Origin: Paenibacillus silviterrae
GTDB taxonomy: Bacteria; Bacillota; Bacilli; Paenibacillales; NBRC-103111
Reading direction: 5' to 3'
Length of the DNA stretch: 64,000 nt
NCBI RefSeq assembly: GCF_030167925.1
Contig: NZ_JASKUT010000001.1
Location: 4,734,501 to 4,798,500 of the forward strand
Part shown: piece by piece, positions 1 through 64,000 of the stretch
Layout: each line of letters opens with the position of its first letter
Numbering within the stretch: the first letter of the stretch is position 1
Made by a program: the position numbers and the translations under genes
Notes under the pieces: model-generated
Databases searched by the model: none
Seen by the model: only the letters and a program-made list of their open reading frames with translations
Told to the model about the DNA's origin: nothing

Positions 1-122
1 CTGTGGTGGTGCCGATCCAGGGAGCACCGGGAACGCGTCCGCGCTTGGAAATTGTCGGCCGGGTGACGAAGACGATCATGACGCAGATTTTGCTGGAGCT
101 GGGTATCGGCGGTACAGCGTAA
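1..122 (+). CDS. CcpN-like CBS-domain repressor, C-terminal end (partial)
   Basis: An open frame enters from the left edge (codons in phase with position 3) and stops with TAA at 120-122, giving about 39 residues. The tail contains RLEIVGRVTKTIMTQILLEL, which resembles the C-terminal end of CcpN/YqzB-type repressors (HTH plus two CBS domains). In Bacillus, ccpN lies directly upstream of yqfL, and the next gene here is a yqfL homologue 17 bp downstream, so synteny supports the call. CcpN represses gluconeogenic genes. Only the tail is visible, so no DNA-binding residues can be checked. Confidence 0.65.
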   Translation, partial: VVVPIQGAPGTRPRLEIVGRVTKTIMTQILLELGIGGTA

Positions 123-139
123 ATGGGGGAAAAAGTAAG

Positions 140-946
140 ATGAAAGACGACAACCAATATGAAATTACCATTTGTTCCGATTCGGTAGGGGAGACGGCGG
201 ACGCTGTCGTAAGGGCAACGATCCGTCAGTTTGACGGGCATCATGTAACGACCAAGCGGATCGGGCACATACGGACGGAGGATGAGATCCGTTCCATTCT
301 GGAAAAGGCGGCGCAGCGCGGCGGCTTCGTTGCGTATACGTTAGTGCAGCCGGAGCTGCGGGAAACGATGCGGGAGGAAGCGGCCCGGCTCGGCGTTCGG
401 GCGGTTGACATTATGGGCCCGATGATGGAGGCCTTCATCGATACGTGGGGCGATGCTCCGAAGCGAAAGCCGGGACTGCTGCATCAGATGGATGAGGATT
501 ATTTTCGCAGAGTGGAAGCCGTGGAATTTGCCGTGAAATGCGACGATGGTCGAGATACGAGTGCGCTGCTAAAGGCGCAGCTGGTCTTAATCGGGATCTC
601 CCGTACGTCCAAGACGCCGCTTAGCATTTACATGGCGCATAAGGGAATCAAGGTGACGAATCTCCCGCTGGTGCCGGAGGTGAAGCCTCCGAAGGAGCTG
701 TTTCTCGTTCCCGGGGACCGGATTGTCGGCTTAACGATGGATGCGGAGAAGCTGTATAAAATCCGCACGGAGCGGCTGAAAGCGGTGGGGCTGCCGTCGG
801 GTGCGAAGTATGCCACGATGGAGCGTATTCATGAGGAGCTGGAGTATGCCCATTCCATTATGAAGCAGGTAGGCTGCCGGGTGATTAATGTAACGGATAA
901 GGCGATCGAGGAAACGGCCGGCGTCATTATGGGGCATGTGGAATAG
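140..946 (+). CDS. yqfL: Pyruvate, phosphate dikinase regulatory protein (DUF299/PSRP family)
   Basis: 268 residues, the usual family length. PSRP proteins are bifunctional serine/threonine kinases and Pi-dependent phosphorylases that switch pyruvate,phosphate dikinase or PEP synthase off and on. The N-terminus (ITICSDSVGETADAVV) and the P-loop GISRTSKT at residues 152-159 are family hallmarks, followed by the conserved PGDRIVGLT. The ATG at 140 is preceded by a purine-rich GGGGGAAAAAG. It directly follows the CcpN-like gene, as in Bacillus, which suggests co-transcription and a role in the glycolysis/gluconeogenesis switch. Whether the target is PPDK or PEP synthase cannot be told from the window. 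Confidence 0.93.
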   Translation: MKDDNQYEITICSDSVGETADAVVRATIRQFDGHHVTTKRIGHIRTEDEIRSILEKAAQRGGFVAYTLVQPELRETMREEAARLGVRAVDIMGPMMEAFIDTWGDAPKRKPGLLHQMDEDYFRRVEAVEFAVKCDDGRDTSALLKAQLVLIGISRTSKTPLSIYMAHKGIKVTNLPLVPEVKPPKELFLVPGDRIVGLTMDAEKLYKIRTERLKAVGLPSGAKYATMERIHEELEYAHSIMKQVGCRVINVTDKAIEETAGVIMGHVE

Positions 947-1105
947 GCGCTGCCGGTTAACGACATGAAACATTTAGGCTGTAAAGCGTTTAGGGAATGA
1001 AATATATCGGGTACTGCTGCACCTCCGGCTCTCGGGCAATCGGCAAGCTTAACTTGAGGGCTTTTGCGTATATTTAGGTAAACGGTGGGAGAGCGGGGGA
1101 GTCAC

Positions 1106-1124
1106 CCTGCTTTCCGCAGGAGGG
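1106..1124 (+). promoter_or_regulatory. Small hairpin overlapping the ribosome-binding site of the Mo oxidoreductase gene
   Basis: CCTGC (1106-1110) and GCAGG (1116-1120) can pair around a TTTCC loop. The right arm contains the first bases of the AGGAGG Shine-Dalgarno (1118-1123) of the gene starting at 1131. The hairpin could modulate ribosome access, but the stem is only 5 bp and may be chance. The rest of the 184-bp gap shows no riboswitch that I recognise; I looked for a Moco motif and did not find one. Confidence 0.3.
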
Positions 1125-1130
1125 ATCCTC

Positions 1131-2411
1131 ATGACGGAACGGATCAAAGGCAAACGCATACCGTGGCTCGGCGGCGTCAGCTACGGGAAACGGCTGACGA
1201 AGCTGCACGCCTGGAACGCGTGGCTGCTTGTGCTGCTCGCCGTGACCGGCGTGCTGCTGCTCGTCCCGGCCTTGCGCGGGACGATGGGGGCCGGGCGCGT
1301 ATGGCTCAAATACGCGCACATCGGTTTAGGGGCGGCCAGCCTGCTAGTGCTGGCCGCCTACGCGCCGCTGCTGCCGAGGCACTGGCGGCAGCTGCGGGCG
1401 CGCGCGGGACAACGCTGGAACCTTGGCGTTGTCCTGGGTTTGCTGGCCGGTTGGGGCGTCACCGGCCTCGTGCTGTGGCAGTACAACGCGCTGCCACCGG
1501 TTTGGGCGAATCGTGCGCTCTGGCTGCACGATGCGTTCACTTGGGTAGGCGTGCCTTATGCCGCCTACCATGCTTTTTCGCGCAGCCGCTGGGTGAAGGC
1601 GGCGCGCAGCAGCAGCGCGGCATCGGGCGAAGTTGCCGTGCCGGGGGCCGCGCTGACCGCCGCTGGAGCGGTGGTCGCGGCCCTGAAGCGGTCGCCCGTG
1701 TCGCGGGCGACGTTCCTGCGCCTGGCCGCCGGGGCAGTGCTGGTCGCGGCCGTCGGGCCATCGATGTATCGATGGCTGAAGAACGCGACCGATGCGGGCG
1801 GCGATGCCACCGGGCAGCTGAGGCTGGAGGACGGCAACCGGATGGTGCCGCCGCCGGACCCGCTGCCCGCCTCGCTGCCCCCCGCAGGGGGCGGCGCCCA
1901 AGGGCGCTTCCGGGTGTACACGGTCACCCCGATTCCCGCGTTCTCCAGCGAGAGCTGGCAGTTCGCGCTCTCCGGTCTGGTGGAGAAGGAGCAGGTCTGG
2001 AGCTGGGAGCAGTTTCTGCAGCTGAAGCGGACGGTGCAGGTAAGCGACTTTCACTGCATCACCGGCTGGTCGGTGTATAAGGTGACGTGGGAGGGCATTC
2101 TGCTTCGGGACCTTCTGGACTTGGCCCAGGTTAAGGATCGGGCGAAGTATGTGAAGTTTTACTCGGGCGATAAAGTTTATACGGATGCACTCTCGCTGGA
2201 ACAGGCGCGCATGGACGATGTCCTGGTGGCTGTCCTTATGGACGGCGAGCCGATCCCACAGAAGCTCGGAGGTCCCGTCCGGCTGATCGTACCGCAGATG
2301 TACGCCTATAAGTCGGTCAAGTGGCTGCAGGCGATCGAGCTGATCGAGAAGGAGCACATCGGCTATTGGGAGCTGCGGGGGTACGAGAACGATGCCTGGG
2401 TGAAGACCTGA
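1131..2411 (+). CDS. Cytochrome b-like membrane domain fused to a sulfite-oxidase-family molybdopterin oxidoreductase
   Basis: 426 residues. The N-terminal ~150 residues form about four hydrophobic helices with in- or near-membrane histidines H26, H63, H133 and H147, as expected of a di-heme b561-like electron-transfer domain. A linker and another hydrophobic stretch (about 197-213) follow. Residues ~265-426 are an Oxidored_molyb domain like YuiH, with the motif DFHCITGWSV whose Cys309 should ligate molybdenum. MsrP/MsrQ and similar systems split these functions between two proteins; here they are one chain, anchored in the membrane with the catalytic domain probably outside. Substrate unknown (sulfite, sulfoxides or other). 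It heads a group of Mo-cofactor genes. Confidence 0.85.
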   Translation: MTERIKGKRIPWLGGVSYGKRLTKLHAWNAWLLVLLAVTGVLLLVPALRGTMGAGRVWLKYAHIGLGAASLLVLAAYAPLLPRHWRQLRARAGQRWNLGVVLGLLAGWGVTGLVLWQYNALPPVWANRALWLHDAFTWVGVPYAAYHAFSRSRWVKAARSSSAASGEVAVPGAALTAAGAVVAALKRSPVSRATFLRLAAGAVLVAAVGPSMYRWLKNATDAGGDATGQLRLEDGNRMVPPPDPLPASLPPAGGGAQGRFRVYTVTPIPAFSSESWQFALSGLVEKEQVWSWEQFLQLKRTVQVSDFHCITGWSVYKVTWEGILLRDLLDLAQVKDRAKYVKFYSGDKVYTDALSLEQARMDDVLVAVLMDGEPIPQKLGGPVRLIVPQMYAYKSVKWLQAIELIEKEHIGYWELRGYENDAWVKT

Positions 2412-2466
2412 TGCGGGTAATCCCGCGCTAAAGGTTGGGGTGACACGCAGTTTCACTTACTTGAGG

Positions 2467-2530
2467 AAAAGGCTGACCATCAGACCTTCGGCTTCTGGGA
2501 AGCCGGGGACAGGCGGGTTGGCCTTTTTTT
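2467..2530 (+). terminator. Intrinsic terminator after the Mo oxidoreductase gene
   Basis: AAAAGGCTGACC (2467-2478) pairs with GGTTGGCCTTTT (2516-2527), with a nested GGCTTC/GAAGCC hairpin inside and a run of T to 2530. It separates the oxidoreductase gene from the MOSC-mobA pair. Confidence 0.75.
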
Positions 2531-2606
2531 GCATCCCGCAGCTCTTGCGCCCTGCTTCCTTGAGGTTTATCCTAGGATTACCAAGATGAAAAGGGAAGTG
2601 CATGTC

Positions 2607-3263
2607 ATGCGACTGATCTCGCTTAATGTCGGTAAACCGATGACGATACAATACCAGGGCAAGCCGCTGCAAACGGGGATTTTCAAGCAGCCTGTGGAAG
2701 GAGAGATTCGTCTCAGTGCAGTCAATCTGCAGGGGGACGGACAAGCGGATCTGGTGAACCATGGAGGGCCCGATAAAGCGGTGTGCGTGTACCCGGCGGA
2801 GCACTACGCCTATTGGGAGGAGCAGCTGAAGAAGCAGCTGCCGGCTGCCGCCTTCGGCGAGAATTTTACAGTTCAGGGGATGACGGAAGGTACAGTGCAT
2901 ATCGGCGATATATATGCGATCGGGAGCGCAATCGTTCAAGTCAGCCAGCCGCGGCGGCCGTGCTTTAAGCTGGGGAAGCTGCATGAGACGCCCGATTTGC
3001 CCGTGCAGGTGCAGGAGACAGGCTATACGGGGTACTACTTCCGCGTGCTGCAAGAGGGCATTGTAGCATCAGGGCAGGCGTTCGAGCTTGTGAAGCGGGA
3101 GGAGTCGGGGATATCCGTCGCCGAAGTGAACCGCGTGAAATTCCATGACAAGGAGGATGTCCCCGCCCTCCGGCGTATTCTGGAGGTAGCGGCGCTTGCG
3201 GCAAGCTGGCGGGAGTCGTTCGAGAAGAAGCTGAGTGAGCTGGAGGGCTCAGAGGAGCAATGA
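2607..3263 (+). CDS. MOSC domain protein (YiiM/YflK type)
   Basis: 218 residues from the ATG at 2607, chosen because GGGAAG lies about 10 nt upstream and MRLISLNVGKP is the usual family N-terminus; an in-frame ATG at 2586 is possible but lacks a good site. The MOSC core includes GDGQADLVNHGGPDKAVCVY and the conserved cysteine in QPRRPCFKLGK. YiiM-type MOSC proteins carry molybdenum cofactor and reduce N-hydroxylated substrates such as 6-hydroxylaminopurine; that activity is inferred for this one. Its stop codon overlaps the mobA start (ATGA), so the two are translationally coupled. Confidence 0.88.
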   Translation: MRLISLNVGKPMTIQYQGKPLQTGIFKQPVEGEIRLSAVNLQGDGQADLVNHGGPDKAVCVYPAEHYAYWEEQLKKQLPAAAFGENFTVQGMTEGTVHIGDIYAIGSAIVQVSQPRRPCFKLGKLHETPDLPVQVQETGYTGYYFRVLQEGIVASGQAFELVKREESGISVAEVNRVKFHDKEDVPALRRILEVAALAASWRESFEKKLSELEGSEEQ

Positions 3264-3880
3264 CGACACGCGACTCGAAGCTCAGCGGCGTCATTCTGGC
3301 CGGAGGACTAAACAGCCGGATGGGGGGGAGAAGCAAGGCGCTGCTATCCTATCAAGGAAGGACCTTTCTTGAGCATCAGCTGGTCGTGATGCGTTCCTGC
3401 TGTCAGGAGCTGCTGTTAATAACCAATGAGCCCGATCGTCACAAGTCGGTCCTTCCGAAACATTTCAACGTAACCTTGATTCCGGATCGACAGCCGGGTC
3501 TCGGGCCGCTAGGGGGTATGCAGGCAGCGCTGCATGCCGCCAAGAACGATACGCTTTGGGTGGCCGCGTGCGATATGCCTTTTATTTCCGCCGCGGCTGC
3601 ACTGGCTCTTGCCGGGCTGCTGGAGGAGGACAGCTGGGATGCCGCGGTGCCGCGGCTTCATGGACGCGTACAGCCGCTGCACGGTCTCTACCGCCGGCGT
3701 TGCCTGCCATCTGTGGAGCGGCAGCTGCAGGCGGAAGACCTTCGGCTTATGCGGCTGCTCGACAAGCTCTGTACGGCCTATGCCGATGAGGCTTTTTTCG
3801 AAACAAGACAGATCGGGTTGGACTTTGCTCGAAATGTGAACGATCCTGCCGCTTATGAGCAATTACTGCAGGGGAGATAG
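3260..3880 (+). CDS. mobA: Molybdenum cofactor guanylyltransferase
   Basis: 206 residues. MobA attaches GMP from GTP to molybdopterin to form the dinucleotide cofactor. The nucleotide-binding signature LAGGLNSRMGG...SKALL lies near residues 13-29, followed by PDRQPGLGPLGGM and the metal-binding ACDMPF, all typical of this NTP-transferase fold. The ATG overlaps the stop of the MOSC gene and is preceded by AGAGGAG. The dinucleotide form is not needed by sulfite-oxidase-type enzymes, so this gene implies that the host also has DMSO-reductase-family enzymes elsewhere. Confidence 0.93.
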   Translation: MTTRDSKLSGVILAGGLNSRMGGRSKALLSYQGRTFLEHQLVVMRSCCQELLLITNEPDRHKSVLPKHFNVTLIPDRQPGLGPLGGMQAALHAAKNDTLWVAACDMPFISAAAALALAGLLEEDSWDAAVPRLHGRVQPLHGLYRRRCLPSVERQLQAEDLRLMRLLDKLCTAYADEAFFETRQIGLDFARNVNDPAAYEQLLQGR

Positions 3881-3945
3881 GCTATATTTTTCCAAACGGA
3901 TATGCCATAATAGCTACAAGAGGCTGAGAGCGGGGAGGGGTATGG

Positions 3946-4950
3946 ATGTCTATGGTGCTAGTGGACCGGTTTGGAAGAGTTCATGATTATCTTCGCATTT
4001 CGGTAACGGATCGCTGTAATCTTCGATGTGTTTACTGCATGCCGGAGGAAGGCATGGAGTTTGAGCCTGAGGAGAAGCTGCTCACCTTTCATGAAATTAC
4101 CGAGGTCGTTCGCGTACTGGCCGGATATGGGGTTCGCAAGCTGCGGATTACCGGCGGAGAGCCGCTGGTACGCAAAAATTTGGAAGAGCTGATCGCTAGT
4201 CTGAGCGCCATCCCCGGTATTGAGGATATCGCGCTTACGACGAACGGGATATATTTTGCATCGCGGGCGGAGAAGTTTAAGGCAGCCGGGCTGACTCGGA
4301 TCAACATGAGTCTGGACTCGCTGAAAGCAGACCGCTTCAAGCTGATTACCCGTGGCGGCGACATTCAAAGGGTGCTGGGCAGTATCGAGGCAGCCTACCG
4401 CGTGGGACTTGACCCGATCAAGCTGAATGTCGTGCTCATGAAGGGCTTGAATGATGACGAAATTGAGGATTTCCTGCGGCTGACGATCGAGCGGACGCTG
4501 CAGGTGCGATTTATAGAATATATGCCGATCGGTCATGACGACCAGAATTGGAAGGATAAGTATGTCCCCCTTAGCACGGTACTGGATGTTTGTGCAGCCA
4601 AGGGATGGATTGCCGAGCCTTCGGGTGAGGTGTACGGAAACGGACCGTCGCAAAACTACAAAATTACCGGTGCCGCGGGTTCATTCGGTCTGATCCATCC
4701 TGTGAGCGATCATTTCTGCGAAACCTGCAACCGGCTCCGGCTGACGGCGGACGGGAACATCAAGCCCTGCTTGTATTGGTCGGACGAATTTAATGTTCGC
4801 AAAGCCATCGGCGACGACAAGGCGCTGGCCGAGCTGTTCTTCCGTGCGCTTGACGTGAAGCCCGAAAGCCACGAAATGGCGAAGGCGCTGCTGAACGAAC
4901 GGCAGAGCCACACGCCGACGGTGCGCCGCATGTCGCAGATTGGAGGGTAA
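3946..4950 (+). CDS. moaA: GTP 3',8-cyclase, first step of molybdopterin synthesis
   Basis: 334 residues, standard length. Radical SAM enzyme that converts GTP to 3',8-cH2GTP, the precursor handled by MoaC. The N-terminal cluster motif is C24-x3-C28-x2-C31 ([12 protein letters not shown]). ITGGEP provides the SAM-binding GGEP. The second 4Fe-4S cluster is ligated by C258, C261 and C275. The chain ends in Gly-Gly, which is essential in MoaA. The start ATG follows GGGAGGGG. moaC, moaD, moaE and moaB/mog are not in this window. Confidence 0.97.
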
Positions 4951-4952
4951 GC

Positions 4953-6230
4953 ATGGCCGCAGATCAGACGAATTCGCTGCGCTTCGGCAGGAAAGCGATC
5001 ACGGTGGAGGAGGCGCAGCAGCTTATCCTAAAGCGGGCGGAGCTGCTGCCTGAGGAGGCCGTTCCGCTGGAGCTGGCTCATGGCCGAAGGCTTGCGCAGA
5101 GCGTCATAGCAGACCATCCGGTGCCGCATTTTCGCCGCTCGGGAATGGATGGCTATGCCATCCGGGCCAGTGACAGCCTGGACGCGGAAGCGCTTCGGCC
5201 CGTTGCGCTTCGCGTGACGGAGATGATTCCTTGCGGATCGGTGCCGGAAAGGTCCGTCCAGCCGGGAGAGGCGGCCCGCATTATGACTGGCGCAGTCGTA
5301 CCGGAAGGTGCGGATGCGGTCATTATGCTGGAGATGACGGACAAGCTGCTGGCCGGTGACGGGCCGGAGGGCGACAAGGTCCTGATCCGCAAGTCGATGC
5401 GCGTGGGTGACAACATCACTCCAATCGGTCAGGAAATCGGGGTGGGGGAGCTGCTGCTGGAAACAGGACGCCGTATCGGACCCGGGGAAGCGGCCATTTT
5501 GGCCACGTTCGGCTGTGCCGAGGTGAGGGTGCACCGTGCACCTCGAGTGGCGGTCTTCTCCACTGGCTCCGAGCTGCTCCCAATAGATGCTGCGCTGGAG
5601 CCTGGCCGTATACGAGGCAGCAATAGCCATATGCTTGCCTGCCAGATCCGTGAAGCAGGAGGAGAGCCAAGGCTGATGCCGATTTTACCCGACTGTCCGG
5701 AAACGGTAGAGGCGGCATTGCTGCAGGCGCTGGACTGGGCGGATATCCTCGTAACGACCGGGGGAGTTTCCGTCGGTGATAAGGATGTGCTGGTCGAGCT
5801 GTTTCAGCGCTGGGACGGGGAGCTCATCTTCAACAAGGTGGCGATGCGCCCGGGGAGTCCAAGCTCGTTCGGCTGGTGGCGGGGGAAGCCGCTGTTTGCT
5901 TTGTCAGGGAATCCGGGCGCAAGCTTCGTCGGCTTTGAGCTGTTCGTGAGGCCGTACCTCAAAGCGATTCAAGGCTGCGCCCGTCCTTTGCCCAGAGAAT
6001 GTACCGCATTGCTGGATGCGGATTACGGCAAAGGCTCCGCTTACCCGCGCTATGTAAGAGCCCGTACTTACACCGAGCAAGCAACACTAAAGGTAGCGCC
6101 TGCCGGTAGGGACAAGTCCAGCATCATGGTATCAATCAAGGATGCGGAGTGTTTGCTGTGCATTCCTGCAGGCGGGCAAGCCCCTCCCCGCGGAGCCTTG
6201 GTTCGCGTGCTTCAGCTGGCGGAAGCTTAA
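4953..6230 (+). CDS. moeA: Molybdopterin molybdenumtransferase
   Basis: 425 residues. MoeA inserts molybdate into adenylylated molybdopterin. Visible features are the N-terminal SGMDGYA motif, the MoCF-binding domain with TTGGVSVGDKD and FALSGNPGAS, and a C-terminal beta-barrel domain ending at 425. The ATG begins 2 bp after the moaA stop, with GGAGGG just upstream, so moaA and moeA form an operon. An inverted repeat at 6243-6273 follows the gene. Confidence 0.96.
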   Translation: MAADQTNSLRFGRKAITVEEAQQLILKRAELLPEEAVPLELAHGRRLAQSVIADHPVPHFRRSGMDGYAIRASDSLDAEALRPVALRVTEMIPCGSVPERSVQPGEAARIMTGAVVPEGADAVIMLEMTDKLLAGDGPEGDKVLIRKSMRVGDNITPIGQEIGVGELLLETGRRIGPGEAAILATFGCAEVRVHRAPRVAVFSTGSELLPIDAALEPGRIRGSNSHMLACQIREAGGEPRLMPILPDCPETVEAALLQALDWADILVTTGGVSVGDKDVLVELFQRWDGELIFNKVAMRPGSPSSFGWWRGKPLFALSGNPGASFVGFELFVRPYLKAIQGCARPLPRECTALLDADYGKGSAYPRYVRARTYTEQATLKVAPAGRDKSSIMVSIKDAECLLCIPAGGQAPPRGALVRVLQLAEA

Positions 6231-6242
6231 AAGAAGGCAGGA

Positions 6243-6273
6243 AAGAGCGTCGGCCCGAGTGGTCGACGCTCTT
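6243..6273. terminator. Inverted repeat/terminator between moeA and the YjcZ-like gene
   Basis: AAGAGCGTCG (6243-6252) and CGACGCTCTT (6264-6273) form a perfect 10-bp stem with an 11-nt loop. The right arm is not followed by a long T run. Its place between convergent genes suggests that it ends transcription from both sides. Confidence 0.6.
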
Positions 6274-6290
6274 ATTCGTCCCTGTGTCAT

Positions 6291-6386
6291 TTAGACAAAG
6301 AAACCTGCGGACAAAATGATGACCAACAGGATGTAAAGCACAAGGATTGCTGCTGTGGAAGAGCGGTAGCCTGCAACTGCACTCAT
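6291..6386 (-). CDS. YjcZ-family sporulation mini-protein
   Basis: A 31-residue open frame on the minus strand starts with ATG at 6384-6386 and has GGAGGTGAT about 5 nt upstream. The peptide has a short polar N-terminus (MSAVAGYRSS) and one hydrophobic helix (AAILVLYILLVII) ending in GFFV. This matches the pattern of YjcZ/YdgA-type mini-proteins, which are common in Bacillus and Paenibacillus and associated with spores. The excellent ribosome site and convergence toward moeA support a real gene. Function is unknown. Confidence 0.72.
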   Translation of the reverse strand: MSAVAGYRSSTAAILVLYILLVIILSAGFFV

Positions 6387-6530
6387 GTCTATCACCTCCC
6401 TGACGTTTTCTACAACAGCATATGGAGCCGCTTATGAATTGTTTGGACGGATGCCCTGAGGCAATCGCCCAAACCATCTCCTCGCTCCGCGCATTTACTT
6501 ATTAGTAGTGTGCGAAGGGGAGGATTAACC

Positions 6531-7253
6531 TTGAATTATTTAGATATGTTAACGCATCTGGGAATAGGCAGCGCCCATCCCGGAGGATTCGCTTTTACCT
6601 TAAAAATGCTGGATACCATTCCTCTGCAGCCGGGCAGCTCCATTCTGGAGGTCGGGTGCGGAACAGGCCGTACAGCATGTCTGCTTGCACAAAAGGGCTT
6701 TCAAGTATCTGCCGTCGACTTGCGACCGGGGATGATTGAGAAAGCGAAAAAGCGCAGTGAATTGCAGCAGGTGAAAGTAGATTTTGCTGTAGGCGACATC
6801 TGCCGGCTTCCTTTTGAGGACAATCAATTTGATCTTGTCCTTGCCGAATCCGTTACCAATTTCGCGGATGCATCGGCAGCGGTTGCGGAATATTACCGGG
6901 TGCTGAAGCCCGGAGGGATGTTATATGACAGTGAAGTGATCCGTCTTCACGACGTGACGGGAGGCATTAAAGACGAACTGGTGGAGTTTCTAGGCATTGC
7001 CCAACTGCTATCTGCAGAAGAATGGAGAGCGATTCTGGAAGCGCAGGGCTACTCCGACATTCGTCTCTCCGTCTCCCCTATGGAAGAGCTGTCGGCACAG
7101 GATGACATGAATCATCCGGATGAGCATCAAATCGTAAGTGAAGGTGCCTATATTGACGCTTCCGTATGGCACACCTCGCTTACGTATACGGACATGATGG
7201 ATCAAAGCAGAGACTTCCTGGGTTCAGCCGTTCTTGTGGGGTCGAAGGGATAA
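6531..7253 (+). CDS. Class I SAM-dependent methyltransferase
   Basis: 240 residues from a TTG at 6531, chosen because AAGGGGAGGA lies 6 nt before it; an in-frame GTG at 6510 would put that site inside the gene. The Rossmann methyltransferase core shows motif I ILEVGCGTGRTACLLA, the acidic residue in VSAVDLRPGMIEKA, GDICRLPF and the post-motif YRVLKPGG. These are typical of the Methyltransf_11/UbiE-like group. The substrate cannot be predicted. The next gene starts 1 bp after its stop, so the two are probably co-transcribed. Confidence 0.85.
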   Translation: MNYLDMLTHLGIGSAHPGGFAFTLKMLDTIPLQPGSSILEVGCGTGRTACLLAQKGFQVSAVDLRPGMIEKAKKRSELQQVKVDFAVGDICRLPFEDNQFDLVLAESVTNFADASAAVAEYYRVLKPGGMLYDSEVIRLHDVTGGIKDELVEFLGIAQLLSAEEWRAILEAQGYSDIRLSVSPMEELSAQDDMNHPDEHQIVSEGAYIDASVWHTSLTYTDMMDQSRDFLGSAVLVGSKG

Positions 7254-7254
7254 G

Positions 7255-7977
7255 ATGGCGGGCCGAGTGTCTTCCCTGAAAGCGGCGGAATGGTTTCTTG
7301 AGAAGCAGTTTCCCGAATGCAATGCAGCCATACTTGCCGGTAGTGCCGCGAAGGGAATAGAAACCTCGGATTCCGATCTGGATCTGGTTATCCTGGATGA
7401 TTCGCGGTCGTATCCGTTCCGCAAAACGTACACCGCTCACGGCTGGGTGATTGAGGCATTCGTGGTTACCCGCGACAGCTTTCCTATGTTTATTGAGGCG
7501 GCAGCCGAGTCGGGACTTCCGTCCATATTGCGTATGTGCATCGAAGGTGCGGTTCTGCGGGACGACGGCTCTGCGGAGGAGCTTATCGGACTGGCACGGG
7601 ATGCGCTGCAGGCCGGACCCTACGAGTGGACCGCGCAGCAGCTGAGCGATGCCAGGTATGACATCACCAATGGCTTGCTTGATCTGCAAAGCAGCAGGGA
7701 TCGAGCCGAGAGATTGTTTATTGCGGGGAAACTGATCGGCTCTGTGCATGAATTTGTATTAAGAGCAAACCGGCAATGGATAGGAGACGGGAAGTGGGCC
7801 TTGCGTATGCTGCGGCGGTTCGACGAAGAGCTGAGTAATTCGTTGGTCGCTGCGCTGGAACAGTTATACTGCAATGATGAGCATGAGCCGGTCATACAGC
7901 TGCTTCATGAAGTGCTGCGTCCGTACGGCGGACTGCTTACCGAGGGATACAGCGAAGGATGCTGGGAGGAAGAGTAG
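7255..7977 (+). CDS. Nucleotidyltransferase-domain protein
   Basis: 240 residues from the ATG at 7255, with GAAGGGA upstream; an upstream in-frame TTG at 7234 overlaps the preceding gene. The N-terminal segment AAILAGSAAKG...SDSDLDLVI carries the Pol-beta-type GS...DxD metal-binding signature, as in antibiotic adenylyltransferases and MNT-like proteins. The C-terminal ~120 residues are helical. It could modify a small molecule or a protein. The partner methyltransferase gives no clear pathway. Confidence 0.78.
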   Translation: MAGRVSSLKAAEWFLEKQFPECNAAILAGSAAKGIETSDSDLDLVILDDSRSYPFRKTYTAHGWVIEAFVVTRDSFPMFIEAAAESGLPSILRMCIEGAVLRDDGSAEELIGLARDALQAGPYEWTAQQLSDARYDITNGLLDLQSSRDRAERLFIAGKLIGSVHEFVLRANRQWIGDGKWALRMLRRFDEELSNSLVAALEQLYCNDEHEPVIQLLHEVLRPYGGLLTEGYSEGCWEEE

Positions 7978-7980
7978 AGG

Positions 7981-8103
7981 TTGGACGATAGGCATTTGGA
8001 ACTATGCACTTCAGATCTTAAGGAGGAATTTATTCCAATAAACCATTCAATAGATACAACTTCAAGGACACAAACTCCCGACTCTAAAGGTACTTTATGG
8101 TAA
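7981..8103 (+). CDS. Possible 40-residue small ORF after the nucleotidyltransferase
   Basis: A TTG at 7981, 4 nt after the upstream stop and about 8 nt after GGGAGGAAGAG, opens a 40-codon frame (MDDRHLELCT...KGTLW) ending at TAA 8101-8103. The peptide is hydrophilic and matches nothing I recognise. Its base composition is lower in G+C than its neighbours. It may be a small coupled gene or simply open sequence. Confidence 0.22.
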   Translation: MDDRHLELCTSDLKEEFIPINHSIDTTSRTQTPDSKGTLW

Positions 8104-8455
8104 CCGGCAGATGAAAACACGGTTATTCCGATTTTATTGATACGAATGACCTCCCCTCAAAAAAGAAACGGGATACGAAATGTCCGAATGTATAGGACCA
8201 ATAGGCTATATTTCTCTAACCTCCCCTACGGATCCCTGCTGCCCAATGCTGTAAATCTCCAGGAACGACAAGCGCCGTGAAATCAATGAACTTCTCAAGC
8301 ACTTTGAGTCCTTATAAGCTCCTTACAAAAATTAACATGCGCACAATAGGCAATAAAACTTAAATATTCCATGGAAAAAAATACGCATTTGGACACATGC
8401 CGGAAAAATAATGTCGAATTATACTCAGAGTATGCAAAGCATTTCCACTTTCCGT
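8104..8455. other. Intergenic stretch before the c-di-GMP riboswitch
   Basis: About 350 bp of lower-G+C sequence without a convincing gene on either strand. It presumably holds the promoter of the riboswitch transcript in its last ~130 bp, but no hexamer pair there is close enough to consensus to mark. Confidence 0.5.
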
Positions 8456-8550
8456 CCCGAAAAGGCAAACCTGATGAAAATCAGCGGCGCAAAGCTATAG
8501 GGGCTACGAAGAACGCCGGTTTCGGTGTTCTTCTTGCCAGCCAGCTGTCG
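8456..8550 (+). promoter_or_regulatory. c-di-GMP-I (GEMM) riboswitch aptamer
   Basis: The region contains GGCAAACC (8464-8471), then the hairpin CTGAT-GAAA-ATCAG with the GNRA tetraloop of P2, then the nearly invariant CGCAAAGC (8488-8495) followed by TATAGGGGCTA. A second strong hairpin follows (GAAGAAC...GTTCTTC), then GCCAGCC and closing bases. This order and spacing is the GEMM-I layout; the GAAA loop normally docks on the second hairpin. A terminator at 8571-8619 and a secreted cell-wall hydrolase gene lie downstream. The fold was drawn by eye; the exact P1 ends are uncertain. Confidence 0.8.
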
Positions 8551-8570
8551 AACGATCGAAGGAAAGAGGA

Positions 8571-8619
8571 CCTCCGCAAGACGTCTGCGCGCGGCGTTCA
8601 GCGGAAGATTCTTTTTTTT
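8571..8619 (+). terminator. Riboswitch expression platform: intrinsic terminator
   Basis: CCTCCGC (8571-8577) pairs with GCGGAAG (8601-8607) with one mismatch, enclosing a further GC-rich stem, and is followed by eight T at 8612-8619. It lies 20 nt after the c-di-GMP aptamer and 60 nt before the hydrolase start, so ligand binding probably decides between termination and read-through. The direction (on or off) cannot be read with confidence. Confidence 0.75.
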
Positions 8620-8681
8620 ACATCGTTCCCTAGGCAACTCCGGATCGGGTAGGACATTCTAACAACTCGGGGGAATTAACG

Positions 8682-9626
8682 ATGAAAAAAATGTGGATCG
8701 CCGGCTTAGCCATGCTTATGATGTGTATGCTTCTGGTTCCGATGCAGGCGGCGAAGGCCGCTGAGACCGTTACCAAGCTTAAGGCGACGAAAAGCGTCAG
8801 CTTCCGGGACAAGCCGTCCACCTCAAGCAATGTCATGCGCTACCTCAAAGCCGGCGAAGTGGTAACGGCCTTGCAGATGGTCAATCCCAATTGGTATCAA
8901 ATTCAGGATGCTCAAGGATTGACAGGGTACGTCAGCTCCAGCGGCACTTACATTGATGTTTTATCGAATGCGGAAGTGATCGCCAAAGTGAATTTCCGTA
9001 CGCAGCCTTCGACTTCGTCTTCGATTATCCGCTCCTTGCCGGTGGGGGAGGGTCTGTATGTCATCGAGAAGGTGAATGCTTCCTGGTACCGGGCGGAGGA
9101 TGCCTCTGGAGTGAGCGGCTACGTAAGCACAGGTTCGCAATATCTGGCAACGGATTTCTCCGTAACCGGTGTGATCCTGCCTATGGCGGAGCGGGTGGAT
9201 AGCATTATCAATTCCGGTACGGCTTACTTGGGTACTCCTTATGAATTCGGCTCTACCCGGTGGGAGGATTCCACCTTCGATTGCTCTGATTTCATGCAGA
9301 CGATCTTCTGGCTCGGCGCAAGAACGGTGCTCCCGAGTGATTCTCAGGCACAGGCGGACTATGTGAGGGGCAAGGGCAACCAGGTAAACGATTGGAGCCA
9401 GCTGAAGCGCGGCGACCTGATGTTCTTCATGTCCTACAAAGGTTCCAGTGCTTCGGATTACCAAGGGATTAACAAGTCAACGGAGCCGGTTACGCACGTA
9501 GGCATTTATCTCGGGGACGGTCAAATGCTGCACACGTATTCGGTCGCTTCGGGCGGCGTACGCATCGATTCGATTAGCGGAACCCAGTGGAACAACCGGT
9601 TTTTGTACGGCGGTTCGGCGTATTGA
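8682..9626 (+). CDS. Secreted SH3-SH3-NlpC/P60 cell-wall hydrolase
   Basis: 314 residues. A Sec signal peptide (KK then a hydrophobic core ending near AKAAE, about residue 27) leads to two bacterial SH3 domains (about 30-90 and 95-155, both with SFRDKPSTSSN/NFRTQPSTSSS repeats) and an NlpC/P60 peptidase domain. The catalytic Cys201 is in FDCSDFMQ and His272 in VTHVGIYLGDG. Such enzymes are usually gamma-D-glutamyl-diamino acid endopeptidases that cut peptidoglycan stems. The start follows a GGGGGA site. Expression is probably set by the c-di-GMP riboswitch upstream, which would link wall remodelling to the motile/sessile switch. Confidence 0.93.
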   Translation: MKKMWIAGLAMLMMCMLLVPMQAAKAAETVTKLKATKSVSFRDKPSTSSNVMRYLKAGEVVTALQMVNPNWYQIQDAQGLTGYVSSSGTYIDVLSNAEVIAKVNFRTQPSTSSSIIRSLPVGEGLYVIEKVNASWYRAEDASGVSGYVSTGSQYLATDFSVTGVILPMAERVDSIINSGTAYLGTPYEFGSTRWEDSTFDCSDFMQTIFWLGARTVLPSDSQAQADYVRGKGNQVNDWSQLKRGDLMFFMSYKGSSASDYQGINKSTEPVTHVGIYLGDGQMLHTYSVASGGVRIDSISGTQWNNRFLYGGSAY

Positions 9627-9652
9627 TTCGAGAAAGGTACATAGGATGTGAG

Positions 9653-9683
9653 AAGGATCACCTGAGGGTGGTCCTTTTCTTTT
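9653..9683 (+). terminator. Intrinsic terminator after the NlpC/P60 gene
   Basis: AAGGATCACC (9653-9662) and GGTGGTCCTT (9667-9676) pair around a TGAG loop (one G-T pair), followed by TTTCTTTTTT. Confidence 0.9.
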
Positions 9684-9734
9684 TTGTGCAGGAAAAAAAT
9701 AGTTACGGTGTGAGCAACTTCATAGTTCTTTCCT

Positions 9735-9750
9735 TGTGAAAAAAGTAACA
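9735..9750 (+). promoter_or_regulatory. CRP/FNR-like (or Rex-like) operator upstream of adhE
   Basis: TGTGA-AAAAAG-TAACA differs from the CRP/FNR-family consensus TGTGA-N6-TCACA at one position and also contains the left half TTGTGAA of a Rex site. It ends 42 bp before the adhE start. Anaerobic control of adhE by Fnr or Rex is well known in Bacillota, so a redox operator is plausible; which regulator binds cannot be settled here. Confidence 0.42.
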
Positions 9751-9792
9751 TAGTGATCAGGAAGGATCATTTCTATAGAGGAGTGGATGGAG

Positions 9793-12414
9793 ATGGCAGT
9801 AAACAAAGCGCGGCAGGAGACGGAAAGGGCGGAGAACGTGTCCGTCCAGCAGCAGGTAGACCGGCTTGTGGAACGGGCCAAGGCGGCACAGCAGGAGTAT
9901 ATGAGCCTGGATCAAGACGCGATCGACCGCATTGTGCAGCAGATGGCGCTCGCCGGGCTGGACCGGCACATGGCGCTTGCGAAGCTGGCGATAGAGGAGA
10001 CGGGACGCGGGGTATACGAGGATAAGATTACGAAAAATATTTTTGCGACGGAGTATATTTATCACAGTATCAAGTATGCCAAAACGGTCGGCGTTATCGA
10101 GGAAAACCCGTATGAGAACTTTAGTGTCGTAGCGGAGCCGGTTGGTGTCATTGCAGGGGTGACGCCGGTGACGAACCCGACTTCAACTACGATGTTCAAG
10201 TCACTGATTGCTGTCAAAACGAGAAACCCGATCGTATTCGCGTTTCATCCGTCGGCGCAAAAGTGCTCCGTGGCGGCTGCCGCCGTTGTTAGGGATGCGG
10301 CTGTAAAAGCCGGCGCGCCGGAGGATTGCATCCAATGGATCGAGACGCCCTCCGTCGAGGCGACACAGCTGCTGATGAACCATAAGGATGTTGCGTTGGT
10401 TCTGGCCACGGGGGGATCCTCGATGGTGAAATCCGCCTACAGCACCGGCAAGCCGGCACTGGGAGTCGGTCCGGGCAATGTGCCTTGCTTCATCGAAAAG
10501 TCGGCCGATCTGAAGCAGGTGGTAACGGATTTGATTCTGTCGAAGACGTTTGATAACGGTATGATTTGCGCATCGGAGCAAGCGGTCATTCTCGAGGAGC
10601 CGATTTACGAAGCGGCGAAGCGCCTGATGAAGGAAATGGGCTGTTACTTCTTGTCCAAGGAAGAGACGGAGCTCGTATCCAGGCTTGTCATTCATCCGGA
10701 AAAATGTGCCGTCAACGCCGTTATCGTAGGGCAGCCGGCGGTCAAGATAGCTGAGATGGCGGGTGTAACGGTGCCTTCGGACACGAAGATCCTTGTTGCC
10801 GAGCTTACGGGGGTCGGCGCTGCGCATCCGCTGTCCGCCGAGAAGCTGAGTCCCGTATTGGCGTGTTATAAGGTGAAGCATGCGGAGCAAGGCATCCAGC
10901 GGGCTGCCGAGGTGGTGGCGTACGGCGGGATGGGACACTCCTCGGTCATTCATTCGAACAATAAGACGGTCATCGAGCAGTTTGCCTCCGTGCTCAAGAC
11001 CGGGCGTGTCATTGTCAATTCACCTTCTACGCACGGGGCGATCGGGGATATTTATAATACGAACCTTCCTTCGCTAACGCTTGGCTGCGGCTCCTACGGT
11101 CATAACTCCACTACGGCGAACGTAACGGCCGTGCATCTGCTCAATCTGAAGCGGGTCGCTTACCGGACGGTGAATATGCAGTGGTTTAAGGTACCGCCGA
11201 AGGTGTATTTCGAGAAGGGCTCGACCCAGTACCTGGAGAAGATGCCTGACATCACTCGGGTGATGATCGTTACGGATGCCGCCATGGTAAAGCTCGGGTA
11301 CGTGGAGCGGGTGGAGCACTATTTGCGGAAGCGGAGTAAACCGGTGTTGATAGAGGTATTCTCTGAGGTAGAACCCGATCCGTCGGTAGAAACGGTGGAG
11401 CGGGGCACCGCGATGATGGCGGCCTTCCAGCCGGACTGTATCATCGCCTTAGGCGGAGGGTCTCCAATGGACGCAGCGAAGGCTATGTGGCTGTTCTACG
11501 AATACCCGGACACCAGCTTTCATTCATTGAAGCAGAAGTTCATGGACATCCGCAAGCGTGTCTATAAGTATCCTCGTTTGGGGCGCCGGGCCAAGTTCGT
11601 GGCGATTCCGACGACATCCGGTACGGGCTCGGAGGTAACCTCGTTCGCGGTCATCACGGATAAGAAGGTCGGACACACCAAGTATCCTTTGGCCGATTAC
11701 GAGCTGACGCCGGATGTGGCGATTATCGATCCCGAGTACGTGTACAGCTTGCCGAAGACGGCTGTAGCGGATACGGGGATGGACGTGCTGACTCACGCAA
11801 TTGAGGCTTATGTATCCGTCATGGCGAACGATTACACGGATGGGCTTGCTCTGAAGGCAGTCCAGCTGGTGTTCAAGTATTTGGAGGCTTCTTTTGCCAC
11901 AGGCGACCCGCTTGCTCGAGAGAAGATGCATAACGCTTCCACGATAGCGGGGATGGCTTTCGCCAATGCGTTCCTCGGCATTAACCACAGTCTTGCGCAT
12001 AAGTGGGGCGGGGAATTCCACACCGCGCATGGCCGCACGAATGCGATTCTGATGCCGCACGTCATTCGGTATAATGCCCGGAAGCCGACGAAGTTCGCCT
12101 CGTTCCCGAAATACGACCATTTCGTGGCGGATGAGCGGTATGCAGAGATTGCGCGCTTCCTGGGTCTGCCTGCGAAGACGACCGAGGAGGGCGTAAATAG
12201 CTTGATTGAAGCGATTCGGGAGCTGAACCGTAAGCTCGGCATTCCGGAGAAGTTCGCCGATCTCGGCATTGATCCTGCTGTGTTCGAGAAGCGGGTGGAG
12301 GAGCTGGCGGATCGTGCGTTCGAGGATCAATGCACGACCGCAAACCCAAGGATGCCTCTTGTCACGGAGCTGGCTGAGGTGTATCGCAAGGCGTTTTATG
12401 GAAGGTTTGAGTAG
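9793..12414 (+). CDS. adhE: Bifunctional acetaldehyde-CoA/alcohol dehydrogenase
   Basis: About 873 residues, the usual AdhE length. It reduces acetyl-CoA to acetaldehyde and then ethanol with two NADH. The N-terminal half is a CoA-acylating aldehyde dehydrogenase with the active-site cysteine in FDNGMICASEQ. The C-terminal half is an iron-type alcohol dehydrogenase with GGGSPMDAAKAMW, TGSEVTSF, DVLTHAIEAYVS and the metal histidines around HSLAHKWGGEFHTAHG. Two ATGs are possible; the one at 9793 lies 9 nt from GAGGAG, the one at 9787 only 3 nt. AdhE forms spirosomes and works in fermentation. It stands alone between terminators. Confidence 0.97.
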   Translation: MAVNKARQETERAENVSVQQQVDRLVERAKAAQQEYMSLDQDAIDRIVQQMALAGLDRHMALAKLAIEETGRGVYEDKITKNIFATEYIYHSIKYAKTVGVIEENPYENFSVVAEPVGVIAGVTPVTNPTSTTMFKSLIAVKTRNPIVFAFHPSAQKCSVAAAAVVRDAAVKAGAPEDCIQWIETPSVEATQLLMNHKDVALVLATGGSSMVKSAYSTGKPALGVGPGNVPCFIEKSADLKQVVTDLILSKTFDNGMICASEQAVILEEPIYEAAKRLMKEMGCYFLSKEETELVSRLVIHPEKCAVNAVIVGQPAVKIAEMAGVTVPSDTKILVAELTGVGAAHPLSAEKLSPVLACYKVKHAEQGIQRAAEVVAYGGMGHSSVIHSNNKTVIEQFASVLKTGRVIVNSPSTHGAIGDIYNTNLPSLTLGCGSYGHNSTTANVTAVHLLNLKRVAYRTVNMQWFKVPPKVYFEKGSTQYLEKMPDITRVMIVTDAAMVKLGYVERVEHYLRKRSKPVLIEVFSEVEPDPSVETVERGTAMMAAFQPDCIIALGGGSPMDAAKAMWLFYEYPDTSFHSLKQKFMDIRKRVYKYPRLGRRAKFVAIPTTSGTGSEVTSFAVITDKKVGHTKYPLADYELTPDVAIIDPEYVYSLPKTAVADTGMDVLTHAIEAYVSVMANDYTDGLALKAVQLVFKYLEASFATGDPLAREKMHNASTIAGMAFANAFLGINHSLAHKWGGEFHTAHGRTNAILMPHVIRYNARKPTKFASFPKYDHFVADERYAEIARFLGLPAKTTEEGVNSLIEAIRELNRKLGIPEKFADLGIDPAVFEKRVEELADRAFEDQCTTANPRMPLVTELAEVYRKAFYGRFE

Positions 12415-12456
12415 ATACACGCTACCAATTGGGTTATACTGGTAAATAGAGACGAG

Positions 12457-12509
12457 GAACGTCCTGTTCTGCTTCTGGTTTTGGAGGAGCGGCGGCAGGG
12501 CGTTCTTTT
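12457..12509 (+). terminator. Intrinsic terminator of adhE
   Basis: GAACGTCCTG (12457-12466) pairs with CAGGGCGTTC (12496-12505) and encloses further pairing; TTTT follows. Confidence 0.75.
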
Positions 12510-12697
12510 CATTTTACAAAGGGAGGTTGATTTGGAGAAAAGACAGGGGGAACGTCGCAGCAGATTGGAGCGAGGGCATCGGCATGGAGAGGTGATGTTC
12601 TTGCGACATGTGTGGTGGCCTATGGTGGGGAGATAACTGCAATAACTCCTAGCTATAAACCGTTTATGATCGTTGTCAGCAAAGCGGAAAGAGTTGA

Positions 12698-12960
12698 AAT
12701 AATGGCACTTCTGCCATTGCGGACTACGAAAGGTCCGAAATTCCGCTAGTAGTGGCAAAAATGCGATTAATCGCCCCAGCTTCCTGGTTGTAAGGCGGGA
12801 AGGGGCCCAATAATGGCACATTTGCCATTGCAGCGCTACGAAAGGCCCGAAATTCCGCCGGTAGTTGCAAAAATGCGATTAATCGCCTCAGCTTCCTGGT
12901 TGGAAAGTGGGAAGAGGCAAAATAATAGCACTTCTGCCATTCCGTGCAACGAAGGTGCAG
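12698..12960. repeat. Tandem intergenic repeat, three imperfect units of 111-112 bp
   Basis: AATAATGGCAC recurs at 12698, 12809 and (as AATAATAGCAC) 12921. Each full unit has two modules: a TGGCA-N4-TGCCA inverted repeat, then about 50 nt later a GGCAAAAATGCG segment running into the perfect palindrome GCGATTAATCGC, then about 61 nt to the next unit. Units 1 and 2 also share GAAATTCCG and CAGCTTCCTGGTTG. The third unit is cut short after its first module. The frames crossing it look non-coding. The same two-module spacing recurs near 22.4 and 61.3 kb. Confidence 0.82.
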
Positions 12961-13109
12961 TAGCGGCAGTTCCAAGAGTAAATCAAGCGAAACGGGGTGG
13001 AACGGCGAAAATTACATGCAGGAAATGCAGGTAACGCCGCAGGGGGGCTTTGGGACCGATCGCCTCCTCCATCTCCGAATCATGGAATTTCTCATGGAAT
13101 TGGGTTACA

Positions 13110-13275
13110 ATGGCAGCAGACAAGACAACGCTGGTCATAAACACGTGCGAGCTGCTGCTGCTTGCGTCGGAGTAAGCGCTATCGCCGGTTTGGGTGGGGA
13201 TCGATTTATTTCACCTTCGAGCCCAAAGAGTATAGCGGGATGGCGAGCACACTGGGGCCGGATGCACAAGAGTAG
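13110..13275 (+). pseudogene. Possible remnant of a degraded gene
   Basis: Two short peptides in different frames look protein-like: MAADKTTLVINTCELLLLASE from 13110, ending at TAA 13173, and then about 13186-13275 with SIYFTFEPKEYSGMAST, ending at TAG 13273. Together with the lack of any intact ORF between the repeat and the next gene, this suggests a frameshifted remnant. No family is recognised and chance is possible. The rest of 12961-13342 shows nothing else. Confidence 0.25.
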
Positions 13276-13342
13276 CAGCCCTGGAGCAAGGCGGTGCTCG
13301 CGGCGGCTTGAAGAGTTAATCTAAAGGGAGCGGAGAAACGCG

Positions 13343-14518
13343 ATGGAGATGAACATACGCCAGTTAACGTCAGAGGAATTGCCGGATAGCTTAGCGCTGT
13401 CGGAATTTGCTTTTCAAATGGAGTTTACACCGGAGCAGCGTGAACGGAGACTGGCTACGGCAAAGCCCGAGCAGATCTGGGGGAGCTTCCTGGGTGACCA
13501 GTTGGCGGCAAAGCTGCACCTGCTGGAGCTGCAGACCTGGATCCAAGGAAAGGTCTATGCGATGGGCGGAGTAGCCGGCGTCGCGAGCTGGCCGGAGCAT
13601 CGAAGAGGGGGACTCGTCTCGGGGCTGCTGGACAATGCACTCAAGGTAATGAAGGAGAAGGGCCAGACGGTTTCGTTCCTGCACCCGTTTCAGTTTGCCT
13701 TCTACCGCAAGTTCGGATGGGAAACCTACTGCGAGTACAAGAAATACGAAATCGAAACGGAGCTGCTGCCCAAGCTGGCTCCCCAACCGGGCCGGATTGA
13801 GCGGGTAGACGGTCAGATCGAGCTGCTGAATCGTATTTATGATGCATACGCCTCCCGTTATAACGGCACGCTGGTACGTGATGAAGAGTGGTGGAGGGAT
13901 CGGGTCCTGGCGAAAAAAGGAACAACCGCCGTCTACTATGATCCGTCGGGTCAGCCGACGGGCTATGTGTACTACCATGTGAAGGATAAGGTATGCACCG
14001 TCCACGAGCTTGTCAGCCTTCATCATGGAGCTCGGCTGGCGTTGTGGAGATTCCTCGGCAATCACGATTCGATGATTACGAAGCTTGTTGTGCAGGCGCC
14101 GGCGGGCGACCAACTGGCTTTCCTTCTGGATAATCCGAGGGTGAAGCAGGAGGTGGTGCCGTATTTTATGGCGCGAATCGTGGATGTGCAAGGCTTCGTT
14201 GAACGGTACCCGTTCCAATCCGGCGTGGAATATGTGCTGGCGCTTCGGGTGACCGATCATCAGGCGGATTGGAATGACGGCTACTTCAAGCTGGAGGTGG
14301 ACGAATCGGGTACGGCGACCATCGTGAAGCTGGAGGAGGCGCCGAAGGGCGTGCCGCTCCTCATGACGGACATCCCCACTCTATCGGCTATGCTGATGGG
14401 GTACCAGCGTCCGAGATTTTTGCAGGAAATCGGCAGGGTCCAGGCTGAAGATGAGGCCATTGAGGCTTGGGAGCAGCTGATTCCGGTACGCCAAACGTAT
14501 TTACCTGACTTTTTCTAA
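13343..14518 (+). CDS. GNAT acetyltransferase of the Eis-like type
   Basis: 391 residues, the length of Eis-like proteins (two GNAT folds plus a C-terminal SCP2-like domain). The acetyl-CoA region is visible as VAGVASWPEHRRGGLVSGLL (residues ~79-98), followed by FLHPFQFAFYRKFGWE, a motif highly typical of the Eis/YfjE group. The C-terminal part has the mixed alpha/beta composition of the sterol-carrier-like domain. Eis proteins acetylate amines, including aminoglycosides; the natural substrate here is unknown. The start follows GGGAGCGGAG and a strong terminator follows the gene. Confidence 0.88.
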   Translation: MEMNIRQLTSEELPDSLALSEFAFQMEFTPEQRERRLATAKPEQIWGSFLGDQLAAKLHLLELQTWIQGKVYAMGGVAGVASWPEHRRGGLVSGLLDNALKVMKEKGQTVSFLHPFQFAFYRKFGWETYCEYKKYEIETELLPKLAPQPGRIERVDGQIELLNRIYDAYASRYNGTLVRDEEWWRDRVLAKKGTTAVYYDPSGQPTGYVYYHVKDKVCTVHELVSLHHGARLALWRFLGNHDSMITKLVVQAPAGDQLAFLLDNPRVKQEVVPYFMARIVDVQGFVERYPFQSGVEYVLALRVTDHQADWNDGYFKLEVDESGTATIVKLEEAPKGVPLLMTDIPTLSAMLMGYQRPRFLQEIGRVQAEDEAIEAWEQLIPVRQTYLPDFF

Positions 14519-14526
14519 TAATAAGG

Positions 14527-14566
14527 GATCCTGCTGTTACAAGGCTTGTGACGGCGGGGTCTTTTT
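14527..14566 (+). terminator. Intrinsic terminator after the Eis-like gene
   Basis: A 16-bp stem including several G-T pairs (14527-14542 with 14546-14561, loop GGC) is followed by TTTTT at 14562-14566. Confidence 0.8.
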
Positions 14567-14610
14567 CTGCAGGGATCAAAAGGAGCGAGGTGTTCCCTCT
14601 GGGGAAGATA

Positions 14611-15315
14611 ATGGACGCTAGAATCGCACGTATTCGTGAAGAGGAACGGAAGTACCATGAGGCTTGTTATGCGAGGCATGCTTTATTTGAAGCGGGCTCG
14701 TGGCTGCAAAAGCCTGTACGCACCGTGTTGGAGACGTTTCGGGCGTTCGATGCCTACGAGGAAGTAACGGTACTCGATCTGGGCTGTGGGGTAGGGCGTA
14801 ACAGCATTCCTCTGGCGCAGGCATTGAAGGGACGGGGCGGCCGGGTGGTTGGGGTGGACATCATGGATACGGCTCTGGCGAAGCTGGAGGAATACGGCAC
14901 ATACTATGGTGTACGAGATTATATCGAGACGTGCGAGTCCGATATAGGAAGCTTCGAGATCCCGGAGCAGAGCTACGACTATATTGTAGCGGTTTCCGCA
15001 TTAGAGCATGTAGAATCGGAGCGGATATGGCGGCAGGTGCTGGAGCGTATGCGAAGCGGAGTCCGGGAGAGTGGAATCGTCTGCATCATCATGAGCACGA
15101 ACATCAGAGAAACAGACGCCGGTACGGGGGAAACGCTGGAGACGTTGATGGAGCTCAACCTGAGGACGGAACAGGCCGTAAAGAACCTGGAGGCGGTGTT
15201 TACAGGCTGGAGCCTGCTGTATTCTACGGTCAAGCCGCTTCGGTTCGATATTGAACGGGGAGAGCGAAAGGTGATCCTGTCCTCCGATTGCTTAAGCTTT
15301 GTAGTGCGGAAGTAA
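14611..15315 (+). CDS. Class I SAM-dependent methyltransferase (TehB/UbiE-like)
   Basis: 234 residues from ATG 14611, preceded by GGGGAAG; earlier in-frame starts lie within the upstream terminator region. Motif I is VTVLDLGCGVGRNSIPLA, motif II has VVGVDIMDTALAKL, and YDYIVAVSALEHVES is a typical motif IV region. No substrate can be assigned. The following Gfo/Idh gene starts 31 bp downstream without an obvious terminator, so the two may be co-transcribed. Confidence 0.82.
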   Translation: MDARIARIREEERKYHEACYARHALFEAGSWLQKPVRTVLETFRAFDAYEEVTVLDLGCGVGRNSIPLAQALKGRGGRVVGVDIMDTALAKLEEYGTYYGVRDYIETCESDIGSFEIPEQSYDYIVAVSALEHVESERIWRQVLERMRSGVRESGIVCIIMSTNIRETDAGTGETLETLMELNLRTEQAVKNLEAVFTGWSLLYSTVKPLRFDIERGERKVILSSDCLSFVVRK

Positions 15316-15346
15316 CATCCAATACACAACGAAAAGAGCGATAACT

Positions 15347-16432
15347 ATGGGAAAACCTGCAGCATTCAGTATCCTTGGCGGTGCTGGCTTTCGGGCGCAA
15401 TACTATCTTCGAATCGCGCAGGCACTTCCGGACAGGTTTCAGGTCAGAGGTATGGTCGTTCGGGACGAAGCCAAGGGCAAGGCACTGGAGCAGCAGTGGA
15501 AGGTGAACACTTACCGAACGCTGGAGGAATTATTAAGCAAGGAGCGGCCCGATTTTGTGGTGGAATCCGTAAGTCTCTCTGCCCGCGGGGAGTATTTGCT
15601 TCAGCTGTCGAACCTCGGTATCCCCGTGCTCGCGGAAACGCCGCCTGCTGCCGATTTGCAAGGCTTAACGACACTTTACGAAAAGCTGATAAGCATGCGG
15701 GCCCGTGTCCAGGTTGCCGAGCAGTATCATCTGCACCCGGTCAATCAGGCCCGGGCTGCCGTCATCAAGCAAGGGCGGCTCGGAAGCATTACGGAAGCCA
15801 CCGTATCCGTATCGCATTTCTACCATGGCGTCAGCTTGATTCGAAGAATGCTGGGGATCGGATTCGAGGAGGCGGCTATTCGGGGGATGAGATTTCATAC
15901 CGAATGGATGGCCGGACCTAACCGCAGCGGTCCCCCGAAGGAGGAGAAGCGGATTCCGGCGCAGAGAGACCTGGCTTGGCTCGATTTTGGCGATAAGCTG
16001 GGGATTTACGATTTTACCAAGGATCAGCACCGGTCCTGGATTCGCTCCAACCACTTGTCCGTAAGAGGGGAGCGGGGAGAAATTTTCGATAACCGCCTTA
16101 CTGTGATGAAGGATTACCGGACGCCGCTGCATCTGGATATGAAGCGGATCAACAAGGGCGAATTGGAAAATCAAGAAGGCTATTTCCTTCAAGGCTATAT
16201 GGCCGGGGAGCAATGGGCTTATGAAAATCCGTTCGCGCCTGCAAGACTGTATGACGATGAGCTCGCGATTGCCCATTGCTTGGAAAAAATGGCTGATTAT
16301 GCGGCAGGCGGCCCCGAATTTTATAGTCTCTCCGAGGCTTCGCACGACCAGTACTTGGGGTTGCTGATCGAACAGGCGATCCAAACGGGAGAAACCGTAA
16401 GGTCAGTACCCCAGCCATGGACTACCGAGTAA
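15347..16432 (+). CDS. Gfo/Idh/MocA-family oxidoreductase
   Basis: 361 residues. The N-terminal Rossmann segment AAFSILGGAGFRAQYYLRIA has a somewhat degenerate GxGxxG, and the family's EKP region is replaced by LAETPP, so the catalytic lysine of typical members seems to be missing. AEQYHLHPVNQARAAVIKQG and GRLGSI match the second domain. These are NAD(P)-dependent sugar or inositol dehydrogenases; the altered motif suggests an atypical or non-catalytic role. The 3' end overlaps the convergent gene at 16422 by 11 bp. Confidence 0.8.
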   Translation: MGKPAAFSILGGAGFRAQYYLRIAQALPDRFQVRGMVVRDEAKGKALEQQWKVNTYRTLEELLSKERPDFVVESVSLSARGEYLLQLSNLGIPVLAETPPAADLQGLTTLYEKLISMRARVQVAEQYHLHPVNQARAAVIKQGRLGSITEATVSVSHFYHGVSLIRRMLGIGFEEAAIRGMRFHTEWMAGPNRSGPPKEEKRIPAQRDLAWLDFGDKLGIYDFTKDQHRSWIRSNHLSVRGERGEIFDNRLTVMKDYRTPLHLDMKRINKGELENQEGYFLQGYMAGEQWAYENPFAPARLYDDELAIAHCLEKMADYAAGGPEFYSLSEASHDQYLGLLIEQAIQTGETVRSVPQPWTTE

Positions 16433-16901
16433 ACTCCTTTTCCAGCCCATATCGAATAAGAAACGGCTCCAGCACGGAGCGGTTACATTCAAATGCATAC
16501 GTACGGCCCTCTTCGCTGAAAGCCAGCAGAAGGGGGCTTTCTTCTTGTACGGACTTAGCCGGAATGAGCGCATAGAGCTCACGGCAGCGAAGGCTGACCC
16601 CGGGGACCGGCGTTACGGTCAGACTCGGCTGAAGCGGGATGCGGATCACGATGCCGCTCTTCGTCCCGATCTCAAAGCAAGGGGATACGCCCCTCACGTC
16701 TTGGAGCCAGCGTGCCGCCGCTTCGCGAATCTCAGGCGTCATGCCGAGCCGCGACACGACGCGCTCCTCCTGTACATCAAACACTTGCACGAGGTCAGGC
16801 TCGGAGGTCATTACAGGCAGGGCAGGGAACGCTCGGCCGGTCCCGGCAGCGAAGCAGAATAGGCTTAACCCCATAAGCAGAGTACATAAGGAACGTCTCA
16901 C
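16422..16901 (-). CDS. Secreted protein of unknown function
   Basis: 159 residues. A clear signal peptide (MRRSLCTLLMGLSLFCFAAG, cleavage likely after GRA) precedes a mature domain of about 130 residues containing three cysteines (SPCFEIG, SLRCREL, FECNRS). No known family is recognised. It ends convergently with the Gfo/Idh gene. It is divergent from the Lia operon, so its promoter lies in the same 16902-17127 region as the Lia control sites, which allows joint regulation. Confidence 0.68.
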   Translation of the reverse strand: MRRSLCTLLMGLSLFCFAAGTGRAFPALPVMTSEPDLVQVFDVQEERVVSRLGMTPEIREAAARWLQDVRGVSPCFEIGTKSGIVIRIPLQPSLTVTPVPGVSLRCRELYALIPAKSVQEESPLLLAFSEEGRTYAFECNRSVLEPFLIRYGLEKEFTR

Positions 16902-17010
16902 TCCGTCATGTCTCCTTTTCGAGTCTACGTAGTTATAGCGTAGTCTGTCTTCGTGCGGAGATTTTATCCAAGGAGGGTCCAGGAGTAGTCTTGCCTTCAG
17001 TCGGAGGGGG

Positions 17011-17030
17011 TACTGGACTTTGGTCCAGTA
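17011..17030 (+). promoter_or_regulatory. Perfect palindrome, candidate LiaR operator
   Basis: TACTGGAC-TTTG-GTCCAGTA is a perfect 8-4-8 inverted repeat, ending 22 bp upstream of the -35 box of the Lia-type operon. This is where an activating response regulator such as LiaR binds in Bacillus. The regulator is encoded at the end of the same operon. Confidence 0.65.
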
Positions 17031-17052
17031 TCAAAAACCGCCGCAGGTCCGT

Positions 17053-17080
17053 TTTGGAAAGCCGCCCAAAACCCTAGAAT
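17053..17080 (+). promoter_or_regulatory. Sigma-A-type promoter of the Lia operon
   Basis: TTTGGA (17053-17058), a 16-bp spacer and TAGAAT (17075-17080). A second inverted repeat GTTTTGG-N8-CCAAAAC (17051-17072) overlaps the -35 box and spacer and may be another protein site. The weak -35 suits a promoter that needs an activator. Confidence 0.5.
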
Positions 17081-17127
17081 AAAGACATAAGCAAACGACA
17101 TCACAACGAAAGGCGGTGAGTACACAA

Positions 17128-17424
17128 ATGAAACTAACTCGAAACAGCGGATTGGCACTTCTGCTTATCTTCTTCGGCTCGTTGATCATTCTAAACAAAA
17201 TCGGCGTGCATACGGGGCACCTGATGGGCTGGCTGTTCCCGGCTGCGATGGTCGGCCTCGGCTATCTCGGAATCAAGAACGGACGCACGGCGATCGGTTG
17301 GATTCTGATGGGCCTCGGCGGGATCATCCTGCTGGGCAAGCTATCCGGGTTCTTCGCCATCCTGATCGCGATCGGGTTGATCGTTTACGGGATTTCGATG
17401 CTTCGCGGCAAGTCGTGGGTATAA
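17128..17424 (+). CDS. liaI: LiaI-like small membrane protein
   Basis: 98 residues from ATG 17128, with AGGCGGTGA 8 nt upstream; a GTG at 17116 is too close to that site. Four hydrophobic segments with glycines (SGLALLLIFFGSLIIL, GWLFPAAMVGLGYLGI, GWILMGLGGIILLG, AILIAIGLIVYGI) resemble the LiaI/LiaF N-terminal membrane domain (DUF5668). LiaI anchors the PspA homologue LiaH to the membrane during envelope stress in Bacillus. As the first gene of the operon it fits this role; the symbol rests on position and topology. Confidence 0.78.
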   Translation: MKLTRNSGLALLLIFFGSLIILNKIGVHTGHLMGWLFPAAMVGLGYLGIKNGRTAIGWILMGLGGIILLGKLSGFFAILIAIGLIVYGISMLRGKSWV

Positions 17425-17481
17425 CGTAGCCCCAAGGTTGCAAACAGATAGATCACTAATTTGGAAAAGGTGGTAGAAGGA

Positions 17482-18162
17482 ATGAGCTTAGGGAAACGAT
17501 TCCGTGATCTGACGGTAGCTTCTTTCAATGAGATGCTGGAAAACTCGGAGGACCCGGTACGGCTGATCGACAAGTACCTCGCCTCCCAGTCCGAGCAAAT
17601 TCGCGAGTCGGAGCGGCTCTTGCAGCAGTGTTTGTCCCATGCGGCATCGCTTCGCCAGCAGTACACGTCGGCGGAGCAGCTCAAAGCGCGCCGCGAGCAG
17701 CAAGCCCTGCTGGCCTTGAAGGCCGGCGAGGATGAAGTGGCACGCCTTGCTTTGCAAGAAAAGCTACAACAGGAAGAGAAGGCTGGACAGTATAAGGCGC
17801 TGTACGAGCAAAGCAAGCTCGGCATCGTGGAGCTGGAGGAGCAAATCCAGCAGCTGAAGGCCGATTTCGATGAGATTGCCTCGAAGCGTACTTATTATAT
17901 TGCAAGATTGGAGTCCGTAAGACTGCAGCAGCGCATGAACGAGCGGCTTCGTCAAGTGGGCGGAGTGCCGTCGCCAAGATTGTTCGATCGGCTGGAGGAG
18001 CGCGTAAGCGACATGGAAATTACGGCACGCACGCTCCGCGAAGTGCGGGGGCAAGTGCGCGACGCCTGGACAACAGCCAGTACGGCAGCGTCCAGCGCGC
18101 TCGAGCAGGAAATGTCGAAGCTGCGGCAAAAGCTGGAGAAGGAGGGCTGGATGCGGCCATGA
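17482..18162 (+). CDS. PspA/IM30-family protein, first paralogue
   Basis: 226 residues from ATG 17482, preceded by AAGGTGG. The sequence is almost entirely charged coiled coil, as in PspA/IM30/LiaH, with the N-terminal amphipathic helix LGKRFRDLTVASFNEMLENSEDP and the conserved ARREQQALLALKAGEDE region. PspA proteins form ESCRT-III-like rings on damaged membranes. It lies between the LiaI-like gene and a PspC gene, which it overlaps by 4 bp. It is clearly diverged from the second PspA of the operon (18704-19393). Confidence 0.9.
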   Translation: MSLGKRFRDLTVASFNEMLENSEDPVRLIDKYLASQSEQIRESERLLQQCLSHAASLRQQYTSAEQLKARREQQALLALKAGEDEVARLALQEKLQQEEKAGQYKALYEQSKLGIVELEEQIQQLKADFDEIASKRTYYIARLESVRLQQRMNERLRQVGGVPSPRLFDRLEERVSDMEITARTLREVRGQVRDAWTTASTAASSALEQEMSKLRQKLEKEGWMRP

Positions 18163-18701
18163 CCAAATTGTACCGATCCCGCGTCGACCGCAAGCTGACC
18201 GGCTTGTGCGGCGGATTAGCGGAAGTCATGAACATCGATTCTACTTTGCTTCGTGTCATTGTGGTGGGTGCTACGATTTTATCCAGCGGAGCGGTCATCC
18301 CGTTCTACCTGCTGACGGCGCTGGTAGTGCCCAAGGAGCCTTGGAACGGCATCGGCGCCGGTCCTTATGGCTCGGCCTATGGCGGCGGACCTGCCGGACC
18401 CGGCGGTCCCGGCTTCGGGCATCAGTGGGGCCAGCATTTCGGCAGCTGGAAAGAGTGGAGGAAGGCGGAAAGATACTACCGCAAAGCACAGCGCTGCGGC
18501 TGGACGCCTCCTCATGAAGCAAGCTACGCCGGGGCGGCTTCGCAAGCTCCGCAGCAAGATACCGTGGAACAGAGCCATCTGGATGAAATGATGAAGGATA
18601 TTGAGAAGAAGGCCATGTGGAAAGAGATCGAAGAGCTGCGCGCTAAAGTAGCGCAATATGAAAAACAAAACCAATCCAACCAAACTAAAGGAGATGTGTA
18701 A
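18159..18701 (+). CDS. PspC-domain envelope-stress membrane protein
   Basis: 180 residues; the start overlaps the upstream stop (ATGA). Residues 1-60 are a PspC domain ([20 protein letters not shown]... then a transmembrane helix [21 protein letters not shown]). A Gly/Pro-rich linker (about 65-90) follows, and then a charged helical C-terminus that may contact PspA. PspC senses or transmits membrane stress in the Psp system. Its insertion between two PspA genes mixes Psp and Lia logic. Confidence 0.9.
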
Positions 18702-18703
18702 AC

Positions 18704-19393
18704 ATGGGTGTTTTTTCAAGAATTAAGGATATGACGAAGGCTTCGCTGCACGAGCTGCTGGATAAGGTGGAAGATCCGATTGTGATGCTGAACCAATACC
18801 TTCGCGATATGGAAGAGGAAATTGCGCAAGCGGAGGTTACGGTAGCACGCCAGATCGCCAATGAGCGCAAGCTGAAGCAGCGCCTGGAAGAAACGATCCG
18901 CCTGATCGCTCAGCGGGAAGAGCAGGCGAAGGAAGCGCTCAAGAACGGCGACGAGGCCGCAACGCGCCAGCTGCTGGAGCAGAAGCTGTATTACGAGGGC
19001 AAAATCAGCGAGTATACCGACATGCACGAGCAGTCCAAAGTGCAAGCGGCGGAGCTTGTTCAGCAGCTGCATGAGATGAAGGATGCCTACTACCAAATGC
19101 GCAACAAGCGCAGCGAGCTCGTGTCCCGTGCCCAGCTGGCGAAGGCGAAGAAGCAAATGGCGGAAGTGACGGCGAACAATGTGATCGAAGGCGGCCAAGC
19201 GGTGAAAGGCTTCCGCCGCATGGAAGAGAAGATCATGGCGCTTGAGGTGGAAGCGGAAATCGCTCGTACTCCATACACCGGCAGTGCTTATGCAGGCTAC
19301 GGCGGCGCATCCACGGTTGATACAGCTAAACAGCAGCGGATCGACGATCAGCTGGCGCAGCTGAAAGAGAAGCTGTCGGCTGAACAAGCGTAA
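18704..19393 (+). CDS. liaH: PspA/LiaH-family membrane-stress protein, second paralogue
   Basis: 229 residues, a typical LiaH/PspA. The N-terminal helix [21 protein letters not shown] and [19 protein letters not shown] are the signature of the family, followed by a long coiled coil. It starts 2 bp after the PspC stop. In Bacillus, LiaH is the main effector of the LiaFSR response to lipid II-binding antibiotics. A terminator-like hairpin 60 bp downstream separates it from liaF. Confidence 0.93.
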
Positions 19394-19452
19394 GCGGCTT
19401 TCATGAAAAATACACTTTGAGCCTGTCAATCAAGTATGATATGCTATGAAAG

Positions 19453-19490
19453 GCCATAGAGGGCATGATTTCCAGCCGCTATGGCTTTTT
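19453..19490 (+). terminator. Internal attenuating terminator between liaH and liaF
   Basis: GCCATAG (19453-19459) pairs with CTATGGC (19479-19485), followed by TTTTT. With liaFSR downstream on the same strand and no clear second promoter, it probably lowers read-through, so that effector genes are made in excess over regulatory genes, as described for liaIH/liaFSR in Bacillus. Confidence 0.72.
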
Positions 19491-19530
19491 GTACCACTAC
19501 CTGAGAACCGACAAAAGGGGGGCGACACGG

Positions 19531-20178
19531 ATGAAACACAGCAACCGCAACATTGCGCTGATCTTGATCGGGGCCGGCTTGTTCCTGCTGCTCGACAATC
19601 ACTTCAGCTTCTTTACCGTCGTTGCCCTCTTTCTTTTATTGATAGGCGTTCACAAAATACGCTCGGGAGCTACACGCAAGGGCTACATCATGATGGCGAT
19701 CGCGCTGCTGCTTCTGGTAGGCGGCAACCTGCCGCTTATCATCGCGGTGGTGCTGATCTCCCTCGGCTTTTTCTATGTGAGATCAAGGCAGATCCAGAGA
19801 GATGAGCAGCATGTGCAGAAGCAAAGCCTCATTGAAAGCATCCGTTGGGGCCGCGATCCCTGGATTCTGCGTAACATGTCCATCTGGAACGTGCTCGGTG
19901 AGCTGCAGATGGATTTGACCTATGCGATCCCTGAGCAGAAGGAAACGACGATCGTCCTGCAGGGCGTTATCGCAGATATTGATCTGATCGTGCCTGAGGA
20001 CATTGGCATATCGGTCACAGCTTCGGTGTTGTTTGGGCAGGCGCATATCGGCACCCATAAGGAAGCGGGCATACTCAACAAGGTCGTATGGCAGTCGCCG
20101 AATTATTATTCCGCGGACCGTCAAGTGAAACTTATGATTTCGTACGTCGTAGCAGATATAGATATCAAAATCGTGTAA
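19531..20178 (+). CDS. liaF: LiaF-like inhibitor of the LiaS/LiaR pathway
   Basis: 215 residues from ATG 19531, preceded by AAAAGGGGGG; earlier in-frame starts lie in the terminator. The N-terminal half has several hydrophobic helices (about 7-20, 25-40, 50-65, 66-80). The C-terminal half is the soluble DUF2154 beta domain with WNVLGELQMDLTYAIPE and the repeated IADIDLIVPEDIG/VVADIDIKIV pattern typical of LiaF/YvqF. LiaF keeps the LiaS kinase off without stress. Position before liaS and liaR is canonical. Confidence 0.92.
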   Translation: MKHSNRNIALILIGAGLFLLLDNHFSFFTVVALFLLLIGVHKIRSGATRKGYIMMAIALLLLVGGNLPLIIAVVLISLGFFYVRSRQIQRDEQHVQKQSLIESIRWGRDPWILRNMSIWNVLGELQMDLTYAIPEQKETTIVLQGVIADIDLIVPEDIGISVTASVLFGQAHIGTHKEAGILNKVVWQSPNYYSADRQVKLMISYVVADIDIKIV

Positions 20179-20201
20179 ATCTCAAGTGGAGGCGTAAGTC
20201 G

Positions 20202-21284
20202 ATGGGCGGCCACGGGCAGGAGAAACGTCTGACCAACATGATATGGCGAAGTATGGCGGAGTCGATTGGGCTCAGCCTTGTTTTGTTTGCCGTCGTGGTG
20301 TACTTTCTCAGCTCGAACGGGTATATGGTTCCCTTCGCGTCGTGGCAGGAGGGGGTTCGGCTTAGCTTGACCCTGATTACCATGGTCGTGATCATCGGCG
20401 GAATTTACGGGCTTTGGACGAGCAGCCGGACGAAGCGGCGGCTGGAGCTGCTGAGGGAAGTAATGCTGTCTCTGGAAAAAGGGAACCTCAGCCGCTCCGT
20501 CCCGCCTCTCGGAGAGGACGAAATCGGACGCCTCGGAGAGCAGCTCAACTCCATTACGAAAAAATGGGAGGAGCAGGTCAGTTCGCTCCAGCGTCTGTCG
20601 AGCAATAATGCGCAGCTCGCCCAGAAGGCGAAGTACTCCGCGATCGTGGAGGAGCGGCAGAGGCTGGCCAGAGAGCTGCATGATGCGGTGAGCCAGCAGC
20701 TGTTCGCGATCTCGATGACGGCAACGGCGGTGGGCCGTACGTTCGAGAAGGATCTGGACAAGGCGCAGCGGCAAATTCATCTGATAGAGGAGATGGCCTC
20801 CGTCGCTCAGTCTGAGATGCGCGCGCTGCTGCTGCACCTGCGCCCTGTGCATCTAGAAGGGAAGCGGCTGTCAGAGGGATTGCTTGAGCTGCTCCAGGAG
20901 CTGTCGGCGAAGGTGCCGATGGAGATCTCCTCGGAGATCGAGGAGGACATTCGGCTGCCGAAGGGGATCGAGGATCACCTGTTCCGGATCGTGCAGGAGG
21001 CGATGTCGAATGCGCTTCGCCATTCGAAGGCGACGAAGCTGGAGGTTCGTCTGAACCAGCCGTCGGCCGACGCGCTGCGCCTGCTTATACGGGACAACGG
21101 GGTCGGCTTCAATCTGGACGACAAGAAGCATTCGTCGTATGGCATCGTGACGATGAAGGAGCGGGTGAACGAAATCGGGGGCTCCTTGAATTTGATTACA
21201 GCCCCTGGCAAAGGCACCCGGATTGATATACGAGTTCCGATTATGGCGGAAGGAGGGCATGAGAGTGGAAGAGACGACGATTAA
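20202..21284 (+). CDS. liaS: LiaS-like sensor histidine kinase
   Basis: 360 residues from ATG 20202 (GGAGG 9 nt upstream). Two transmembrane helices (about 19-36 and 52-71) with a very short extracellular loop mark it as an intramembrane-sensing kinase. A HAMP domain, a HisKA_3 domain with phospho-acceptor His160 in [17 protein letters not shown], and a HATPase domain ([23 protein letters not shown]) follow. This is the NarL-type kinase architecture of LiaS/VraS. Its end overlaps the liaR start. Confidence 0.95.
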
Positions 21285-21912
21285 GGTGCTGCTGGTGGAT
21301 GATCATGAGATGGTGCGGATCGGGCTCGCGGCCGTTCTGAGTACAGAGGACGAAATTGAGGTGGTCGGCGAGGCCAGCAGCGGACAAGAGGGGATCCGGC
21401 TGGCGCTGGAATACAAGCCGGATGTCGTGCTGATGGATCTGGTCATGGAGGGCATGGACGGCATCGAGACGACACGCCGGCTGCTCCAGCAGCATCCGGA
21501 CTGCAAGGTCATCGTGCTGACCAGCTTCATCGACGATGAGAAGATTTATCCGGTCATTGAAGCGGGAGCATTCAGCTACCTGCTGAAGACGTCGCGTGCC
21601 GCGGAAATCGCGCAGGCGATACGTTCCGCCGTGAAGGGCCAGTCGGTACTGGAATCGCAGGTGGCTTCCAAGCTCATGAATCGATTCCGCCAGCCGAAGG
21701 CGGCGGTACAGCCGCATGAGGAGCTGACCGAGCGCGAGATGGAGGTGCTTCGTCTGATCGCCTCAGGGAAGTCCAACCAGGATGTGGCTGACGAGCTCTT
21801 CATCGGAGTGAAGACGGTCAAATTCCATGTAACGAATATACTGGCTAAGCTGGGCGTGGAGGATCGGACGCAGGCTGCCATCTATGCTTTTAAACATGGT
21901 CTTGTCGAGTAA
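21265..21912 (+). CDS. liaR: LiaR-like response regulator
   Basis: 215 residues from GTG 21265, 8 nt after AGGAGG; the in-frame ATG at 21259 is only 2 nt from that site. The receiver domain has the acidic pair in [10 protein letters not shown] and phospho-acceptor Asp58 in [12 protein letters not shown], and the C-terminus is a LuxR-type HTH ([35 protein letters not shown]). It overlaps liaS by 20 bp. Its likely target is the palindrome at 17011 upstream of the operon. Confidence 0.95.
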
Positions 21913-21932
21913 GATGTGACCAATTGATGAAC

Positions 21933-21968
21933 AAATCGCCGGAGTTTCAACTTTGGCGGTTTTTTTTA
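21933..21968 (+). terminator. Terminator of the Lia operon
   Basis: AAATCGCC (21933-21940) pairs with GGCGGTTT (21955-21962) around an inner AGTT/AACT stem; the T run continues to 21967. Confidence 0.85.
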
Positions 21969-22057
21969 TTAACAAAGTGAAAGTTTTGCAGGGGTACTAC
22001 CGTCTATATAGATAAAGGATGTATGTTTGACACGACGAGGAAGGGGCTGACGTCCGT

Positions 22058-22351
22058 ATGTCCGCACTGCAAGTGAAAAGAGAACGTGCCGAATTCGGAG
22101 AGGAACTCTTGCCGGATCAGAAAGCGGATGTCCTTAGAGTGCATGAAGCATACTGCTATCAGGTTGCCTATTATGTGCTGCAGGATGCATCGGGAGCCCA
22201 GCAGGCCGCCAAGTTCGCGCTTATCGAGCTGTTCCGTCGGGAATGCTTCTTCCTGCTGAACGAATCCGGGCAGCAGAAAGAAGTTAAATCTGCGGCAATC
22301 CGTTGCTCGCTTCAGATACGGAAGGAACGGCTGGCTGGCACCTCACGCTAA
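22058..22351 (+). CDS. Small protein, unknown; weak resemblance to sigma-factor region 2
   Basis: 97 residues, with GAGGAAGGGG upstream. The segment HEAYCYQVAYYVLQDASGAQ followed by AAKFALIELFRRECFF resembles the start of sigma-70 region 2 in ECF factors, where a YxxxVYRxAYxxLxD-like pattern is common. No region 4 is present, so it is not a functional sigma factor. Two cysteines are present. It may be a truncated ECF derivative or an unrelated small protein. Confidence 0.5.
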   Translation: MSALQVKRERAEFGEELLPDQKADVLRVHEAYCYQVAYYVLQDASGAQQAAKFALIELFRRECFFLLNESGQQKEVKSAAIRCSLQIRKERLAGTSR

Positions 22352-22372
22352 TTTGTTGAGAGGACCGAATTC

Positions 22373-22555
22373 TGCAATTCAGCACAATTGGAGAGAGCTG
22401 TAAGGGACTTGAGCAGGGATTTCTGCAAAAGCGCAGCTTTGGAATCCGTAAACCATCGAATCGTAGCCAATAGGCACGTTGAAAGCTGCGTTTTAGCACA
22501 ATTCCTTAATGGAAACGGATCTAGCCGTCGAAAAGTTGCATAAAAGCACAAATTC
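22373..22555. repeat. Intergenic repeat with the same ~113-bp two-module spacing
   Basis: Four short elements with a TGC...GC(A) core start at 22373, 22424, 22487 and 22537 (for example TGCAATTCAGCACAATT, TGCGTTTTAGCACAATTC, TGCATAAAAGCACAAATTC). Their spacing alternates 51, 63 and 50 nt, so the unit is 113-114 bp, as at 12.7 and 61.3 kb. The rest of the 22352-22674 gap holds only the terminator at its right end. Confidence 0.6.
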
Positions 22556-22620
22556 AAGTCGGAGTCCTCTGGGGGAAGCCTCTGCTTGGCTGCGAGTGCC
22601 TATCCGACAAGTAAAATAAA

Positions 22621-22670
22621 CATCCCGGGTCCATCCTTCCTTTCGGGCAAAAAAGGATGGATCCGGGATG
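22621..22670. terminator. Strong terminator hairpin downstream of the FliD-like gene
   Basis: CATCCCGGGTCCATCCTT (22621-22638) pairs with AAGGATGGATCCGGGATG (22653-22670) with one mismatch. Read on the minus strand it is followed by TTTATTTT, fitting termination of the minus-strand gene just to its right. Confidence 0.85.
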
Positions 22671-22674
22671 TTCT

Positions 22675-23967
22675 CTAAAAATGATGATTCATCAGTGTCC
22701 CCGTCCACGGCACCGGCAAATACCGCTGGAGCGGCGGGGCATACATCGGGTTATACTGGTAGTTCGTCAAGGATGTGTATGGTGACGTATGCACGTTGAG
22801 TAACGCGAAGGAGGGGGCGCCCGTCAGCTTATCGGCGAGCTTGCTTAGCTGTGAGGGAAGACCGCTTGCGCCGATGAGTTCCTGCCGAATGGCGTCGTAG
22901 TCTTCCTCCAAACGCCGCTGCAGCCCAGATGCGCCCAGGTCCAGCCTAAGCGATCCGTCACTGCGCTTGTCGATCCCGAGGAGCTCTAGGCTCCGCTCGG
23001 GCAAAGCCCGTTCCATGGCGCGAGTGACGGCAGGGCTTAGTAAGGCACCTGCTTCCTCAGCAGCGGCTGCAAGCCCGTTATAGGCCTCGACAAGCTTTGC
23101 GATCTGCTTCACTACGGCATCGTTGTCCGGCGTCACCTGCAGAGTTACGGGGCCCTCCGTCGCCTTGGTCCAGAAAGCCGTAACTTGTTCGCCGCCGAGC
23201 CTGACGCTGTTCGAATCCGACGAAACCGCCGGGCCGCCGTTGACCCGGAAGCGTGCATTCTCCGCTTCTCGTTCCACGTTAGCAAGGCCGGTCGCATCAA
23301 CCGCATTGCCCGTCTCGTCCTTCAAGGAGAACGCATGCCCCTTGCCCGTATCATCCGCCGTGAGTTCCAGTCTTACCGTGCTGTTCGTCGTATCCCGCGC
23401 GAGGATAGCGGTCACGCCCATGTCGGCCGCGTTAATGACCCGGCGAATTTTCCCAAGGGCCTGCTCATTCGTTTCTCCGCTCCAGAAGTCCACTCGAAAC
23501 GTCTTAGTCGTAGCCCCGGCCGTCAGGGAAAAGCGATGGCTTCCCGCCTCTACAGAGGACGGAGCCAGCCGTGACAGCGCGGCCCCTGTATTCTTCTGCG
23601 AAACGGCCGCTTGATCAACCTGCAGAGTGAACGATTGCAGCTCCGCATGATCCTTCGCCTGCGCGGCCACCGCATGGGAATTGCCGGTCACCTTGCGCCG
23701 GTCGAGGGCGGAGGCTCCTGTAGTTGAACGCACATCGTCCGACGCCAGCTTCAGGCTGTGCGCCGATTTCAGCAGGGAGGCTAGGCTTTGGGCCGACGTC
23801 TCGGCATACCTCTCATATGCATAACGATAAAAAGGAGCGTTCGCCGGGGGAAGATTAGGGTTTAAAAAGGCGTATTTTTCCTGCCTCTTGTCCCGTTCGA
23901 GATCCATCAAATACCAAAGAGACGTTGTCTGATACGTTCGGGTAACCTTGGGAACCGATGTATCCAT
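22675..23967 (-). CDS. Orphan FliD-like (flagellar cap-related) protein
   Basis: 430 residues from ATG at 23965-23967 (GAGGTGAT upstream; a GTG at 23976 lies on that site). The central part (about 140-215) has the flagellin hook-IN pattern HRFSLTAGATTKTFRVDFWS and later VTLQVTPDNDAVVKQIAKLV and YNGLAAAAEEAGALLSP, which match the FliD C-terminal domain. The usual FliD N-terminal GLDT motif is absent and the last ~70 residues are Tyr/Pro-rich. No other flagellar gene is nearby. It may be a diverged cap paralogue or a surface protein. Confidence 0.72.
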   Translation of the reverse strand: MDTSVPKVTRTYQTTSLWYLMDLERDKRQEKYAFLNPNLPPANAPFYRYAYERYAETSAQSLASLLKSAHSLKLASDDVRSTTGASALDRRKVTGNSHAVAAQAKDHAELQSFTLQVDQAAVSQKNTGAALSRLAPSSVEAGSHRFSLTAGATTKTFRVDFWSGETNEQALGKIRRVINAADMGVTAILARDTTNSTVRLELTADDTGKGHAFSLKDETGNAVDATGLANVEREAENARFRVNGGPAVSSDSNSVRLGGEQVTAFWTKATEGPVTLQVTPDNDAVVKQIAKLVEAYNGLAAAAEEAGALLSPAVTRAMERALPERSLELLGIDKRSDGSLRLDLGASGLQRRLEEDYDAIRQELIGASGLPSQLSKLADKLTGAPSFALLNVHTSPYTSLTNYQYNPMYAPPLQRYLPVPWTGTLMNHHF

Positions 23968-24051
23968 ACGAATCACCTCATTCCGTTCTCATCATCTTAA
24001 TTTCATTATAACCGAGCCCCGATTTACCGTAAATTGGTTTGTGAAACGTTC

Positions 24052-24081
24052 TTGACACTTCACACAAGGCTGAGATATGAT
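24052..24081 (+). promoter_or_regulatory. Sigma-A promoter
   Basis: TTGACA (24052-24057), 18-bp spacer, TATGAT (24076-24081). It faces the small membrane protein gene at 24115 and the GNAT gene behind it. Confidence 0.7.
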
Positions 24082-24114
24082 GATTTATCAACCTATCATA
24101 AGGAACGTGTAGGC

Positions 24115-24204
24115 ATGAACTGGATTCAAATCATCGTCATTGCAGCCGTGATTATAGCTTGCGTATTATTTATGGCGTTCGTCGGAAAGAAATATCTGAA
24201 ATAG
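24115..24204 (+). CDS. 29-residue single-helix membrane peptide
   Basis: ATG at 24115, 34 bp after a near-consensus promoter, opens a 29-codon frame that stops with TAG at 24202. The peptide is one hydrophobic helix (IQIIVIAAVIIACVLFMAFV) with a GKKYLK tail, which suggests an inner-membrane mini-protein with the basic end inside. The ribosome site (AAGGA, about 12 nt away) is mediocre. It resembles no named family I can cite. Confidence 0.5.
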   Translation: MNWIQIIVIAAVIIACVLFMAFVGKKYLK

Positions 24205-24276
24205 CCTATAACCGTTGCCGCGAGCTCAACATAAAATGGATTATTCCATTATGTGGGGCGGACGGAGGCGGTACCG

Positions 24277-24720
24277 ATGCTGCGCAAACGCATCCCAAGA
24301 CAGGACGACGGAACGATCTTTCATTTGGTCAATCGGCTGCTCGTGCCTTTTGCCAGAGAGGCCAGGCCGAACTTGAGCTTCACGCTAAGCACGCTGAGAA
24401 ATCGGCTGAAGCACTGCAGCACGTATGTACAAACAGCACCGAGCAGAGCCGTGATCGGCTTCATCTCTTTGAGATCGGGACGGGACATCTTGCTCGTAGA
24501 TATGCTGGCCGTCGATCCGAGATATCAAGGCAGAGGCATCGGCGGCACACTGTTGAAGCAAGCCGAGCGGGTGGCACTGCGCTCCGGCAGCCGCAGCGTC
24601 GGGTTATGGGTCGATGAAAGCAACCGGAAGGCCCAGAGCTTTTACCAAGCCAAAGGATTTTCGGCGGTTCAGTATGAGCCGCGGATTCGCTGTTATTTTC
24701 TCATTAAAGATATAAGGTAA
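24277..24720 (+). CDS. GNAT-family N-acetyltransferase
   Basis: 147 residues from ATG 24277, with GGAGGCGG upstream; a GTG at 24253 is less likely. The acetyl-CoA motif is VDMLAVDPRYQGRGIGGTLL, followed by VGLWVDESNRKAQSFYQAKG, both standard for GNAT motif A/B. Substrate unknown; the sequence is compatible with protein (RimI-like) or small-molecule acetylation. A bidirectional terminator follows. Confidence 0.88.
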   Translation: MLRKRIPRQDDGTIFHLVNRLLVPFAREARPNLSFTLSTLRNRLKHCSTYVQTAPSRAVIGFISLRSGRDILLVDMLAVDPRYQGRGIGGTLLKQAERVALRSGSRSVGLWVDESNRKAQSFYQAKGFSAVQYEPRIRCYFLIKDIR

Positions 24721-24722
24721 TG

Positions 24723-24778
24723 AAAAACCAAGGCATGCGAGAGCTCAGAAAGAGTCTCCGCTTCAGCCTTGGTTTTTT
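24723..24778. terminator. Bidirectional terminator between convergent genes
   Basis: AAAAACCAAGGC (24723-24734) pairs with GCCTTGGTTTTT (24766-24777). A-rich and T-rich outer ends make it usable from both directions, as the convergent genes require. Confidence 0.8.
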
Positions 24779-24788
24779 GATATTTCCC

Positions 24789-25127
24789 TTAAATTAAGAC
24801 AAAGAGCAGCGCGATCAAGGCAATATCGAGGACGATTCTTCCTCCCGGGTAAAAAGGTGGATACGGATAGGGAGCGAATGGATAGGCCGAGGTCGCGGCA
24901 TCTACGGGAGCCGTTTTTTTGCCTTTTTTCCCCTTGATGACGGCCTTGCCTTTCTTCTTGTTCTTCGTCGTAACGGCGACACTCGGGTCTTCGTTCAGAA
25001 TCAGCTGATCGTTCTCAAGTCGACTTAGAACCCCGAACACTTCCCCGCCGTCCTTCAAATAAATGAGTACCGGCTTCCCGTAATGCTCCTTGCAGCTGGC
25101 TTCGCAAATCGGATGAATCGGCTTCAC
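24789..25127 (-). CDS. Small protein with LSm-like start and C-terminal membrane helix
   Basis: 112 residues from a GTG at 25125-25127, which lies 9 nt after GGAGGT; an in-frame TTG at 25133 is also possible. The N-terminus (CKEHYGKPVLIYLKDGGEVF then GVLSRLENDQLILNED) looks like an Sm-like beta fold. It is followed by a Lys-rich stretch (KNKKKGKAVIKGKKGKK), a Pro/Tyr-rich spacer and a terminal hydrophobic helix (IVLDIALIALLFVLI). Similar short proteins occur in Bacillus relatives. Two N-terminal cysteines could bind metal. Function unknown; a spore-associated role is only a guess. Confidence 0.62.
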   Translation of the reverse strand: MKPIHPICEASCKEHYGKPVLIYLKDGGEVFGVLSRLENDQLILNEDPSVAVTTKNKKKGKAVIKGKKGKKTAPVDAATSAYPFAPYPYPPFYPGGRIVLDIALIALLFVLI

Positions 25128-25303
25128 GTCCAACACACCTCCATGGCATCTATACATAGGCAATGTATGCGCGAATGTCTCTGTCGTCATAGACGGATGC
25201 CCGGGTGAATCCGCCCATTTCTCAGGGTTTGGTATATTTTCTATCGAATCAGGATATGCTTTTGATAGATGATAGTTACTAGATTCGGAAAGCGGAGGGA
25301 ACG

Positions 25304-26080
25304 ATGACGATGAGAACACGGACAAGTTGGATGCTTGGTTTGTTGGCTGCAGCGATCTTACTGGCAAGCGCATGGACGGTGCAGGCCCAGGGAATGCTTA
25401 CTAGCGGCGCCTATCAGGATGCGGAAATGCTGACTGAGCAAGCGGTCCAAGCCTACGACAAAGAAACTCCGGTTCGTGTTGTGCTCAAGGCATCGGGCCC
25501 TTACCGCAGCTATACGGAGAAGGCGAAGCTGCTTGGCTACGGTCAGGAGCTGGGCGGTTTGCTCGGCATGCCGAAGGAGGAGTATGAGCTGCGCGAGCAG
25601 CAGGGGGAAACGGTATACCGTCAGGAGCTGGAGACGGCGGACGGCTGTACAAAAACGCTGTTGCTTACTTGGTGGGAGGATGCTCAAACCTTCGTCATTG
25701 TGAAAAAGGAATGTACGATCACCGCAGCCGAGCTGAGCAAGCTGCCGGTCTGGCAGCAAGAGCTTGAGCACGAGCTGCAGACGAAAGCACAATGGCAGCC
25801 CGTATGGAATGTGATGGTTCAGGGCGAGCTGAGCAGGCAGCTGCAGCGGGCGGAAGCGGAGGATGTATTGGGCCGGATCGCAGCCCCGCTCGCCGCGGTA
25901 GAAGCGGAACGTTATGAAGATCGCGGAACGGTTAGCGTCAGCTATACCTCCTCCAAGCTGAAGCACTCGGTGAAGAGCGGAAAGAAGGAGATCCACCTGC
26001 AGGTCGGCCTCCATACCGATTCCAAAGACGGCTCCAAGAGACTTACTCTAGGCACACCGATGATTACAACAGAATATTAA
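25304..26080 (+). CDS. ywmB: YwmB-family protein
   Basis: 258 residues. A signal peptide or anchor (LGLLAAAILLASAWTVQAQG) leads to a domain of about 230 residues matching YwmB (DUF1779), with ECTITAAELSKLPVWQ and VSVSYTSSKL. YwmB is found in spore formers, usually near spoIID/murA, and its biochemical role is unclear. Here it stands alone, directly divergent from the LSm-like protein gene. An unusually long hairpin follows the gene. Confidence 0.78.
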   Translation: MTMRTRTSWMLGLLAAAILLASAWTVQAQGMLTSGAYQDAEMLTEQAVQAYDKETPVRVVLKASGPYRSYTEKAKLLGYGQELGGLLGMPKEEYELREQQGETVYRQELETADGCTKTLLLTWWEDAQTFVIVKKECTITAAELSKLPVWQQELEHELQTKAQWQPVWNVMVQGELSRQLQRAEAEDVLGRIAAPLAAVEAERYEDRGTVSVSYTSSKLKHSVKSGKKEIHLQVGLHTDSKDGSKRLTLGTPMITTEY

Positions 26081-26100
26081 TCCGATGTTATAGCAATCAT

Positions 26101-26165
26101 CCTGCCGTAATTCATTAGATTTATCAAAATGATAAGTCTTATGAGTTGAATCTCCGGCAGGTTTT
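26101..26165 (+). terminator. Very long, near-perfect hairpin between ywmB and zwf
   Basis: CCTGCCG (26101-26107) closes with CGGCAGG (26155-26161). Inside, 18 bases from 26109 pair with 18 bases from 26130 with a single mismatch around an AAA loop, leaving a few unpaired bases on the right. TTTT follows. It probably ends ywmB transcription, but is far longer than needed. Confidence 0.7.
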
Positions 26166-26253
26166 CGTTATGCTAATAATGTCGACACGAACAGGAATGT
26201 TTTGCCACTTGCGTATACAAAACAAAATTTATGATAGAAAGAATGAGGAGACT

Positions 26254-27774
26254 ATGACGACTGCCGTATTTTTGATATTTGGAGCTACGGGGGATCTGGC
26301 CCGACGTAAGCTGTTCCCGGCTTTCTATGCGCTATACCGCGAGAGGAAGCTTGGAGACCGCTTTGCCGTGGTCGGCGTTGCAAGACGTCCCCGTACGAAC
26401 GAGCAATTCCGCCAAGACCTGCTGGAATCCATCCAAGAATTTGCCCGCTATAATGTGACGCAGGACGAGCATTGGGACTCCTTCGCGGATCATTTTGAAT
26501 ACATGTCGCTCGACATCAATAACATTGACGGCTTCCGCCAATTGAACGAGCTGACGAACCGTTTGGACACCAAGTTTACGGTAGGCGGCAATCGCCTGTT
26601 CTACTTGGCGCTGGCGCCGGAGCTGTTCGGCAATGTGTCGCACAATCTGCAGGCCGGCGGGCTGCTCGAATCCGAGGGCTGGCACCGTCTGGTGATTGAG
26701 AAGCCGTTCGGCTACGATCTGCCGTCGGCTGAGAAGCTGAATTCCGAGATTCGACAAGTATTCAACGAAGATGAGATTTATCGGATCGACCATTATTTGG
26801 GTAAGGAAATGGTTCAAAATATCAGCGTGGTCCGCTTCGCCAACGCTTTCTTCGAGCCGCTCTGGAACAACCGGTATATCTCCAATATTCAGATTACGCT
26901 TAGCGAAACGGTAGGTGTAGAGGAGCGCGGCGGTTATTATGACCATTCGGGAGCCCTTAGGGATATGGGCCAGAACCATATGCTGCAGATGCTGGCGATC
27001 ATGGCCATGGAGCCGCCGAGCCGCTTGCACCCCGAAGACATCCGCGACGAGAAGGTGAAGGTGTTCCGCTCGCTGCGCGGCTTCAATTCCGCGGCGGAGG
27101 TTCGCGCGAATACGGTTCGCGGCCAATATGTAAGCGGGACAAGCAAGGGCAAGCAGGTAGCGGGCTACCGGGAAGAGGACAAGGTCAATCCGGAGTCGAC
27201 GACGGAAACGTATTTCGCCGCCAGAGTATTCGTGGATAATTTCCGCTGGGCCGGGGTGCCGTTCTACATCCGTACGGGCAAGAGGCTCCCGGTGAAGACG
27301 ACCGAGGTCGTTGTGGAGTTTAAGAATGTGCCGAACAACGTTTATCTGTCCAAAAAGCACAAGCTGGAGCCGAACCTGCTCGTCTTCCGGGTCAACCCGA
27401 TGGAAGGCATTTACTTCAAGATGAATGCCAAGGAGCCGGGCTCCGACGGAAGCATCCTTCCGATCGCCATGGATTTCTGCCAAAGCTGCCAGGTGGGCTT
27501 GAACACCCCTGAGGCTTACGAGCGCCTGCTGTATGACGCCGCCCGCGGGGATTCGACGTACTTCACCCGTTGGGATGAGGTGGCGCTGGCCTGGAAATAC
27601 GTGGACAAGATCGCCGCCGCGTGGGGCGAGCGCACGGAGGATCTTCAGCAGTACTCCGCGGGTACATGGGGACCTGAGCGTGCTCAGCAGCTGGTGGCGG
27701 AGGACGGCTTCCGCTGGTGGCCGGTCAACGGACAGGATGAGGGCGAGGTTGTATGGGGCTTGGTTCAGCGCTAA
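26254..27774 (+). CDS. zwf: Glucose-6-phosphate 1-dehydrogenase
   Basis: 506 residues from ATG 26254 (GAGGAG upstream); an upstream in-frame ATG at 26146 falls in the terminator. The nucleotide-binding motif GATGDLARRKLFPA starts near residue 10, and the substrate/active-site motif RIDHYLGKEMVQN is near 180. The enzyme makes 6-phosphogluconolactone and NADPH as the entry to the oxidative pentose phosphate path. It is a single-gene unit with its own terminator; gnd and pgl are not adjacent. Confidence 0.97.
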   Translation: MTTAVFLIFGATGDLARRKLFPAFYALYRERKLGDRFAVVGVARRPRTNEQFRQDLLESIQEFARYNVTQDEHWDSFADHFEYMSLDINNIDGFRQLNELTNRLDTKFTVGGNRLFYLALAPELFGNVSHNLQAGGLLESEGWHRLVIEKPFGYDLPSAEKLNSEIRQVFNEDEIYRIDHYLGKEMVQNISVVRFANAFFEPLWNNRYISNIQITLSETVGVEERGGYYDHSGALRDMGQNHMLQMLAIMAMEPPSRLHPEDIRDEKVKVFRSLRGFNSAAEVRANTVRGQYVSGTSKGKQVAGYREEDKVNPESTTETYFAARVFVDNFRWAGVPFYIRTGKRLPVKTTEVVVEFKNVPNNVYLSKKHKLEPNLLVFRVNPMEGIYFKMNAKEPGSDGSILPIAMDFCQSCQVGLNTPEAYERLLYDAARGDSTYFTRWDEVALAWKYVDKIAAAWGERTEDLQQYSAGTWGPERAQQLVAEDGFRWWPVNGQDEGEVVWGLVQR

Positions 27775-27800
27775 GCCGCTTGATTTGGGTGGAAAAATCT

Positions 27801-27824
27801 GAGGGCTGCATAAGCCCTCTTTTT
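27801..27824 (+). terminator. Terminator of zwf
   Basis: GAGGGCT (27801-27807), loop GCATA, AGCCCTC (27813-27819), then TTTTT. Confidence 0.9.
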
Positions 27825-27912
27825 ATTGCCGGAAAAAGTGCACTCTTGGGGGGAACGTTATATAATAGAGGGTAGCACGTCGTCAAGGAAGTCAGACTAG
27901 GAGTGGGATTAG

Positions 27913-28971
27913 GTGACAAGACGAGCTTTTATAGGTTGGTTACTAGGTTTGCTGGTATTGATCGGTGCCTCGGGTACCGGATTGTATCGGCTGCTGCAGA
28001 AGTCTATCGAGACGCAGCAGGCCGGAGGGACTGCCCCTGTGGCCCCGAAGACGGAGCCGACGCCTGCCCCCGCCGCACCCGCTGCTGCGGATCCGAATGC
28101 GCCGCTGTTCTCTTATTTTATCTTAAGCGATCTTCATATTTCGAGAGATGACCCGAATACGATTACGCATATGAAAGAAACGCTGGAGGACATTACAAAG
28201 TTCGACGGACCGGTAGAAGCGGTTGTCATGACGGGGGATCTGACGGAATACGGCCGGGAGTCCGACTACAAGGAGCTGCAAAAGCTGCTCGAGGGCTATA
28301 AGCTGCCGCCGCTCTATGCCAATATGGGGAACCACGATTATTACGATATCTGGATCGATAAGAACGGCGGGTTCAACAAGGATACGATGCCGAACAGCAA
28401 GACCGACTGGCAGTCGCGCGAGCGGTTCATGAAATTTTTCGGGCTGAAGAATGTGTACCATGACGCAACGGTCAATGGTTATCAGCTGATCCTGCTGTCC
28501 CAGGAGGCGTACGTTCAGGAAAAACCGGAGGTCGGCGAGGGCGCGTGGTACTCGAACGACCAGCTGGAGTGGTTGAAGGGTCGCCTGGCCCAGCAGAAGG
28601 ACCGCAAGCCGGTGTTTATCATGACCCATCAGCCGCTGCCGCCAAAAGGCAAAGACGGGGGGAGCCATTCGGTCCTCCCTGCGATCAAGCTGCGCGAAAT
28701 TTTGAAGCCGTACCCGAATGTGTTCGTGTTCTGCGGCCATCGCCATCAGGATTTCCAGAACGGGGTCGAGCATTACGAGAAGGAAACGTTCCATTATTTC
28801 CATAATTCGTCGGTAGGGCGCGTGCTGAACCGCAGCTACCAGAATGCCTCCAAGGAAAAATCACAAGGGCTTTACGTACAGGTATATAAGGATCGAGTGA
28901 CGCTTCGCGGGCGGGATTTCCCAACCCGGACATGGCTTAAGGAAGCGGATTGGACCGTGAAATTAACTTAA
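27913..28971 (+). CDS. Membrane-anchored calcineurin-like metallophosphoesterase
   Basis: 352 residues from GTG 27913. An N-terminal anchor (AFIGWLLGLLVLIGASGTGL) and a Pro/Ala-rich linker (about 40-65) precede a metallophosphatase domain with the five classical blocks: LSDLHIS, VVMTGDLTEYG, MGNHDYY, MTHQPLP and FCGHRHQ. The catalytic domain should lie outside the membrane. The family includes nucleotidases and phosphodiesterases; the substrate is unknown. prfC follows 19 bp later, perhaps on the same transcript. Confidence 0.9.
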   Translation: MTRRAFIGWLLGLLVLIGASGTGLYRLLQKSIETQQAGGTAPVAPKTEPTPAPAAPAAADPNAPLFSYFILSDLHISRDDPNTITHMKETLEDITKFDGPVEAVVMTGDLTEYGRESDYKELQKLLEGYKLPPLYANMGNHDYYDIWIDKNGGFNKDTMPNSKTDWQSRERFMKFFGLKNVYHDATVNGYQLILLSQEAYVQEKPEVGEGAWYSNDQLEWLKGRLAQQKDRKPVFIMTHQPLPPKGKDGGSHSVLPAIKLREILKPYPNVFVFCGHRHQDFQNGVEHYEKETFHYFHNSSVGRVLNRSYQNASKEKSQGLYVQVYKDRVTLRGRDFPTRTWLKEADWTVKLT

Positions 28972-28990
28972 GGAAGGATCAACCACAATC

Positions 28991-30574
28991 ATGAGTACAG
29001 GCTTATCAGATCAACTGAAGGATGAAGTGTTAAAACGCCGCACGTTCGCGATCATTTCTCACCCGGACGCCGGGAAAACGACGCTGACGGAGAAGCTGCT
29101 CCTGTTCGGAGGCGCGATTCGCGAAGCGGGTACGGTCAAGGGCCGCAAGGCCAATAAGCATGCGACGAGCGACTGGATGGAGATCGAGAAGCAAAGAGGG
29201 ATCTCGGTTACTTCTTCCGTTATGCAGTTCGATTATGAAGGACATAAGGTCAACATTCTGGATACTCCCGGTCACCAGGACTTCTCCGAGGATACGTACC
29301 GGACGCTCACTGCGGCAGACAGCGCCGTAATGCTGATCGACTCGGCCAAAGGGGTCGAGGCCCAGACGAAGAAGCTGTTCCAGGTGTGCCGCAAGCGGGG
29401 CATTCCGATTTTTACGTTCATTAACAAGCTCGACCGGGAAGGGCAAAATCCGTTCGACCTGCTCGAGGAGCTGGAGAACGTGCTGGGCATTCGCTCGTAC
29501 CCGATGAATTGGCCGATCGGCATGGGCAAGCAGTTGTGCGGAGTCTATGACCGCAAGAAAACACAGCTGGAGCTGTTCCAGGGCGAAGACCACCGGGAGA
29601 TCAAGGTGAGGAAGGTCAGCGGTTATGACGATCCGGTTGTGCAAGAGGTAGCCGGTGAATTTTTCTATGACCAGCTGAAGCAGGATCTGGAGCTGCTCGA
29701 TGTAGCAGGCGATGAGTTCGACTACGAGAAGGTGGCTCGGGGAGAGCTGACACCGGTATTCTTCGGCTCGGCCATCAACAACTTCGGCGTGCAGACGTTC
29801 TTGGAGAACTTCCTGCAGCTGGCGCCCGCACCGACGCCGCGTAAGACCAACTCAGGCGTGGTAGAGCCGTTAGATGAGAAGTTCTCAGGGTATATTTTCA
29901 AAATTCAAGCGAATATGAACCCGGCTCACCGCGACCGCATCGCCTTCCTGCGCATCTGCTCGGGCAAGTTCGAGCGCGGCATGTCCGTGAAGCACGTTCG
30001 AGTGGGCAAGGATATTAAGCTTGCTCAGCCGCAGCAATTTTTGGCTCAGGATCGGGATATTGTGGCCGAGGCGTATCCGGGGGATATCATCGGATTGTTC
30101 GATCCGGGAATTTTCAACATTGGCGATACGCTCTGTCAAGGCGCTTCGATGGAATTTGACGAGTTGCCGACGTTCTCGCCGGAGCTGTTCTCGAAGGTCA
30201 CGGTGAAGAACGCGCTGAAGCATAAGCAGTTCCAGAAGGGTGTGGACCAGCTGACGGAGGAGGGCACGATTCAGGTGTTCAAGACGATCGGCTTCGAGGA
30301 TCTGATTCTCGGTGTCGTCGGTCAGCTCCAGTTCGAGGTATTCGAGTACCGGATGAAGGCGGAGTATGGAGTCGAGGTGCAGCTGTCGCGCATGACCTAC
30401 CAGTTCGCCCGTTGGATTGTCGACGAAAAGCTGGATACTTCGAAATTCCGCATCAATTCGCAGCTGGTTACGGATAAGAAGGGGAACTTCGTTGCGCTCT
30501 TCGAGAACGAATATGCGCTGCGGACGGCGATGGAAAAATGTCCTGACGCTAAGTTTTTGGAAACAGCCCCGTAA
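28991..30574 (+). CDS. prfC: Peptide chain release factor 3
   Basis: 527 residues, the full RF3 length. The G domain shows P-loop HPDAGKTT, switch II DTPGHQDF and NKLD, with RGISVTSS in switch I and the RF3-typical TVKGRKANKHATSDWMEIEK. Domains II and III follow (EEGTIQVFKTIGFED, GQLQFEVFEYR). RF3 is the GTPase that recycles RF1/RF2 from the ribosome. Its start follows AAGGAAGG. It is patchily distributed in Bacillota. Confidence 0.96.
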   Translation: MSTGLSDQLKDEVLKRRTFAIISHPDAGKTTLTEKLLLFGGAIREAGTVKGRKANKHATSDWMEIEKQRGISVTSSVMQFDYEGHKVNILDTPGHQDFSEDTYRTLTAADSAVMLIDSAKGVEAQTKKLFQVCRKRGIPIFTFINKLDREGQNPFDLLEELENVLGIRSYPMNWPIGMGKQLCGVYDRKKTQLELFQGEDHREIKVRKVSGYDDPVVQEVAGEFFYDQLKQDLELLDVAGDEFDYEKVARGELTPVFFGSAINNFGVQTFLENFLQLAPAPTPRKTNSGVVEPLDEKFSGYIFKIQANMNPAHRDRIAFLRICSGKFERGMSVKHVRVGKDIKLAQPQQFLAQDRDIVAEAYPGDIIGLFDPGIFNIGDTLCQGASMEFDELPTFSPELFSKVTVKNALKHKQFQKGVDQLTEEGTIQVFKTIGFEDLILGVVGQLQFEVFEYRMKAEYGVEVQLSRMTYQFARWIVDEKLDTSKFRINSQLVTDKKGNFVALFENEYALRTAMEKCPDAKFLETAP

Positions 30575-30588
30575 GGCGGAAGTAAGAG

Positions 30589-30638
30589 GTCAAGCTCATC
30601 ACAGCATGCTTAGGCATGGCGGTGGGCTTGGCTTTTTT
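30589..30638 (+). terminator. Terminator of prfC
   Basis: A long stem (GTCAAGCTCATCACAGCATGC region with the GCATGGCGGTGGGCTTGGC region, loop TTAG) with a few mismatches is followed by TTTTTT at 30633-30638. Confidence 0.8.
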
Positions 30639-30753
30639 GTTTAATCGGATGCAGGATGGGATGAGCTCGTGAAATGGGCGGATATCCTATAACCATTCAC
30701 CTACCGCCCACATAAAATAACGGGAAACCGGTAATGTGGCTAAAGGCAGAAGG

Positions 30754-31533
30754 ATGGTGGATGAGTTGAGAAAGCATAAGAGCAAGAGGCATGTGACCAG
30801 CAAGTGGATCAAGACCAAACTGCTGCTGGCCTCGCCGCGGACGCGGATCTTCGTGCCGGATACCCGGAGGATGACGCGTCGGAGCCTATTATCCATGCTG
30901 GAAAGCTATCAAATGGTATATATTAAGCCAAACAAAGGCACCTTCGGCATCGGTGTCATGCGCGTGGAACGTGAGGAGGCGGAGGAAGGCTTCCTATATC
31001 GTTTTCAAACCGGGACGGAGGTGCGCAGCTTCCGCAGCTATAACAAGATGTATTCTGTGATACGGCGACTGACAAGAAGAAGACAGTATTTGGTGCAAAA
31101 GGGGATTCATCTGCTGAAATATCGCGGCAGACGTTTCGATATTCGGGTCATGGTGCAGCAAAATCCGAGGCGTCAATGGGAGACGACGGGCATCGTCGGA
31201 CGTCTGGCCGCCCCGAAGAAGGTCGTGACGAACATTCATAACGGGGGCAAGGTGACGGCGGTCGGACGGCTGCTGCGCGGGCATGTGTCCTTGGACGGAC
31301 GAAGACTGCTTGCGGGCAGGCTGGGAGAGCTGGGACTGGTCGTAGCGAAGCGCCTGCACCGTAAGCACCCCGGGATTCGCGAGATCGGTCTGGATGTGGC
31401 GCTGGATAAGACGCTGCACCCGTGGATTCTTGAGGTCAACACTTGCCCTGACCCGTTTATCTTCAAAAAGCTGAAGGATAAAAGCATCTTTCGGCGCATT
31501 GTACGGTATGCAAAGGCGTATGGACGGCTGTAG
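30754..31533 (+). CDS. YheC/YheD-family ATP-grasp protein (spore-associated)
   Basis: 259 residues from ATG 30754; GTG 30736 and TTG 30766 are alternatives. The C-terminal part has the ATP-grasp core of YheC/YheD: YIKPNKGTFGIGVMRVE, GRRFDIRVMVQQNP, EIGLDVALDKTLHPWILEVN with the metal-binding ExN. In Bacillus these proteins are found on the forespore surface. The very basic N-terminus (KHKSKRHVTSKW) fits binding to an anionic surface. Its ligation reaction is not known. The stop codon lies within the terminator stem. Confidence 0.85.
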   Translation: MVDELRKHKSKRHVTSKWIKTKLLLASPRTRIFVPDTRRMTRRSLLSMLESYQMVYIKPNKGTFGIGVMRVEREEAEEGFLYRFQTGTEVRSFRSYNKMYSVIRRLTRRRQYLVQKGIHLLKYRGRRFDIRVMVQQNPRRQWETTGIVGRLAAPKKVVTNIHNGGKVTAVGRLLRGHVSLDGRRLLAGRLGELGLVVAKRLHRKHPGIREIGLDVALDKTLHPWILEVNTCPDPFIFKKLKDKSIFRRIVRYAKAYGRL

Positions 31534-31548
31534 AGCCGTTCTTTTTTT
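31524..31548 (+). terminator. Terminator overlapping the YheC/D stop codon
   Basis: ACGGCT (31524-31529), loop GTAG, AGCCGT (31534-31539), then TCTTTTTTTT. The stop codon TAG lies in the loop/stem. Confidence 0.85.
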
Positions 31549-31585
31549 TGGAGCGAGTTTGGGGCGGTGCCGGGGATGCGGGTCG

Positions 31586-31670
31586 ATAACGTCCCTGGGG
31601 GACGTTATTCGGCGGAGCGGCTGGCGGGAGGGAGCGAATAGCGGCACAGAGGGACGCTAATTGGCGGAGC
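31586..31670. repeat. GC-rich intergenic double hairpin, possible repeat element
   Basis: ATAACGTCCC-TGG-GGGACGTTAT (31586-31608) is a perfect inverted repeat followed by TCGGCGGAGC. About 52 nt later TAGCG...CGCTA is followed by ATTGGCGGAGC. The two modules look like copies (GACGTTATTCGGCGGAGC and GACGCTAATTGGCGGAGC). The spacing is close to the 50-51 nt short spacing of the other repeats in this window, although the sequence differs. Confidence 0.55.
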
Positions 31671-31708
31671 AGCCGAAGACAGCAAGCATATATTTTCCAA
31701 GAAACGGA

Positions 31709-31737
31709 TTGACAGACCATGTGCCTCATGAGATAAT
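31709..31737 (+). promoter_or_regulatory. Sigma-A promoter of the lacI-type operon
   Basis: TTGACA (31709-31714), 17-bp spacer, GATAAT (31732-31737). The inverted repeat TGATG-GT-CATCA at 31755-31766 lies just downstream of the predicted start and could be an autoregulatory operator. Confidence 0.72.
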
Positions 31738-31796
31738 GAACGCGCGTACATTGGTGATGGTCATCATGAAATACCACATAGATTTAACCCGAGGAG

Positions 31797-32870
31797 GTGG
31801 AACCTATCGTTACCCGAAGAGAAGTAGCTGATGCCGCGGGAGTATCCGAGGCGACTGTGTCGCGCGTCTTTAACAATGTCGGTCCGATGAAGGAGGAGAC
31901 GAAACAGCGCGTCCTCGAGGCAGCGAAGAGATTGAATTATCATCCGAACGCGATCGCTCAGAACTTCGCCCGGGGAAGAAGCGGAAATTTGGGCATTGTG
32001 CTTCCATACGTGCCGAAGGTACATATTTTCTCTACGTATTATTTTTCCGAGGTGTTAAGCGGTATTGGCGAGAAAGTGAAAGAGAAGGGCTACGATATGC
32101 TGCTGATGTTCCGTGCCCCGGGAGAGGAAAGCGATTACATCCAGCTCTTCCGTTCGCAGAAGGTCGACGCCTGCATCATTCTCGGCGCTACCGACACGCC
32201 CGGCGAAAGAGAGGAGCTCCGCAAGCTGGAGGAAGCGGGACATCCGTTCTGCCTGGTGAACCAGCACTTTGAAGGAGAACGGTTTCATGAGGTGGACGCC
32301 GATCATGTGAAGGGCAGCTACGACGCCGTTCGGCATTTGCTGGACCAAGGTCATCGGGAGATTGCTTTCATTAGCGGTCCGCCCGAGTTTTCCAACAGCC
32401 GGGATCGGAGAAAAGGCTATCTGAAGGCAATGCAGGAGGCCGGCCGGTTCTCAAACAACAGTCAAGGTGAACCGGATATTCCGGAACACTTATACTACGA
32501 AGGAAATTACAGCCGGACCAGCGGTTATAAAATAGCTTCAGAGATCTACAAACAGCTGGATCGGATCGATGCGGTGTTCGTTTCGAACGATCGCATGGCT
32601 GTGGGGCTCATGCAGGGCTTAAGGGAATTCGGTGTAGCCGGGGGCAAGGAGCTTGCGATCGTCGGCTACGACGATTCCGATACGGCACGCATAACGGATC
32701 CTCCGTTAACCTCGGTAGCCGTGCCTTTCTACGAGATGGGTCGCGCCGCTGCGGAAGAGGTGCTCTCGCGTGTCCATCCCAGCGGGGCGGAAGAGCAGGG
32801 CACCATCCAAATCAAGCTGGATACACGGCTGGTCGTGCGCGCGTCCTGCCGGTCTCATAACCAACCTTAA
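31797..32870 (+). CDS. LacI-family transcriptional regulator
   Basis: 357 residues from GTG 31797, though the GAGGAG site overlaps it closely. The HTH is textbook LacI (TRREVADAAGVSEATVSRVF, then the hinge helix NAIAQNFARGRSGNLG), followed by a periplasmic-binding-like effector domain (HVKGSYDAVRHLLDQGHREI, VFVSNDRMAVGLMQGL, VGYDDSDTARITDPPLTSV). It leads an operon of two Gfo/Idh dehydrogenases and a ThuA protein, whose sugar substrate or derivative is its likely inducer. Confidence 0.92.
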   Translation: MEPIVTRREVADAAGVSEATVSRVFNNVGPMKEETKQRVLEAAKRLNYHPNAIAQNFARGRSGNLGIVLPYVPKVHIFSTYYFSEVLSGIGEKVKEKGYDMLLMFRAPGEESDYIQLFRSQKVDACIILGATDTPGEREELRKLEEAGHPFCLVNQHFEGERFHEVDADHVKGSYDAVRHLLDQGHREIAFISGPPEFSNSRDRRKGYLKAMQEAGRFSNNSQGEPDIPEHLYYEGNYSRTSGYKIASEIYKQLDRIDAVFVSNDRMAVGLMQGLREFGVAGGKELAIVGYDDSDTARITDPPLTSVAVPFYEMGRAAAEEVLSRVHPSGAEEQGTIQIKLDTRLVVRASCRSHNQP

Positions 32871-32885
32871 GGAGGAGAAGTAAGG

Positions 32886-34046
32886 ATGAAGCAAGTACGC
32901 GTGGGAATGGTCGGTTACAAGTTTATGGGCAAGGCGCACAGCCATGCTTACCGGGATTTGCCGATGTTTTTTCCTAAGGTGACGAAGCCGGTCATGAAGG
33001 CGATCTGCGGCCGGGATGAGAAGGGCGTTGCCCAAGCGGCCGAGCAGTTCGGCTGGGAAAGCTATACGACGGATTGGCGGGAGCTGGTTCAGCGCGAGGA
33101 CATCGATCTGATCGACATTAACGCCCCGAGCGATGCCCATAAGGAAATTGCCCTGGCTGCCGCCAAGGCCGGGAAGCATTTGTTCTGCGAGAAGCCGCTG
33201 GCACTCACTCTAGCCGATTCGCGGGAAATGCTGAAGGCTGCCGAGGAAGCCGGTGTGAAGCATATGGTCGGATTCAACTATCGTTTCGCTCCGGCTGTAC
33301 TGCTTGCGAAGAAGCTGATCGAGGAAGGAAGATTGGGTCAAATCTATCACTTCCGCGCGTGGTTTCTCCAGGACTGGATCGTAGATCCGAGTTTTCCTCT
33401 TGTCTGGCGTCTTCAGAAGGAAGTGGCGGGCTCCGGCTCCCACGGTGATTTGGGCGCTCATTTGATCGACTTGGCGCACTTCCTGGTAGGCGATATGAAT
33501 GAGGTGATCGGCATGAGCGAGACCTTCATCAAGGAGCGTCCGCTGCCGACCTCCATGACGGGACTCAGCGCCAAAGGAAGCGCCGATGCGCCGAAAGGGC
33601 CGGTAACCGTTGATGATGCTACGCTGTTCCTGACCCGGTTTGCGAACGGGGCGCTCGGCAGCTTTGAGGCGACGCGTTTTGCACCGGGCCACCGCTGCAC
33701 GAATTCCTTCGAAATTAACGGCTCCAAGGGCAGCGTGAAGTTCGACTTCGAAAGAATGAACGAGCTCCAGGTGTACTTCACCGACGATGCCGAGGATGTT
33801 CAGGGCTTCCGGCGCGTGCTGGCAACGGATGCGCCCCATGCTTATGCAGATGCCTGGTGGCCGGCAGGACATACGATCGGGTATGAGCATACGTTCATTC
33901 ACGAGGTGGTTGAGCTGATGCAGGCGATGGCGGAAGACCGCCAGCCGGTGCCTAATTTCGTCGACGGCGTGAAGTGCCAGCAGGTGCTGGAGGCGGTAGA
34001 CCTTTCCATTGCCGAACGCCGCTGGGTTAAGGTCGAAGAATTGTAA
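32886..34046 (+). CDS. Gfo/Idh/MocA-family dehydrogenase
   Basis: 386 residues; the start follows AAGGAGGAG 4-5 nt upstream. The Rossmann part begins VRVGMVGYKFMGKAHSHAY, a variant seen in YvaA/IolG relatives, and the catalytic motif is CEKPLAL (near residue 103). VGFNYRFAPAVLLAKKLIEEG and GSGSHGDLGAHLIDLAHFLV (with the catalytic His/Asp) define the second domain. It probably oxidises a sugar or polyol with NAD(P). It is the second gene of the LacI operon. Confidence 0.92.
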   Translation: MKQVRVGMVGYKFMGKAHSHAYRDLPMFFPKVTKPVMKAICGRDEKGVAQAAEQFGWESYTTDWRELVQREDIDLIDINAPSDAHKEIALAAAKAGKHLFCEKPLALTLADSREMLKAAEEAGVKHMVGFNYRFAPAVLLAKKLIEEGRLGQIYHFRAWFLQDWIVDPSFPLVWRLQKEVAGSGSHGDLGAHLIDLAHFLVGDMNEVIGMSETFIKERPLPTSMTGLSAKGSADAPKGPVTVDDATLFLTRFANGALGSFEATRFAPGHRCTNSFEINGSKGSVKFDFERMNELQVYFTDDAEDVQGFRRVLATDAPHAYADAWWPAGHTIGYEHTFIHEVVELMQAMAEDRQPVPNFVDGVKCQQVLEAVDLSIAERRWVKVEEL

Positions 34047-34082
34047 GGCTATCACATTCCGAGAGAAGGAGCGAAATAAACC

Positions 34083-34811
34083 ATGACTGCTAAGAAAGCT
34101 TTGATCGTATGGGGAGGATGGCTCGGCCACCAGCCGCAGGAGGTTGCGGAAATTTTCAGAAGCGTGCTGACGGAGGAAGGCTTCGAGGTCGAGGTATCCG
34201 ACACGCTGGAGGCCTTCGCGGATCGGGAGAAGCTGAAGGGGCTCGATCTGATTGTTCCGGCATGGACTATGGGTGAAATCACCAAGCAGCTGGTTGCCAA
34301 TGTATCGGAGGCGGTACAGAGCGGTGTTGGTATCGCAGGCTGCCACGGAGGCATGTGCGATTCGTTCCGCAATAATGTTGACTGGCAGTTCATGACCGGC
34401 GGTCAATGGGTGGCGCATCCCGGTAACGACGGCGTGGAGTATGTGGTGAACATCAAGCACAGCTCCAGTCCGCTTGTAGACGGAATGCAGGATTTTACGG
34501 TCAAAACCGAGCAGTACTACCTTCACGTCGACCCGGCGGTAGAGGTATTGGCTACGACACGGTTCCCCGTCGTTCCGGGACCGCACTCGCTCAACAAGAG
34601 CGTAGATATGCCGGTAGTATGGACGAAGCGATGGGGTGTAGGCCGCGTTTACTATAATTCGCTCGGTCATCAGGCGAATATCGTCGATATGCCAGAGGTC
34701 AAGGAAATGATGCGCCGCGGCTTCCTCTGGGCAGCCGAAGGAAAGCGATTGGCTCAAGAAGCAAATGTTGCCGCAGGGGCCCAATATACCGGTATGGGCG
34801 ACAGCAACTAG
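34083..34811 (+). CDS. ThuA-domain protein
   Basis: 242 residues, with GAGAAGGAG upstream. A ThuA/type-1 glutamine amidotransferase-like fold is suggested by KALIVWGGWLGHQPQEVAEI, IVPAWTMGEI and GIAGCHGGMCDSFRNN (residues ~80-97), where the Cys/His motif replaces the usual nucleophile elbow. The second half has the typical EQYYLHVDPAVEVLATT and VWTKRWGVGRVYYNSLGH. ThuA was named for trehalose use in rhizobia; enzymatic data are scarce. Coupling with Gfo/Idh enzymes suggests keto-sugar processing. Confidence 0.88.
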   Translation: MTAKKALIVWGGWLGHQPQEVAEIFRSVLTEEGFEVEVSDTLEAFADREKLKGLDLIVPAWTMGEITKQLVANVSEAVQSGVGIAGCHGGMCDSFRNNVDWQFMTGGQWVAHPGNDGVEYVVNIKHSSSPLVDGMQDFTVKTEQYYLHVDPAVEVLATTRFPVVPGPHSLNKSVDMPVVWTKRWGVGRVYYNSLGHQANIVDMPEVKEMMRRGFLWAAEGKRLAQEANVAAGAQYTGMGDSN

Positions 34812-34826
34812 GAGGAGACGCGAACC

Positions 34827-35930
34827 ATGGAGAAGATCAGAGTTGGAATTGTCGGCTGCGGCAAAATAAGCGGCATCTACTTCAAAAACTGCAGCACGTA
34901 CCCCGATATGGAGGTTGCCGCCTGTGCGGACTTGAGTCTGGAGCGCGCTCAGGCCGCAGCAGAGGAGCACGGCGTAGCGAAGGCATGCTCCGTAGAGGAG
35001 CTGCTCGCCGATCCGGAGATTGATATCGTGATCAACCTGACGATTCCGGCGGCGCACGCAGAGGTATGCTTGAAAGCGCTGGAAGCGGGCAAGCACGTGT
35101 ATGTAGAAAAGCCGCTGGCCGTTACCCGTGAGGAAGGGCAGCAAATTTTGGCTAAGGCAGCTGAGAAGAAGCTGCTCGTTGGCAGTGCGCCGGATACGTT
35201 CCTGGGCGGCGGCATTCAAACCTCGATCAAGCTGATAGAGGACGGCTGGATCGGTACGCCGGTGGCGGCCACAGCGTTCATGATGGGCCGCGGCCATGAG
35301 CACTGGCATCCGGATCCGGAGTTTTATTACGCCAAGGGCGGCGGACCGATGTTTGACATGGGACCGTATTATTTAACGGCGCTGGTCGCCATGCTCGGGC
35401 CGATCCGGCAAGTGAGCGGGATGACGAAGGTGAGCTTCCCTGAGCGGACGATTACAAGCGAGAAGAAGTACGGTCAGACGATTCAGGTCGAAACGCCGAC
35501 TCATGTGGCGGGTTTGCTTGATTTTCACAGCGGTGCGATCGGAACGATCATTACTTCCTTCGATGTGTTCGGCGGCGCGCAGCTTCCACGCATCGAGGTA
35601 TACGGCAGCCTGGGTACGATCAGTGTGCCGGATCCGAATACGTTCGGCGGTCCGGTGCGGCTGAAGCGTCATGACGCAAAGGAATGGATGGAGATCCCTC
35701 TGTCACACGGTTATGCGGAGAACGGACGCGGTCTAGGCGTGCTCGATATGGCGTATGCGATTCGCGGCGGTCGTCTGAATCGGGCTAATGGAGAACTTGC
35801 TTATCATGTTCTGGAGGCCATGCATGGCTTCCACGATTCTTCCGACCAAGGCAAGCATTATCAAATGCAAAGCACCTGCGATCGTCCGAAGGCCATGCCA
35901 TCCGGCTTAGTGAAGGGTATTTTGGATTAA
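34827..35930 (+). CDS. Gfo/Idh/MocA-family dehydrogenase, second of the operon
   Basis: 367 residues. [15 protein letters not shown] is the nucleotide-binding start, [13 protein letters not shown] holds the catalytic Lys (about residue 96), and [20 protein letters not shown] is the second signature. It is clearly different from the first Gfo/Idh protein of the operon, so the two probably act on different positions or steps (for example oxidation and later re-reduction). A GGAGGAG site overlaps the end of the ThuA gene. A terminator follows. Confidence 0.92.
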
Positions 35931-35946
35931 ATAAGAGAATAAAACA

Positions 35947-35990
35947 GCCACGCTTCGCGTAGAGACTACATACGCGCGGCGTGGCTTTTT
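35947..35990 (+). terminator. Terminator of the lacI-gfo-thuA operon
   Basis: GCCACGC (35947-35953) pairs with GCGTGGC (35979-35985) with an inner CGCGTA/TACGCG stem; TTTTT follows. Confidence 0.88.
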
Positions 35991-36001
35991 ATATGGATGG
36001 A

Positions 36002-36217
36002 TTATACTTTGGCTGTACTGACATGGTCCTTCAGTGTGGAAATCAGCTGATTCTGAACATCTGCACCGCAGTTCTTCCATATAATTTCAAAAAGGACACC
36101 AAGACCGGGCAGTACTTGCTCCTGCGCGTCGATTGAGTCCTCGATGACGCCGCGCAGCTCTTCGTCGTTCTTTCCCTGCACTCGTTGAACAATGGCTTGC
36201 CTTAGGTTTAGGTTCAT
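36002..36217 (-). CDS. sspI: Small acid-soluble spore protein SspI
   Basis: 71 residues from ATG at 36215-36217 (GGAGGA 7 nt upstream), the same length as Bacillus subtilis SspI. MNLNLRQAIVQRVQGKNDEE and LPGLGVLFEIIWKN are the family signature. SspI is a minor SASP made in the forespore. An in-frame ATG at 36241 lacks a ribosome site. A sigma-G-like promoter lies 44-73 bp upstream, which agrees with forespore expression. Confidence 0.95.
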   Translation of the reverse strand: MNLNLRQAIVQRVQGKNDEELRGVIEDSIDAQEQVLPGLGVLFEIIWKNCGADVQNQLISTLKDHVSTAKV

Positions 36218-36260
36218 GAAAGATTCCTCCGATTTCGTCATTCTGTACCGTTCTACTTTG

Positions 36261-36290
36261 TAATATGCGCAACTTACGCAAGCTTCATGC
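36261..36290 (-). promoter_or_regulatory. Sigma-G-type forespore promoter of sspI
   Basis: On the minus strand GCATGA (complement of 36285-36290), a 17-bp spacer and CATATTA (complement of 36261-36267) fit the sigma-G pattern GYATRA-N17/18-CATAMTA with one mismatch. Confidence 0.7.
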
Positions 36291-36330
36291 TTGCCACATG
36301 ATTGTCATTTTGGCGTGATGACCAGCACTT

Positions 36331-36339
36331 TGGTATAAT
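36331..36339 (+). promoter_or_regulatory. Extended -10 promoter of the KtrA-like gene
   Basis: TGGTATAAT is a perfect extended -10 element. No good -35 box lies at the right distance (TGGCGT at 36311). It is 20 bp upstream of the start codon. Confidence 0.6.
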
Positions 36340-36359
36340 GAAATCGGGAGGCGAAGCTT

Positions 36360-37019
36360 ATGAAGAAGCAGTTTGCTGTGATCGGTATGGGACGATTCGG
36401 GCATAGCGTTGCCAAATCGCTCGCCGATATGGGATACGAAGTACTGGCGATTGACAGCTCGGACCAGCGGACGCAGGAGGCAGCCCATTTGGTAACGCAT
36501 GTCGTGCAAGCGGATTCCACCGACGAAGATGCGATGCGTGCGCTCGGCATTCGGAATTTTGACGTGGTTGTTGTGGCGATCGGACAAGATATTCAAGCAA
36601 GCATATTAACCACCATTATACTGAAGGAAATCGGAGTGCCTACCGTCATCGTTAAGGCTCAGAATGAGCTGCACGGCAAGGTGCTGACAAAAGTCGGTGC
36701 GGACAAGGTCGTTTACCCTGAACGGGATATGGGCCAGCGTGTGGCGCATCACCTCATTTCCCCCAATATCATTGATTATATTGAGCTTTCCGACGATCAC
36801 AGCATCGTGGAGATTCAAGCGTCGGAAGGATTGTACGGCAAGAGCTTGCGCGATCTGCACATTCGTGCCCGGTTCGGGTGTAACGTCATGGCGATCAAAT
36901 CAAGCGGCAAGATGAATATTGCGCCTCATGCGGATGATCTGATTAAGCAAGGCGACGTTTTGGTAGTTGTCGGGAAAAATACGGATCTGCAGCGTTTCGA
37001 AAAAGCATTTACGGAGTAG
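36360..37019 (+). CDS. ktrA: KtrA/KtrC-type RCK regulatory subunit of potassium uptake
   Basis: 219 residues, the KtrA/KtrC size. The RCK_N domain starts FAVIGMGRFGHSVAKSLADM with GxGxxG, and ILTTIILKEIGVPTVIVKAQ is family-typical. The RCK_C domain (about 135-219) is where c-di-AMP binds in KtrA/KtrC. The membrane partner KtrB/KtrD is not nearby. Symbol choice between ktrA and ktrC cannot be made by reading. Together with the c-di-AMP riboswitch at 60.9 kb it suggests c-di-AMP-centred ion and osmolyte control. Confidence 0.9.
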   Translation: MKKQFAVIGMGRFGHSVAKSLADMGYEVLAIDSSDQRTQEAAHLVTHVVQADSTDEDAMRALGIRNFDVVVVAIGQDIQASILTTIILKEIGVPTVIVKAQNELHGKVLTKVGADKVVYPERDMGQRVAHHLISPNIIDYIELSDDHSIVEIQASEGLYGKSLRDLHIRARFGCNVMAIKSSGKMNIAPHADDLIKQGDVLVVVGKNTDLQRFEKAFTE

Positions 37020-37023
37020 ACGA

Positions 37024-37857
37024 ATGAATTCGATAAAGGTACCTTATACTATGGAAATCAGCTCCCTGCAGAATCCGCGGGTGAAGCAATGGACGGGCTT
37101 GTTAGATAAAAAGGGCCGCGATAAGGAAGGACATTTTCTTATTGAAGGCCTTCATCTTGTACAGGAAGCGCTTCGGTCGGACATTCAGCCGTACACCGTC
37201 GTGTATTCAGCCGAACGGGAGCGGCCTTCGGAAGAGCTGAGAGCATTGCTGATGCTGGCTGCCGAGCAGCGCATCGAGTGTGTCGGCGTCAGTGAAGCAG
37301 TGCTTGCCAAGTGCACGGACACCCAAACTCCGCAGCCGGTATTTGCCGTCATGCCGAAGCTGCCATGGAAGCCGGAGCACGTGCTGAAGGCTTCTGCCAG
37401 CGGCGGGCTGGTTGTAGTGATCGACGGCGTACAGGACCCGGGCAATCTGGGCACGATCATTCGCAGTGCCGATGCGGTGGGCGCTTCTGGAGTGCTGCTT
37501 GGAAAGGGTACAGTGGACCTGTACAATCCGAAGACCGTGCGCTCGACGATGGGATCCTTGTTTCACCTTCCGATTGCCCAGGGAGTGTTGACGGAATGGC
37601 TGCCCCAGGCGGCGGATACGGGCGTAGGCATCGTAACAACCAGCCTGCAAGGTGCTGTGAGCTGTTATGATTATGACTTCCGCGGTCCCACTTGGATTGT
37701 AATCGGTAACGAAGGGCAGGGCGTATCTGAGGAAGTGCGCGCGCTGACCGGGCAGCATGTGCTTATACCGATGCAAGGCCGGGCGGAGTCGTTGAATGCG
37801 GCTATGGCGGCTACGGTGATTTTGTTCGAGGCCATGCGGCAGCGGCAATCACGGTAG
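37024..37857 (+). CDS. SpoU/TrmH-family RNA 2'-O-methyltransferase (YsgA/RlmP-like)
   Basis: 277 residues from ATG 37024 (GGAG 7 nt upstream), 4 bp after the ktrA stop. The substrate-binding N-terminal domain has KKGRDKEGHFLIEGLHLV. The SPOUT domain has motif 1 VIDGVQDPGNLGTIIRSADA, motif 2 VIGNEGQGVS and motif 3 IPMQGRAESLNAAMAATVI, the knot that binds SAM. In Bacillus the related ysgA gene sits upstream of pheST and methylates 23S rRNA; the exact target here is inferred. Confidence 0.92.
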   Translation: MNSIKVPYTMEISSLQNPRVKQWTGLLDKKGRDKEGHFLIEGLHLVQEALRSDIQPYTVVYSAERERPSEELRALLMLAAEQRIECVGVSEAVLAKCTDTQTPQPVFAVMPKLPWKPEHVLKASASGGLVVVIDGVQDPGNLGTIIRSADAVGASGVLLGKGTVDLYNPKTVRSTMGSLFHLPIAQGVLTEWLPQAADTGVGIVTTSLQGAVSCYDYDFRGPTWIVIGNEGQGVSEEVRALTGQHVLIPMQGRAESLNAAMAATVILFEAMRQRQSR

Positions 37858-37884
37858 GATTGGAACGTTAATTTGCTAAAAGAA

Positions 37885-37930
37885 AATAGCCCGGTGAATC
37901 AAAAAACCTTGATTCATCGGGCTATTTTTT
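37885..37930 (+). terminator. Terminator after the SpoU methyltransferase gene
   Basis: AATAGCCCGGTGAATCAA (37885-37902) pairs with TTGATTCATCGGGCTATT (37909-37926) with one G-T pair; TTTT follows. Confidence 0.92.
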
Positions 37931-38114
37931 AACGCGCATTCAGTAACAGGTAGGGTATATTTTCAGTTTCCTTAAGAAGGATAGTCATACAAACACGGTC
38001 TTGAAAGTGCCGTTAAGCTAACTGCAGATTTCCCCATGCACAATTTCTAAATTTCGTTTTTTATTTAAAAAAATGGGTAAATTAACTTAAGTCAATGATG
38101 CAGATGGAGGGTTC

Positions 38115-39113
38115 ATGGTGAAAATACAATTAAATGCTTCTGAAATTGCAAATCTCTGGACAACGTATATGAATAATTCAGTGTATATTTTTTCAATACC
38201 TTATTACATGAAAAAATGTGAGGATGGAGAAATTCGCTCCATTATACAATTAACATTAGAAATTTCTCAGGAGATTATTTATATTACAGAGAAAATCTTG
38301 AAACAAGAAAACTTTCCATTGCCGTTTGGATTTACTGAAGAAGATGTAGATTTAAAAGCCCCTCGGTTATATTCCGACCGATTTGCTCTTATTCAATATA
38401 ATGCCTTAGCTCAGAATGGATTAGAGTTTTACGCTCTTTCGTTAGTGAATTCAACTCGATTGGATGTCCGCGACTTTTTTACTCATTGTATTTCTTTAAC
38501 TACAAAACTTTATAATCAAAGTAAAGATTTATTGGTAAAAAAAGGATTAGAAAATTCCGCACCAACTATTCCTTTACCCGAAAAAGCAGATTATGTACAT
38601 CAACAAGGATTTTTAACAGGCTGGTTTGGCGATAGAAGACCTTTAAGTGCGATTGAAATTAATCAATTAGTTTTTAATATAAGAGGGGTAGCTTTCGGAG
38701 GAGCAAAGCTCATGTCGTACAGTCAAATAGCAAAATCAAAAGACATCCGTGAATTTTTTGTTAGAGGAAAGGAAATTTGTGATAAACACATTGACGTATT
38801 TACATCCTTGCTAAGAGAAGATGATTTGCCTTCCCCAACCACTTACGAAGATGAAGTAACGAATTCAACCATACCCCCATTCAGCGATAAAATGATGATG
38901 TTTTTCATTATGGTACTAGGTTCTGTGCTCATAAGCAAGTACGGCTCTGCAATAGGTTTATGTAGCAGACGAGATGTCGGGCTACATTTTACACGTTTAT
39001 TGGCAGAAACAGCCCATTTTTTGGAAGATGCTACTAACATTATGATAAAAAACGGGTGGATGGAGCAGCCTCCTCAAGCTACAAGTCGAAAAACGTTAGC
39101 AGAAAACAGATAG
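38115..39113 (+). CDS. DUF3231-family protein
   Basis: 332 residues with GGAGG upstream. It consists of two similar helical halves: LNASEIANLWTTYMNNSVYI near the N-terminus and LSAIEINQLVFNIRGVAFGG after residue 175. This internal duplication is typical of DUF3231, a Bacillota-specific family thought to form helical bundles; function unknown. The gene is clearly richer in A+T than its neighbours, which suggests recent transfer. It stands alone before a decayed region. Confidence 0.85.
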   Translation: MVKIQLNASEIANLWTTYMNNSVYIFSIPYYMKKCEDGEIRSIIQLTLEISQEIIYITEKILKQENFPLPFGFTEEDVDLKAPRLYSDRFALIQYNALAQNGLEFYALSLVNSTRLDVRDFFTHCISLTTKLYNQSKDLLVKKGLENSAPTIPLPEKADYVHQQGFLTGWFGDRRPLSAIEINQLVFNIRGVAFGGAKLMSYSQIAKSKDIREFFVRGKEICDKHIDVFTSLLREDDLPSPTTYEDEVTNSTIPPFSDKMMMFFIMVLGSVLISKYGSAIGLCSRRDVGLHFTRLLAETAHFLEDATNIMIKNGWMEQPPQATSRKTLAENR

Positions 39114-39287
39114 GAAATTCGTCACATCTATCCAAGGGGCGGGGGTAAAGCATGCGTTCACTGAAGGAAGCTACGTTTTTTAAATGGGGTATTAACCTCT
39201 AACGAAGAACACGAGATGAATCCATAGTCCAAAAACCTCTTACTAGAAGCAAACTAGAACTAATTGCTCTCATAGGAGGTTTTATTT

Positions 39288-39668
39288 ATGGTTTTAAGCG
39301 AAATTTGTCGTCTTTATGAAGCGGACAAGCCTATTCCACCCGGCTACCTCGTCGATCCTAACTATAGAAGGATCAACCAGAAAGAACTGGTTGATTACGA
39401 TTGGGTGGTCTTCATGCCAAGTGCCGTCCTTGACTATCACTTCGTGTACGTCTGATATGCGCGAGTTGGTTACTGCATTTCATTCCATCCGTCAGGGAGC
39501 TGCCTTGGACTATAACGTCGCACATTAGGTTATCAAACAGATCTAAATGATGACTATGCTGCTGAAACAACCAATGGCCCAAATGAACCCCATGCGAAAT
39601 CCGTAAATATGGACCAAAGCATCCTGACAAGTAAGCAAAACGCTCTGGTTCGATTCACAGGATTATAA
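39288..39668 (+). pseudogene. Decayed ORF, three pieces in alternating frames
   Basis: An AGGAGG site and ATG at 39288 open a frame of 55 codons (MVLSEICRLYEADKP...) that stops at TGA 39453. Protein-like sequence continues in the +1 frame (SDMRELVTAFHSIRQGAALD to about 39525) and then back in the first frame (LGYQTDLNDDYAAETTNGP to TAA at 39666). Two compensating frameshifts in an old gene of about 125 codons would explain this. The family is not recognised. The first piece alone could still be a 55-residue protein. Confidence 0.45.
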
Positions 39669-40035
39669 AGTTCTCTCTAACAAACTTCCAACTTGTTTGG
39701 CCATTACTTGAGGCGGATAGGGCATTCCATTCCTGATCCACCACTCAATTACCCCTACATAAGCAGTCCCGGCATATTGCAGCGTAACATCTTCGCTTAA
39801 ATCAGCATTTCTTTGGCCTTCATTGTCAATTTCACCTTTGAATCCTTCCATAATATAATCAAGAAGCCGAGTTCTAAACGATGGCGCTCCTCTACTCGCT
39901 AACATGGTCGAAAAAAATAAATAATTTTTCTCAAAGTATTCAAAAAAAGGCAAAAGAGCATTGCTCCAATTCAGCTTGCATGCCCAATCGCCCATCTCCT
40001 CTAATTCTTTAATGATATACGCAGGGTGGCTATTC
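39663..40035 (-). pseudogene. C-terminal part of a TetR-family regulator, N-terminal HTH deleted
   Basis: The minus-strand frame ending at 39663 encodes about 120 residues of a TetR C-terminal effector domain ([40 protein letters not shown] then APSFRTRLLDYIMEG, and a terminal helix). Reading back through the junction near 40024-40040 the frame runs into the alcohol dehydrogenase sequence of the other strand, and no HTH is present. The gene has therefore lost its DNA-binding half. The open frame continues to 40109, but those residues are antisense to the dehydrogenase. Confidence 0.75.
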
Positions 40036-40040
40036 CACCC
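40024..40040. other. Inverted repeat at the deletion junction
   Basis: GGGTGG (40024-40029), CTATT and CCACCC (40035-40040) form a perfect inverted repeat exactly where the truncated tetR and alcohol dehydrogenase genes meet. It could be a scar of the joining event. Confidence 0.5.
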
Positions 40041-40042
40041 AC

Positions 40043-40693
40043 ATTGTAGTAACCGAAGACTTCGTGGTAAGGATTCCTGACGGTATTGAGCTTGACGCCG
40101 CCGCTCCATTGCTGTGTGCCGGCATCACGACGTATTCCCCACTACGTCATTGGGGAGCTGCACCGGGCAAGAGGGTGGCTGTTGTTGGATTTGGCGGGCT
40201 TGGACATATGGCTGTGAAGATCGCCCATGCCATGGGGGCGGAGGTTACTGTTTTATCACAAACAATGAAGAAGAAAGAAGACGGCTTGCGGCTGGGCGCG
40301 GACCATTATTATGCCACGAGCGATCCGGAGACGTTTAAAAAACTTGCCGGTTCGTTTGACCTTATCGTGAATACCGTAAGCGCCAAGATCGATATTAGTG
40401 CCTACCTTTCACTGCTGGCGCTGGACGGTACGTTAGTCAATGTCGGTGCGCCGGCGGAGCCGCTGTCACTTAACGTATTTTCTCTTATCGGCCATCGCCG
40501 GTCTTTTGCCGGGTCGATGATCGGTGGAATTCGCGAAACGCAGGAAATGCTTGACTTTTGCGCCGAGCACCACATTACTCCGGAGATCGAGGTTATTTCC
40601 GCCAACCGGATTGATGAAGCTTGGGAGCGCGTACTGGCTTCCGATGTCCGGTATCGATTTGTAATCGACATCAGTACGATGGGGAATGAATAA
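40043..40693 (+). pseudogene. C-terminal part of a zinc-type NADP alcohol dehydrogenase (AdhA-like)
   Basis: About 216 codons in frame from [20 protein letters not shown] to the stop at 40691-40693. The Rossmann motif [20 protein letters not shown] and the end ([13 protein letters not shown]) are intact and match the cinnamyl/AdhA-type dehydrogenases of about 350 residues. The N-terminal ~130 residues with all catalytic and structural zinc ligands are missing, so no activity is expected. A GTG at 40064 could start a fragment but has no ribosome site. It faces away from the truncated tetR gene. Confidence 0.85.
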
Positions 40694-40715
40694 CATTTAT
40701 CTTAGTACAAAATTA

Positions 40716-40745
40716 GGGCGCACCTACACCGGTGTGCCTCTTTAT
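40716..40745 (+). terminator. Terminator after the dehydrogenase remnant
   Basis: GGCGCACC (40717-40724) pairs with GGTGTGCC (40731-40738), loop TACACC, followed by TCTTTATTT. The remaining 200 bp to cls contain a second hairpin (GAATCACGG/CCGTGCGATTC near 40886-40911) and no gene. Confidence 0.6.
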
Positions 40746-40941
40746 TTGGCGGAGGAGGAGTTGGACCGGAAGGACCGAACGGGGAATTTTTCAGAGATGG
40801 AAATCGAATCGGGTGGTAACAATAGTATGAATGGCAGGACATGCCTGTTCCATGATACAATTCAGCTCAGGCTGAGGCAGCGCGAATCACGGGCTCAGCC
40901 GTGCGATTCCTGAAAGTGAACAATCGAAGGGGCTGTGTTCC

Positions 40942-42393
40942 GTGGAAATCACTGTGATGTCCGTCATTATATCGATGATTATGGTGAGCAACATTGTCTT
41001 GGCGGGAGTCGTCGTGTTCATGGAGAGAAGAGATGTCGGCTCCACTTGGGCATGGCTGATGGTTTTATTTTTTATCCCGCTGCTTGGCTTTATATTTTAC
41101 ATATTTATCGGAAGGCAGCTGAAGCATAAGCATTTTTACGATTTGACCAGAGAAGAGAAAATATATTTCGAAACGAAGGTTGCTGAAGAGCTGGCCGCCA
41201 TTGACGAGCTGAAATACGATAAGCAAAGCTTGATCGGCCAATATTCCGATGTAATCAAAATGAATTTGAGATCCTCGAGCGCATTGCTGACGACGGACAA
41301 TGAGATTCAAGTTTTTCACGATGGAAAAGACAAATTTGAATCCTTGTTTCGCGATATAAGGCAGGCGAAAAAGGAGATTCATGTGCAATATTACATCATT
41401 CAGCCCGATTCCCTCGGCAGGCAGCTGCGGGATGAATTGATACAAAAGGCGAAAGAGGGCGTCAAAGTTCGGCTGCTGTATGATGAGGTCGGCTCCAAAC
41501 GACTTCCGCGCTCCTTTTTCCAAGAGCTCACTTCGCATGGGGGGCAAGTGGAGATATTTTTTCCCTCCTTCCTGAGGCTGTTTAACTTTCGGATCAATAA
41601 CCGAAACCATCGCAAATTGTGTGTGATTGACGGAGAGATCGGGTACATCGGGGGCTTTAATGTCGGAGAAGAGTATTTGGGATTGGACCAAAGCATGGGC
41701 TATTGGCGGGATACCCACTTTCGCGTGCAGGGAGAGGCCGTGAATCATATTCAAGGGCGCTTTATGTTGGATTGGCGGTTGGCTTCGAAGGCCTCCGGGG
41801 AAGAAACGCGGCTGTTCGCGAATCGTACGGAGCGCTGTCACGGTTATTCTCCGGTACAAATTATCGCAAGCGGCCCCAACTCGCAAACGGAGCATCTCAA
41901 GAATCTGTATATCAAGCTGATCGCGACGGCCAAGCGCAGCGTACATATCCAGACTCCCTATTTCATACCGGATTCAAGCTTTATGGACGCATGCAAAATT
42001 GCGTTGTTATCGGGTGTCGATGTTCAAATTATGATCCCTAATAAGCCCGATCAGCTGTTCGTCTACTGGGCTACCTGGTCGAATGTCGGCGAATTGCTGC
42101 CTTACGGGGCCAAAATCTTTTTGTACGAGAAGGGCTTCCTGCACGCCAAGACCATCATTGTCGACCAAACCGTTGCTTCCGTGGGGACAACCAATGTCGA
42201 TAATCGCAGCTTCAAATTAAACTTCGAAATCAACGCCATCGTTTATGACACGAACGTTGCCAAGCGGCTTTATGATCTGTTCGTCCAAGATATGCAAGTA
42301 TGCTCGGAGCTCACAACGGAACGGTATGAGGCTCGCGGCCGCAAGATCAAGCTGAGAGAAGCCGTCTCCCGTCTGTTGTCGCCATTATTGTAG
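40942..42393 (+). CDS. cls: Cardiolipin synthase
   Basis: 483 residues from GTG 40942 (GAAGGGG 9 nt upstream). Two N-terminal transmembrane helices (about 5-25 and 35-57; PLDNuc_N) precede two phospholipase D domains with HKD motifs HRKLCVID (His223) and HAKTIIVD (His401), followed by GGFNVGEEY and GTTNVDNRS. It condenses two phosphatidylglycerols into cardiolipin and glycerol at the membrane. It lies downstream of the scar region and is a single-gene unit. Confidence 0.96.
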   Translation: MEITVMSVIISMIMVSNIVLAGVVVFMERRDVGSTWAWLMVLFFIPLLGFIFYIFIGRQLKHKHFYDLTREEKIYFETKVAEELAAIDELKYDKQSLIGQYSDVIKMNLRSSSALLTTDNEIQVFHDGKDKFESLFRDIRQAKKEIHVQYYIIQPDSLGRQLRDELIQKAKEGVKVRLLYDEVGSKRLPRSFFQELTSHGGQVEIFFPSFLRLFNFRINNRNHRKLCVIDGEIGYIGGFNVGEEYLGLDQSMGYWRDTHFRVQGEAVNHIQGRFMLDWRLASKASGEETRLFANRTERCHGYSPVQIIASGPNSQTEHLKNLYIKLIATAKRSVHIQTPYFIPDSSFMDACKIALLSGVDVQIMIPNKPDQLFVYWATWSNVGELLPYGAKIFLYEKGFLHAKTIIVDQTVASVGTTNVDNRSFKLNFEINAIVYDTNVAKRLYDLFVQDMQVCSELTTERYEARGRKIKLREAVSRLLSPLL

Positions 42394-42471
42394 CGCCATC
42401 GCAAAAGCTCCAGGGCAGGCATCCTTTTACCATGGAATTCACTGTTGCTTGTATTCTTCCTGGGTGGAAAG

Positions 42472-42491
42472 TAAATCCTATAGAGGATTTA
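42472..42491 (+). promoter_or_regulatory. Inverted repeat upstream of the P450 gene, candidate operator
   Basis: TAAATCC-TATAGA-GGATTTA is a perfect 7-6-7 inverted repeat ending 43 bp before the start codon. BM3-type genes in Bacillus are repressed by TetR-type fatty-acid sensors (Bm3R1, FatR) that bind palindromes in this region; no such regulator is adjacent here. It could also form an RNA hairpin. Confidence 0.5.
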
Positions 42492-42533
42492 TACAGCAAT
42501 TGCTGATTTACATGCGGAAGAGGAGCCAGCTTA

Positions 42534-45500
42534 ATGGAAAATGTTACGTCGATCCCCCAGCCCAAAACGTACGGTGTACTCGGAAATTTGCCGTTAATTG
42601 ATAAGGACTCGCCCACGTTATCCTTCTGTAAGCTTGCGGATGAGTACGGTCCGATTTTTCGATTCGAGGTTTTTGGAAGATCGGTCATTATTATTTCCGG
42701 TCCTGATTTGGTGGCCGATGCGTGCGATGAATCCCGGTTTGACAAAGGGATCGGTCACCTCCTAAAGGTACGCGACTTTGCGGGGGACGGATTGTTTACC
42801 AGTCTGACCACAGAGCCCAATTGGAAAAAAGCGCATCAGATTTTGATGCCGGCCTTCAGTCAGCAGGCTATGAAAGGGTATCATGGCATGATGGTTGATA
42901 TCGCTGTGCAGCTCGTACAAAAATGGGCCCGGTTGAACGCGGACGAAAGCATCGATGTGCCCGAGGATATGACACGCCTTACGCTGGATACGATCGGGCT
43001 TTGCGGATTTAACTATCGGTTCAACAGCTATTACCGGGAAACGCCGAATCCTTTTATCGTCAGCATGGTTCGGGCTTTGGACGAAGCGATGCATTATAAT
43101 AACCGGCTGCCGATTCAAAATAAGCTGATGGTGAAGACGAAGCGACAATACGAGAACGATATTCAATCCATGTTCGCGCTGGTAGATAAAATTATCTCCG
43201 ACCGCAAAGCAAGCGGAGATCAAGGGGAAACGGACCTGCTCTCCCGGATGCTGAGTGCGAAGGACCCCGAAACCGGAGAGCGGCTGGATGACGAGAATAT
43301 TCGTTATCAAATGATCACCTTCTTGATCGCCGGGCATGAAACGACGAGCGGTCTGTTGTCCTTCACGACGTACTTCTTGCTCAAGCACCCTGAAGTATTG
43401 AAAAAGGCTTATGCCGAAGTGGATGAAGTGCTGGGCGACGGGCTGCCTACGTACGAGCAAGTGTTACAGCTTAAGTATATTCGCATGATTCTGAATGAAT
43501 CGTTACGCCTATGGCCGACGGCCCCTCAATTTAATCTGGTTGCCCAGGAAGACACGGTGATTGGGGGAAAGTACCCGGTCGCCAAGGGAGAAGCCGTCTC
43601 CGTGCTTCTGCCCCAGCTTCATCGGGATAAGGGAGCATGGGGGGAGGATGCAGAGCAATTCCGTCCGGAGAGGTTCGAAGACCCGGCAGGCATACCGAAC
43701 CATGCGTATAAGCCCTTCGGGAACGGACAGCGGGCATGTATCGGCATGCAGTTCGCGCTTCACGAAGCTACGCTTGTGCTCGGAATGATCCTCCAGCAAT
43801 TTCAGTTGATTGACCATAGGAACTATCAGCTGAAGGTCAAACAAACGCTGACGCTGAAGCCGGATGACTTTAGCATTCGCGTGCAATTGCGGGACAAGAA
43901 GGCAGCACCGGCATATCCTGTCAAGCCGGAAGCGGAAGCGACGGCGGAGGCTCCATCGTCCAAGACCGAGCAGCCGTCTCAGAGAGCATCCCTCCTTGGA
44001 GTGGATAACCGGCCGCTGCTTGTTCTTTACGGCTCCAATATGGGAACAGCCGAGCGCATCGCCAAAGAGCTGGCGGATGTAGCACGTCTGCACGGGATCC
44101 GAAGCGAAGCGGCCGCATTGAATGAGCGGCTCGGACATTTGCCTAAAGAAGGGGCTTTGCTGATCATTACCTCATCCTATAACGGGAAGCCGCCGAGCAA
44201 CGCGCGCCAGTTCGTGCAATGGCTGGAGCAGGCCGAGCCGAAGGATCTCCAAGGCGTTCACTATTCGGTATTCGGCTGCGGGGACCGCAATTGGGCCGCA
44301 ACGTATCAAGAGGTCCCCCGATACATCGACGAGAAGCTGGCTGAGCTGGGAGCGACCCGGTTCTCCCTTCGCGGCGAGGCCGATGCGAGCGGAGACTTCG
44401 AAAAGCAGTTTGAAGCCTGGAAAGCGCAAATGTGGGCCGATGCGATGAAGACGTTTGATCTTAAGCTCAACGAAAATGCGGAAAAGGAACGGAGCACGCT
44501 GAACCTTCAGTTTGTCAGCGGCATGGCCGAGACGCCGCTCGCTCAATCCTATGAAGCCGTTCACGCGGCGGTATTGGACAACCAGGAGCTTCAGCAGCCC
44601 GGCAGCGAACGGAGTACGCGGCATCTGGAGGTCCAATTGCCGAAAGGCGTAATGTACCAGGAAGGTGACCATCTTGGAGTCTTTCCAAGCAATCGCCAGG
44701 AGAACGTCGATCGTATCCTACGGCGCTTCGGCTTGGACGGAAAGGATCAAGTGATCCTGACGGCAAGCGGAGTAAGCGCATCTCATCTGCCTCTAGACCG
44801 CCCCGTCTCGCTTCGTGATCTGCTGAGCCATAGCATAGAGCTCCAAGAGCCAGCAACACGCGCCCAAATCCGCGAGGCGGCCGCTTTCACGGTGTGTCCT
44901 CCGCATAAGCGGGAATTGGAAGCTTTGTTAGGCGAGGGGGTATACGAGGAACAGATCCTGAAGAAACGGGTGACGATGCTGGACCTGGTGGAGAAATACG
45001 AAGCGTGCGAGATGCCGTTCGAGAAGTTTCTGGAAATGCTGCCTCCGCTCAAGCCAAGATACTATTCGATTTCCAGCTCTCCTCGGATCGACGCACCGCG
45101 TGCCAGCGTCACGGTTGGCGTGGTCCGCGGTCAGGCTTGGAGCGGACAAGGGGAATACCACGGAGTAGCCTCCAATTACTTGGCCGAGCGTAAGGCCGGA
45201 GACGATCTCGTTGTCTTCGTCCGTACGCCGGAATCCGGCTTCCAGCTCCCGGAAGACCCGCAGACCCCAATCATTATGGTAGGACCGGGGACGGGGGTAG
45301 CGCCTTTCCGGGGCTTCCTGCAGGCTCGCGCCGTCATGAAGCGGGAAGGAGCCTCCTTGGGCGAAGCTCATCTGTATTTTGGATGCAGGAACGATGCGGA
45401 TTATTTGTACCGTGACGAGCTCGAGCAATATGAAAAAGACGGCATCGTTACGCTTCATACGGCCTTTTCCCGAAAGGAAGGCGAGTCGAAAACGTACGTG

Positions 45501-45725
45501 CAGCATCTGATGGCGAAACATGCTGAGGCGATTATCCGCATGCTTGACGGCGGCGGGCGGCTTTACGTTTGCGGAGACGGAAGTACGATGGCTCCGTCGG
45601 TAGAGGAGGAGCTGCTGAAGGCTTATCAGCTTGTCCATGGAGCGGATAGGCAAGCAGCGGAGCAATGGCTGGAGCGGCTTCAGTCGAACGGAACGTATGC
45701 GAAGGACGTCTGGTCCGGTCAATAA
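42534..45725 (+). CDS. Self-sufficient cytochrome P450-NADPH reductase fusion (CYP102/BM3 type)
   Basis: 1063 residues, the BM3 length. Heme domain (1-~460): I-helix AGHETTSG near 264-271, ESLRLWP (ExxR) and [10 protein letters not shown] with the heme-ligating Cys402. The reductase follows: a flavodoxin domain ([30 protein letters not shown]), an FAD domain ([17 protein letters not shown]) and an NADPH domain ([26 protein letters not shown]). Such enzymes hydroxylate medium- to long-chain fatty acids at subterminal positions using NADPH and O2. It is soluble and stands alone, close to cls. Confidence 0.97.
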
Positions 45726-45727
45726 GG

Positions 45728-45770
45728 AAAGGCAGTCATCTCCTTGCGATGCAGGGGATGATTGCCTTTT
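45728..45770. terminator. Terminator between the P450 gene and the small membrane protein gene
   Basis: AAAGGCAGTCATC (45728-45740) pairs with GATGATTGCCTTT (45757-45769) with one G-T pair; TGCTTTT follows. Confidence 0.8.
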
Positions 45771-45775
45771 GCTTT

Positions 45776-45994
45776 TCATGTATTGATTTTGACGATATAA
45801 ACGACCAACGCAACATAGCTCAGAACAATAATGATCAGGTAGATCCAAGAGAGTCTGGACCAGTTGCTTTTGGTTTTCATATCGTATGTGGGATTGCCCT
45901 CTTTGTTCTTTTTGGAAAAGCCTACATAAAAGGTGCCTAACACGGCAATCAGCATCACAGTTGCAAATAAAATGTAGTAAACAAACAAAGGCAT
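45776..45994 (-). CDS. Small two-helix membrane protein, unknown
   Basis: 72 residues; the start is preceded by AAGGGGGCGAC. Two transmembrane helices (MPLFVYYILFATVMLIAVLG and LSWIYLIIIVLSYVALVVYI) flank a charged loop (SKKNKEGNPTYDMKTKSN). No family is recognised. It lies downstream of, and on the same strand as, the MocR regulator gene. Confidence 0.65.
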   Translation of the reverse strand: MPLFVYYILFATVMLIAVLGTFYVGFSKKNKEGNPTYDMKTKSNWSRLSWIYLIIIVLSYVALVVYIVKINT

Positions 45995-46108
45995 CTCTTT
46001 GTCGCCCCCTTACCCGCTGAACTTCAATCACATCTTTACTATATCAAACGTTGGCCTGTCTATGGCCATCCACTTTGGCTGTTTTTGACCCATCCAATTC
46101 GCTTAAAC

Positions 46109-47539
46109 TTAAATCGAATGCAGAGCCTCGGCGAATTTCCGAATGCCGGGAACGATTTCCTCTTCGAAGGGACGTGCGAAGCTGAATCGGACATGTCCCG
46201 GCTCCGAGCCATACACCGTCCCGGGCATAAAGACGACCCCTCTTTTTATCGATTCTTCCAGCAGCTTGTAATCATCAATGTCCCTCAGGATTTGACACCA
46301 CAGGTTGAGACCGCCCCGGACGGGATGATAGCGAATAAGACCGGACAGCTCCTGCTGCAGAGCGTCAAGCATCACGGACTGCTTCCGCGATAGAGCGCTG
46401 CGCAAGCTTCTGATATGCTCATTAAAATGACCTGCGCGGAGAAACTCATTGGCGAGCCATTGCGGAACCACACTTAATCCGAAGTCGATTTGCTGTTTGG
46501 AATCGGCAAGCCGTTTCACCACCGACTGGGGAGCAACCAGCCATCCGATGCGAAGGCCGGAGGCCGCAACCTTGGACAAGGAGCCGACATACAGCACCGA
46601 TCCGTGAATGTCCACCGACTTGAGCGCAGGGGGCGGCTCGTGATCGAAGGACGTCAGGCTGAACGGATCGTCCTCTACAATCGGGATGCCCAGCTCCGCG
46701 GCGATTTGCAGCAGTGCTTGTCTCTTGGATGGGTGCAGAATGCTGCCCGTCGGATTCTGATAATTCGGATTCAGGAAAAGCATACGAATCCGGTGCTGAC
46801 GGAACAAGCTTCGGATGTCTTCCGGTTCTATACCGTCCTCCGTTACGGGAAGCCGGAATAATCGCAGACCGGCCGACTGGAACATAGGCAAGGAATAACA
46901 GTAGGAAGGATCCTCGACGGCTACCGCATCCCCCGGAGACAGCAAGCACTGCGTAATCAGGTAAAGCGATTGCTGGGAGCCCGACGTAATGAGAATCGAA
47001 GATTCGGTGGTACGTATATGCAGATGCTTTTCCAAAAAGGAAACCAGGGTTTCGCGCAGAGGCATATACCCATAAGGATCGTCATAGCCGAGATGGGCCT
47101 GAAACGGCACAGTCTTCAGCAGCTCGCGGATCGTTTCATTCGGAAATAAATCGGACGACAGCTCGCCGCTGGCAAGGTTAATGATGGATTTGCGTTCGTA
47201 CAATACCTCGCGGACCCTGCGGATAAAGGGGAGGTTCGGCGCAAAGGTTCCCCCCTCGACAAATTGGCGCCAATTCGGTGCCAGACTCGGTGCGGCGCCC
47301 CACGTCATCTTGCTGACCATTGTGCCGCTGCCGGTGATGCTTTCCACGATGCCCTTGGCCCGCAGCTCCTCGTAAGCCCGCACCACGGTGCTTCGGTTTA
47401 CTCCGAGCTGCTCCGCAAGCTTTCTTTCGGAGGGGAGGAAGCTGCCGGGCGGATATTCGCCGTAGATGATGCTTCTTTCAATGTCGTCCGATATTTGCTG
47501 ATACAGGGGCTTGGGACTGGTCCGATCGGGATTTCGCAT
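46109..47539 (-). CDS. MocR-family (GntR HTH + aminotransferase) transcriptional regulator
   Basis: 476 residues from ATG at 47537-47539 (GGTGAT upstream); an in-frame ATG at 47551 overlaps that site. Residues ~10-75 are a GntR winged helix (PLYQQISDDIERSIIYGEYP, LAEQLGVNRSTVVRAYEEL). The rest is a fold-type I aminotransferase domain with SSILITSGSQQSLYLI, DPSYCYS, NPNYQNPTG and SLSKVAASGLRIGW, which holds the PLP lysine. MocR regulators sense an amino compound or PLP. It is divergent from the benE gene, its likely target, with candidate operators between them. Confidence 0.94.
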   Translation of the reverse strand: MRNPDRTSPKPLYQQISDDIERSIIYGEYPPGSFLPSERKLAEQLGVNRSTVVRAYEELRAKGIVESITGSGTMVSKMTWGAAPSLAPNWRQFVEGGTFAPNLPFIRRVREVLYERKSIINLASGELSSDLFPNETIRELLKTVPFQAHLGYDDPYGYMPLRETLVSFLEKHLHIRTTESSILITSGSQQSLYLITQCLLSPGDAVAVEDPSYCYSLPMFQSAGLRLFRLPVTEDGIEPEDIRSLFRQHRIRMLFLNPNYQNPTGSILHPSKRQALLQIAAELGIPIVEDDPFSLTSFDHEPPPALKSVDIHGSVLYVGSLSKVAASGLRIGWLVAPQSVVKRLADSKQQIDFGLSVVPQWLANEFLRAGHFNEHIRSLRSALSRKQSVMLDALQQELSGLIRYHPVRGGLNLWCQILRDIDDYKLLEESIKRGVVFMPGTVYGSEPGHVRFSFARPFEEEIVPGIRKFAEALHSI

Positions 47540-47575
47540 GTTTATCACCATCGTTTGTCTGTTTTGACATGATAT

Positions 47576-47590
47576 CTATGATTATCATAG
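47576..47590. promoter_or_regulatory. Palindrome near the MocR gene start
   Basis: CTATGAT-T-ATCATAG is a perfect inverted repeat 37 bp upstream of the MocR start codon. It is positioned to act as an autoregulatory site. Confidence 0.45.
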
Positions 47591-47620
47591 CGGAAAGTAA
47601 AAGCTTTTCTTATCATACCA

Positions 47621-47654
47621 GAAGTGGACGGGAAAACCGAAAGCGAAGTGGACG
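47621..47654 (+). promoter_or_regulatory. Direct repeats upstream of the benE promoter, candidate MocR sites
   Basis: GAAGTGGACG occurs at 47621-47630 and exactly again at 47645-47654, 24 bp apart and touching the -35 box at 47655. MocR regulators such as GabR and PdxR bind pairs of direct repeats, so this is a good candidate site. Confidence 0.55.
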
Positions 47655-47683
47655 TTTACACCTGAGGAAGGTTAGCCTACAAT
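47655..47683 (+). promoter_or_regulatory. Promoter of the BenE-type transporter gene
   Basis: TTTACA (47655-47660), 17-bp spacer, TACAAT (47678-47683), 70 bp before the start codon. Confidence 0.7.
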
Positions 47684-47753
47684 TCAATTCATAGGTAAGG
47701 ACCCAAGTAAGTCGGGATGATGAAGTTTGCTCGAAGGAAAGAGGATGTAAGCC

Positions 47754-48926
47754 ATGAAGACAGAGAATGTTGTAACCGGAATGATGTCCGCCTTATTAGC
47801 CTGTACGGGCGGGGCCATCCTAATCGTTCAAAGCTCGCATCATTTGGGGCTTGACCGGACGGAGCTGGTCTCTTGGATGTTCGCAGTGTATGTGATAGGG
47901 GGCCTGCTGAATTTCCTGCTGAGCCTGCGGTACCGAATCCCGTTCGGCGGCGCTCATTCCATTACGGTAGCGGCCTTCTTGAGTACGGCTGCCGTTCAGT
48001 TCCCGTGGCCGGAGCTCGCAGGAAGCTTCATCATGGCAGGGGTGCTTCTGGCCTTGCTTGGCGTAACGGGACTGTTCGGCAAAGTGCTGGAATATATCCC
48101 TAAGCCGCTTATGGATGCGATGCTGGCGGGCCTCATCCTGAGTTATGCGGTAGCGCTTATTCCGTCGATGAAGGAGGCGCCGATCGTAGGGGGGATGGCT
48201 GTTCTTGGTTTTTTCCTGGCGCCCAGAGTGTCCAGAGCGATTCCGCCTATCTTCGGAGTGGTTGTATTCGCTGTGCTGGGGCTTGTGGTAAGTAACGAGC
48301 TGCCTCAGCTGCCCCCCGCGGAGTTTGTGATGCCGCAGCCTGTTATGCCCAGCTTCACGGTGAGAGGCTTCTTATCGGTCACGATTCCTTGTGCCGTGCT
48401 TGTCCTAAGTAATGATGTGGCCGTTGCCCTAACGGCGCTGAAGAAGAACGGATTCGATGCTCCCGTGAATCGGACGCTTCTCATCACTGGGCTGACGTCG
48501 GCGTTCGCCGGCTTCTTTGGAGGACACGCCACCAATATCGGGGGGATGATGAGCGCTTTGTGCAGCAGTGAGGAGGCTGGCCCTAAGGAGAAGCGGTATA
48601 AGGCGGCGATGGTATCCGGACTGCTGGTGGCATTGTTCGGGTTATTCGCTTGGAAGCTCGGCGTCGTCATTCAGGCGCTTCCGATGTCGTTTATTCGCAT
48701 CATCACAGGCTTCTCGCTCGTAGGCGTGCTGCTGGGGAGCTTGCAGAGCTCCTTCTCGGACGCGTCTTATCGGTATTCCGTCTTGTTCTCTTTTATCGTC
48801 GCGATATCCAACGTTTCCTTCCTTGGCGTCTCGGCAGCGGTATGGTCTTTAGTCGCAGGTGCGGCCGCGGCCAAGCTGCTGGGTGAGGGAAAAGCAAAAG
48901 AAAAGGAACGAGTTCCTACGCAGTAA
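47754..48926 (+). CDS. BenE/YdcO-family membrane transporter
   Basis: 390 residues with about 11-12 hydrophobic helices and AAAGAGGA upstream. Family motifs include YRIPFGGAHSITVAAFLSTA near residue 60, LSNDVAVALTALKKNGFDAP near 225 and FAGFFGGHATNIGGMMSALC near 255. BenE proteins are proposed proton/benzoate symporters, but most members are untested and resemble the nucleobase-ascorbate transporters in fold. The divergent MocR gene suggests an amine or amino-acid-like signal rather than benzoate. Confidence 0.88.
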   Translation: MKTENVVTGMMSALLACTGGAILIVQSSHHLGLDRTELVSWMFAVYVIGGLLNFLLSLRYRIPFGGAHSITVAAFLSTAAVQFPWPELAGSFIMAGVLLALLGVTGLFGKVLEYIPKPLMDAMLAGLILSYAVALIPSMKEAPIVGGMAVLGFFLAPRVSRAIPPIFGVVVFAVLGLVVSNELPQLPPAEFVMPQPVMPSFTVRGFLSVTIPCAVLVLSNDVAVALTALKKNGFDAPVNRTLLITGLTSAFAGFFGGHATNIGGMMSALCSSEEAGPKEKRYKAAMVSGLLVALFGLFAWKLGVVIQALPMSFIRIITGFSLVGVLLGSLQSSFSDASYRYSVLFSFIVAISNVSFLGVSAAVWSLVAGAAAAKLLGEGKAKEKERVPTQ

Positions 48927-49043
48927 GAGTAGTTATCTTGGGGAGCCGACAGGTCGTCTTTGAAGTCCTGTGCGGCCCCTAACATACCCACGAAATCTTC
49001 GGTAATAAGTGTGTGGTGTTTTTTACCATTTGGGTGTTGAGGG

Positions 49044-49072
49044 TTGACAGCCGAACTAGTTGTAACTATTAT
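49044..49072 (+). promoter_or_regulatory. Near-consensus promoter of the DUF3105 gene
   Basis: TTGACA (49044-49049), 17-bp spacer and TATTAT (49067-49072). The -10 box lies inside the palindrome at 49061-49079. Confidence 0.78.
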
Positions 49073-49097
49073 AGTTACATGTAACTTGAGTTGTTAC
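49061..49097 (+). promoter_or_regulatory. Overlapping palindromes over the promoter, candidate repressor operator
   Basis: TGTAACTATTATAGTTACA (49061-49079) is a perfect inverted repeat about a central base and covers the -10 box. It is followed by the palindrome GTTACATGTAAC (49074-49085) and then by GTAAC-N7-GTTAC (49081-49097). The array holds four GTAAC/GTTAC half-sites in alternating orientation. Position over -10 and +1 is typical of repression. No regulator gene is adjacent. Confidence 0.65.
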
Positions 49098-49129
49098 ACC
49101 GCGAATTGCGAATCGAAGGGATGATACGA

Positions 49130-49864
49130 ATGGACCCACATGCGGGTATGCACCAAGGATTCGATACAACGTTCTTACTGCTGTATATCGGGCTCGTTTT
49201 CTTCGCAGCCGCCATAGCCGGTTATTGGTTCTCGAATAAGCTGCATCACCGGAATACAAGCCAGCTGAAGAAGGCACAGAAGGCGGAGCTGACGAAAAAA
49301 AGAAAACTGGCGCTCAGGGCTTCGCATGCGATGCTTGGCCTTGCGGTTGTTCTCATTGGAATTAACCTTATTCAGTACACCAGCGGCAAATACAGCATTG
49401 AAAAGCTGAACTACCAGGCGGAGATTCAAGTAGTGAACGATAAAGATTACGGCGGAGGCCATTCGGAGGCGCCGATTCGGTACGAAATGAAAATTCCGAC
49501 CTCGGGCACTCATAGTCCGCATGATCTGAAGTTCGGATTGTACAAGGAAAGGCCGCCCTACGAGAATCTGGTTCACAATCTGGAGCATGGAGATATTATT
49601 ATTTATTTTCATCCCCAGGCTAACCCTGACATTGTGAAACGAATTGAGGAGCTTACGAAGTACCGCAAAGCCGGCGCCGGCATCCTGGGCGTGCCCAACG
49701 GCGACTTGAGCCAGCAGGACCAAATCGTCATGACGGCTTGGACGAAAACCATGGAGCTTCCCGCCTATGACGAATCCAAAGCGGGCACCTTTATTTACCA
49801 GTATATCAATCAAGGTCCCGAGAAAATTCCGCCCGAAGTGCGCCAAGGCGGGGGAACGATGTAA
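49130..49864 (+). CDS. DUF3105 membrane protein
   Basis: 244 residues from ATG 49130 (AAGGGA 9 nt upstream); ATG 49121 is too close to the site. Two transmembrane helices (about 13-34 and 60-80) bracket a basic loop (KKAQKAELTKKRKLALRAS). The exported C-terminal part is DUF3105, with RYEMKIPTSGTHSPHDLKFG and VHNLEHGDIIIYFHP, several conserved His and Asp/Glu that could bind metal. Function unknown. Promoter and operator are unusually clear for an uncharacterised gene. Confidence 0.82.
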   Translation: MDPHAGMHQGFDTTFLLLYIGLVFFAAAIAGYWFSNKLHHRNTSQLKKAQKAELTKKRKLALRASHAMLGLAVVLIGINLIQYTSGKYSIEKLNYQAEIQVVNDKDYGGGHSEAPIRYEMKIPTSGTHSPHDLKFGLYKERPPYENLVHNLEHGDIIIYFHPQANPDIVKRIEELTKYRKAGAGILGVPNGDLSQQDQIVMTAWTKTMELPAYDESKAGTFIYQYINQGPEKIPPEVRQGGGTM

Positions 49865-49878
49865 ATCGCACTGCAGAG

Positions 49879-49902
49879 CCGGAGAGAAATCTCCGGTTTT
49901 TT
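49879..49902 (+). terminator. Terminator of the DUF3105 gene
   Basis: CCGGAGA (49879-49885), loop GAAA, TCTCCGG (49890-49896), then TTTTTT. Confidence 0.92.
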
Positions 49903-50049
49903 GGTCTTTCAAATCCTACTTGGAAAGTTGGACTTGCGCAACAGTGTTAGTCTTACCTTACTTTTCGTGCCGAAGACAAAACTGTTTCTCTAGACCCACA
50001 CGGTTCCTATCAAGTAACATAAACATGGAAGAGGAAGGAATAGGAGTGA

Positions 50050-50946
50050 ATGGTGTTGGAGGAAACGTACGACAATATTAAGCTGGGTGAGAAGGGCGCC
50101 ATGCTGAGCATCATTGCTTACATTGCGCTTTCGGCAATCAAGCTGATCATAGGCTATGCAACCGGCTCCGAAGCGCTTTCGGCGGACGGCTTGAATAACT
50201 CGACGGATATTATCGCATCACTGGCGGTTTTAATCGGGTTACGAATATCAAGGAAACCGCCCGATAAAAACCACCGGTACGGACATTTTCGGGCGGAGAC
50301 GGTGGCGGCCCTCGTCGCATCGTTCATCATGTTCGCCGTAGGTCTGCAGGTTCTGTATCAGGCCATTCTTACGTTCCGCAGTCCGTCCATCGAAACGCCG
50401 GATATTACTGCTGCTTGGACCGCCCTTCTTTGCGCAGGGGCCATTTATTTGGTTTACTTATACAACATTCGGTTAGCCCGCAGAATCAATAGTCAGGCGT
50501 TGATCGCCGCAGCTCAGGACAATCGCTCGGATGCTCTGGTCAGCGTCGGCGCGTTTGTCGGGATCATGGGGTCGCAATTCGGCCTGCCTTGGCTTGACCC
50601 GCTCACGGCGGTCATTGTCGGGGGGATCATTTGCAAAACGGCATGGGATATATTCCGTGACGCCTCCCACGCCTTGACGGACGGCTTCGATTACGAAGAG
50701 TTGAAGTCCATTAGACAAACGATTACGGAAACGCCGGGCGTAGAGAAGATCATCGACATTAAAGCAAGAATTCACGGGAATAACAGGCTGGTCGACGTAA
50801 CGATCGCGGTAGATCATCAGCTGAATGTTATCGAAAGCCATGAAATTACGGAGGATATCGAGAAACGGATGTCCGAGCAGCACAGCATTTCTTACGTCCA
50901 TATTCATATTGAGCCTTTTGTTGAGGAAAGTGAGAGGATTCGATAA
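50050..50946 (+). CDS. Cation diffusion facilitator, probable Mn(II) exporter
   Basis: 298 residues with six predicted helices and a cytosolic C-terminal domain (VEKIIDIKARIHGNNRLVDV, SYVHIHIEPF). The transport-site residues align as Asn49, Asp53 (ADGLNNSTD) and Asp157, Asp161 (AQDNRSDA). The N-D-D-D set replaces the D-D-H-D set of zinc exporters and is the mark of the MntE/MneP manganese group. The start has AGGAG close upstream; GTG 50053 or TTG 50056 are alternatives. A TerC gene, of a family also tied to manganese export, is the next gene. Confidence 0.9.
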   Translation: MVLEETYDNIKLGEKGAMLSIIAYIALSAIKLIIGYATGSEALSADGLNNSTDIIASLAVLIGLRISRKPPDKNHRYGHFRAETVAALVASFIMFAVGLQVLYQAILTFRSPSIETPDITAAWTALLCAGAIYLVYLYNIRLARRINSQALIAAAQDNRSDALVSVGAFVGIMGSQFGLPWLDPLTAVIVGGIICKTAWDIFRDASHALTDGFDYEELKSIRQTITETPGVEKIIDIKARIHGNNRLVDVTIAVDHQLNVIESHEITEDIEKRMSEQHSISYVHIHIEPFVEESERIR

Positions 50947-50993
50947 AGACGGTATGTTCTGCCGAATAAATGGACATGATACACAAGAAACAA

Positions 50994-51022
50994 TTGTTCT
51001 TTCCTCCTGAATCTATTAAAAT
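50994..51022 (+). promoter_or_regulatory. Probable promoter of the TerC gene
   Basis: TTGTTC (50994-50999), 17-bp spacer, TAAAAT (51017-51022). A CAATTG-centred partial palindrome (about 50986-51002) overlaps the -35 box. No yybP-ykoY manganese riboswitch motif was found in the leader. Confidence 0.45.
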
Positions 51023-51058
51023 CATACTATTACGTTGAGGCATAAGGGAGTGTACCCG

Positions 51059-51766
51059 GTGGAAAGCGAGTTTTTACTAGGACTGTTAAAAATTATATTG
51101 ATCAATATCGTGCTTAGCGGCGATAATGCAGTGGTTATCGCCCTCGCCTGCCGCAACCTTCCGGCAGAGCAGCAGAAGCGTGCGGTCATCTGGGGAAGCT
51201 TCGGTGCGATAGCGCTGCGTGTGGTGCTGACCTTCGTAGCTGTGTGGCTTCTTGCCGTTCCTTTCGTTCAGCTGGCGGGCGGCCTTCTCCTTCTCTTCAT
51301 TGCGGTGAAGCTGCTGAAGGGCGACGGAGATGAGGAGCATCTCAAGGCGGGCGGAAGCATCGCCGAAGCGGTCAAAACCATCATTATTGCGGACTTCGTC
51401 ATGAGTCTTGATAACGTGCTGGCTGTGGCCGGTGCGGCGGGAGGCAATTACCTGCTGATCGGAATCGGTTTGGCCATCAGCATTCCGCTGATCATATGGG
51501 GAAGCCAGCTGCTGATGAAGCTGATGACCCGGTTCCCGATCATCGTATGGGGTGGCGCGGCGCTGCTCGGTTATACGGCAGGGGAGATGATGCTGGCGGA
51601 CAAGGCGGTGGGTCATTTCATCGAAACGCACGTGCCGGGCGGACATTACATCCTTCCGATCGGACTAGCTGTTGTAGTTGTCGGTGCAGGGAAAATTTTG
51701 TCGAAGAAAAACAACCATAATAATGAGGATAAGGAAGATAAGGTAGAGCATCCTGCCGTATCTTAA
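51059..51766 (+). CDS. TerC-family membrane protein (YjbE-like)
   Basis: 235 residues from GTG 51059 (AAGGGAG upstream); TTG 51035 is less likely. Seven or so helices carry the family's acidic motifs INIVLSGDNAVVIALA (residues ~13-28) and ADFVMSLDNVLAVAGA (~112-127). The C-terminus is charged (NNHNNEDKEDKVEH). TerC proteins in Bacillus take part in Mn(II) export and in metalation of secreted enzymes. Adjacent placement to a Mn-type CDF exporter supports a manganese role here. Confidence 0.9.
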   Translation: MESEFLLGLLKIILINIVLSGDNAVVIALACRNLPAEQQKRAVIWGSFGAIALRVVLTFVAVWLLAVPFVQLAGGLLLLFIAVKLLKGDGDEEHLKAGGSIAEAVKTIIIADFVMSLDNVLAVAGAAGGNYLLIGIGLAISIPLIIWGSQLLMKLMTRFPIIVWGGAALLGYTAGEMMLADKAVGHFIETHVPGGHYILPIGLAVVVVGAGKILSKKNNHNNEDKEDKVEHPAVS

Positions 51767-51780
51767 TCATAAACAGCCAG

Positions 51781-51812
51781 AAGAGCGGGGGTCGATGCCT
51801 CTGCTCTTTTTT
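51781..51812 (+). terminator. Terminator of the TerC gene
   Basis: AAGAGC (51781-51786) and GCTCTT (51803-51808) frame a short loop with GGC/GCC-type inner pairing; TTTT follows. Confidence 0.7.
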
Positions 51813-51865
51813 GTATATCATATGGGAAGGGTTGGAAAAAGTAAGGGGAATAAGGGGGAAAGCGT

Positions 51866-53707
51866 ATGGATCATGGAAGCGGTTCGCTGCAAAGCTTGAT
51901 ATGGGTAGTATCGGTTGCTTTTCTTATTCCTATCGTACTGTACAAGCTCCGGTTAACGCTGCTGCCGGTCGTTGTAGCAGAAATTATCGCAGGGCTGATC
52001 TTGGGAAAAAGCGGCTTTCATCTTGTGCAGAATGATCCTTGGGTCAACCTGCTGTCGCTGCTTGGATTTATTTATCTCATGTTCCTCAGCGGACTGGAGA
52101 TTGACTTTACGATTCTGCGGAGTAAGGGACAGGGAGGCAAGAAAAGCCCCTTTCAGCCTCTGCTGCTTTCCGTTATATTGTTTGCGTCGATTTTTGTCAT
52201 ATCGGGCTTGTTTTCCTTCGGATTGCTAAAGGCGGGGCTGGCGGATCGCGTATTCCTCATGACGCTGATTATCTCTACCATTTCGCTTGGTGTGGTGGTG
52301 CCGGTGCTGAAGGAAAGGCAGCTGATGGTCACCCCGCTAGGGCAAACCATCCTTCTGGTGACGGTGCTTGCCGATTTCGTCAGTATGATTCTGCTGGCGG
52401 TTTATGTCAGCCTGCTGTCGAATAATATCGTGCAGATGCTGCTGCTGGGGTTATTCTTTGTGATTATTATTTCGATGTACGGGCTCATCAAAATGTTTGC
52501 TTCCGGCAAGGTATTTCGCGCGCTGAGCGAGGGTACGGCACAATTCAGCACAAGGGCCGTATTCGCTCTTCTGCTCGTCATTGTATTTTTGTCGGAAAGC
52601 CTGGGGGTTGAGAACATTTTGGGTGCGTTTCTGGCTGGTGTCATCGTGTCCCTCATGCAGCCGGAGAAGCACCGGATTCATCAGCTGGAATCGTTCGGCT
52701 ACGGGTTTCTCATTCCGATTTTTTTCGTAATGGTGGGTGTGAATCTGGAGCTGCAGCCGTTGCTGACGGATCTCCGCGTGCTCGTATTAATCCCCGTCTT
52801 GCTCGTATTGCTGTTCTTGTCTAAGATGATTCCGGCTCTGATTTTGAAGAAATGGTTCTCCTGGCGCGAAGTCATCAGCTCCGGCATTTTGCTGTCGTCC
52901 ACGCTTAGCCTGGTGATTGCGGCCTCCACGCTTGCTCTGGAGCTGAAGATCATTGACAGCTCTCTTCATGGGGCACTCATTCTCGTAGCGATCATCAGCT
53001 GCGTGTTGTTTCCGGTGTTATCCAATCAGTTGGCCCCGAAGAGAGAGGTTCCCCGGAAAATGATTTCGATCGTGGGAATGAACCATATTTCCGCTCCCGT
53101 GGTGATGGAGCTGCTGAATGAGAGTATCTATGATCTTAGAGTCTATACGACACAATCCGCCAATATGGGCGTAGGTGGTCATTCCTTCAAGGGGGAAGCA
53201 GCGCTTCATCAGCTGACATCGTTCGACGAGACGGTGATGGAGAGCTTGGGGGCCTTCGAAGCGGATGTTATAGTGCTGGCGGACATGGATGATGAGGTCA
53301 ATGCCCGTCTTGCCCGCAGAGCTCAGGAGCTGACGGACGGAAGAGTGCTGGTCCGCATTGAGCAGCCGGAGCTTCAGCTGGAATTCAGCAGAGAGGGCTT
53401 CGAGGTGTTCTCGACATTATTCGCGGCGCGCACCGTTCTGAGAGCATTGATCGAGAATCCAGGCGGATTGCAGCTTATCGCCGAATCGGAGGGAACAATC
53501 CACGAGGTCACGGTGGCCAGCCTGCGTCTGCACATGGTACTGCTCCGCCAGCTGCCGCTTCTCGATCAGCTTCTGATTCTTCGCATTTATCGTGGGGAAT
53601 CGTTTCTGATTCCGCACGGAAACACGGAAATTCGCCGTGGCGACAGGCTGCTCGTGAGCGGTGACCCGGAGGCGGTGGAGGAGTTCAGAAGACGATTAAG
53701 CTCATGA
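51866..53707 (+). CDS. CPA2-type monovalent cation:proton antiporter with TrkA domains
   Basis: 613 residues; AAGGGGGAAAG precedes the start. About 12 transmembrane helices (Na_H_Exchanger, residues 1-385) include VVAEIIAGLILGKSGF and LGVENILGAFLAGVIVSLMQ. The C-terminal part has a TrkA_N-like domain (about 393-500) whose nucleotide motif is degraded (ISIVGMNHISAPVVMELL), and a TrkA_C domain (about 530-613, ending GDRLLVSGDPEAVEEF). Such proteins export K+ or Na+ and are often gated by nucleotides or c-di-AMP through TrkA_C (compare CpaA). A role in ion balance fits the osmoadaptation genes that follow. Confidence 0.9.
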   Translation: MDHGSGSLQSLIWVVSVAFLIPIVLYKLRLTLLPVVVAEIIAGLILGKSGFHLVQNDPWVNLLSLLGFIYLMFLSGLEIDFTILRSKGQGGKKSPFQPLLLSVILFASIFVISGLFSFGLLKAGLADRVFLMTLIISTISLGVVVPVLKERQLMVTPLGQTILLVTVLADFVSMILLAVYVSLLSNNIVQMLLLGLFFVIIISMYGLIKMFASGKVFRALSEGTAQFSTRAVFALLLVIVFLSESLGVENILGAFLAGVIVSLMQPEKHRIHQLESFGYGFLIPIFFVMVGVNLELQPLLTDLRVLVLIPVLLVLLFLSKMIPALILKKWFSWREVISSGILLSSTLSLVIAASTLALELKIIDSSLHGALILVAIISCVLFPVLSNQLAPKREVPRKMISIVGMNHISAPVVMELLNESIYDLRVYTTQSANMGVGGHSFKGEAALHQLTSFDETVMESLGAFEADVIVLADMDDEVNARLARRAQELTDGRVLVRIEQPELQLEFSREGFEVFSTLFAARTVLRALIENPGGLQLIAESEGTIHEVTVASLRLHMVLLRQLPLLDQLLILRIYRGESFLIPHGNTEIRRGDRLLVSGDPEAVEEFRRRLSS

Positions 53708-54021
53708 ACTGCGGGACGGAAATCTAGATATAGTTTTTTGTTTCAGTGGAAATCTATATGTTGAAAGAAAGTGCTGCAAAATGGGAATATTTGTTCCTAT
53801 TGCAATACCATACATTCAGAGGGGGGGAAAGGGCCATTTCGGATACGATATGGCAACATACGGGAGGAATTCGGAGGATGTACAGGGTAATCCTCCCTCA
53901 GACTAGGAGAGAAGGGATTCTCTGGAAATATCATGGCTGAGTCCATATGACACCTTATGGAAAACTGTGTTAGCATGAATAGTGTTCGCGAACGAATTCT
54001 TAAGAGAGGAAGTGGTGCTGC
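53708..54021 (+). other. Leader region upstream of the ehu-ect cluster
   Basis: This 314-bp gap holds a hairpin GGAGGAT-N10-ATCCTCC (53873-53896), a likely promoter with ATGACA (53947-53952), 18-bp spacer and an extended TGTTAGCAT (-10 at 53971-53976), and the palindrome GTTCGCGAAC (53984-53993) just after the predicted start point, which could be an operator. No known riboswitch was recognised. There is no terminator-like T run after the hairpin. Confidence 0.5.
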
Positions 54022-54924
54022 TTGAGAAGGGGTTTGTCGTTACTGCTGTTTCTATCGCTATTCACATCAGTCGTCGGTTGCGGAGAGGTCCGGGAGGCCG
54101 GCGCGGGAGGGGACAATCCGCCCCCGGCCAAGTCATCGGAGAGTGGCACGTTAGCCAAGGTCAAGGAGAAAGGGGTTGTGACCATCGGCTTTGCCAACGA
54201 AAAGCCGTACGCCTATAAGACGTCCGACGGTCAGCTGACGGGAGAAGCCGTAGAAATTGCTCGTGCCGTACTGAAGAACATGGGCATTGAAGACATGCAG
54301 GGGGAGCTTACGGAATTCGGCTCCTTGATCGGCGGCCTTCAGGCCAAACGCTTTGACATGATTACCGCAGGAATGTTTATTAACCCCGACCGCTGTAAAG
54401 CGGTGCTGTTCGCAGATCCGGAGTACAGTATTGGGGAAGCTATTGCCGTAAAAAAGGGTAATCCGAACGGATTACACAGCTATAAGGATATCGCATCCAA
54501 GGATGTGAAGGTGGCTGTTATGACCGGTGCGGTGGAAATCGGTTATTTAGAGAAGTCCGGCGTCTCTAAGGATCAGATGCTGCTCGTACCGGACCAAGCC
54601 TCTGCACTCAATGCCTTGCAGGCCGGACGGGCACATACCGTTACGATGACCGGACCTGCGCTTCAAGCGATGCTGGATTCGGCCAAGGACGACGGATTGG
54701 AAAGAGTAAGCGATTTCAACCAACCCGAAATCGATGGGAAGAGCGTGAGAGGATACGGGGCTACCGCATTCCGGCCGGAGGATAAGGAATTCCAGCAAGC
54801 GTTCAATGCGGAACTGAAGAAGCTGAAGGAATCGGGAGAGCTGCTGAAGATTCTTCAGAAATTCGGGTTTACGGAGCAGGAGCTGCCGGGTGATGTAACC
54901 TCGGAAGCTCTGTGCAAAGGGTAG
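54022..54924 (+). CDS. ehuB: Ectoine/hydroxyectoine-type ABC transporter, substrate-binding lipoprotein
   Basis: 300 residues from TTG 54022, with AGAGAGGAAG upstream. A lipoprotein signal ends in VVGC with Cys20 as the lipidated residue. The mature part is a family 3 amino-acid-binding protein (TLAKVKEKGVVTIGFANEKP, GEAVEIARAVLKNMG, FDMITAGMFINPDRCKAVLF), a sequence typical of EhuB, which binds ectoine and 5-hydroxyectoine. The two permeases and the ATPase follow with gaps of 6, 3 and -4 bp, and ectABCD lies directly behind. Confidence 0.92.
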   Translation: MRRGLSLLLFLSLFTSVVGCGEVREAGAGGDNPPPAKSSESGTLAKVKEKGVVTIGFANEKPYAYKTSDGQLTGEAVEIARAVLKNMGIEDMQGELTEFGSLIGGLQAKRFDMITAGMFINPDRCKAVLFADPEYSIGEAIAVKKGNPNGLHSYKDIASKDVKVAVMTGAVEIGYLEKSGVSKDQMLLVPDQASALNALQAGRAHTVTMTGPALQAMLDSAKDDGLERVSDFNQPEIDGKSVRGYGATAFRPEDKEFQQAFNAELKKLKESGELLKILQKFGFTEQELPGDVTSEALCKG

Positions 54925-54930
54925 AGCTGC

Positions 54931-55584
54931 ATGGTCTCCTCATGGATGGAATTCGTTCCTTTACTGTTGGAGGGCGCTAAGCTCACGGTAGTCATCGGAC
55001 TGCTCTCGGCGGTGGTGGCGATTCTCGTCTCCTTCGCCGCCGGGCTGGCCCGGATGTCCCGGTACCGGCTGCTGAGAGCGGGAACAACAGTGTACGTGGA
55101 ATTTTTCAGAGGAAGCTCGCTGCTGATCCAGCTGTTCTGGCTGTACTTTGCACTTCCCTTTGTAGGAATCGAGCTTCCGAAGCTGTGTGCTGCGGTGCTG
55201 GCCATCGGCTTGAATTTCGGGGCGTACGGCTCGGAGGTCGTTCGAAGCACCGTGCTCGCGATCCCCAAGGGACAGTGGGAGGCGACCGTCGCGCTGAACA
55301 TGAAGCCATGGCAGAACCTGCGGTACGTAATCCTGCCCCAGGCGGTCATCCGTATGCTGCCGCCCTTCGGCAATCTGCTGATCGAGCTGATCAAAAGCAC
55401 CTCGCTCGTATATTTCATCACCTTGTCGGATTTGACCTATCAGGCGATGGTCCTTCGGAACAATTACATCTCCTGGACGCCGGAAATTCTGGGGCTGCTG
55501 CTTGTGATGTATTTCGGGATCGCTTCGCTGATCTCCTTCGGTATCCGAAGAGCGGAGCGCACGCTTTCCGTGGGGAGGGTGTAG
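54931..55584 (+). CDS. ehuC: Ectoine-type ABC transporter permease
   Basis: 217 residues. A polar amino-acid type permease (HisMQ group) with about five helices and the EAA loop GQWEATVALNMKPWQNLRYV then ILPQA that contacts the ATPase. VEFFRGSSLLIQLFWLYFAL is the conserved region after the second helix. It starts 6 bp after ehuB and ends 3 bp before ehuD. EhuC and EhuD should form the heterodimeric channel. Confidence 0.92.
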   Translation: MVSSWMEFVPLLLEGAKLTVVIGLLSAVVAILVSFAAGLARMSRYRLLRAGTTVYVEFFRGSSLLIQLFWLYFALPFVGIELPKLCAAVLAIGLNFGAYGSEVVRSTVLAIPKGQWEATVALNMKPWQNLRYVILPQAVIRMLPPFGNLLIELIKSTSLVYFITLSDLTYQAMVLRNNYISWTPEILGLLLVMYFGIASLISFGIRRAERTLSVGRV

Positions 55585-55587
55585 CGT

Positions 55588-56310
55588 ATGTGGGATTGGA
55601 GCTACGCCGTCGAAATCCTGCCGGAGCTGCTGCAGGGCTTACAGATCACCGTGCTGGCGACATTCGGGGGCTTCGCCTTCGCCTGTATCGGGGGGCTGGT
55701 CATGGCCTTGGCCGTAAGCTCCCGGTGGAAAGTGATCTCCGTCTGCTCGAGATTTTGCTTGGAGTTTATCCGCAACACTCCGTTGCTGGTCCAAATCTTT
55801 TTTCTGTATTATACCCTTCCTAAACTCATGAATATCTCTCTATCTGCTTTTGCCGTAGGGATCATAGGACTGGGACTGCATTACAGCACTTATTTGTCGG
55901 AGGTATACCGCTCGGGAATTCAAGCGGTCCCTCGCGGACAATGGGAAGCGGCAGTGGCCTTGAACTATCCGAAAGTAAAAACATGGACGACGATTATCCT
56001 GCCCCAAGCCATTCCGCCCGTCATTCCCATTATGGGGAACTACCTGATTGTCATGTTTAAAGAAACCCCCATTCTATCAGCCATTACGCTCGTTGAAATG
56101 CTGCTGACCGCCAAAAACATCGTTTCGCAATCGTACCGGGTGTTCGAGCCCTATACGCTGGTGGGTATATTGTTTCTCTTGATCAGCTACCCCGCATCCT
56201 TGCTCGTGCAGCGTCTGGAGAAGAGGCTGAGCCTGCAAGTGAAACAGGGAGCCGCCTCATCCGCCGTACAGGACAAAAGACCAACTTCAGAAAGAGGGGT
56301 GGGAGCTTGA
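55588..56310 (+). CDS. ehuD: Ectoine-type ABC transporter permease
   Basis: 240 residues, homologous to ehuC. It has the permease signature FIRNTPLLVQIFFLYYTLPK and the EAA loop GQWEAAVALNYPKVKTWTTI then ILPQA. Its C-terminal tail (QVKQGAASSAVQDKRPTSER) is longer than usual and hydrophilic. The stop overlaps the TTG start of ehuA by 4 bp, so translation is coupled. Confidence 0.92.
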   Translation: MWDWSYAVEILPELLQGLQITVLATFGGFAFACIGGLVMALAVSSRWKVISVCSRFCLEFIRNTPLLVQIFFLYYTLPKLMNISLSAFAVGIIGLGLHYSTYLSEVYRSGIQAVPRGQWEAAVALNYPKVKTWTTIILPQAIPPVIPIMGNYLIVMFKETPILSAITLVEMLLTAKNIVSQSYRVFEPYTLVGILFLLISYPASLLVQRLEKRLSLQVKQGAASSAVQDKRPTSERGVGA

Positions 56311-57089
56311 TTCCTGTCGTCAAGTACAACAAAGTTAGCAAGCGCTACGGTGATACCGAGGTGCTGAAGGAAATCGATCTTGAGCTGACTCCGGGGGAGA
56401 AGCTCGCGATCATCGGTCCCAGCGGCTCGGGCAAAACGACGCTCGGCCGCATGCTGATGACCCTGGAGGAGCCGACCTCGGGCACGATCGAGGTGGACGG
56501 CGAGCTGCTCTGGCACAGGAAGGTGCCAAACGGTCTGATGCGGGCGAATGAGAAGCATCTGCATCGGATGCGAAGCAAGATCGGCATGGTGTTTCAGCAT
56601 TTCAACCTGTTTCCGCACATGAGCGTACTGCGCAATGTGACGGAGGCTCCTCGCAAGGTTCTCGGCCTCCCCAAGGAAGAGGCCGAGGAGCAAGCCGTAT
56701 CGATGCTCCGCAAGGTAGGGCTGGAGCATAAGCTGGAGGCTTATCCCTCACAGCTCTCCGGCGGACAGAAGCAGCGTGTCGCCATTGCCCGCGCCCTTGT
56801 CATGAGGCCGAAGGTGATGGTATTCGATGAGGTGACCTCAGCACTGGACCCCGAGCTTGTCGGGGAGGTGCTGGAGGTCATCCGCGAGCTGGCCGATGAG
56901 GGCAGCATGGCCATGATGCTTATTACACATGAAATGGAATTCGCCAGGGAGATTGCCGACCGTGTCATCTTCGGGGCGGACGGCCGCATTGTGGAGGAGG
57001 GACCGCCTTCCGCGATCTTCGACCATCCGCAGAGCGAACGGCTTCGGTCCTTCTTACGGCGGTTCCGTACCTCAAGCGGAAGGGAGTGA
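56307..57089 (+). CDS. ehuA: Ectoine-type ABC transporter ATP-binding protein
   Basis: 260 residues from TTG 56307 (GAGGGGTGGG upstream). Walker A GPSGSGKTT, Q-loop MVFQHFNLFPHM, signature LSGGQKQRVAIARAL, Walker B KVMVFDE and the switch His in MLITHEMEFAREI are all present, as in polar amino-acid importers. The ectA start lies 3 bp after its stop. This makes uptake and synthesis of ectoine one transcriptional unit, as far as spacing can show. Confidence 0.93.
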   Translation: MIPVVKYNKVSKRYGDTEVLKEIDLELTPGEKLAIIGPSGSGKTTLGRMLMTLEEPTSGTIEVDGELLWHRKVPNGLMRANEKHLHRMRSKIGMVFQHFNLFPHMSVLRNVTEAPRKVLGLPKEEAEEQAVSMLRKVGLEHKLEAYPSQLSGGQKQRVAIARALVMRPKVMVFDEVTSALDPELVGEVLEVIRELADEGSMAMMLITHEMEFAREIADRVIFGADGRIVEEGPPSAIFDHPQSERLRSFLRRFRTSSGRE

Positions 57090-57092
57090 AGG

Positions 57093-57605
57093 ATGTTGAA
57101 CGAGAAAACGATTCGATTTCGTTATCCGGACAAAGAGGACGGCGCAGCCGTTTGGAGACTGGTGAAGGAGACGGAGACGCTCGATTTGAATGCCGTATAC
57201 TGCTACATCATGCTGTGCGATTATTTTCGCAGCACATGCGTTATAGCGGAGGATGAGGATGGCATTGTCGGATTTCTTTCGGCATTTCGTTCTCCGGAAC
57301 AGCAGGATTGCTTGTTTATCTGGCAGATTGCTGTGAAGCCGAGCCGCCAGCGCAGGGGCATTGGGAAGCAAATGCTGCATGAGCTGCTGCTCCGAGAGAG
57401 CAGCACGGATATTCGTTACCTGAAGGCGACGGTAAGTCCGTCCAATCTGGCTTCAAGGGGCTTGTTCCTGCATTTGGCCAAATCCCATAACCTGGAGTGC
57501 CATCTGTTTGAAGGGTATGCCGCATCCATGTTTCCTTCCGAACGAGCCCACGAAGAAGAGATTTTGTACAAGCTAGGCCCTTTGCCTAGGAAAGCCGTGA
57601 TGTAA
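57093..57605 (+). CDS. ectA: L-2,4-diaminobutyrate acetyltransferase
   Basis: 170 residues. GNAT enzyme that acetylates diaminobutyrate at the gamma amino group, the second step of ectoine synthesis. The EctA-typical ETLDLNAVYCYIMLCDYF is near residues 28-45, and the acetyl-CoA motif is WQIAVKPSRQRRGIGKQML. ectB follows after 36 bp with its own GGGAGGAAG site. In this operon the gene order is ehuBCDA-ectABCD. Confidence 0.95.
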   Translation: MLNEKTIRFRYPDKEDGAAVWRLVKETETLDLNAVYCYIMLCDYFRSTCVIAEDEDGIVGFLSAFRSPEQQDCLFIWQIAVKPSRQRRGIGKQMLHELLLRESSTDIRYLKATVSPSNLASRGLFLHLAKSHNLECHLFEGYAASMFPSERAHEEEILYKLGPLPRKAVM

Positions 57606-57641
57606 GTCAGACCCGAATCCGATTAAGGGAGGAAGATCAGA

Positions 57642-58943
57642 ATGAACACGACCCTACTGGAAAAGCCGTCCATGCACGTATTTGACCAAATGGAATCCGA
57701 GGTGCGTAGCTACTGCCGAAGCTTTACGACCGTGTTTGCCAAAGCGAAGAACGCCAAGTTGTGGGATAAGAACGGGAACGAATTCATTGATTTTTTCGCA
57801 GGGGCGGGAGCCTTGAATTATGGACATAACAATGAGCGGATCAAGGAAGCGTTAATCGACTATTTGGTCCAAGACGGGGTCACGCATAGCCTCGATATGG
57901 CCACCTCGGCCAAGGAGCACTTCCTTACGACATTCGAGCAAACGATCCTGAAGCCGCGTGGACTTCACTACAAAGTGATGTTCCCCGGACCTACAGGGAC
58001 CAACTCCGTGGAAAGCGCCCTGAAGATTGCCCGCAAGGTAACCGGCAGAACGGCGGTGATGTGCTTCACCAACGCCTTCCACGGCATGACGCTCGGCTCG
58101 CTGGCGGTTACCGGCAACAGCTTCAAGCGCAAGGGCGCGGGAGTGGAGCTGGGAAATTCGATCTTTATGCCGTACGACGGATACTTTGGGAAGGATTTGG
58201 ATACAACAGGGTATATTGAGAAGCTTCTGGATGACCCGGGAAGCGGAGTGCCGCTGCCGGCGGCGATCATTCTGGAAACCCTGCAAGGGGAGGGCGGTCT
58301 GAACGCCGCCAGCAAGAATTGGCTGCAGGGGATCGCAGCACTGTGCAAGGAGCGGGGGATTCTGTTGATCATCGATGACGTCCAGATGGGGTGCGGGCGG
58401 ACCGGCAGCTTCTTCAGCTTCGATGGGACGGAGATAGAACCGGACATCGTGTGCATGTCCAAGTCGATTGGGGGCTTCGGGCTGCCGATGGCGATAACGC
58501 TGCTTAAGCCCGAAATTGACCAATGGAACCCGGGTGAGCATAACGGAACGTTCCGAGGCAACAATCTGGGCTTCGTCGCGGCGGCAAAGGCGCTCGAATA
58601 TTGGCGGACGAACGAGCTGGAGCGGGAAATTGATGTGAAAAGCAGGATGATCCGCAAGATGTTAGAGCGTATGCTCAGCCTGCATCCTGAATTGCAGGGG
58701 GAGCTCCGGGGCAAGGGATTCATTCAAGGCATCGCCTTCAGCAGGCCGGAGCTGGCGGAGGAGCTGTGCGGAATCGTTTTTGAACAAGGCTTAATCATGG
58801 AAACCTCCGGCCCCCGCGGCGAGGTGGCGAAGCTGATGCCTCCGCTCACGATTGAAGCTGACGTGCTGGAACAAGGACTTCGCCTTCTGGCGGAAGGGTT
58901 CCAGGAGCTGGCGAGGCGGCAGGCAAAGAAGAACGATAACTGA
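57642..58943 (+). CDS. ectB: Diaminobutyrate-2-oxoglutarate transaminase
   Basis: 433 residues. Class III PLP aminotransferase that makes L-2,4-diaminobutyrate from aspartate semialdehyde and glutamate, the first step of ectoine synthesis. The N-terminal VFDQMESEVRSYCRSF is EctB-like, LIIDDVQMGCGRTG holds the cofactor Asp, and the PLP lysine is Lys274 in SKSIGGFGLPMAI. It works directly before EctA in the pathway. The start follows GGGAGGAAG. Confidence 0.95.
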   Translation: MNTTLLEKPSMHVFDQMESEVRSYCRSFTTVFAKAKNAKLWDKNGNEFIDFFAGAGALNYGHNNERIKEALIDYLVQDGVTHSLDMATSAKEHFLTTFEQTILKPRGLHYKVMFPGPTGTNSVESALKIARKVTGRTAVMCFTNAFHGMTLGSLAVTGNSFKRKGAGVELGNSIFMPYDGYFGKDLDTTGYIEKLLDDPGSGVPLPAAIILETLQGEGGLNAASKNWLQGIAALCKERGILLIIDDVQMGCGRTGSFFSFDGTEIEPDIVCMSKSIGGFGLPMAITLLKPEIDQWNPGEHNGTFRGNNLGFVAAAKALEYWRTNELEREIDVKSRMIRKMLERMLSLHPELQGELRGKGFIQGIAFSRPELAEELCGIVFEQGLIMETSGPRGEVAKLMPPLTIEADVLEQGLRLLAEGFQELARRQAKKNDN

Positions 58944-58964
58944 GGACAAGGGAGAGGAAAAGAC

Positions 58965-59348
58965 ATGATCGTAAAGCATTTGGAGCAGGTGCTGGGAACG
59001 AAGGACGATGTGGATACCGAGACGTGGAACTCAAGAAGATTGCTTCTGCAGAAGGACGGCATGGGGTTTTCCATGAACGACACGCTGATTAAGGCGGGAA
59101 CGGAAACCTTGATCTGGTATCAGAATCACCTGGAGGCCGTCTACTGCATCGAGGGAGAGGGCGAAATCGAGGTGATCGGGGGGGAGACGTACCCGATTCG
59201 GGCAGGAATGTTCTATGCGCTGAACGGAAACGAGAAGCACTACTTGCGCGCACAATCTCAGCTGCGCATGATCTGTGTGTTCAATCCGCCTCTTGTAGGA
59301 CGAGAGGTGCACGACGAGCAGGGGACCTATCCGCTGCTTACCAGCTAA
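58965..59348 (+). CDS. ectC: Ectoine synthase
   Basis: 127 residues, a single cupin domain. It closes N-gamma-acetyldiaminobutyrate to ectoine. MIVKHLEQVLGTKDDVDTET and the cupin motifs (IWYQNHLEAVYCIEGEGEIE, YALNGNEKHYLRA) are standard for EctC; Glu and His residues in these motifs bind the metal. The gene starts 21 bp after ectB, with GGGAGAGG upstream. Confidence 0.96.
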   Translation: MIVKHLEQVLGTKDDVDTETWNSRRLLLQKDGMGFSMNDTLIKAGTETLIWYQNHLEAVYCIEGEGEIEVIGGETYPIRAGMFYALNGNEKHYLRAQSQLRMICVFNPPLVGREVHDEQGTYPLLTS

Positions 59349-59383
59349 CTGCATTCGAACCCAATTTTAAGGAGGATACGAGC

Positions 59384-60283
59384 ATGACTTCAGCCAATCA
59401 TTTGACGCAAGCGGACGCTATTGCCGATGTATATCCATCCCGAGTTCGGGAGTACCCCGAATGGATCGAACGTAAGGATCCCGTTGTATATTCTGCCTGG
59501 TCGCCGGATGCGCCGATCAGCCGTATCCAATCCGAATTTTATGAGCAGAACGGCTATTTGTTTCTCGACAGCTTTTTTGCGGAAGTGGAAATTGCCGAAT
59601 TTAAAAACGAGCTGAAGCGCCTTTGGAAGGAGGGCCGGCGTTCCGAAGCGAAGGAAGTGATTCGCGAGCCGGGCAGCGAAGAGGTCCGATCGATCTTCGC
59701 CGTGCATCAGCATAATGAGCTCTTCAGGCAGCTGGCCGAGCATCCGCGGGTCAAGGGGATCGTCGATTATTTGCTGGGCGGGCCCACGTACGTCCATCAG
59801 TCCAGGATTAACTTCAAGCCTGGGTTTACGGGCAAGGAGTTCTACTGGCATTCGGATTTCGAGACCTGGCATGTGGAGGATGGCATGCCCCGAATGAGGG
59901 CGCTCAGCTGCTCCATCGCCTTAGAGGATAACTATGACTACAACGGCCCCTTGATGGTGGTTCCGGGTTCTCACCGGACCTTCATCTCGTGCGTGGGGCA
60001 AACGCCGGATCAGCATTATAAGGAGTCGCTCCGCCGTCAGGAGTACGGCGTTCCCGATCAGGACAGCCTTACGAAGCTGGTGCGAGAGCACGGCATCCAT
60101 ACCCCTGTCGGGAAGGCCGGGTCGATCGTACTGTTTGATTGCAACATTATGCACGGGTCGAACAGCAACATCTCTCCGATGCCCCGGAGCAATGTATTTC
60201 TAGTGTACAACAGCGAAGCGAATCGTCTCGTTGCCCCGTACTCCGGGCAAGCGCCAAGACCCGGATATATCGCAGAAAGGTAG
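59384..60283 (+). CDS. ectD: Ectoine 5-hydroxylase
   Basis: 299 residues, the usual EctD length. A non-heme iron and 2-oxoglutarate-dependent dioxygenase that converts ectoine to 5-hydroxyectoine. The iron ligands are His156 and Asp158 (FYWHSDFETWH) and His257 (NIMHGSNSN). SRINFKPGFTGKEFYWHSDF is the EctD signature. AAGGAGGA precedes the start. Its presence means the strain can make both compatible solutes; the reaction needs oxygen. Confidence 0.96.
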   Translation: MTSANHLTQADAIADVYPSRVREYPEWIERKDPVVYSAWSPDAPISRIQSEFYEQNGYLFLDSFFAEVEIAEFKNELKRLWKEGRRSEAKEVIREPGSEEVRSIFAVHQHNELFRQLAEHPRVKGIVDYLLGGPTYVHQSRINFKPGFTGKEFYWHSDFETWHVEDGMPRMRALSCSIALEDNYDYNGPLMVVPGSHRTFISCVGQTPDQHYKESLRRQEYGVPDQDSLTKLVREHGIHTPVGKAGSIVLFDCNIMHGSNSNISPMPRSNVFLVYNSEANRLVAPYSGQAPRPGYIAER

Positions 60284-60288
60284 CGCCT

Positions 60289-60810
60289 ATGATCTCACTG
60301 CCTTTAATCGGATCGATCATTGCCATTAACATCGCATATGTTTCTACTTTCACATTACGGCTAATTTTGGTCATCAAAGGCAGAACCCTCCTGGCTTCCT
60401 TCCTTTCTATGGCTGAAGTATTCATCTACCTGCTGGGCTTGAATCTGGTGCTTCAGAACATGAACAATCCATGGAATATGGCTGCTTACTGCATCGGCTT
60501 TGGCCTTGGTGTGTATCTCGGAAGCCGCATCGAAGAAGCGCTGGCATTAGGCTATCTGGTGGTGCAGGTGATCGTGGACTCCCTAGAATCCAAGCTTCCT
60601 AACGAGCTGAGGGATCATGGCTACGGAGTAACGACATGGCCGGCGGACGGACGGGACGGCAAGCGCCTTGTGATGCAGGTCCTGGTGCGGCGCCGCAACG
60701 CCCGCAAGCTCATGCACACGATAGAGGAGCTTGCGCCTAAGGCGTTCATCATTTCCCATGAGCCCAAGAACTTTAAGGGCGGCTTTTGGACGAGAATTAC
60801 ACGCGTGTAA
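60289..60810 (+). CDS. UPF0316/DUF2179 membrane protein
   Basis: 173 residues from ATG 60289 (AAAGGTAG upstream), 6 bp after ectD; earlier in-frame starts lie inside ectD. Three transmembrane helices (about 5-25, 35-55, 60-78), with TFTLRLILVIKGR and ASFLSMAEVFIYLLGL, precede a cytosolic DUF2179 domain (GYGVTTWPADGRDGKRLVMQ, FIISHEPKNFKGGFWTR). The family is widespread in Bacillota and uncharacterised. Co-transcription with ectD and DUF2179's occurrence in membrane proteins suggest a role in membrane or ion homeostasis, which is only inference. Confidence 0.88.
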   Translation: MISLPLIGSIIAINIAYVSTFTLRLILVIKGRTLLASFLSMAEVFIYLLGLNLVLQNMNNPWNMAAYCIGFGLGVYLGSRIEEALALGYLVVQVIVDSLESKLPNELRDHGYGVTTWPADGRDGKRLVMQVLVRRRNARKLMHTIEELAPKAFIISHEPKNFKGGFWTRITRV

Positions 60811-60814
60811 AGGG

Positions 60815-60848
60815 AACAAGACTGCGGCATTGATGTCGCAGTCTTGTT
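60815..60848 (+). terminator. Hairpin ending the ehu-ect operon
   Basis: AACAAGACTGCG (60815-60826) and CGCAGTCTTGTT (60837-60848) form a perfect 12-bp stem. The T run is short, so termination may be partial. Confidence 0.65.
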
Positions 60849-60871
60849 GTGAGAAGGGAGACGTCTAAGGG

Positions 60872-60900
60872 TTGACAATGTTTTCCTTATCTTGTAACAT
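60872..60900 (+). promoter_or_regulatory. Promoter of the c-di-AMP riboswitch transcript
   Basis: TTGACA (60872-60877), 17-bp spacer, TAACAT (60895-60900). The riboswitch begins just downstream of the expected transcription start. Confidence 0.78.
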
Positions 60901-60904
60901 AAGT

Positions 60905-61030
60905 GTACGCTTAATTTCCGACATCGTCGGAAAGCGGGGGAACCAATGTTTTTGGGGCGAATCATGAAGTCATCGATGTAGGGAACCATCTTTCCCGAGC
61001 CCGGCAGCTAACCTCGTCAGCAGTAGATGG
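60905..61030 (+). promoter_or_regulatory. c-di-AMP (ydaO-yuaA) riboswitch aptamer
   Basis: The conserved blocks appear in order: CGCTTAATTTCCGAC-ATC-GTCGGAAAGCG stem, then GGGGGAACCA (60936-60945), GGGGCGAATC (60954-60963), TAGGGAACC, CCCGAGCCCGGCAGC and TAACCTCGT (to 61017) followed by CAGC. This is a near-complete match to the ydaO consensus as I know it. GGGTCAA (61029-61035) can pair with TTGACCC (61073-61079), an alternative to the terminator just downstream. In known cases c-di-AMP binding promotes termination. The ruled genes would be kamA-like and BCCT. Confidence 0.92.
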
Positions 61031-61074
61031 GTCAAGAATTGTTTGCATGCCTATGCATACTCAATGTGTGAATT

Positions 61075-61097
61075 GACCCGGCGCATCGGGTCTTTTT
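61075..61097 (+). terminator. First riboswitch terminator
   Basis: GACCCG (61075-61080), loop GCGCAT, CGGGTC (61087-61092), TTTTT. Its left arm overlaps TTGACCC, which can instead pair with GGGTCAA at 61029, giving a classical terminator/antiterminator switch. Confidence 0.82.
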
Positions 61098-61109
61098 GTG
61101 TTTTCCGGG

Positions 61110-61187
61110 AGACCCGTGCCCATGAGAATAGGGGAACTTTCGTCCTGTAAGGCGAAGCCTTTTTCATGAGCAGAGGGTCTTTTTTTG
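61110..61187 (+). terminator. Second, elongated terminator in tandem
   Basis: AGACCC (61110-61115) pairs with GGGTCT (61175-61180), CATGAGAA (61121-61128) with TTTTCATG (61161-61168), and an inner stem lies between; seven T follow (61181-61187). It acts as a back-up terminator or a second control point behind the riboswitch. Confidence 0.7.
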
Positions 61188-61266
61188 TTTTGCTCTTTTG
61201 AAAAGCGGAAAAGAAGGACAATAGGCCACCAAGCATTGTGAGTTTTTCTTGTTTCAGAGCCTGTTT

Positions 61267-61460
61267 AATCGCAGATGTGTGATTACTGTTGCTCGATGGG
61301 CATGATTTCGCGAGTGTAGCGGCAGATTTGCAATTGGGCGGGAAGGAAGGTTGGTTTTTCGTGTTTCATGACCTGTGTAATCGCAGATGTGCAATTATCG
61401 GCGCTCGGAGGCCATGCTTTCGAACGTGTAATGGCAGATTTGCAATTAGGTGAGACCATG
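61267..61460. repeat. Tandem intergenic repeat, two units of 112 bp
   Basis: TAATCGCAGATGTG occurs at 61266 and 61378, and GGCAGATTTGCAATT at 61321 and 61433. The module spacing is 51, 61 and 51 nt, so the unit is 112 bp. The core GCAGATTTGC is a small inverted repeat. When reversed, the unit resembles that at 12.7 kb (shared AATCGCA ... GGCAGA ... ATT layout). It lies between the riboswitch terminators and the kamA-like gene. No gene is seen in it. Confidence 0.75.
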
Positions 61461-61502
61461 GGCTGTTTTTTTATCCATCTGTTTATATGAGGAGGAGCGA
61501 GT

Positions 61503-62663
61503 ATGGCACAACCGAAGTATATCACGGACATTGATAAAATTGCAGAAATACCGGAGCAGGAAAGAAGCATGCTGAAGCCCATCACGGATAAATTTGTGTT
61601 TCGAGTGAACGATTATTATTTAAAGCTGATCGATTGGAACGACCCTCAGGATCCCATTAAAAAGCTTGTTATCCCCAATCAAGGGGAGTTGTCGGAGTAT
61701 GGACGTTGGGATGCTTCGGACGAGGATACCAATTATGTGGTTCCCGGATGTCAGCATAAGTACAGCACGACGGCACTGCTCATCGTCTCCGAGGTGTGCG
61801 GCTCCTATTGCAGGTATTGCTTCAGGAAGCGGCTGTTTCGCAATGATGTGAAGGAGGCAATGTCGGATGTCAGCCCGGGCATCGACTATATTGCAAAGCA
61901 TCCTGAGATTAACAACGTGCTTCTCACCGGCGGAGACAGCTTGATTCTTGCAACGGCCAAGTTGGCTAAGATCCTGGAACGACTCAGACAGATTGAGCAT
62001 GTAAAGATTATACGGCTAGGCTCCAAAATTCCTGTATTTAATCCGATGCGCATTTATGAGGACCAGGAATTATTAGATACAATCCACATGTATTCCACTC
62101 CGGAGAAGCGAATTTACGTTATGGCTCACATCAATCATCCCCGCGAAATAACGAAGGAGGCTGTAAAAGGCTTTAAAGCTCTGCAAGAGGCCGGAGCCAT
62201 CGTTGTAAACCAGACGCCGGTACTAAGAGGAATTAATGATGACCCTGCGATCCTTGGAGAGCTGCTCGACAAGCTGTCCTGGGCCGGTGTAACGCCATAT
62301 TACTTTTTTATCAATCGTCCCGTAGCGGGAAATCGGGAATTTGTACTGCCTTTGGAGCGGGTGTACCGGATCGTGGAGGAAGCGAAGGCCAGGACATCGG
62401 GGCTCGGGAAGCGGGTTCGCTTATCGATGAGCCATACCTCCGGTAAAATCGAAATATTAGCTATCGAAGCAGGCAAAGCCTATTTAAAGTACCATCAATC
62501 GCGCGACGGGGAATATGGGAAATTCATGATGCTGGATTGTCCTCAGGATGCGGCCTGGTTCGACGATCTTCCCGGAAGCGAGAAGCATTGGGCTAAGCCC
62601 GGCAAGAAAGCAAGCGGGATTGTATCTGTTAATGAACTCCCCGATGTTCCGATAGGGAAATGA
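61503..62663 (+). CDS. KamA-family radical SAM protein, aminomutase-like with altered substrate site
   Basis: 386 residues, start ATG after GAGGAGGAGCG. The radical SAM cluster is Cys99, Cys103, Cys106 (CGSYCRYCFRKR), NNVLLTGGDSL is the SAM motif, and Lys315 (MSHTSGKIEI) aligns with the PLP lysine of lysine 2,3-aminomutase. Asp246 (LRGIND) is kept. Where lysine enzymes have YQCDLSLG this protein has FINRPVAG, so Arg272 replaces the Asp that binds the lysine side-chain amine. The substrate is therefore probably not lysine. Shorter than YodO (about 470). A c-di-AMP riboswitch precedes it and an osmolyte transporter follows 66 bp later. Confidence 0.85.
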   Translation: MAQPKYITDIDKIAEIPEQERSMLKPITDKFVFRVNDYYLKLIDWNDPQDPIKKLVIPNQGELSEYGRWDASDEDTNYVVPGCQHKYSTTALLIVSEVCGSYCRYCFRKRLFRNDVKEAMSDVSPGIDYIAKHPEINNVLLTGGDSLILATAKLAKILERLRQIEHVKIIRLGSKIPVFNPMRIYEDQELLDTIHMYSTPEKRIYVMAHINHPREITKEAVKGFKALQEAGAIVVNQTPVLRGINDDPAILGELLDKLSWAGVTPYYFFINRPVAGNREFVLPLERVYRIVEEAKARTSGLGKRVRLSMSHTSGKIEILAIEAGKAYLKYHQSRDGEYGKFMMLDCPQDAAWFDDLPGSEKHWAKPGKKASGIVSVNELPDVPIGK

Positions 62664-62729
62664 GGCATACCGAATAGCATCTATTGCCCGCGGATACCTT
62701 AAATGGTAAAAAGGTCAACGGAGGCTTTC

Positions 62730-64000
62730 ATGGTTTTTACAATAGCGGCAGTTATTATTCTCCTGTTTGTGCTCTGGGGCAGCTTGAATCCAAGCGGTCT
62801 CGCGAAGCAGGCTAGTGAATTTCTTGCTTACACGACGACGAATTTCGGCTGGTTTTACTTGTTCGCCGCCTTCGGATTTCTTATCTTTGTCGTTTATTTA
62901 GCGTTCAGCAAGTACGGAGGCATTCGTCTTGGCGAGGACGAGGATGAGCCGGAGTATTCCAACGTAAGCTGGTTTGCCATGCTGTTCAGCGCGGGGATGG
63001 GAATCGGGCTTGTCTTCTGGGGAGTGGCCGAGCCGCTGTCCCACTACCTATCCCCCCCTCAGGCAGCGGAAAGCCAGTCCGCCGAGGCGGCCAGACTTGC
63101 CATGCGATATGCTTTCTTTCATTGGGGACTTCATCCATGGGCCATCTATTCCGTCGTCGGAGTAGCGCTTGCTTATTTTCAATTCCGTAAAAAACGCAAG
63201 GGTCTGATCAGCCATACCTTTTATCCGCTGCTTGGTGACCGGGTTGACGGGGTGCTGGGGAAGCTTATCGACATCCTTGCCGTCATCGCTACGTGCTTCG
63301 GGGTAGCCACCTCGCTTGGCCTTGGCACGCTCCAGATTAACGGAGGGCTTCAGTTTCTATGGGGTGTACCGAACGGAGTAGGTGTCCAAATCGGCATCCT
63401 TGTAGTGCTCACAGTGCTGTATATGATCTCGGCAACAACGGGGCTGGACAAAGGGATCAAAATGCTGAGCAATGCCAACCTGCTGGTGGCTTTAGGCTTG
63501 CTGCTCGCAACCTTCGTGCTCGGACCCACCTCGTTTCTGCTCGATACCTTCACGGTGACGCTAGGGGGCTATCTGCAGAACCTGATCCAGATGAGTTTGC
63601 GGTTAACACCCTTTACCCAAGCAACCTGGGTCAGCAATTGGACGCTGTTCTATTGGGCTTGGTGGATCGCGTGGGCGCCGTTTGTCGGCATGTTCATTGC
63701 CCGCGTATCCCGCGGCCGGACAGTGAAGGAGTTTGTACTGGGTGTGCTGTTCATTCCCAGTCTGTTCAGCTTCCTCTGGTTCTCCGTCTTCGGGGGCGTC
63801 GGGCTGCATCAGCAAGTACTGGAGGGCTTGCCTATTGCCCAAGCGGTTAGTAAGGATATGACCTCCGCTTTGTTCATAACCTTGGGGCATTTGCCGTTAG
63901 GCAAGATCCTGGGAGCTTTGGCCACATTGCTGATTATTACGTTTTTCATTACGTCGGCAGATTCAGCTACCTATGTACTTGGAATGTTTACCTCCGGAGG
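62730..64000 (+). CDS. BCCT-family betaine/carnitine/choline-type transporter (cut by window end)
   Basis: At least 423 residues; the frame is open at the right edge. ATG 62730 follows GGAGG. Hydrophobic helices from the first residue, the motif FSAGMGIGLVFWGVAEPLSH (about 85-104) and the BCCT signature FYWAWWIAWAPFVGMFIARV then SRGR (about 307-330) are present; this Trp-rich stretch forms the cation-pi substrate site. ITFFITSADSATYVLGM matches the conserved 10th-11th helix region. BCCT carriers import betaine and related solutes with Na+ or H+. Position after the kamA-like gene suggests joint c-di-AMP control. Confidence 0.95.
   Translation, partial: MVFTIAAVIILLFVLWGSLNPSGLAKQASEFLAYTTTNFGWFYLFAAFGFLIFVVYLAFSKYGGIRLGEDEDEPEYSNVSWFAMLFSAGMGIGLVFWGVAEPLSHYLSPPQAAESQSAEAARLAMRYAFFHWGLHPWAIYSVVGVALAYFQFRKKRKGLISHTFYPLLGDRVDGVLGKLIDILAVIATCFGVATSLGLGTLQINGGLQFLWGVPNGVGVQIGILVVLTVLYMISATTGLDKGIKMLSNANLLVALGLLLATFVLGPTSFLLDTFTVTLGGYLQNLIQMSLRLTPFTQATWVSNWTLFYWAWWIAWAPFVGMFIARVSRGRTVKEFVLGVLFIPSLFSFLWFSVFGGVGLHQQVLEGLPIAQAVSKDMTSALFITLGHLPLGKILGALATLLIITFFITSADSATYVLGMFTSG

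Follow-up and report, generated by a model that had tools for sequence, protein, structure and literature searches.

The closest published precedent for a c-di-AMP riboswitch driving an aminomutase gene is the ablA leader of Dehalobacter sp. CF, where a tandem Na+/c-di-AMP riboswitch is reported to attenuate transcription as an OFF-switch before a KamA-family osmolyte gene (PMC9337991). Beta-glutamate, itself a beta-amino acid, is one of the metabolically static compatible solutes and has been described chiefly in methanogens and a small number of bacteria; older NMR evidence argued against its formation by a glutamate aminomutase in methanogens (PMC1224877). Two enzymes of the KamA family serve as reference points, lysine 2,3-aminomutase (AblA/KamA, hereafter LAM; TIGR03820; structure 2a5h) and glutamate 2,3-aminomutase (EAM; TIGR04368). 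We take Asp293 and Asp330 of LAM to be its lysine side-chain residues, and Lys and Asn to be their presumed counterparts in EAM; indeed, the EAM loci examined here carry Lys at the Asp293 position and Asn at the Asp330 position, while the LAM loci carry Asp at both.

Here we analyse a 64,000-nucleotide stretch of the Paenibacillus silviterrae genome (the window), in which a gene for a KamA-like protein lies behind such a leader. This protein, encoded at 61503–62663, and its subfamily are labeled KamAx. As in Dehalobacter sp. CF, an OFF-switch attenuation mechanism would precede a KamA-family gene, but compared with the published leader (PMC9337991) the window leader has one aptamer and two terminators, shows no Rfam match besides RF00379, and serves a different enzyme subfamily. 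The features of the locus are as follows.

55588–60283, + strand: ehuD, ehuA, ectA, ectB, ectC and ectD (NCBIfam models, over cut-off)
60872–60900, + strand: sigma-70-type promoter, TTGACA-17-TAACAT, 10/12 consensus match
60898–61037, + strand: predicted c-di-AMP (ydaO/yuaA) riboswitch aptamer with conserved 3' edge GATGGGTCAA (RF00379 and orthologs)
61029–61079, + strand: candidate antiterminator, GGGUCAA (61029–61035) with UUGACCC (61073–61079) (sequence pairing)
61075–61099, + strand: intrinsic terminator 1 with T-rich tail (terminator scan; stem 61075–61092, then a T run)
61111–61186, + strand: terminator 2, a larger hairpin from GACCC (61111) to GGGTC (61179) with a T run (fold)
61503–62663, + strand: KamAx, KamA-family radical SAM PLP-type 2,3-aminomutase, 386 aa (TIGR00238, fold, residues)
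62703–63998 and on for 262 bases beyond the window, + strand: BCCT glycine betaine transporter, 519 aa (NF047988)

The architecture of the leader that the first-pass annotation had read from the letters was borne out. By score, 60898–61037 is a member of RF00379 (82.6 bits, E 9.8e-19; gathering cut-off 38) and one of six matches in the whole genome; c-di-AMP binding and control of termination are predicted functions. The near-consensus promoter proposed before the aptamer was recovered as well. Within this stretch the promoter pattern is not above chance (2 found versus 2.3 expected in shuffles); of 62 orthologous leaders, 57 have a promoter with at least 9/12 matches no more than 60 nt before the aptamer, versus 2 of 61 control windows taken about 300 nt further upstream than the tested leader region. 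The claimed antiterminator/terminator pair and second terminator correspond to the GGGUCAA/UUGACCC pairing and to the hairpins at 61075–61092 and 61111–61179. The aptamer-edge GGGTC is kept in 61/62 leaders, GACCC in 60/62 and a terminator-1-type hairpin in 54/62, so that the expression platform is conserved across orthologs, at the sequence level only. Terminator-like sites in the stretch number 2 versus 1.6 expected. The predicted fold over 61100–61200 reaches -33.4 kcal/mol, and the terminator scan picks up the inner stem of terminator 2 alone (61138–61157). In the interval 61190–61500, where an independent kamA promoter had been named as counting against riboswitch control, the promoter scan found none on the + strand.

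The open reading frame behind the leader, noted earlier as radical SAM aminomutase-like, passes the KamA-family model TIGR00238 (223.1 bits, cut-off 199.2), and its AF2 model aligns with 2a5h at Z 30.3 over 320 residues. The motifs are CxxxCxxC at 99–106, R108, R272 and K315; the cluster cysteines C99/C103/C106 and the PLP lysine K315 are invariant in 119/119 aligned KamAx sequences. KamAx thus has in common with LAM the fold, the CxxxCxxC motif, the Arg after the cluster and the PLP lysine, yet lacks both Asp293 and Asp330. The Asp293 position is Arg272 in 119/119 sequences, and the position of the EAM Asn is S308 or a gap, and variable (S 100, V 11, C 5, A 3; n = 119). KamAx falls under the cut-offs of all NCBIfam aminomutase equivalogs: EAM (TIGR04368, 220.9 versus 650 bits), lys_2_3_AblA (TIGR03820, 208.8 versus 525.4), EpmB, which modifies EF-P (TIGR03821, 192.2 versus 369.3), and arginine 2,3-aminomutase (TIGR04468, 195.4 versus 600). 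An assignment as EpmB or arginine aminomutase was rejected on these scores.

The conserved unit is the riboswitch plus the KamA-like gene. Of 80 named loci, 62 have the riboswitch ahead of KamAx, and a further one has a truncated match (L081, counted solely where stated); a weak, cut-off match downstream of KamAx (L064) was left out of the counts. In one clade of Paenibacillus, Cohnella and kin (support 0.969), it is present in 74 of 81 members, all of them distinct sequences. The family as such occurs in 56/398 genomes of the class; the set of 29 family loci overlaps the named loci, with which 26 of the 29 coincide. Neither the Bacillus-type KamAx loci nor ten KamAx relatives from other classes have the riboswitch, and at the 8 of 17 riboswitch-free loci searched for other Rfam RNAs the sole match was a c-di-GMP riboswitch at a distance of roughly 4 kb (L127). 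Within the riboswitch clade we found no conserved neighbour gene, just lineage-specific synteny. At 7/11 named loci of the Bacillus type, a gene for a HemL-like aminotransferase is divergent from KamAx, and beyond it most of them have a TAXI-TRAP system, for which a putative GluR0 ligand-binding core is the best match among solved structures. Our literature search returned no paper on the KamAx subfamily and no biochemistry on its members; the original c-di-AMP riboswitch paper could mention the gene.

EAM is among the closest known systems. It shares with KamAx the radical SAM/PLP KamA family, a cationic residue at the Asp293 position and an upstream c-di-AMP riboswitch. RF00379 is found just upstream of 18/30 EAM loci versus 1/20 LAM loci (Fisher p 7e-5, on a non-random draw: the EAM set combines the 10 top-scoring loci with 20 hand-picked among those ranked next, and all 20 LAM loci were hand-picked from rows below the EAM cut-off). 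On the other hand, EAM has Lys where KamAx has Arg, the same charge on a different residue, and KamAx is without the Asn; around the PLP lysine EAM reads NAPxGxGK and KamAx a SHTSGK-type motif, and EAM branches apart from KamAx in the tree. EAM matches over cut-off occur in 104 of 299 genomes of the phylum sample and in none of its 12 genomes with a KamAx-type protein (p 0.005, a value that ignores phylogeny). Likewise, within the window's class a true EAM was found in none of the 80 genomes with KamAx that were searched for it; these are 80 of the 94 KamAx-positive genomes listed, and the ablB test covered the same 80. EAM may be missing from the whole class, whose KamAx-negative members are few in the EAM sample, and its absence beside KamAx therefore need not mean replacement. 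LAM-like genes are absent from the 12 KamAx-type genomes of the phylum sample, and a separate LAM-like gene (a match below the EAM cut-off) is present in 35 of the 80 class genomes; therefore only the non-co-occurrence with EAM is used as an argument.

The explanation that we favour, with slightly more belief than doubt, is riboswitch attenuation of an enzyme that probably makes the osmolyte beta-glutamate when c-di-AMP is low. Computation establishes the riboswitch and how far it is conserved, the protein fold, the motifs for the cofactors, the lack of side-chain residues of the lysine type and the occurrence of the same riboswitch at EAM genes; the substrate, the product, the direction of the switch and co-transcription with the BCCT gene are inferred. 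At high c-di-AMP, the GGGUC/GACCC terminator or terminators would form. When c-di-AMP falls under osmotic stress, the GGGUCAA of the aptamer edge would pair with UUGACCC, allowing the polymerase to read through and KamAx to be made. KamAx, which forms a separate subfamily of the radical SAM, PLP-dependent 2,3-aminomutases, would most likely convert L-glutamate to beta-glutamate (3-aminoglutarate) in a single reaction that needs no partner genes, and would thus be a functional counterpart of EAM; the product would be a metabolically static compatible solute. The lack of both a conserved partner gene and, in this genome, ablB fits such a one-step product, and the GluR0-like match at Bacillus-type loci also counts in its favour. 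Against it count the low EAM score and separate branch of KamAx, the variable residue where EAM has Asn, the older NMR evidence from methanogens, and the Bacillus-type loci and other-class relatives that have no riboswitch. An osmotic context is supported by ectC, found in 19/56 class genomes with KamAx versus 28/342 without (p 1.3e-6, a statistic that ignores phylogeny), and by ect/ehu clusters no more than 8 kb from KamAx in 8/80 loci, in three arrangements. The osmoprotection setting of a c-di-AMP-controlled KamA-family enzyme, as the first-pass annotation had it, holds: ehuD, ehuA and ectABCD lie upstream, and genes for a CudC-related regulator and a ProV-type betaine transporter downstream. 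An extended proposal, in which KamAx would be another glutamate 2,3-aminomutase, not orthologous to EAM, and beta-glutamate-forming KamA enzymes were put under a c-di-AMP riboswitch twice in evolution, appears to us evenly balanced. The EAM–riboswitch pairing would then belong to different classes of the same phylum (presumably Clostridia) and the KamAx pairing to Paenibacillus and kin.

The strongest competitor, which we consider unlikely but worth weighing, is that KamAx acts on glutamine, 2-aminoadipate, 2,4-diaminobutyrate or an N-acyl derivative of the ectoine pathway and so yields a different beta-amino-acid osmolyte. The group that Arg272 binds could be a carboxylate or carbonyl of a compound that is not glutamate. 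The Arg is kept in distant homologs from natural-product-like clusters (rhizobial ectB/ATP-grasp; Streptomyces beside NRPS), and its presence therefore does not prove glutamate. The rhizobial homologs are 38–41% identical to KamAx and adjoin ectB, in L178 together with aspartate-semialdehyde dehydrogenase, and ect clusters are near KamAx in 8/80 loci. However, 37 of the 56 KamAx-positive genomes of the class lack ectC, which rules out an ectoine intermediate as the substrate in general; the riboswitch in common with EAM genes also speaks for glutamate rather than these alternatives.

Improbable, in our judgement, is a role in spore or envelope peptides, with KamAx providing a beta-amino acid and c-di-AMP acting in cell-wall rather than osmotic control. 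Genes that we take to be YheC/YheD-like or ATP-grasp-like adjoin KamAx members in L170–L173, a hint that some lineages process the product further, and other c-di-AMP switches of this genome precede what are presumably NlpC/P60- and 3D-domain-like wall protein genes. Yet the branches in which those neighbours occur have no riboswitch, no neighbour of that kind is conserved in the riboswitch clade, and another c-di-AMP switch here precedes genes that we assume to be K+-uptake-like.

The lysine route of the earlier model, in which KamAx as AblA would feed N-epsilon-acetyl-beta-lysine or free beta-lysine, is very improbable. It can draw on the superfamily and fold in common with 2a5h, on the ablA riboswitch of Dehalobacter (PMC9337991) and on the single LAM locus with a riboswitch. 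Against it stand the invariant Arg instead of Asp293, the lack of Asp330, the AblA score far under its cut-off, the rarity of the riboswitch at LAM loci and the separate LAM-like genes of relatives (33–36% identity). The remark that no ablB was visible proved correct beyond the window: ablB (TIGR03827) was not found in this genome and is absent from 59/80 KamAx-positive genomes. By these sequence criteria KamAx is not AblA and not a lysine enzyme, and the AblA/AblB pathway was rejected.

Least probable is a single solute system in which the BCCT carrier imports the beta-amino acid: the gene does follow KamAx on the same strand after 39 nt, the terminator scan found no terminator in between, and L087 has the same order KamAx-BCCT-GbsR-OpuA, but only 3/80 named loci have a BCCT gene no more than 8 kb from KamAx, with one directly 3' of it in a single locus besides the window (L087, whose BCCT is only 52% identical), and the full-length window protein (L007:12204-13763) passes the glycine betaine equivalog NF047988 (717.5 versus 650 bits). 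Because of this match, import of a related beta-amino acid is unsupported. Of the unit first pictured as maker and importer of a beta-amino-acid solute, the solute stands as likely product and the import falls, as does the riboswitch-kamA-BCCT order as a system; BCCT was rejected as a conserved partner. It differs from a plain glycine betaine BCCT in sitting downstream of a c-di-AMP-controlled gene. In this genome, where it is a local addition, the transcript probably extends over it, which would place betaine import under the riboswitch.

The KamAx family could easily be mis-annotated as lysine aminomutase and is widespread in the class. If KamAx makes beta-glutamate, a common group of soil bacteria would have an overlooked osmolyte whose synthesis is set directly by c-di-AMP. 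EAM, KamAx and LAM offer a clean comparison of how radical SAM aminomutases select their substrates. Should the reading as a second EAM be true, soil Paenibacilli would make beta-glutamate beside ectoine and glycine betaine.

In the 7.4-Mb genome carrying the window, at positions 4734501-4798500 of contig C1, the c-di-AMP riboswitch model RF00379 has six matches, one of which precedes the gene of the KamA-family radical SAM protein, here termed KamAx. The order reported by the first-pass annotation, i.e., riboswitch, two terminators, KamA-family gene and BCCT gene, is confirmed, while its interpretation as an osmolyte system is partly supported. The features are:

Upstream of the aptamer: promoter TTGACA-17-TAACAT (pattern scan)
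60898-61037, + strand: c-di-AMP aptamer (RF00379, 82.6 bits)
61075-61092, downstream of the aptamer: terminator 1 (terminator scan)
61111-61186: larger terminator hairpin GACCC...GGGTC with T run (fold)
61503-62663, + strand: KamA-family ORF, 386 aa (ORF call)
From 62703 to 262 bases beyond the window, + strand: BCCT ORF, starting 39 nt after the KamA-family ORF
Upstream of kamAx, inside the window: ehuD, ehuA and ectABCD, all above NCBIfam cut-offs
Past the window end: CudC-related regulator (190 vs 218 bits), ProV-type ATPase (above its subfamily cut-off), permease ORF and binding-protein ORF

The scan of 61190-61500 gave no + strand promoter, and no terminator was detected between the KamA-family and BCCT ORFs. 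Judged from sequence, the leader anatomy is that of a putative transcription-attenuating OFF switch; we infer this direction from the architecture together with the experimentally tested Dehalobacter case (PMC9337991). Between terminators and kamAx, 61219-61442 holds two tandem copies (73% alike) of a 112-nt repeat with seven related matches elsewhere in the same genome. Downstream of the window's aptamer, at a distance of about 9 kb, L008:359-499 is another c-di-AMP riboswitch, which closely resembles the first including its expression platform and precedes uncharacterised small ORFs, followed by a gene that we take to be UspA-like.

Of the 29 loci in the window's family, 27 (19/20 and 8/9; exceptions L026 and L034) have RF00379 just upstream of the kamAx ortholog. 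Run over the 80 named loci, among which 26 of the 29 family loci reappear, a covariance model derived from 21 aptamers detected the riboswitch at 62, plus one truncated match (L081). The 17 loci without it are six from Paenibacillus (L091, L107, L118, L120, L136, L143) and all eleven from Bacillus, Alkalihalobacterium/Alkalihalobacillus, Halalkalibacter/Halalkalibacterium, Anaerobacillus and Evansella. The leader architecture recurs as well: a promoter-like pair (at least 9/12 within 60 nt upstream) is present in 57/62 leaders vs 2/61 control windows, while 61/62 leaders have GGGTC at the edge of the aptamer, 60/62 GACCC and 54/62 a terminator-1-type hairpin. A FastTree phylogeny of 132 proteins (identical rows removed) places the window's KamAx among Paenibacillus sequences within an 81-member clade (support 0.969) of Paenibacillus, Cohnella, Thermobacillus and further members of the same order. 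Counting the window and L081, 74 of the 81 carry the switch; those lacking it are L066 and the six Paenibacillus loci just named.

The BCCT gene had been proposed as a partner importing a related beta-amino acid in a single unit. In flanks reaching at most 8 kb, just 3 of the 80 named loci have a BCCT gene (directly downstream at L087, 1.8 kb downstream at L133, upstream at L134), and a survey of 58 loci (26 coinciding with named ones) with 1.5-kb flanks found one at L046 only, on the opposite strand. The full-length BCCT of the window moreover exceeds the glycine betaine equivalog cut-off (717.5 vs 650). Its position beside KamAx is incidental and, since no neighbour conserved across the riboswitch clade was found either, KamAx is essentially a stand-alone gene recurring near osmoprotection genes. 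What stands of the proposal is a c-di-AMP-controlled KamA-family enzyme in such surroundings, with a beta-amino-acid solute as its likely product. Clusters of ect/ehu genes lie within 8 kb at 8/80 loci (L073, L075, L078, L090, L092, L134, L139, L142), upstream on either strand or downstream. Among 398 genomes of the class, ectC is present in 19/56 with and 28/342 without KamAx (Fisher p 1.3e-6, genomes counted without phylogenetic correction).

KamAx exceeds the KamA-family NCBIfam cut-off (223.1 vs 199.2) and falls below those for lysine (208.8 vs 525.4), lysine-like (215.4 vs 396.25), glutamate (220.9 vs 650) and arginine (195.4 vs 600) aminomutases and EpmB (192.2 vs 369.3). Its AF2 model (pLDDT 79, pTM 0.82) best matches lysine aminomutase 2a5h (Z 30.3, rmsd 4.4, 320 residues; runner-up Z 13.7). 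All 119 aligned KamAx sequences share the cluster cysteines, R108, the PLP lysine K315 and Arg272 (YYFFINR); at this last position, lysine 2,3-aminomutase (LAM) has Asp293 (YYIYQCD) and glutamate 2,3-aminomutase (EAM) Lys (YYIFHAK). The LAM Asp330 position is Asn in EAM but a variable residue (S308) or gap in KamAx. The alignment is ours; what Asp293, Asp330 and their two EAM counterparts do is taken from the literature. A KamAx paralog with 51% identity (L164, G022:C46), in which the cluster motif spacing is two residues short and the following Arg is missing, is probably inactive or altered.

KamAx is not simply the local LAM, since the two coexist: 35 of 80 KamAx-positive genomes also encode a LAM-like protein scoring under the EAM cut-off. 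ablB is present in 21 of these 80, on the contig of the LAM-like paralog in the four compared cases (G042, G053, G066, G083). Searching the window's genome with KamAx at E 1e-30 gave no second KamA-family match. The genome also has no ablB, extending to the whole genome the reported absence of that gene from the window.

The riboswitch is shared with EAM genes. A comparison set was drawn from other classes of the phylum, which we presume to be Clostridia. Of its 30 EAM loci, 18 (8/10 and 10/20; among L152-L161 and L193-L212) have RF00379 immediately upstream in the same orientation, 52-405 nt from the protein-match start, vs 1 of 20 LAM loci (L230; p 7e-5); 27/30 and 18/20 carry the respective EAM and LAM motifs, the remainder being off-pattern. 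EAM scores above cut-off in 104/299 phylum genomes and in 0/12 with a KamAx-type protein (two from the window's order, the other ten sharing 39-61% identity; hypergeometric 0.005). Likewise, EAM occurs in 0/80 KamAx-positive genomes of the class, whose KamAx-negative members are scarcely sampled for EAM.

Other relatives warn that Arg272 alone does not fix the substrate. At 7 of 11 Bacillus-type named loci, a riboswitch-free KamAx gene stands in divergent orientation to an RpiR-type regulator and a HemL-like aminotransferase, which scores under every cut-off and has GSA aminomutases and beta-transaminases among its solved relatives. In most cases TAXI-TRAP genes lie beyond; the TAXI protein's best solved match is a putative GluR0 ligand-binding core. 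Such sets (L121, L147, L149 and relatives) possibly serve beta-amino-acid uptake and breakdown. Distant KamAx, including the copies at L170-L172, adjoin what we take to be YheC/YheD-like (spore-coat ATP-grasp-like) or ATP-grasp-like proteins. Rhizobial plasmid homologs (38-41%) lie beside ectB and ATP-grasp-like genes, with an aspartate-semialdehyde dehydrogenase at L178 and a gene annotated as glutamate 5-kinase at L179; the arrangement resembles a small-molecule cluster not described before. The Arg is retained in each of the ten relatives from other classes, none of which has a c-di-AMP switch. OLE RNAs (RF01071, over 420 bits; L243:7725-8349, L245:8315-8938) are found a few kb away from relatives of KamAx that belong to another class.

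A c-di-AMP switch has already been described for ablA, and Na+ switches for both eam and ablA (PMC9337991). Beta-glutamate is established as a static osmolyte, and in methanogens its formation was held not to proceed through an aminomutase (PMC1224877). No report on the KamAx subfamily was found in the literature covered, which lies outside the founding c-di-AMP riboswitch paper. KamAx represents a c-di-AMP-controlled, so far uncharacterised subfamily of the KamA family, and on balance we lean slightly towards its being a beta-glutamate maker. In the preferred reading, KamAx would stand in for EAM, and the riboswitch, by gating KamAx, would place beta-glutamate formation under the control of c-di-AMP.
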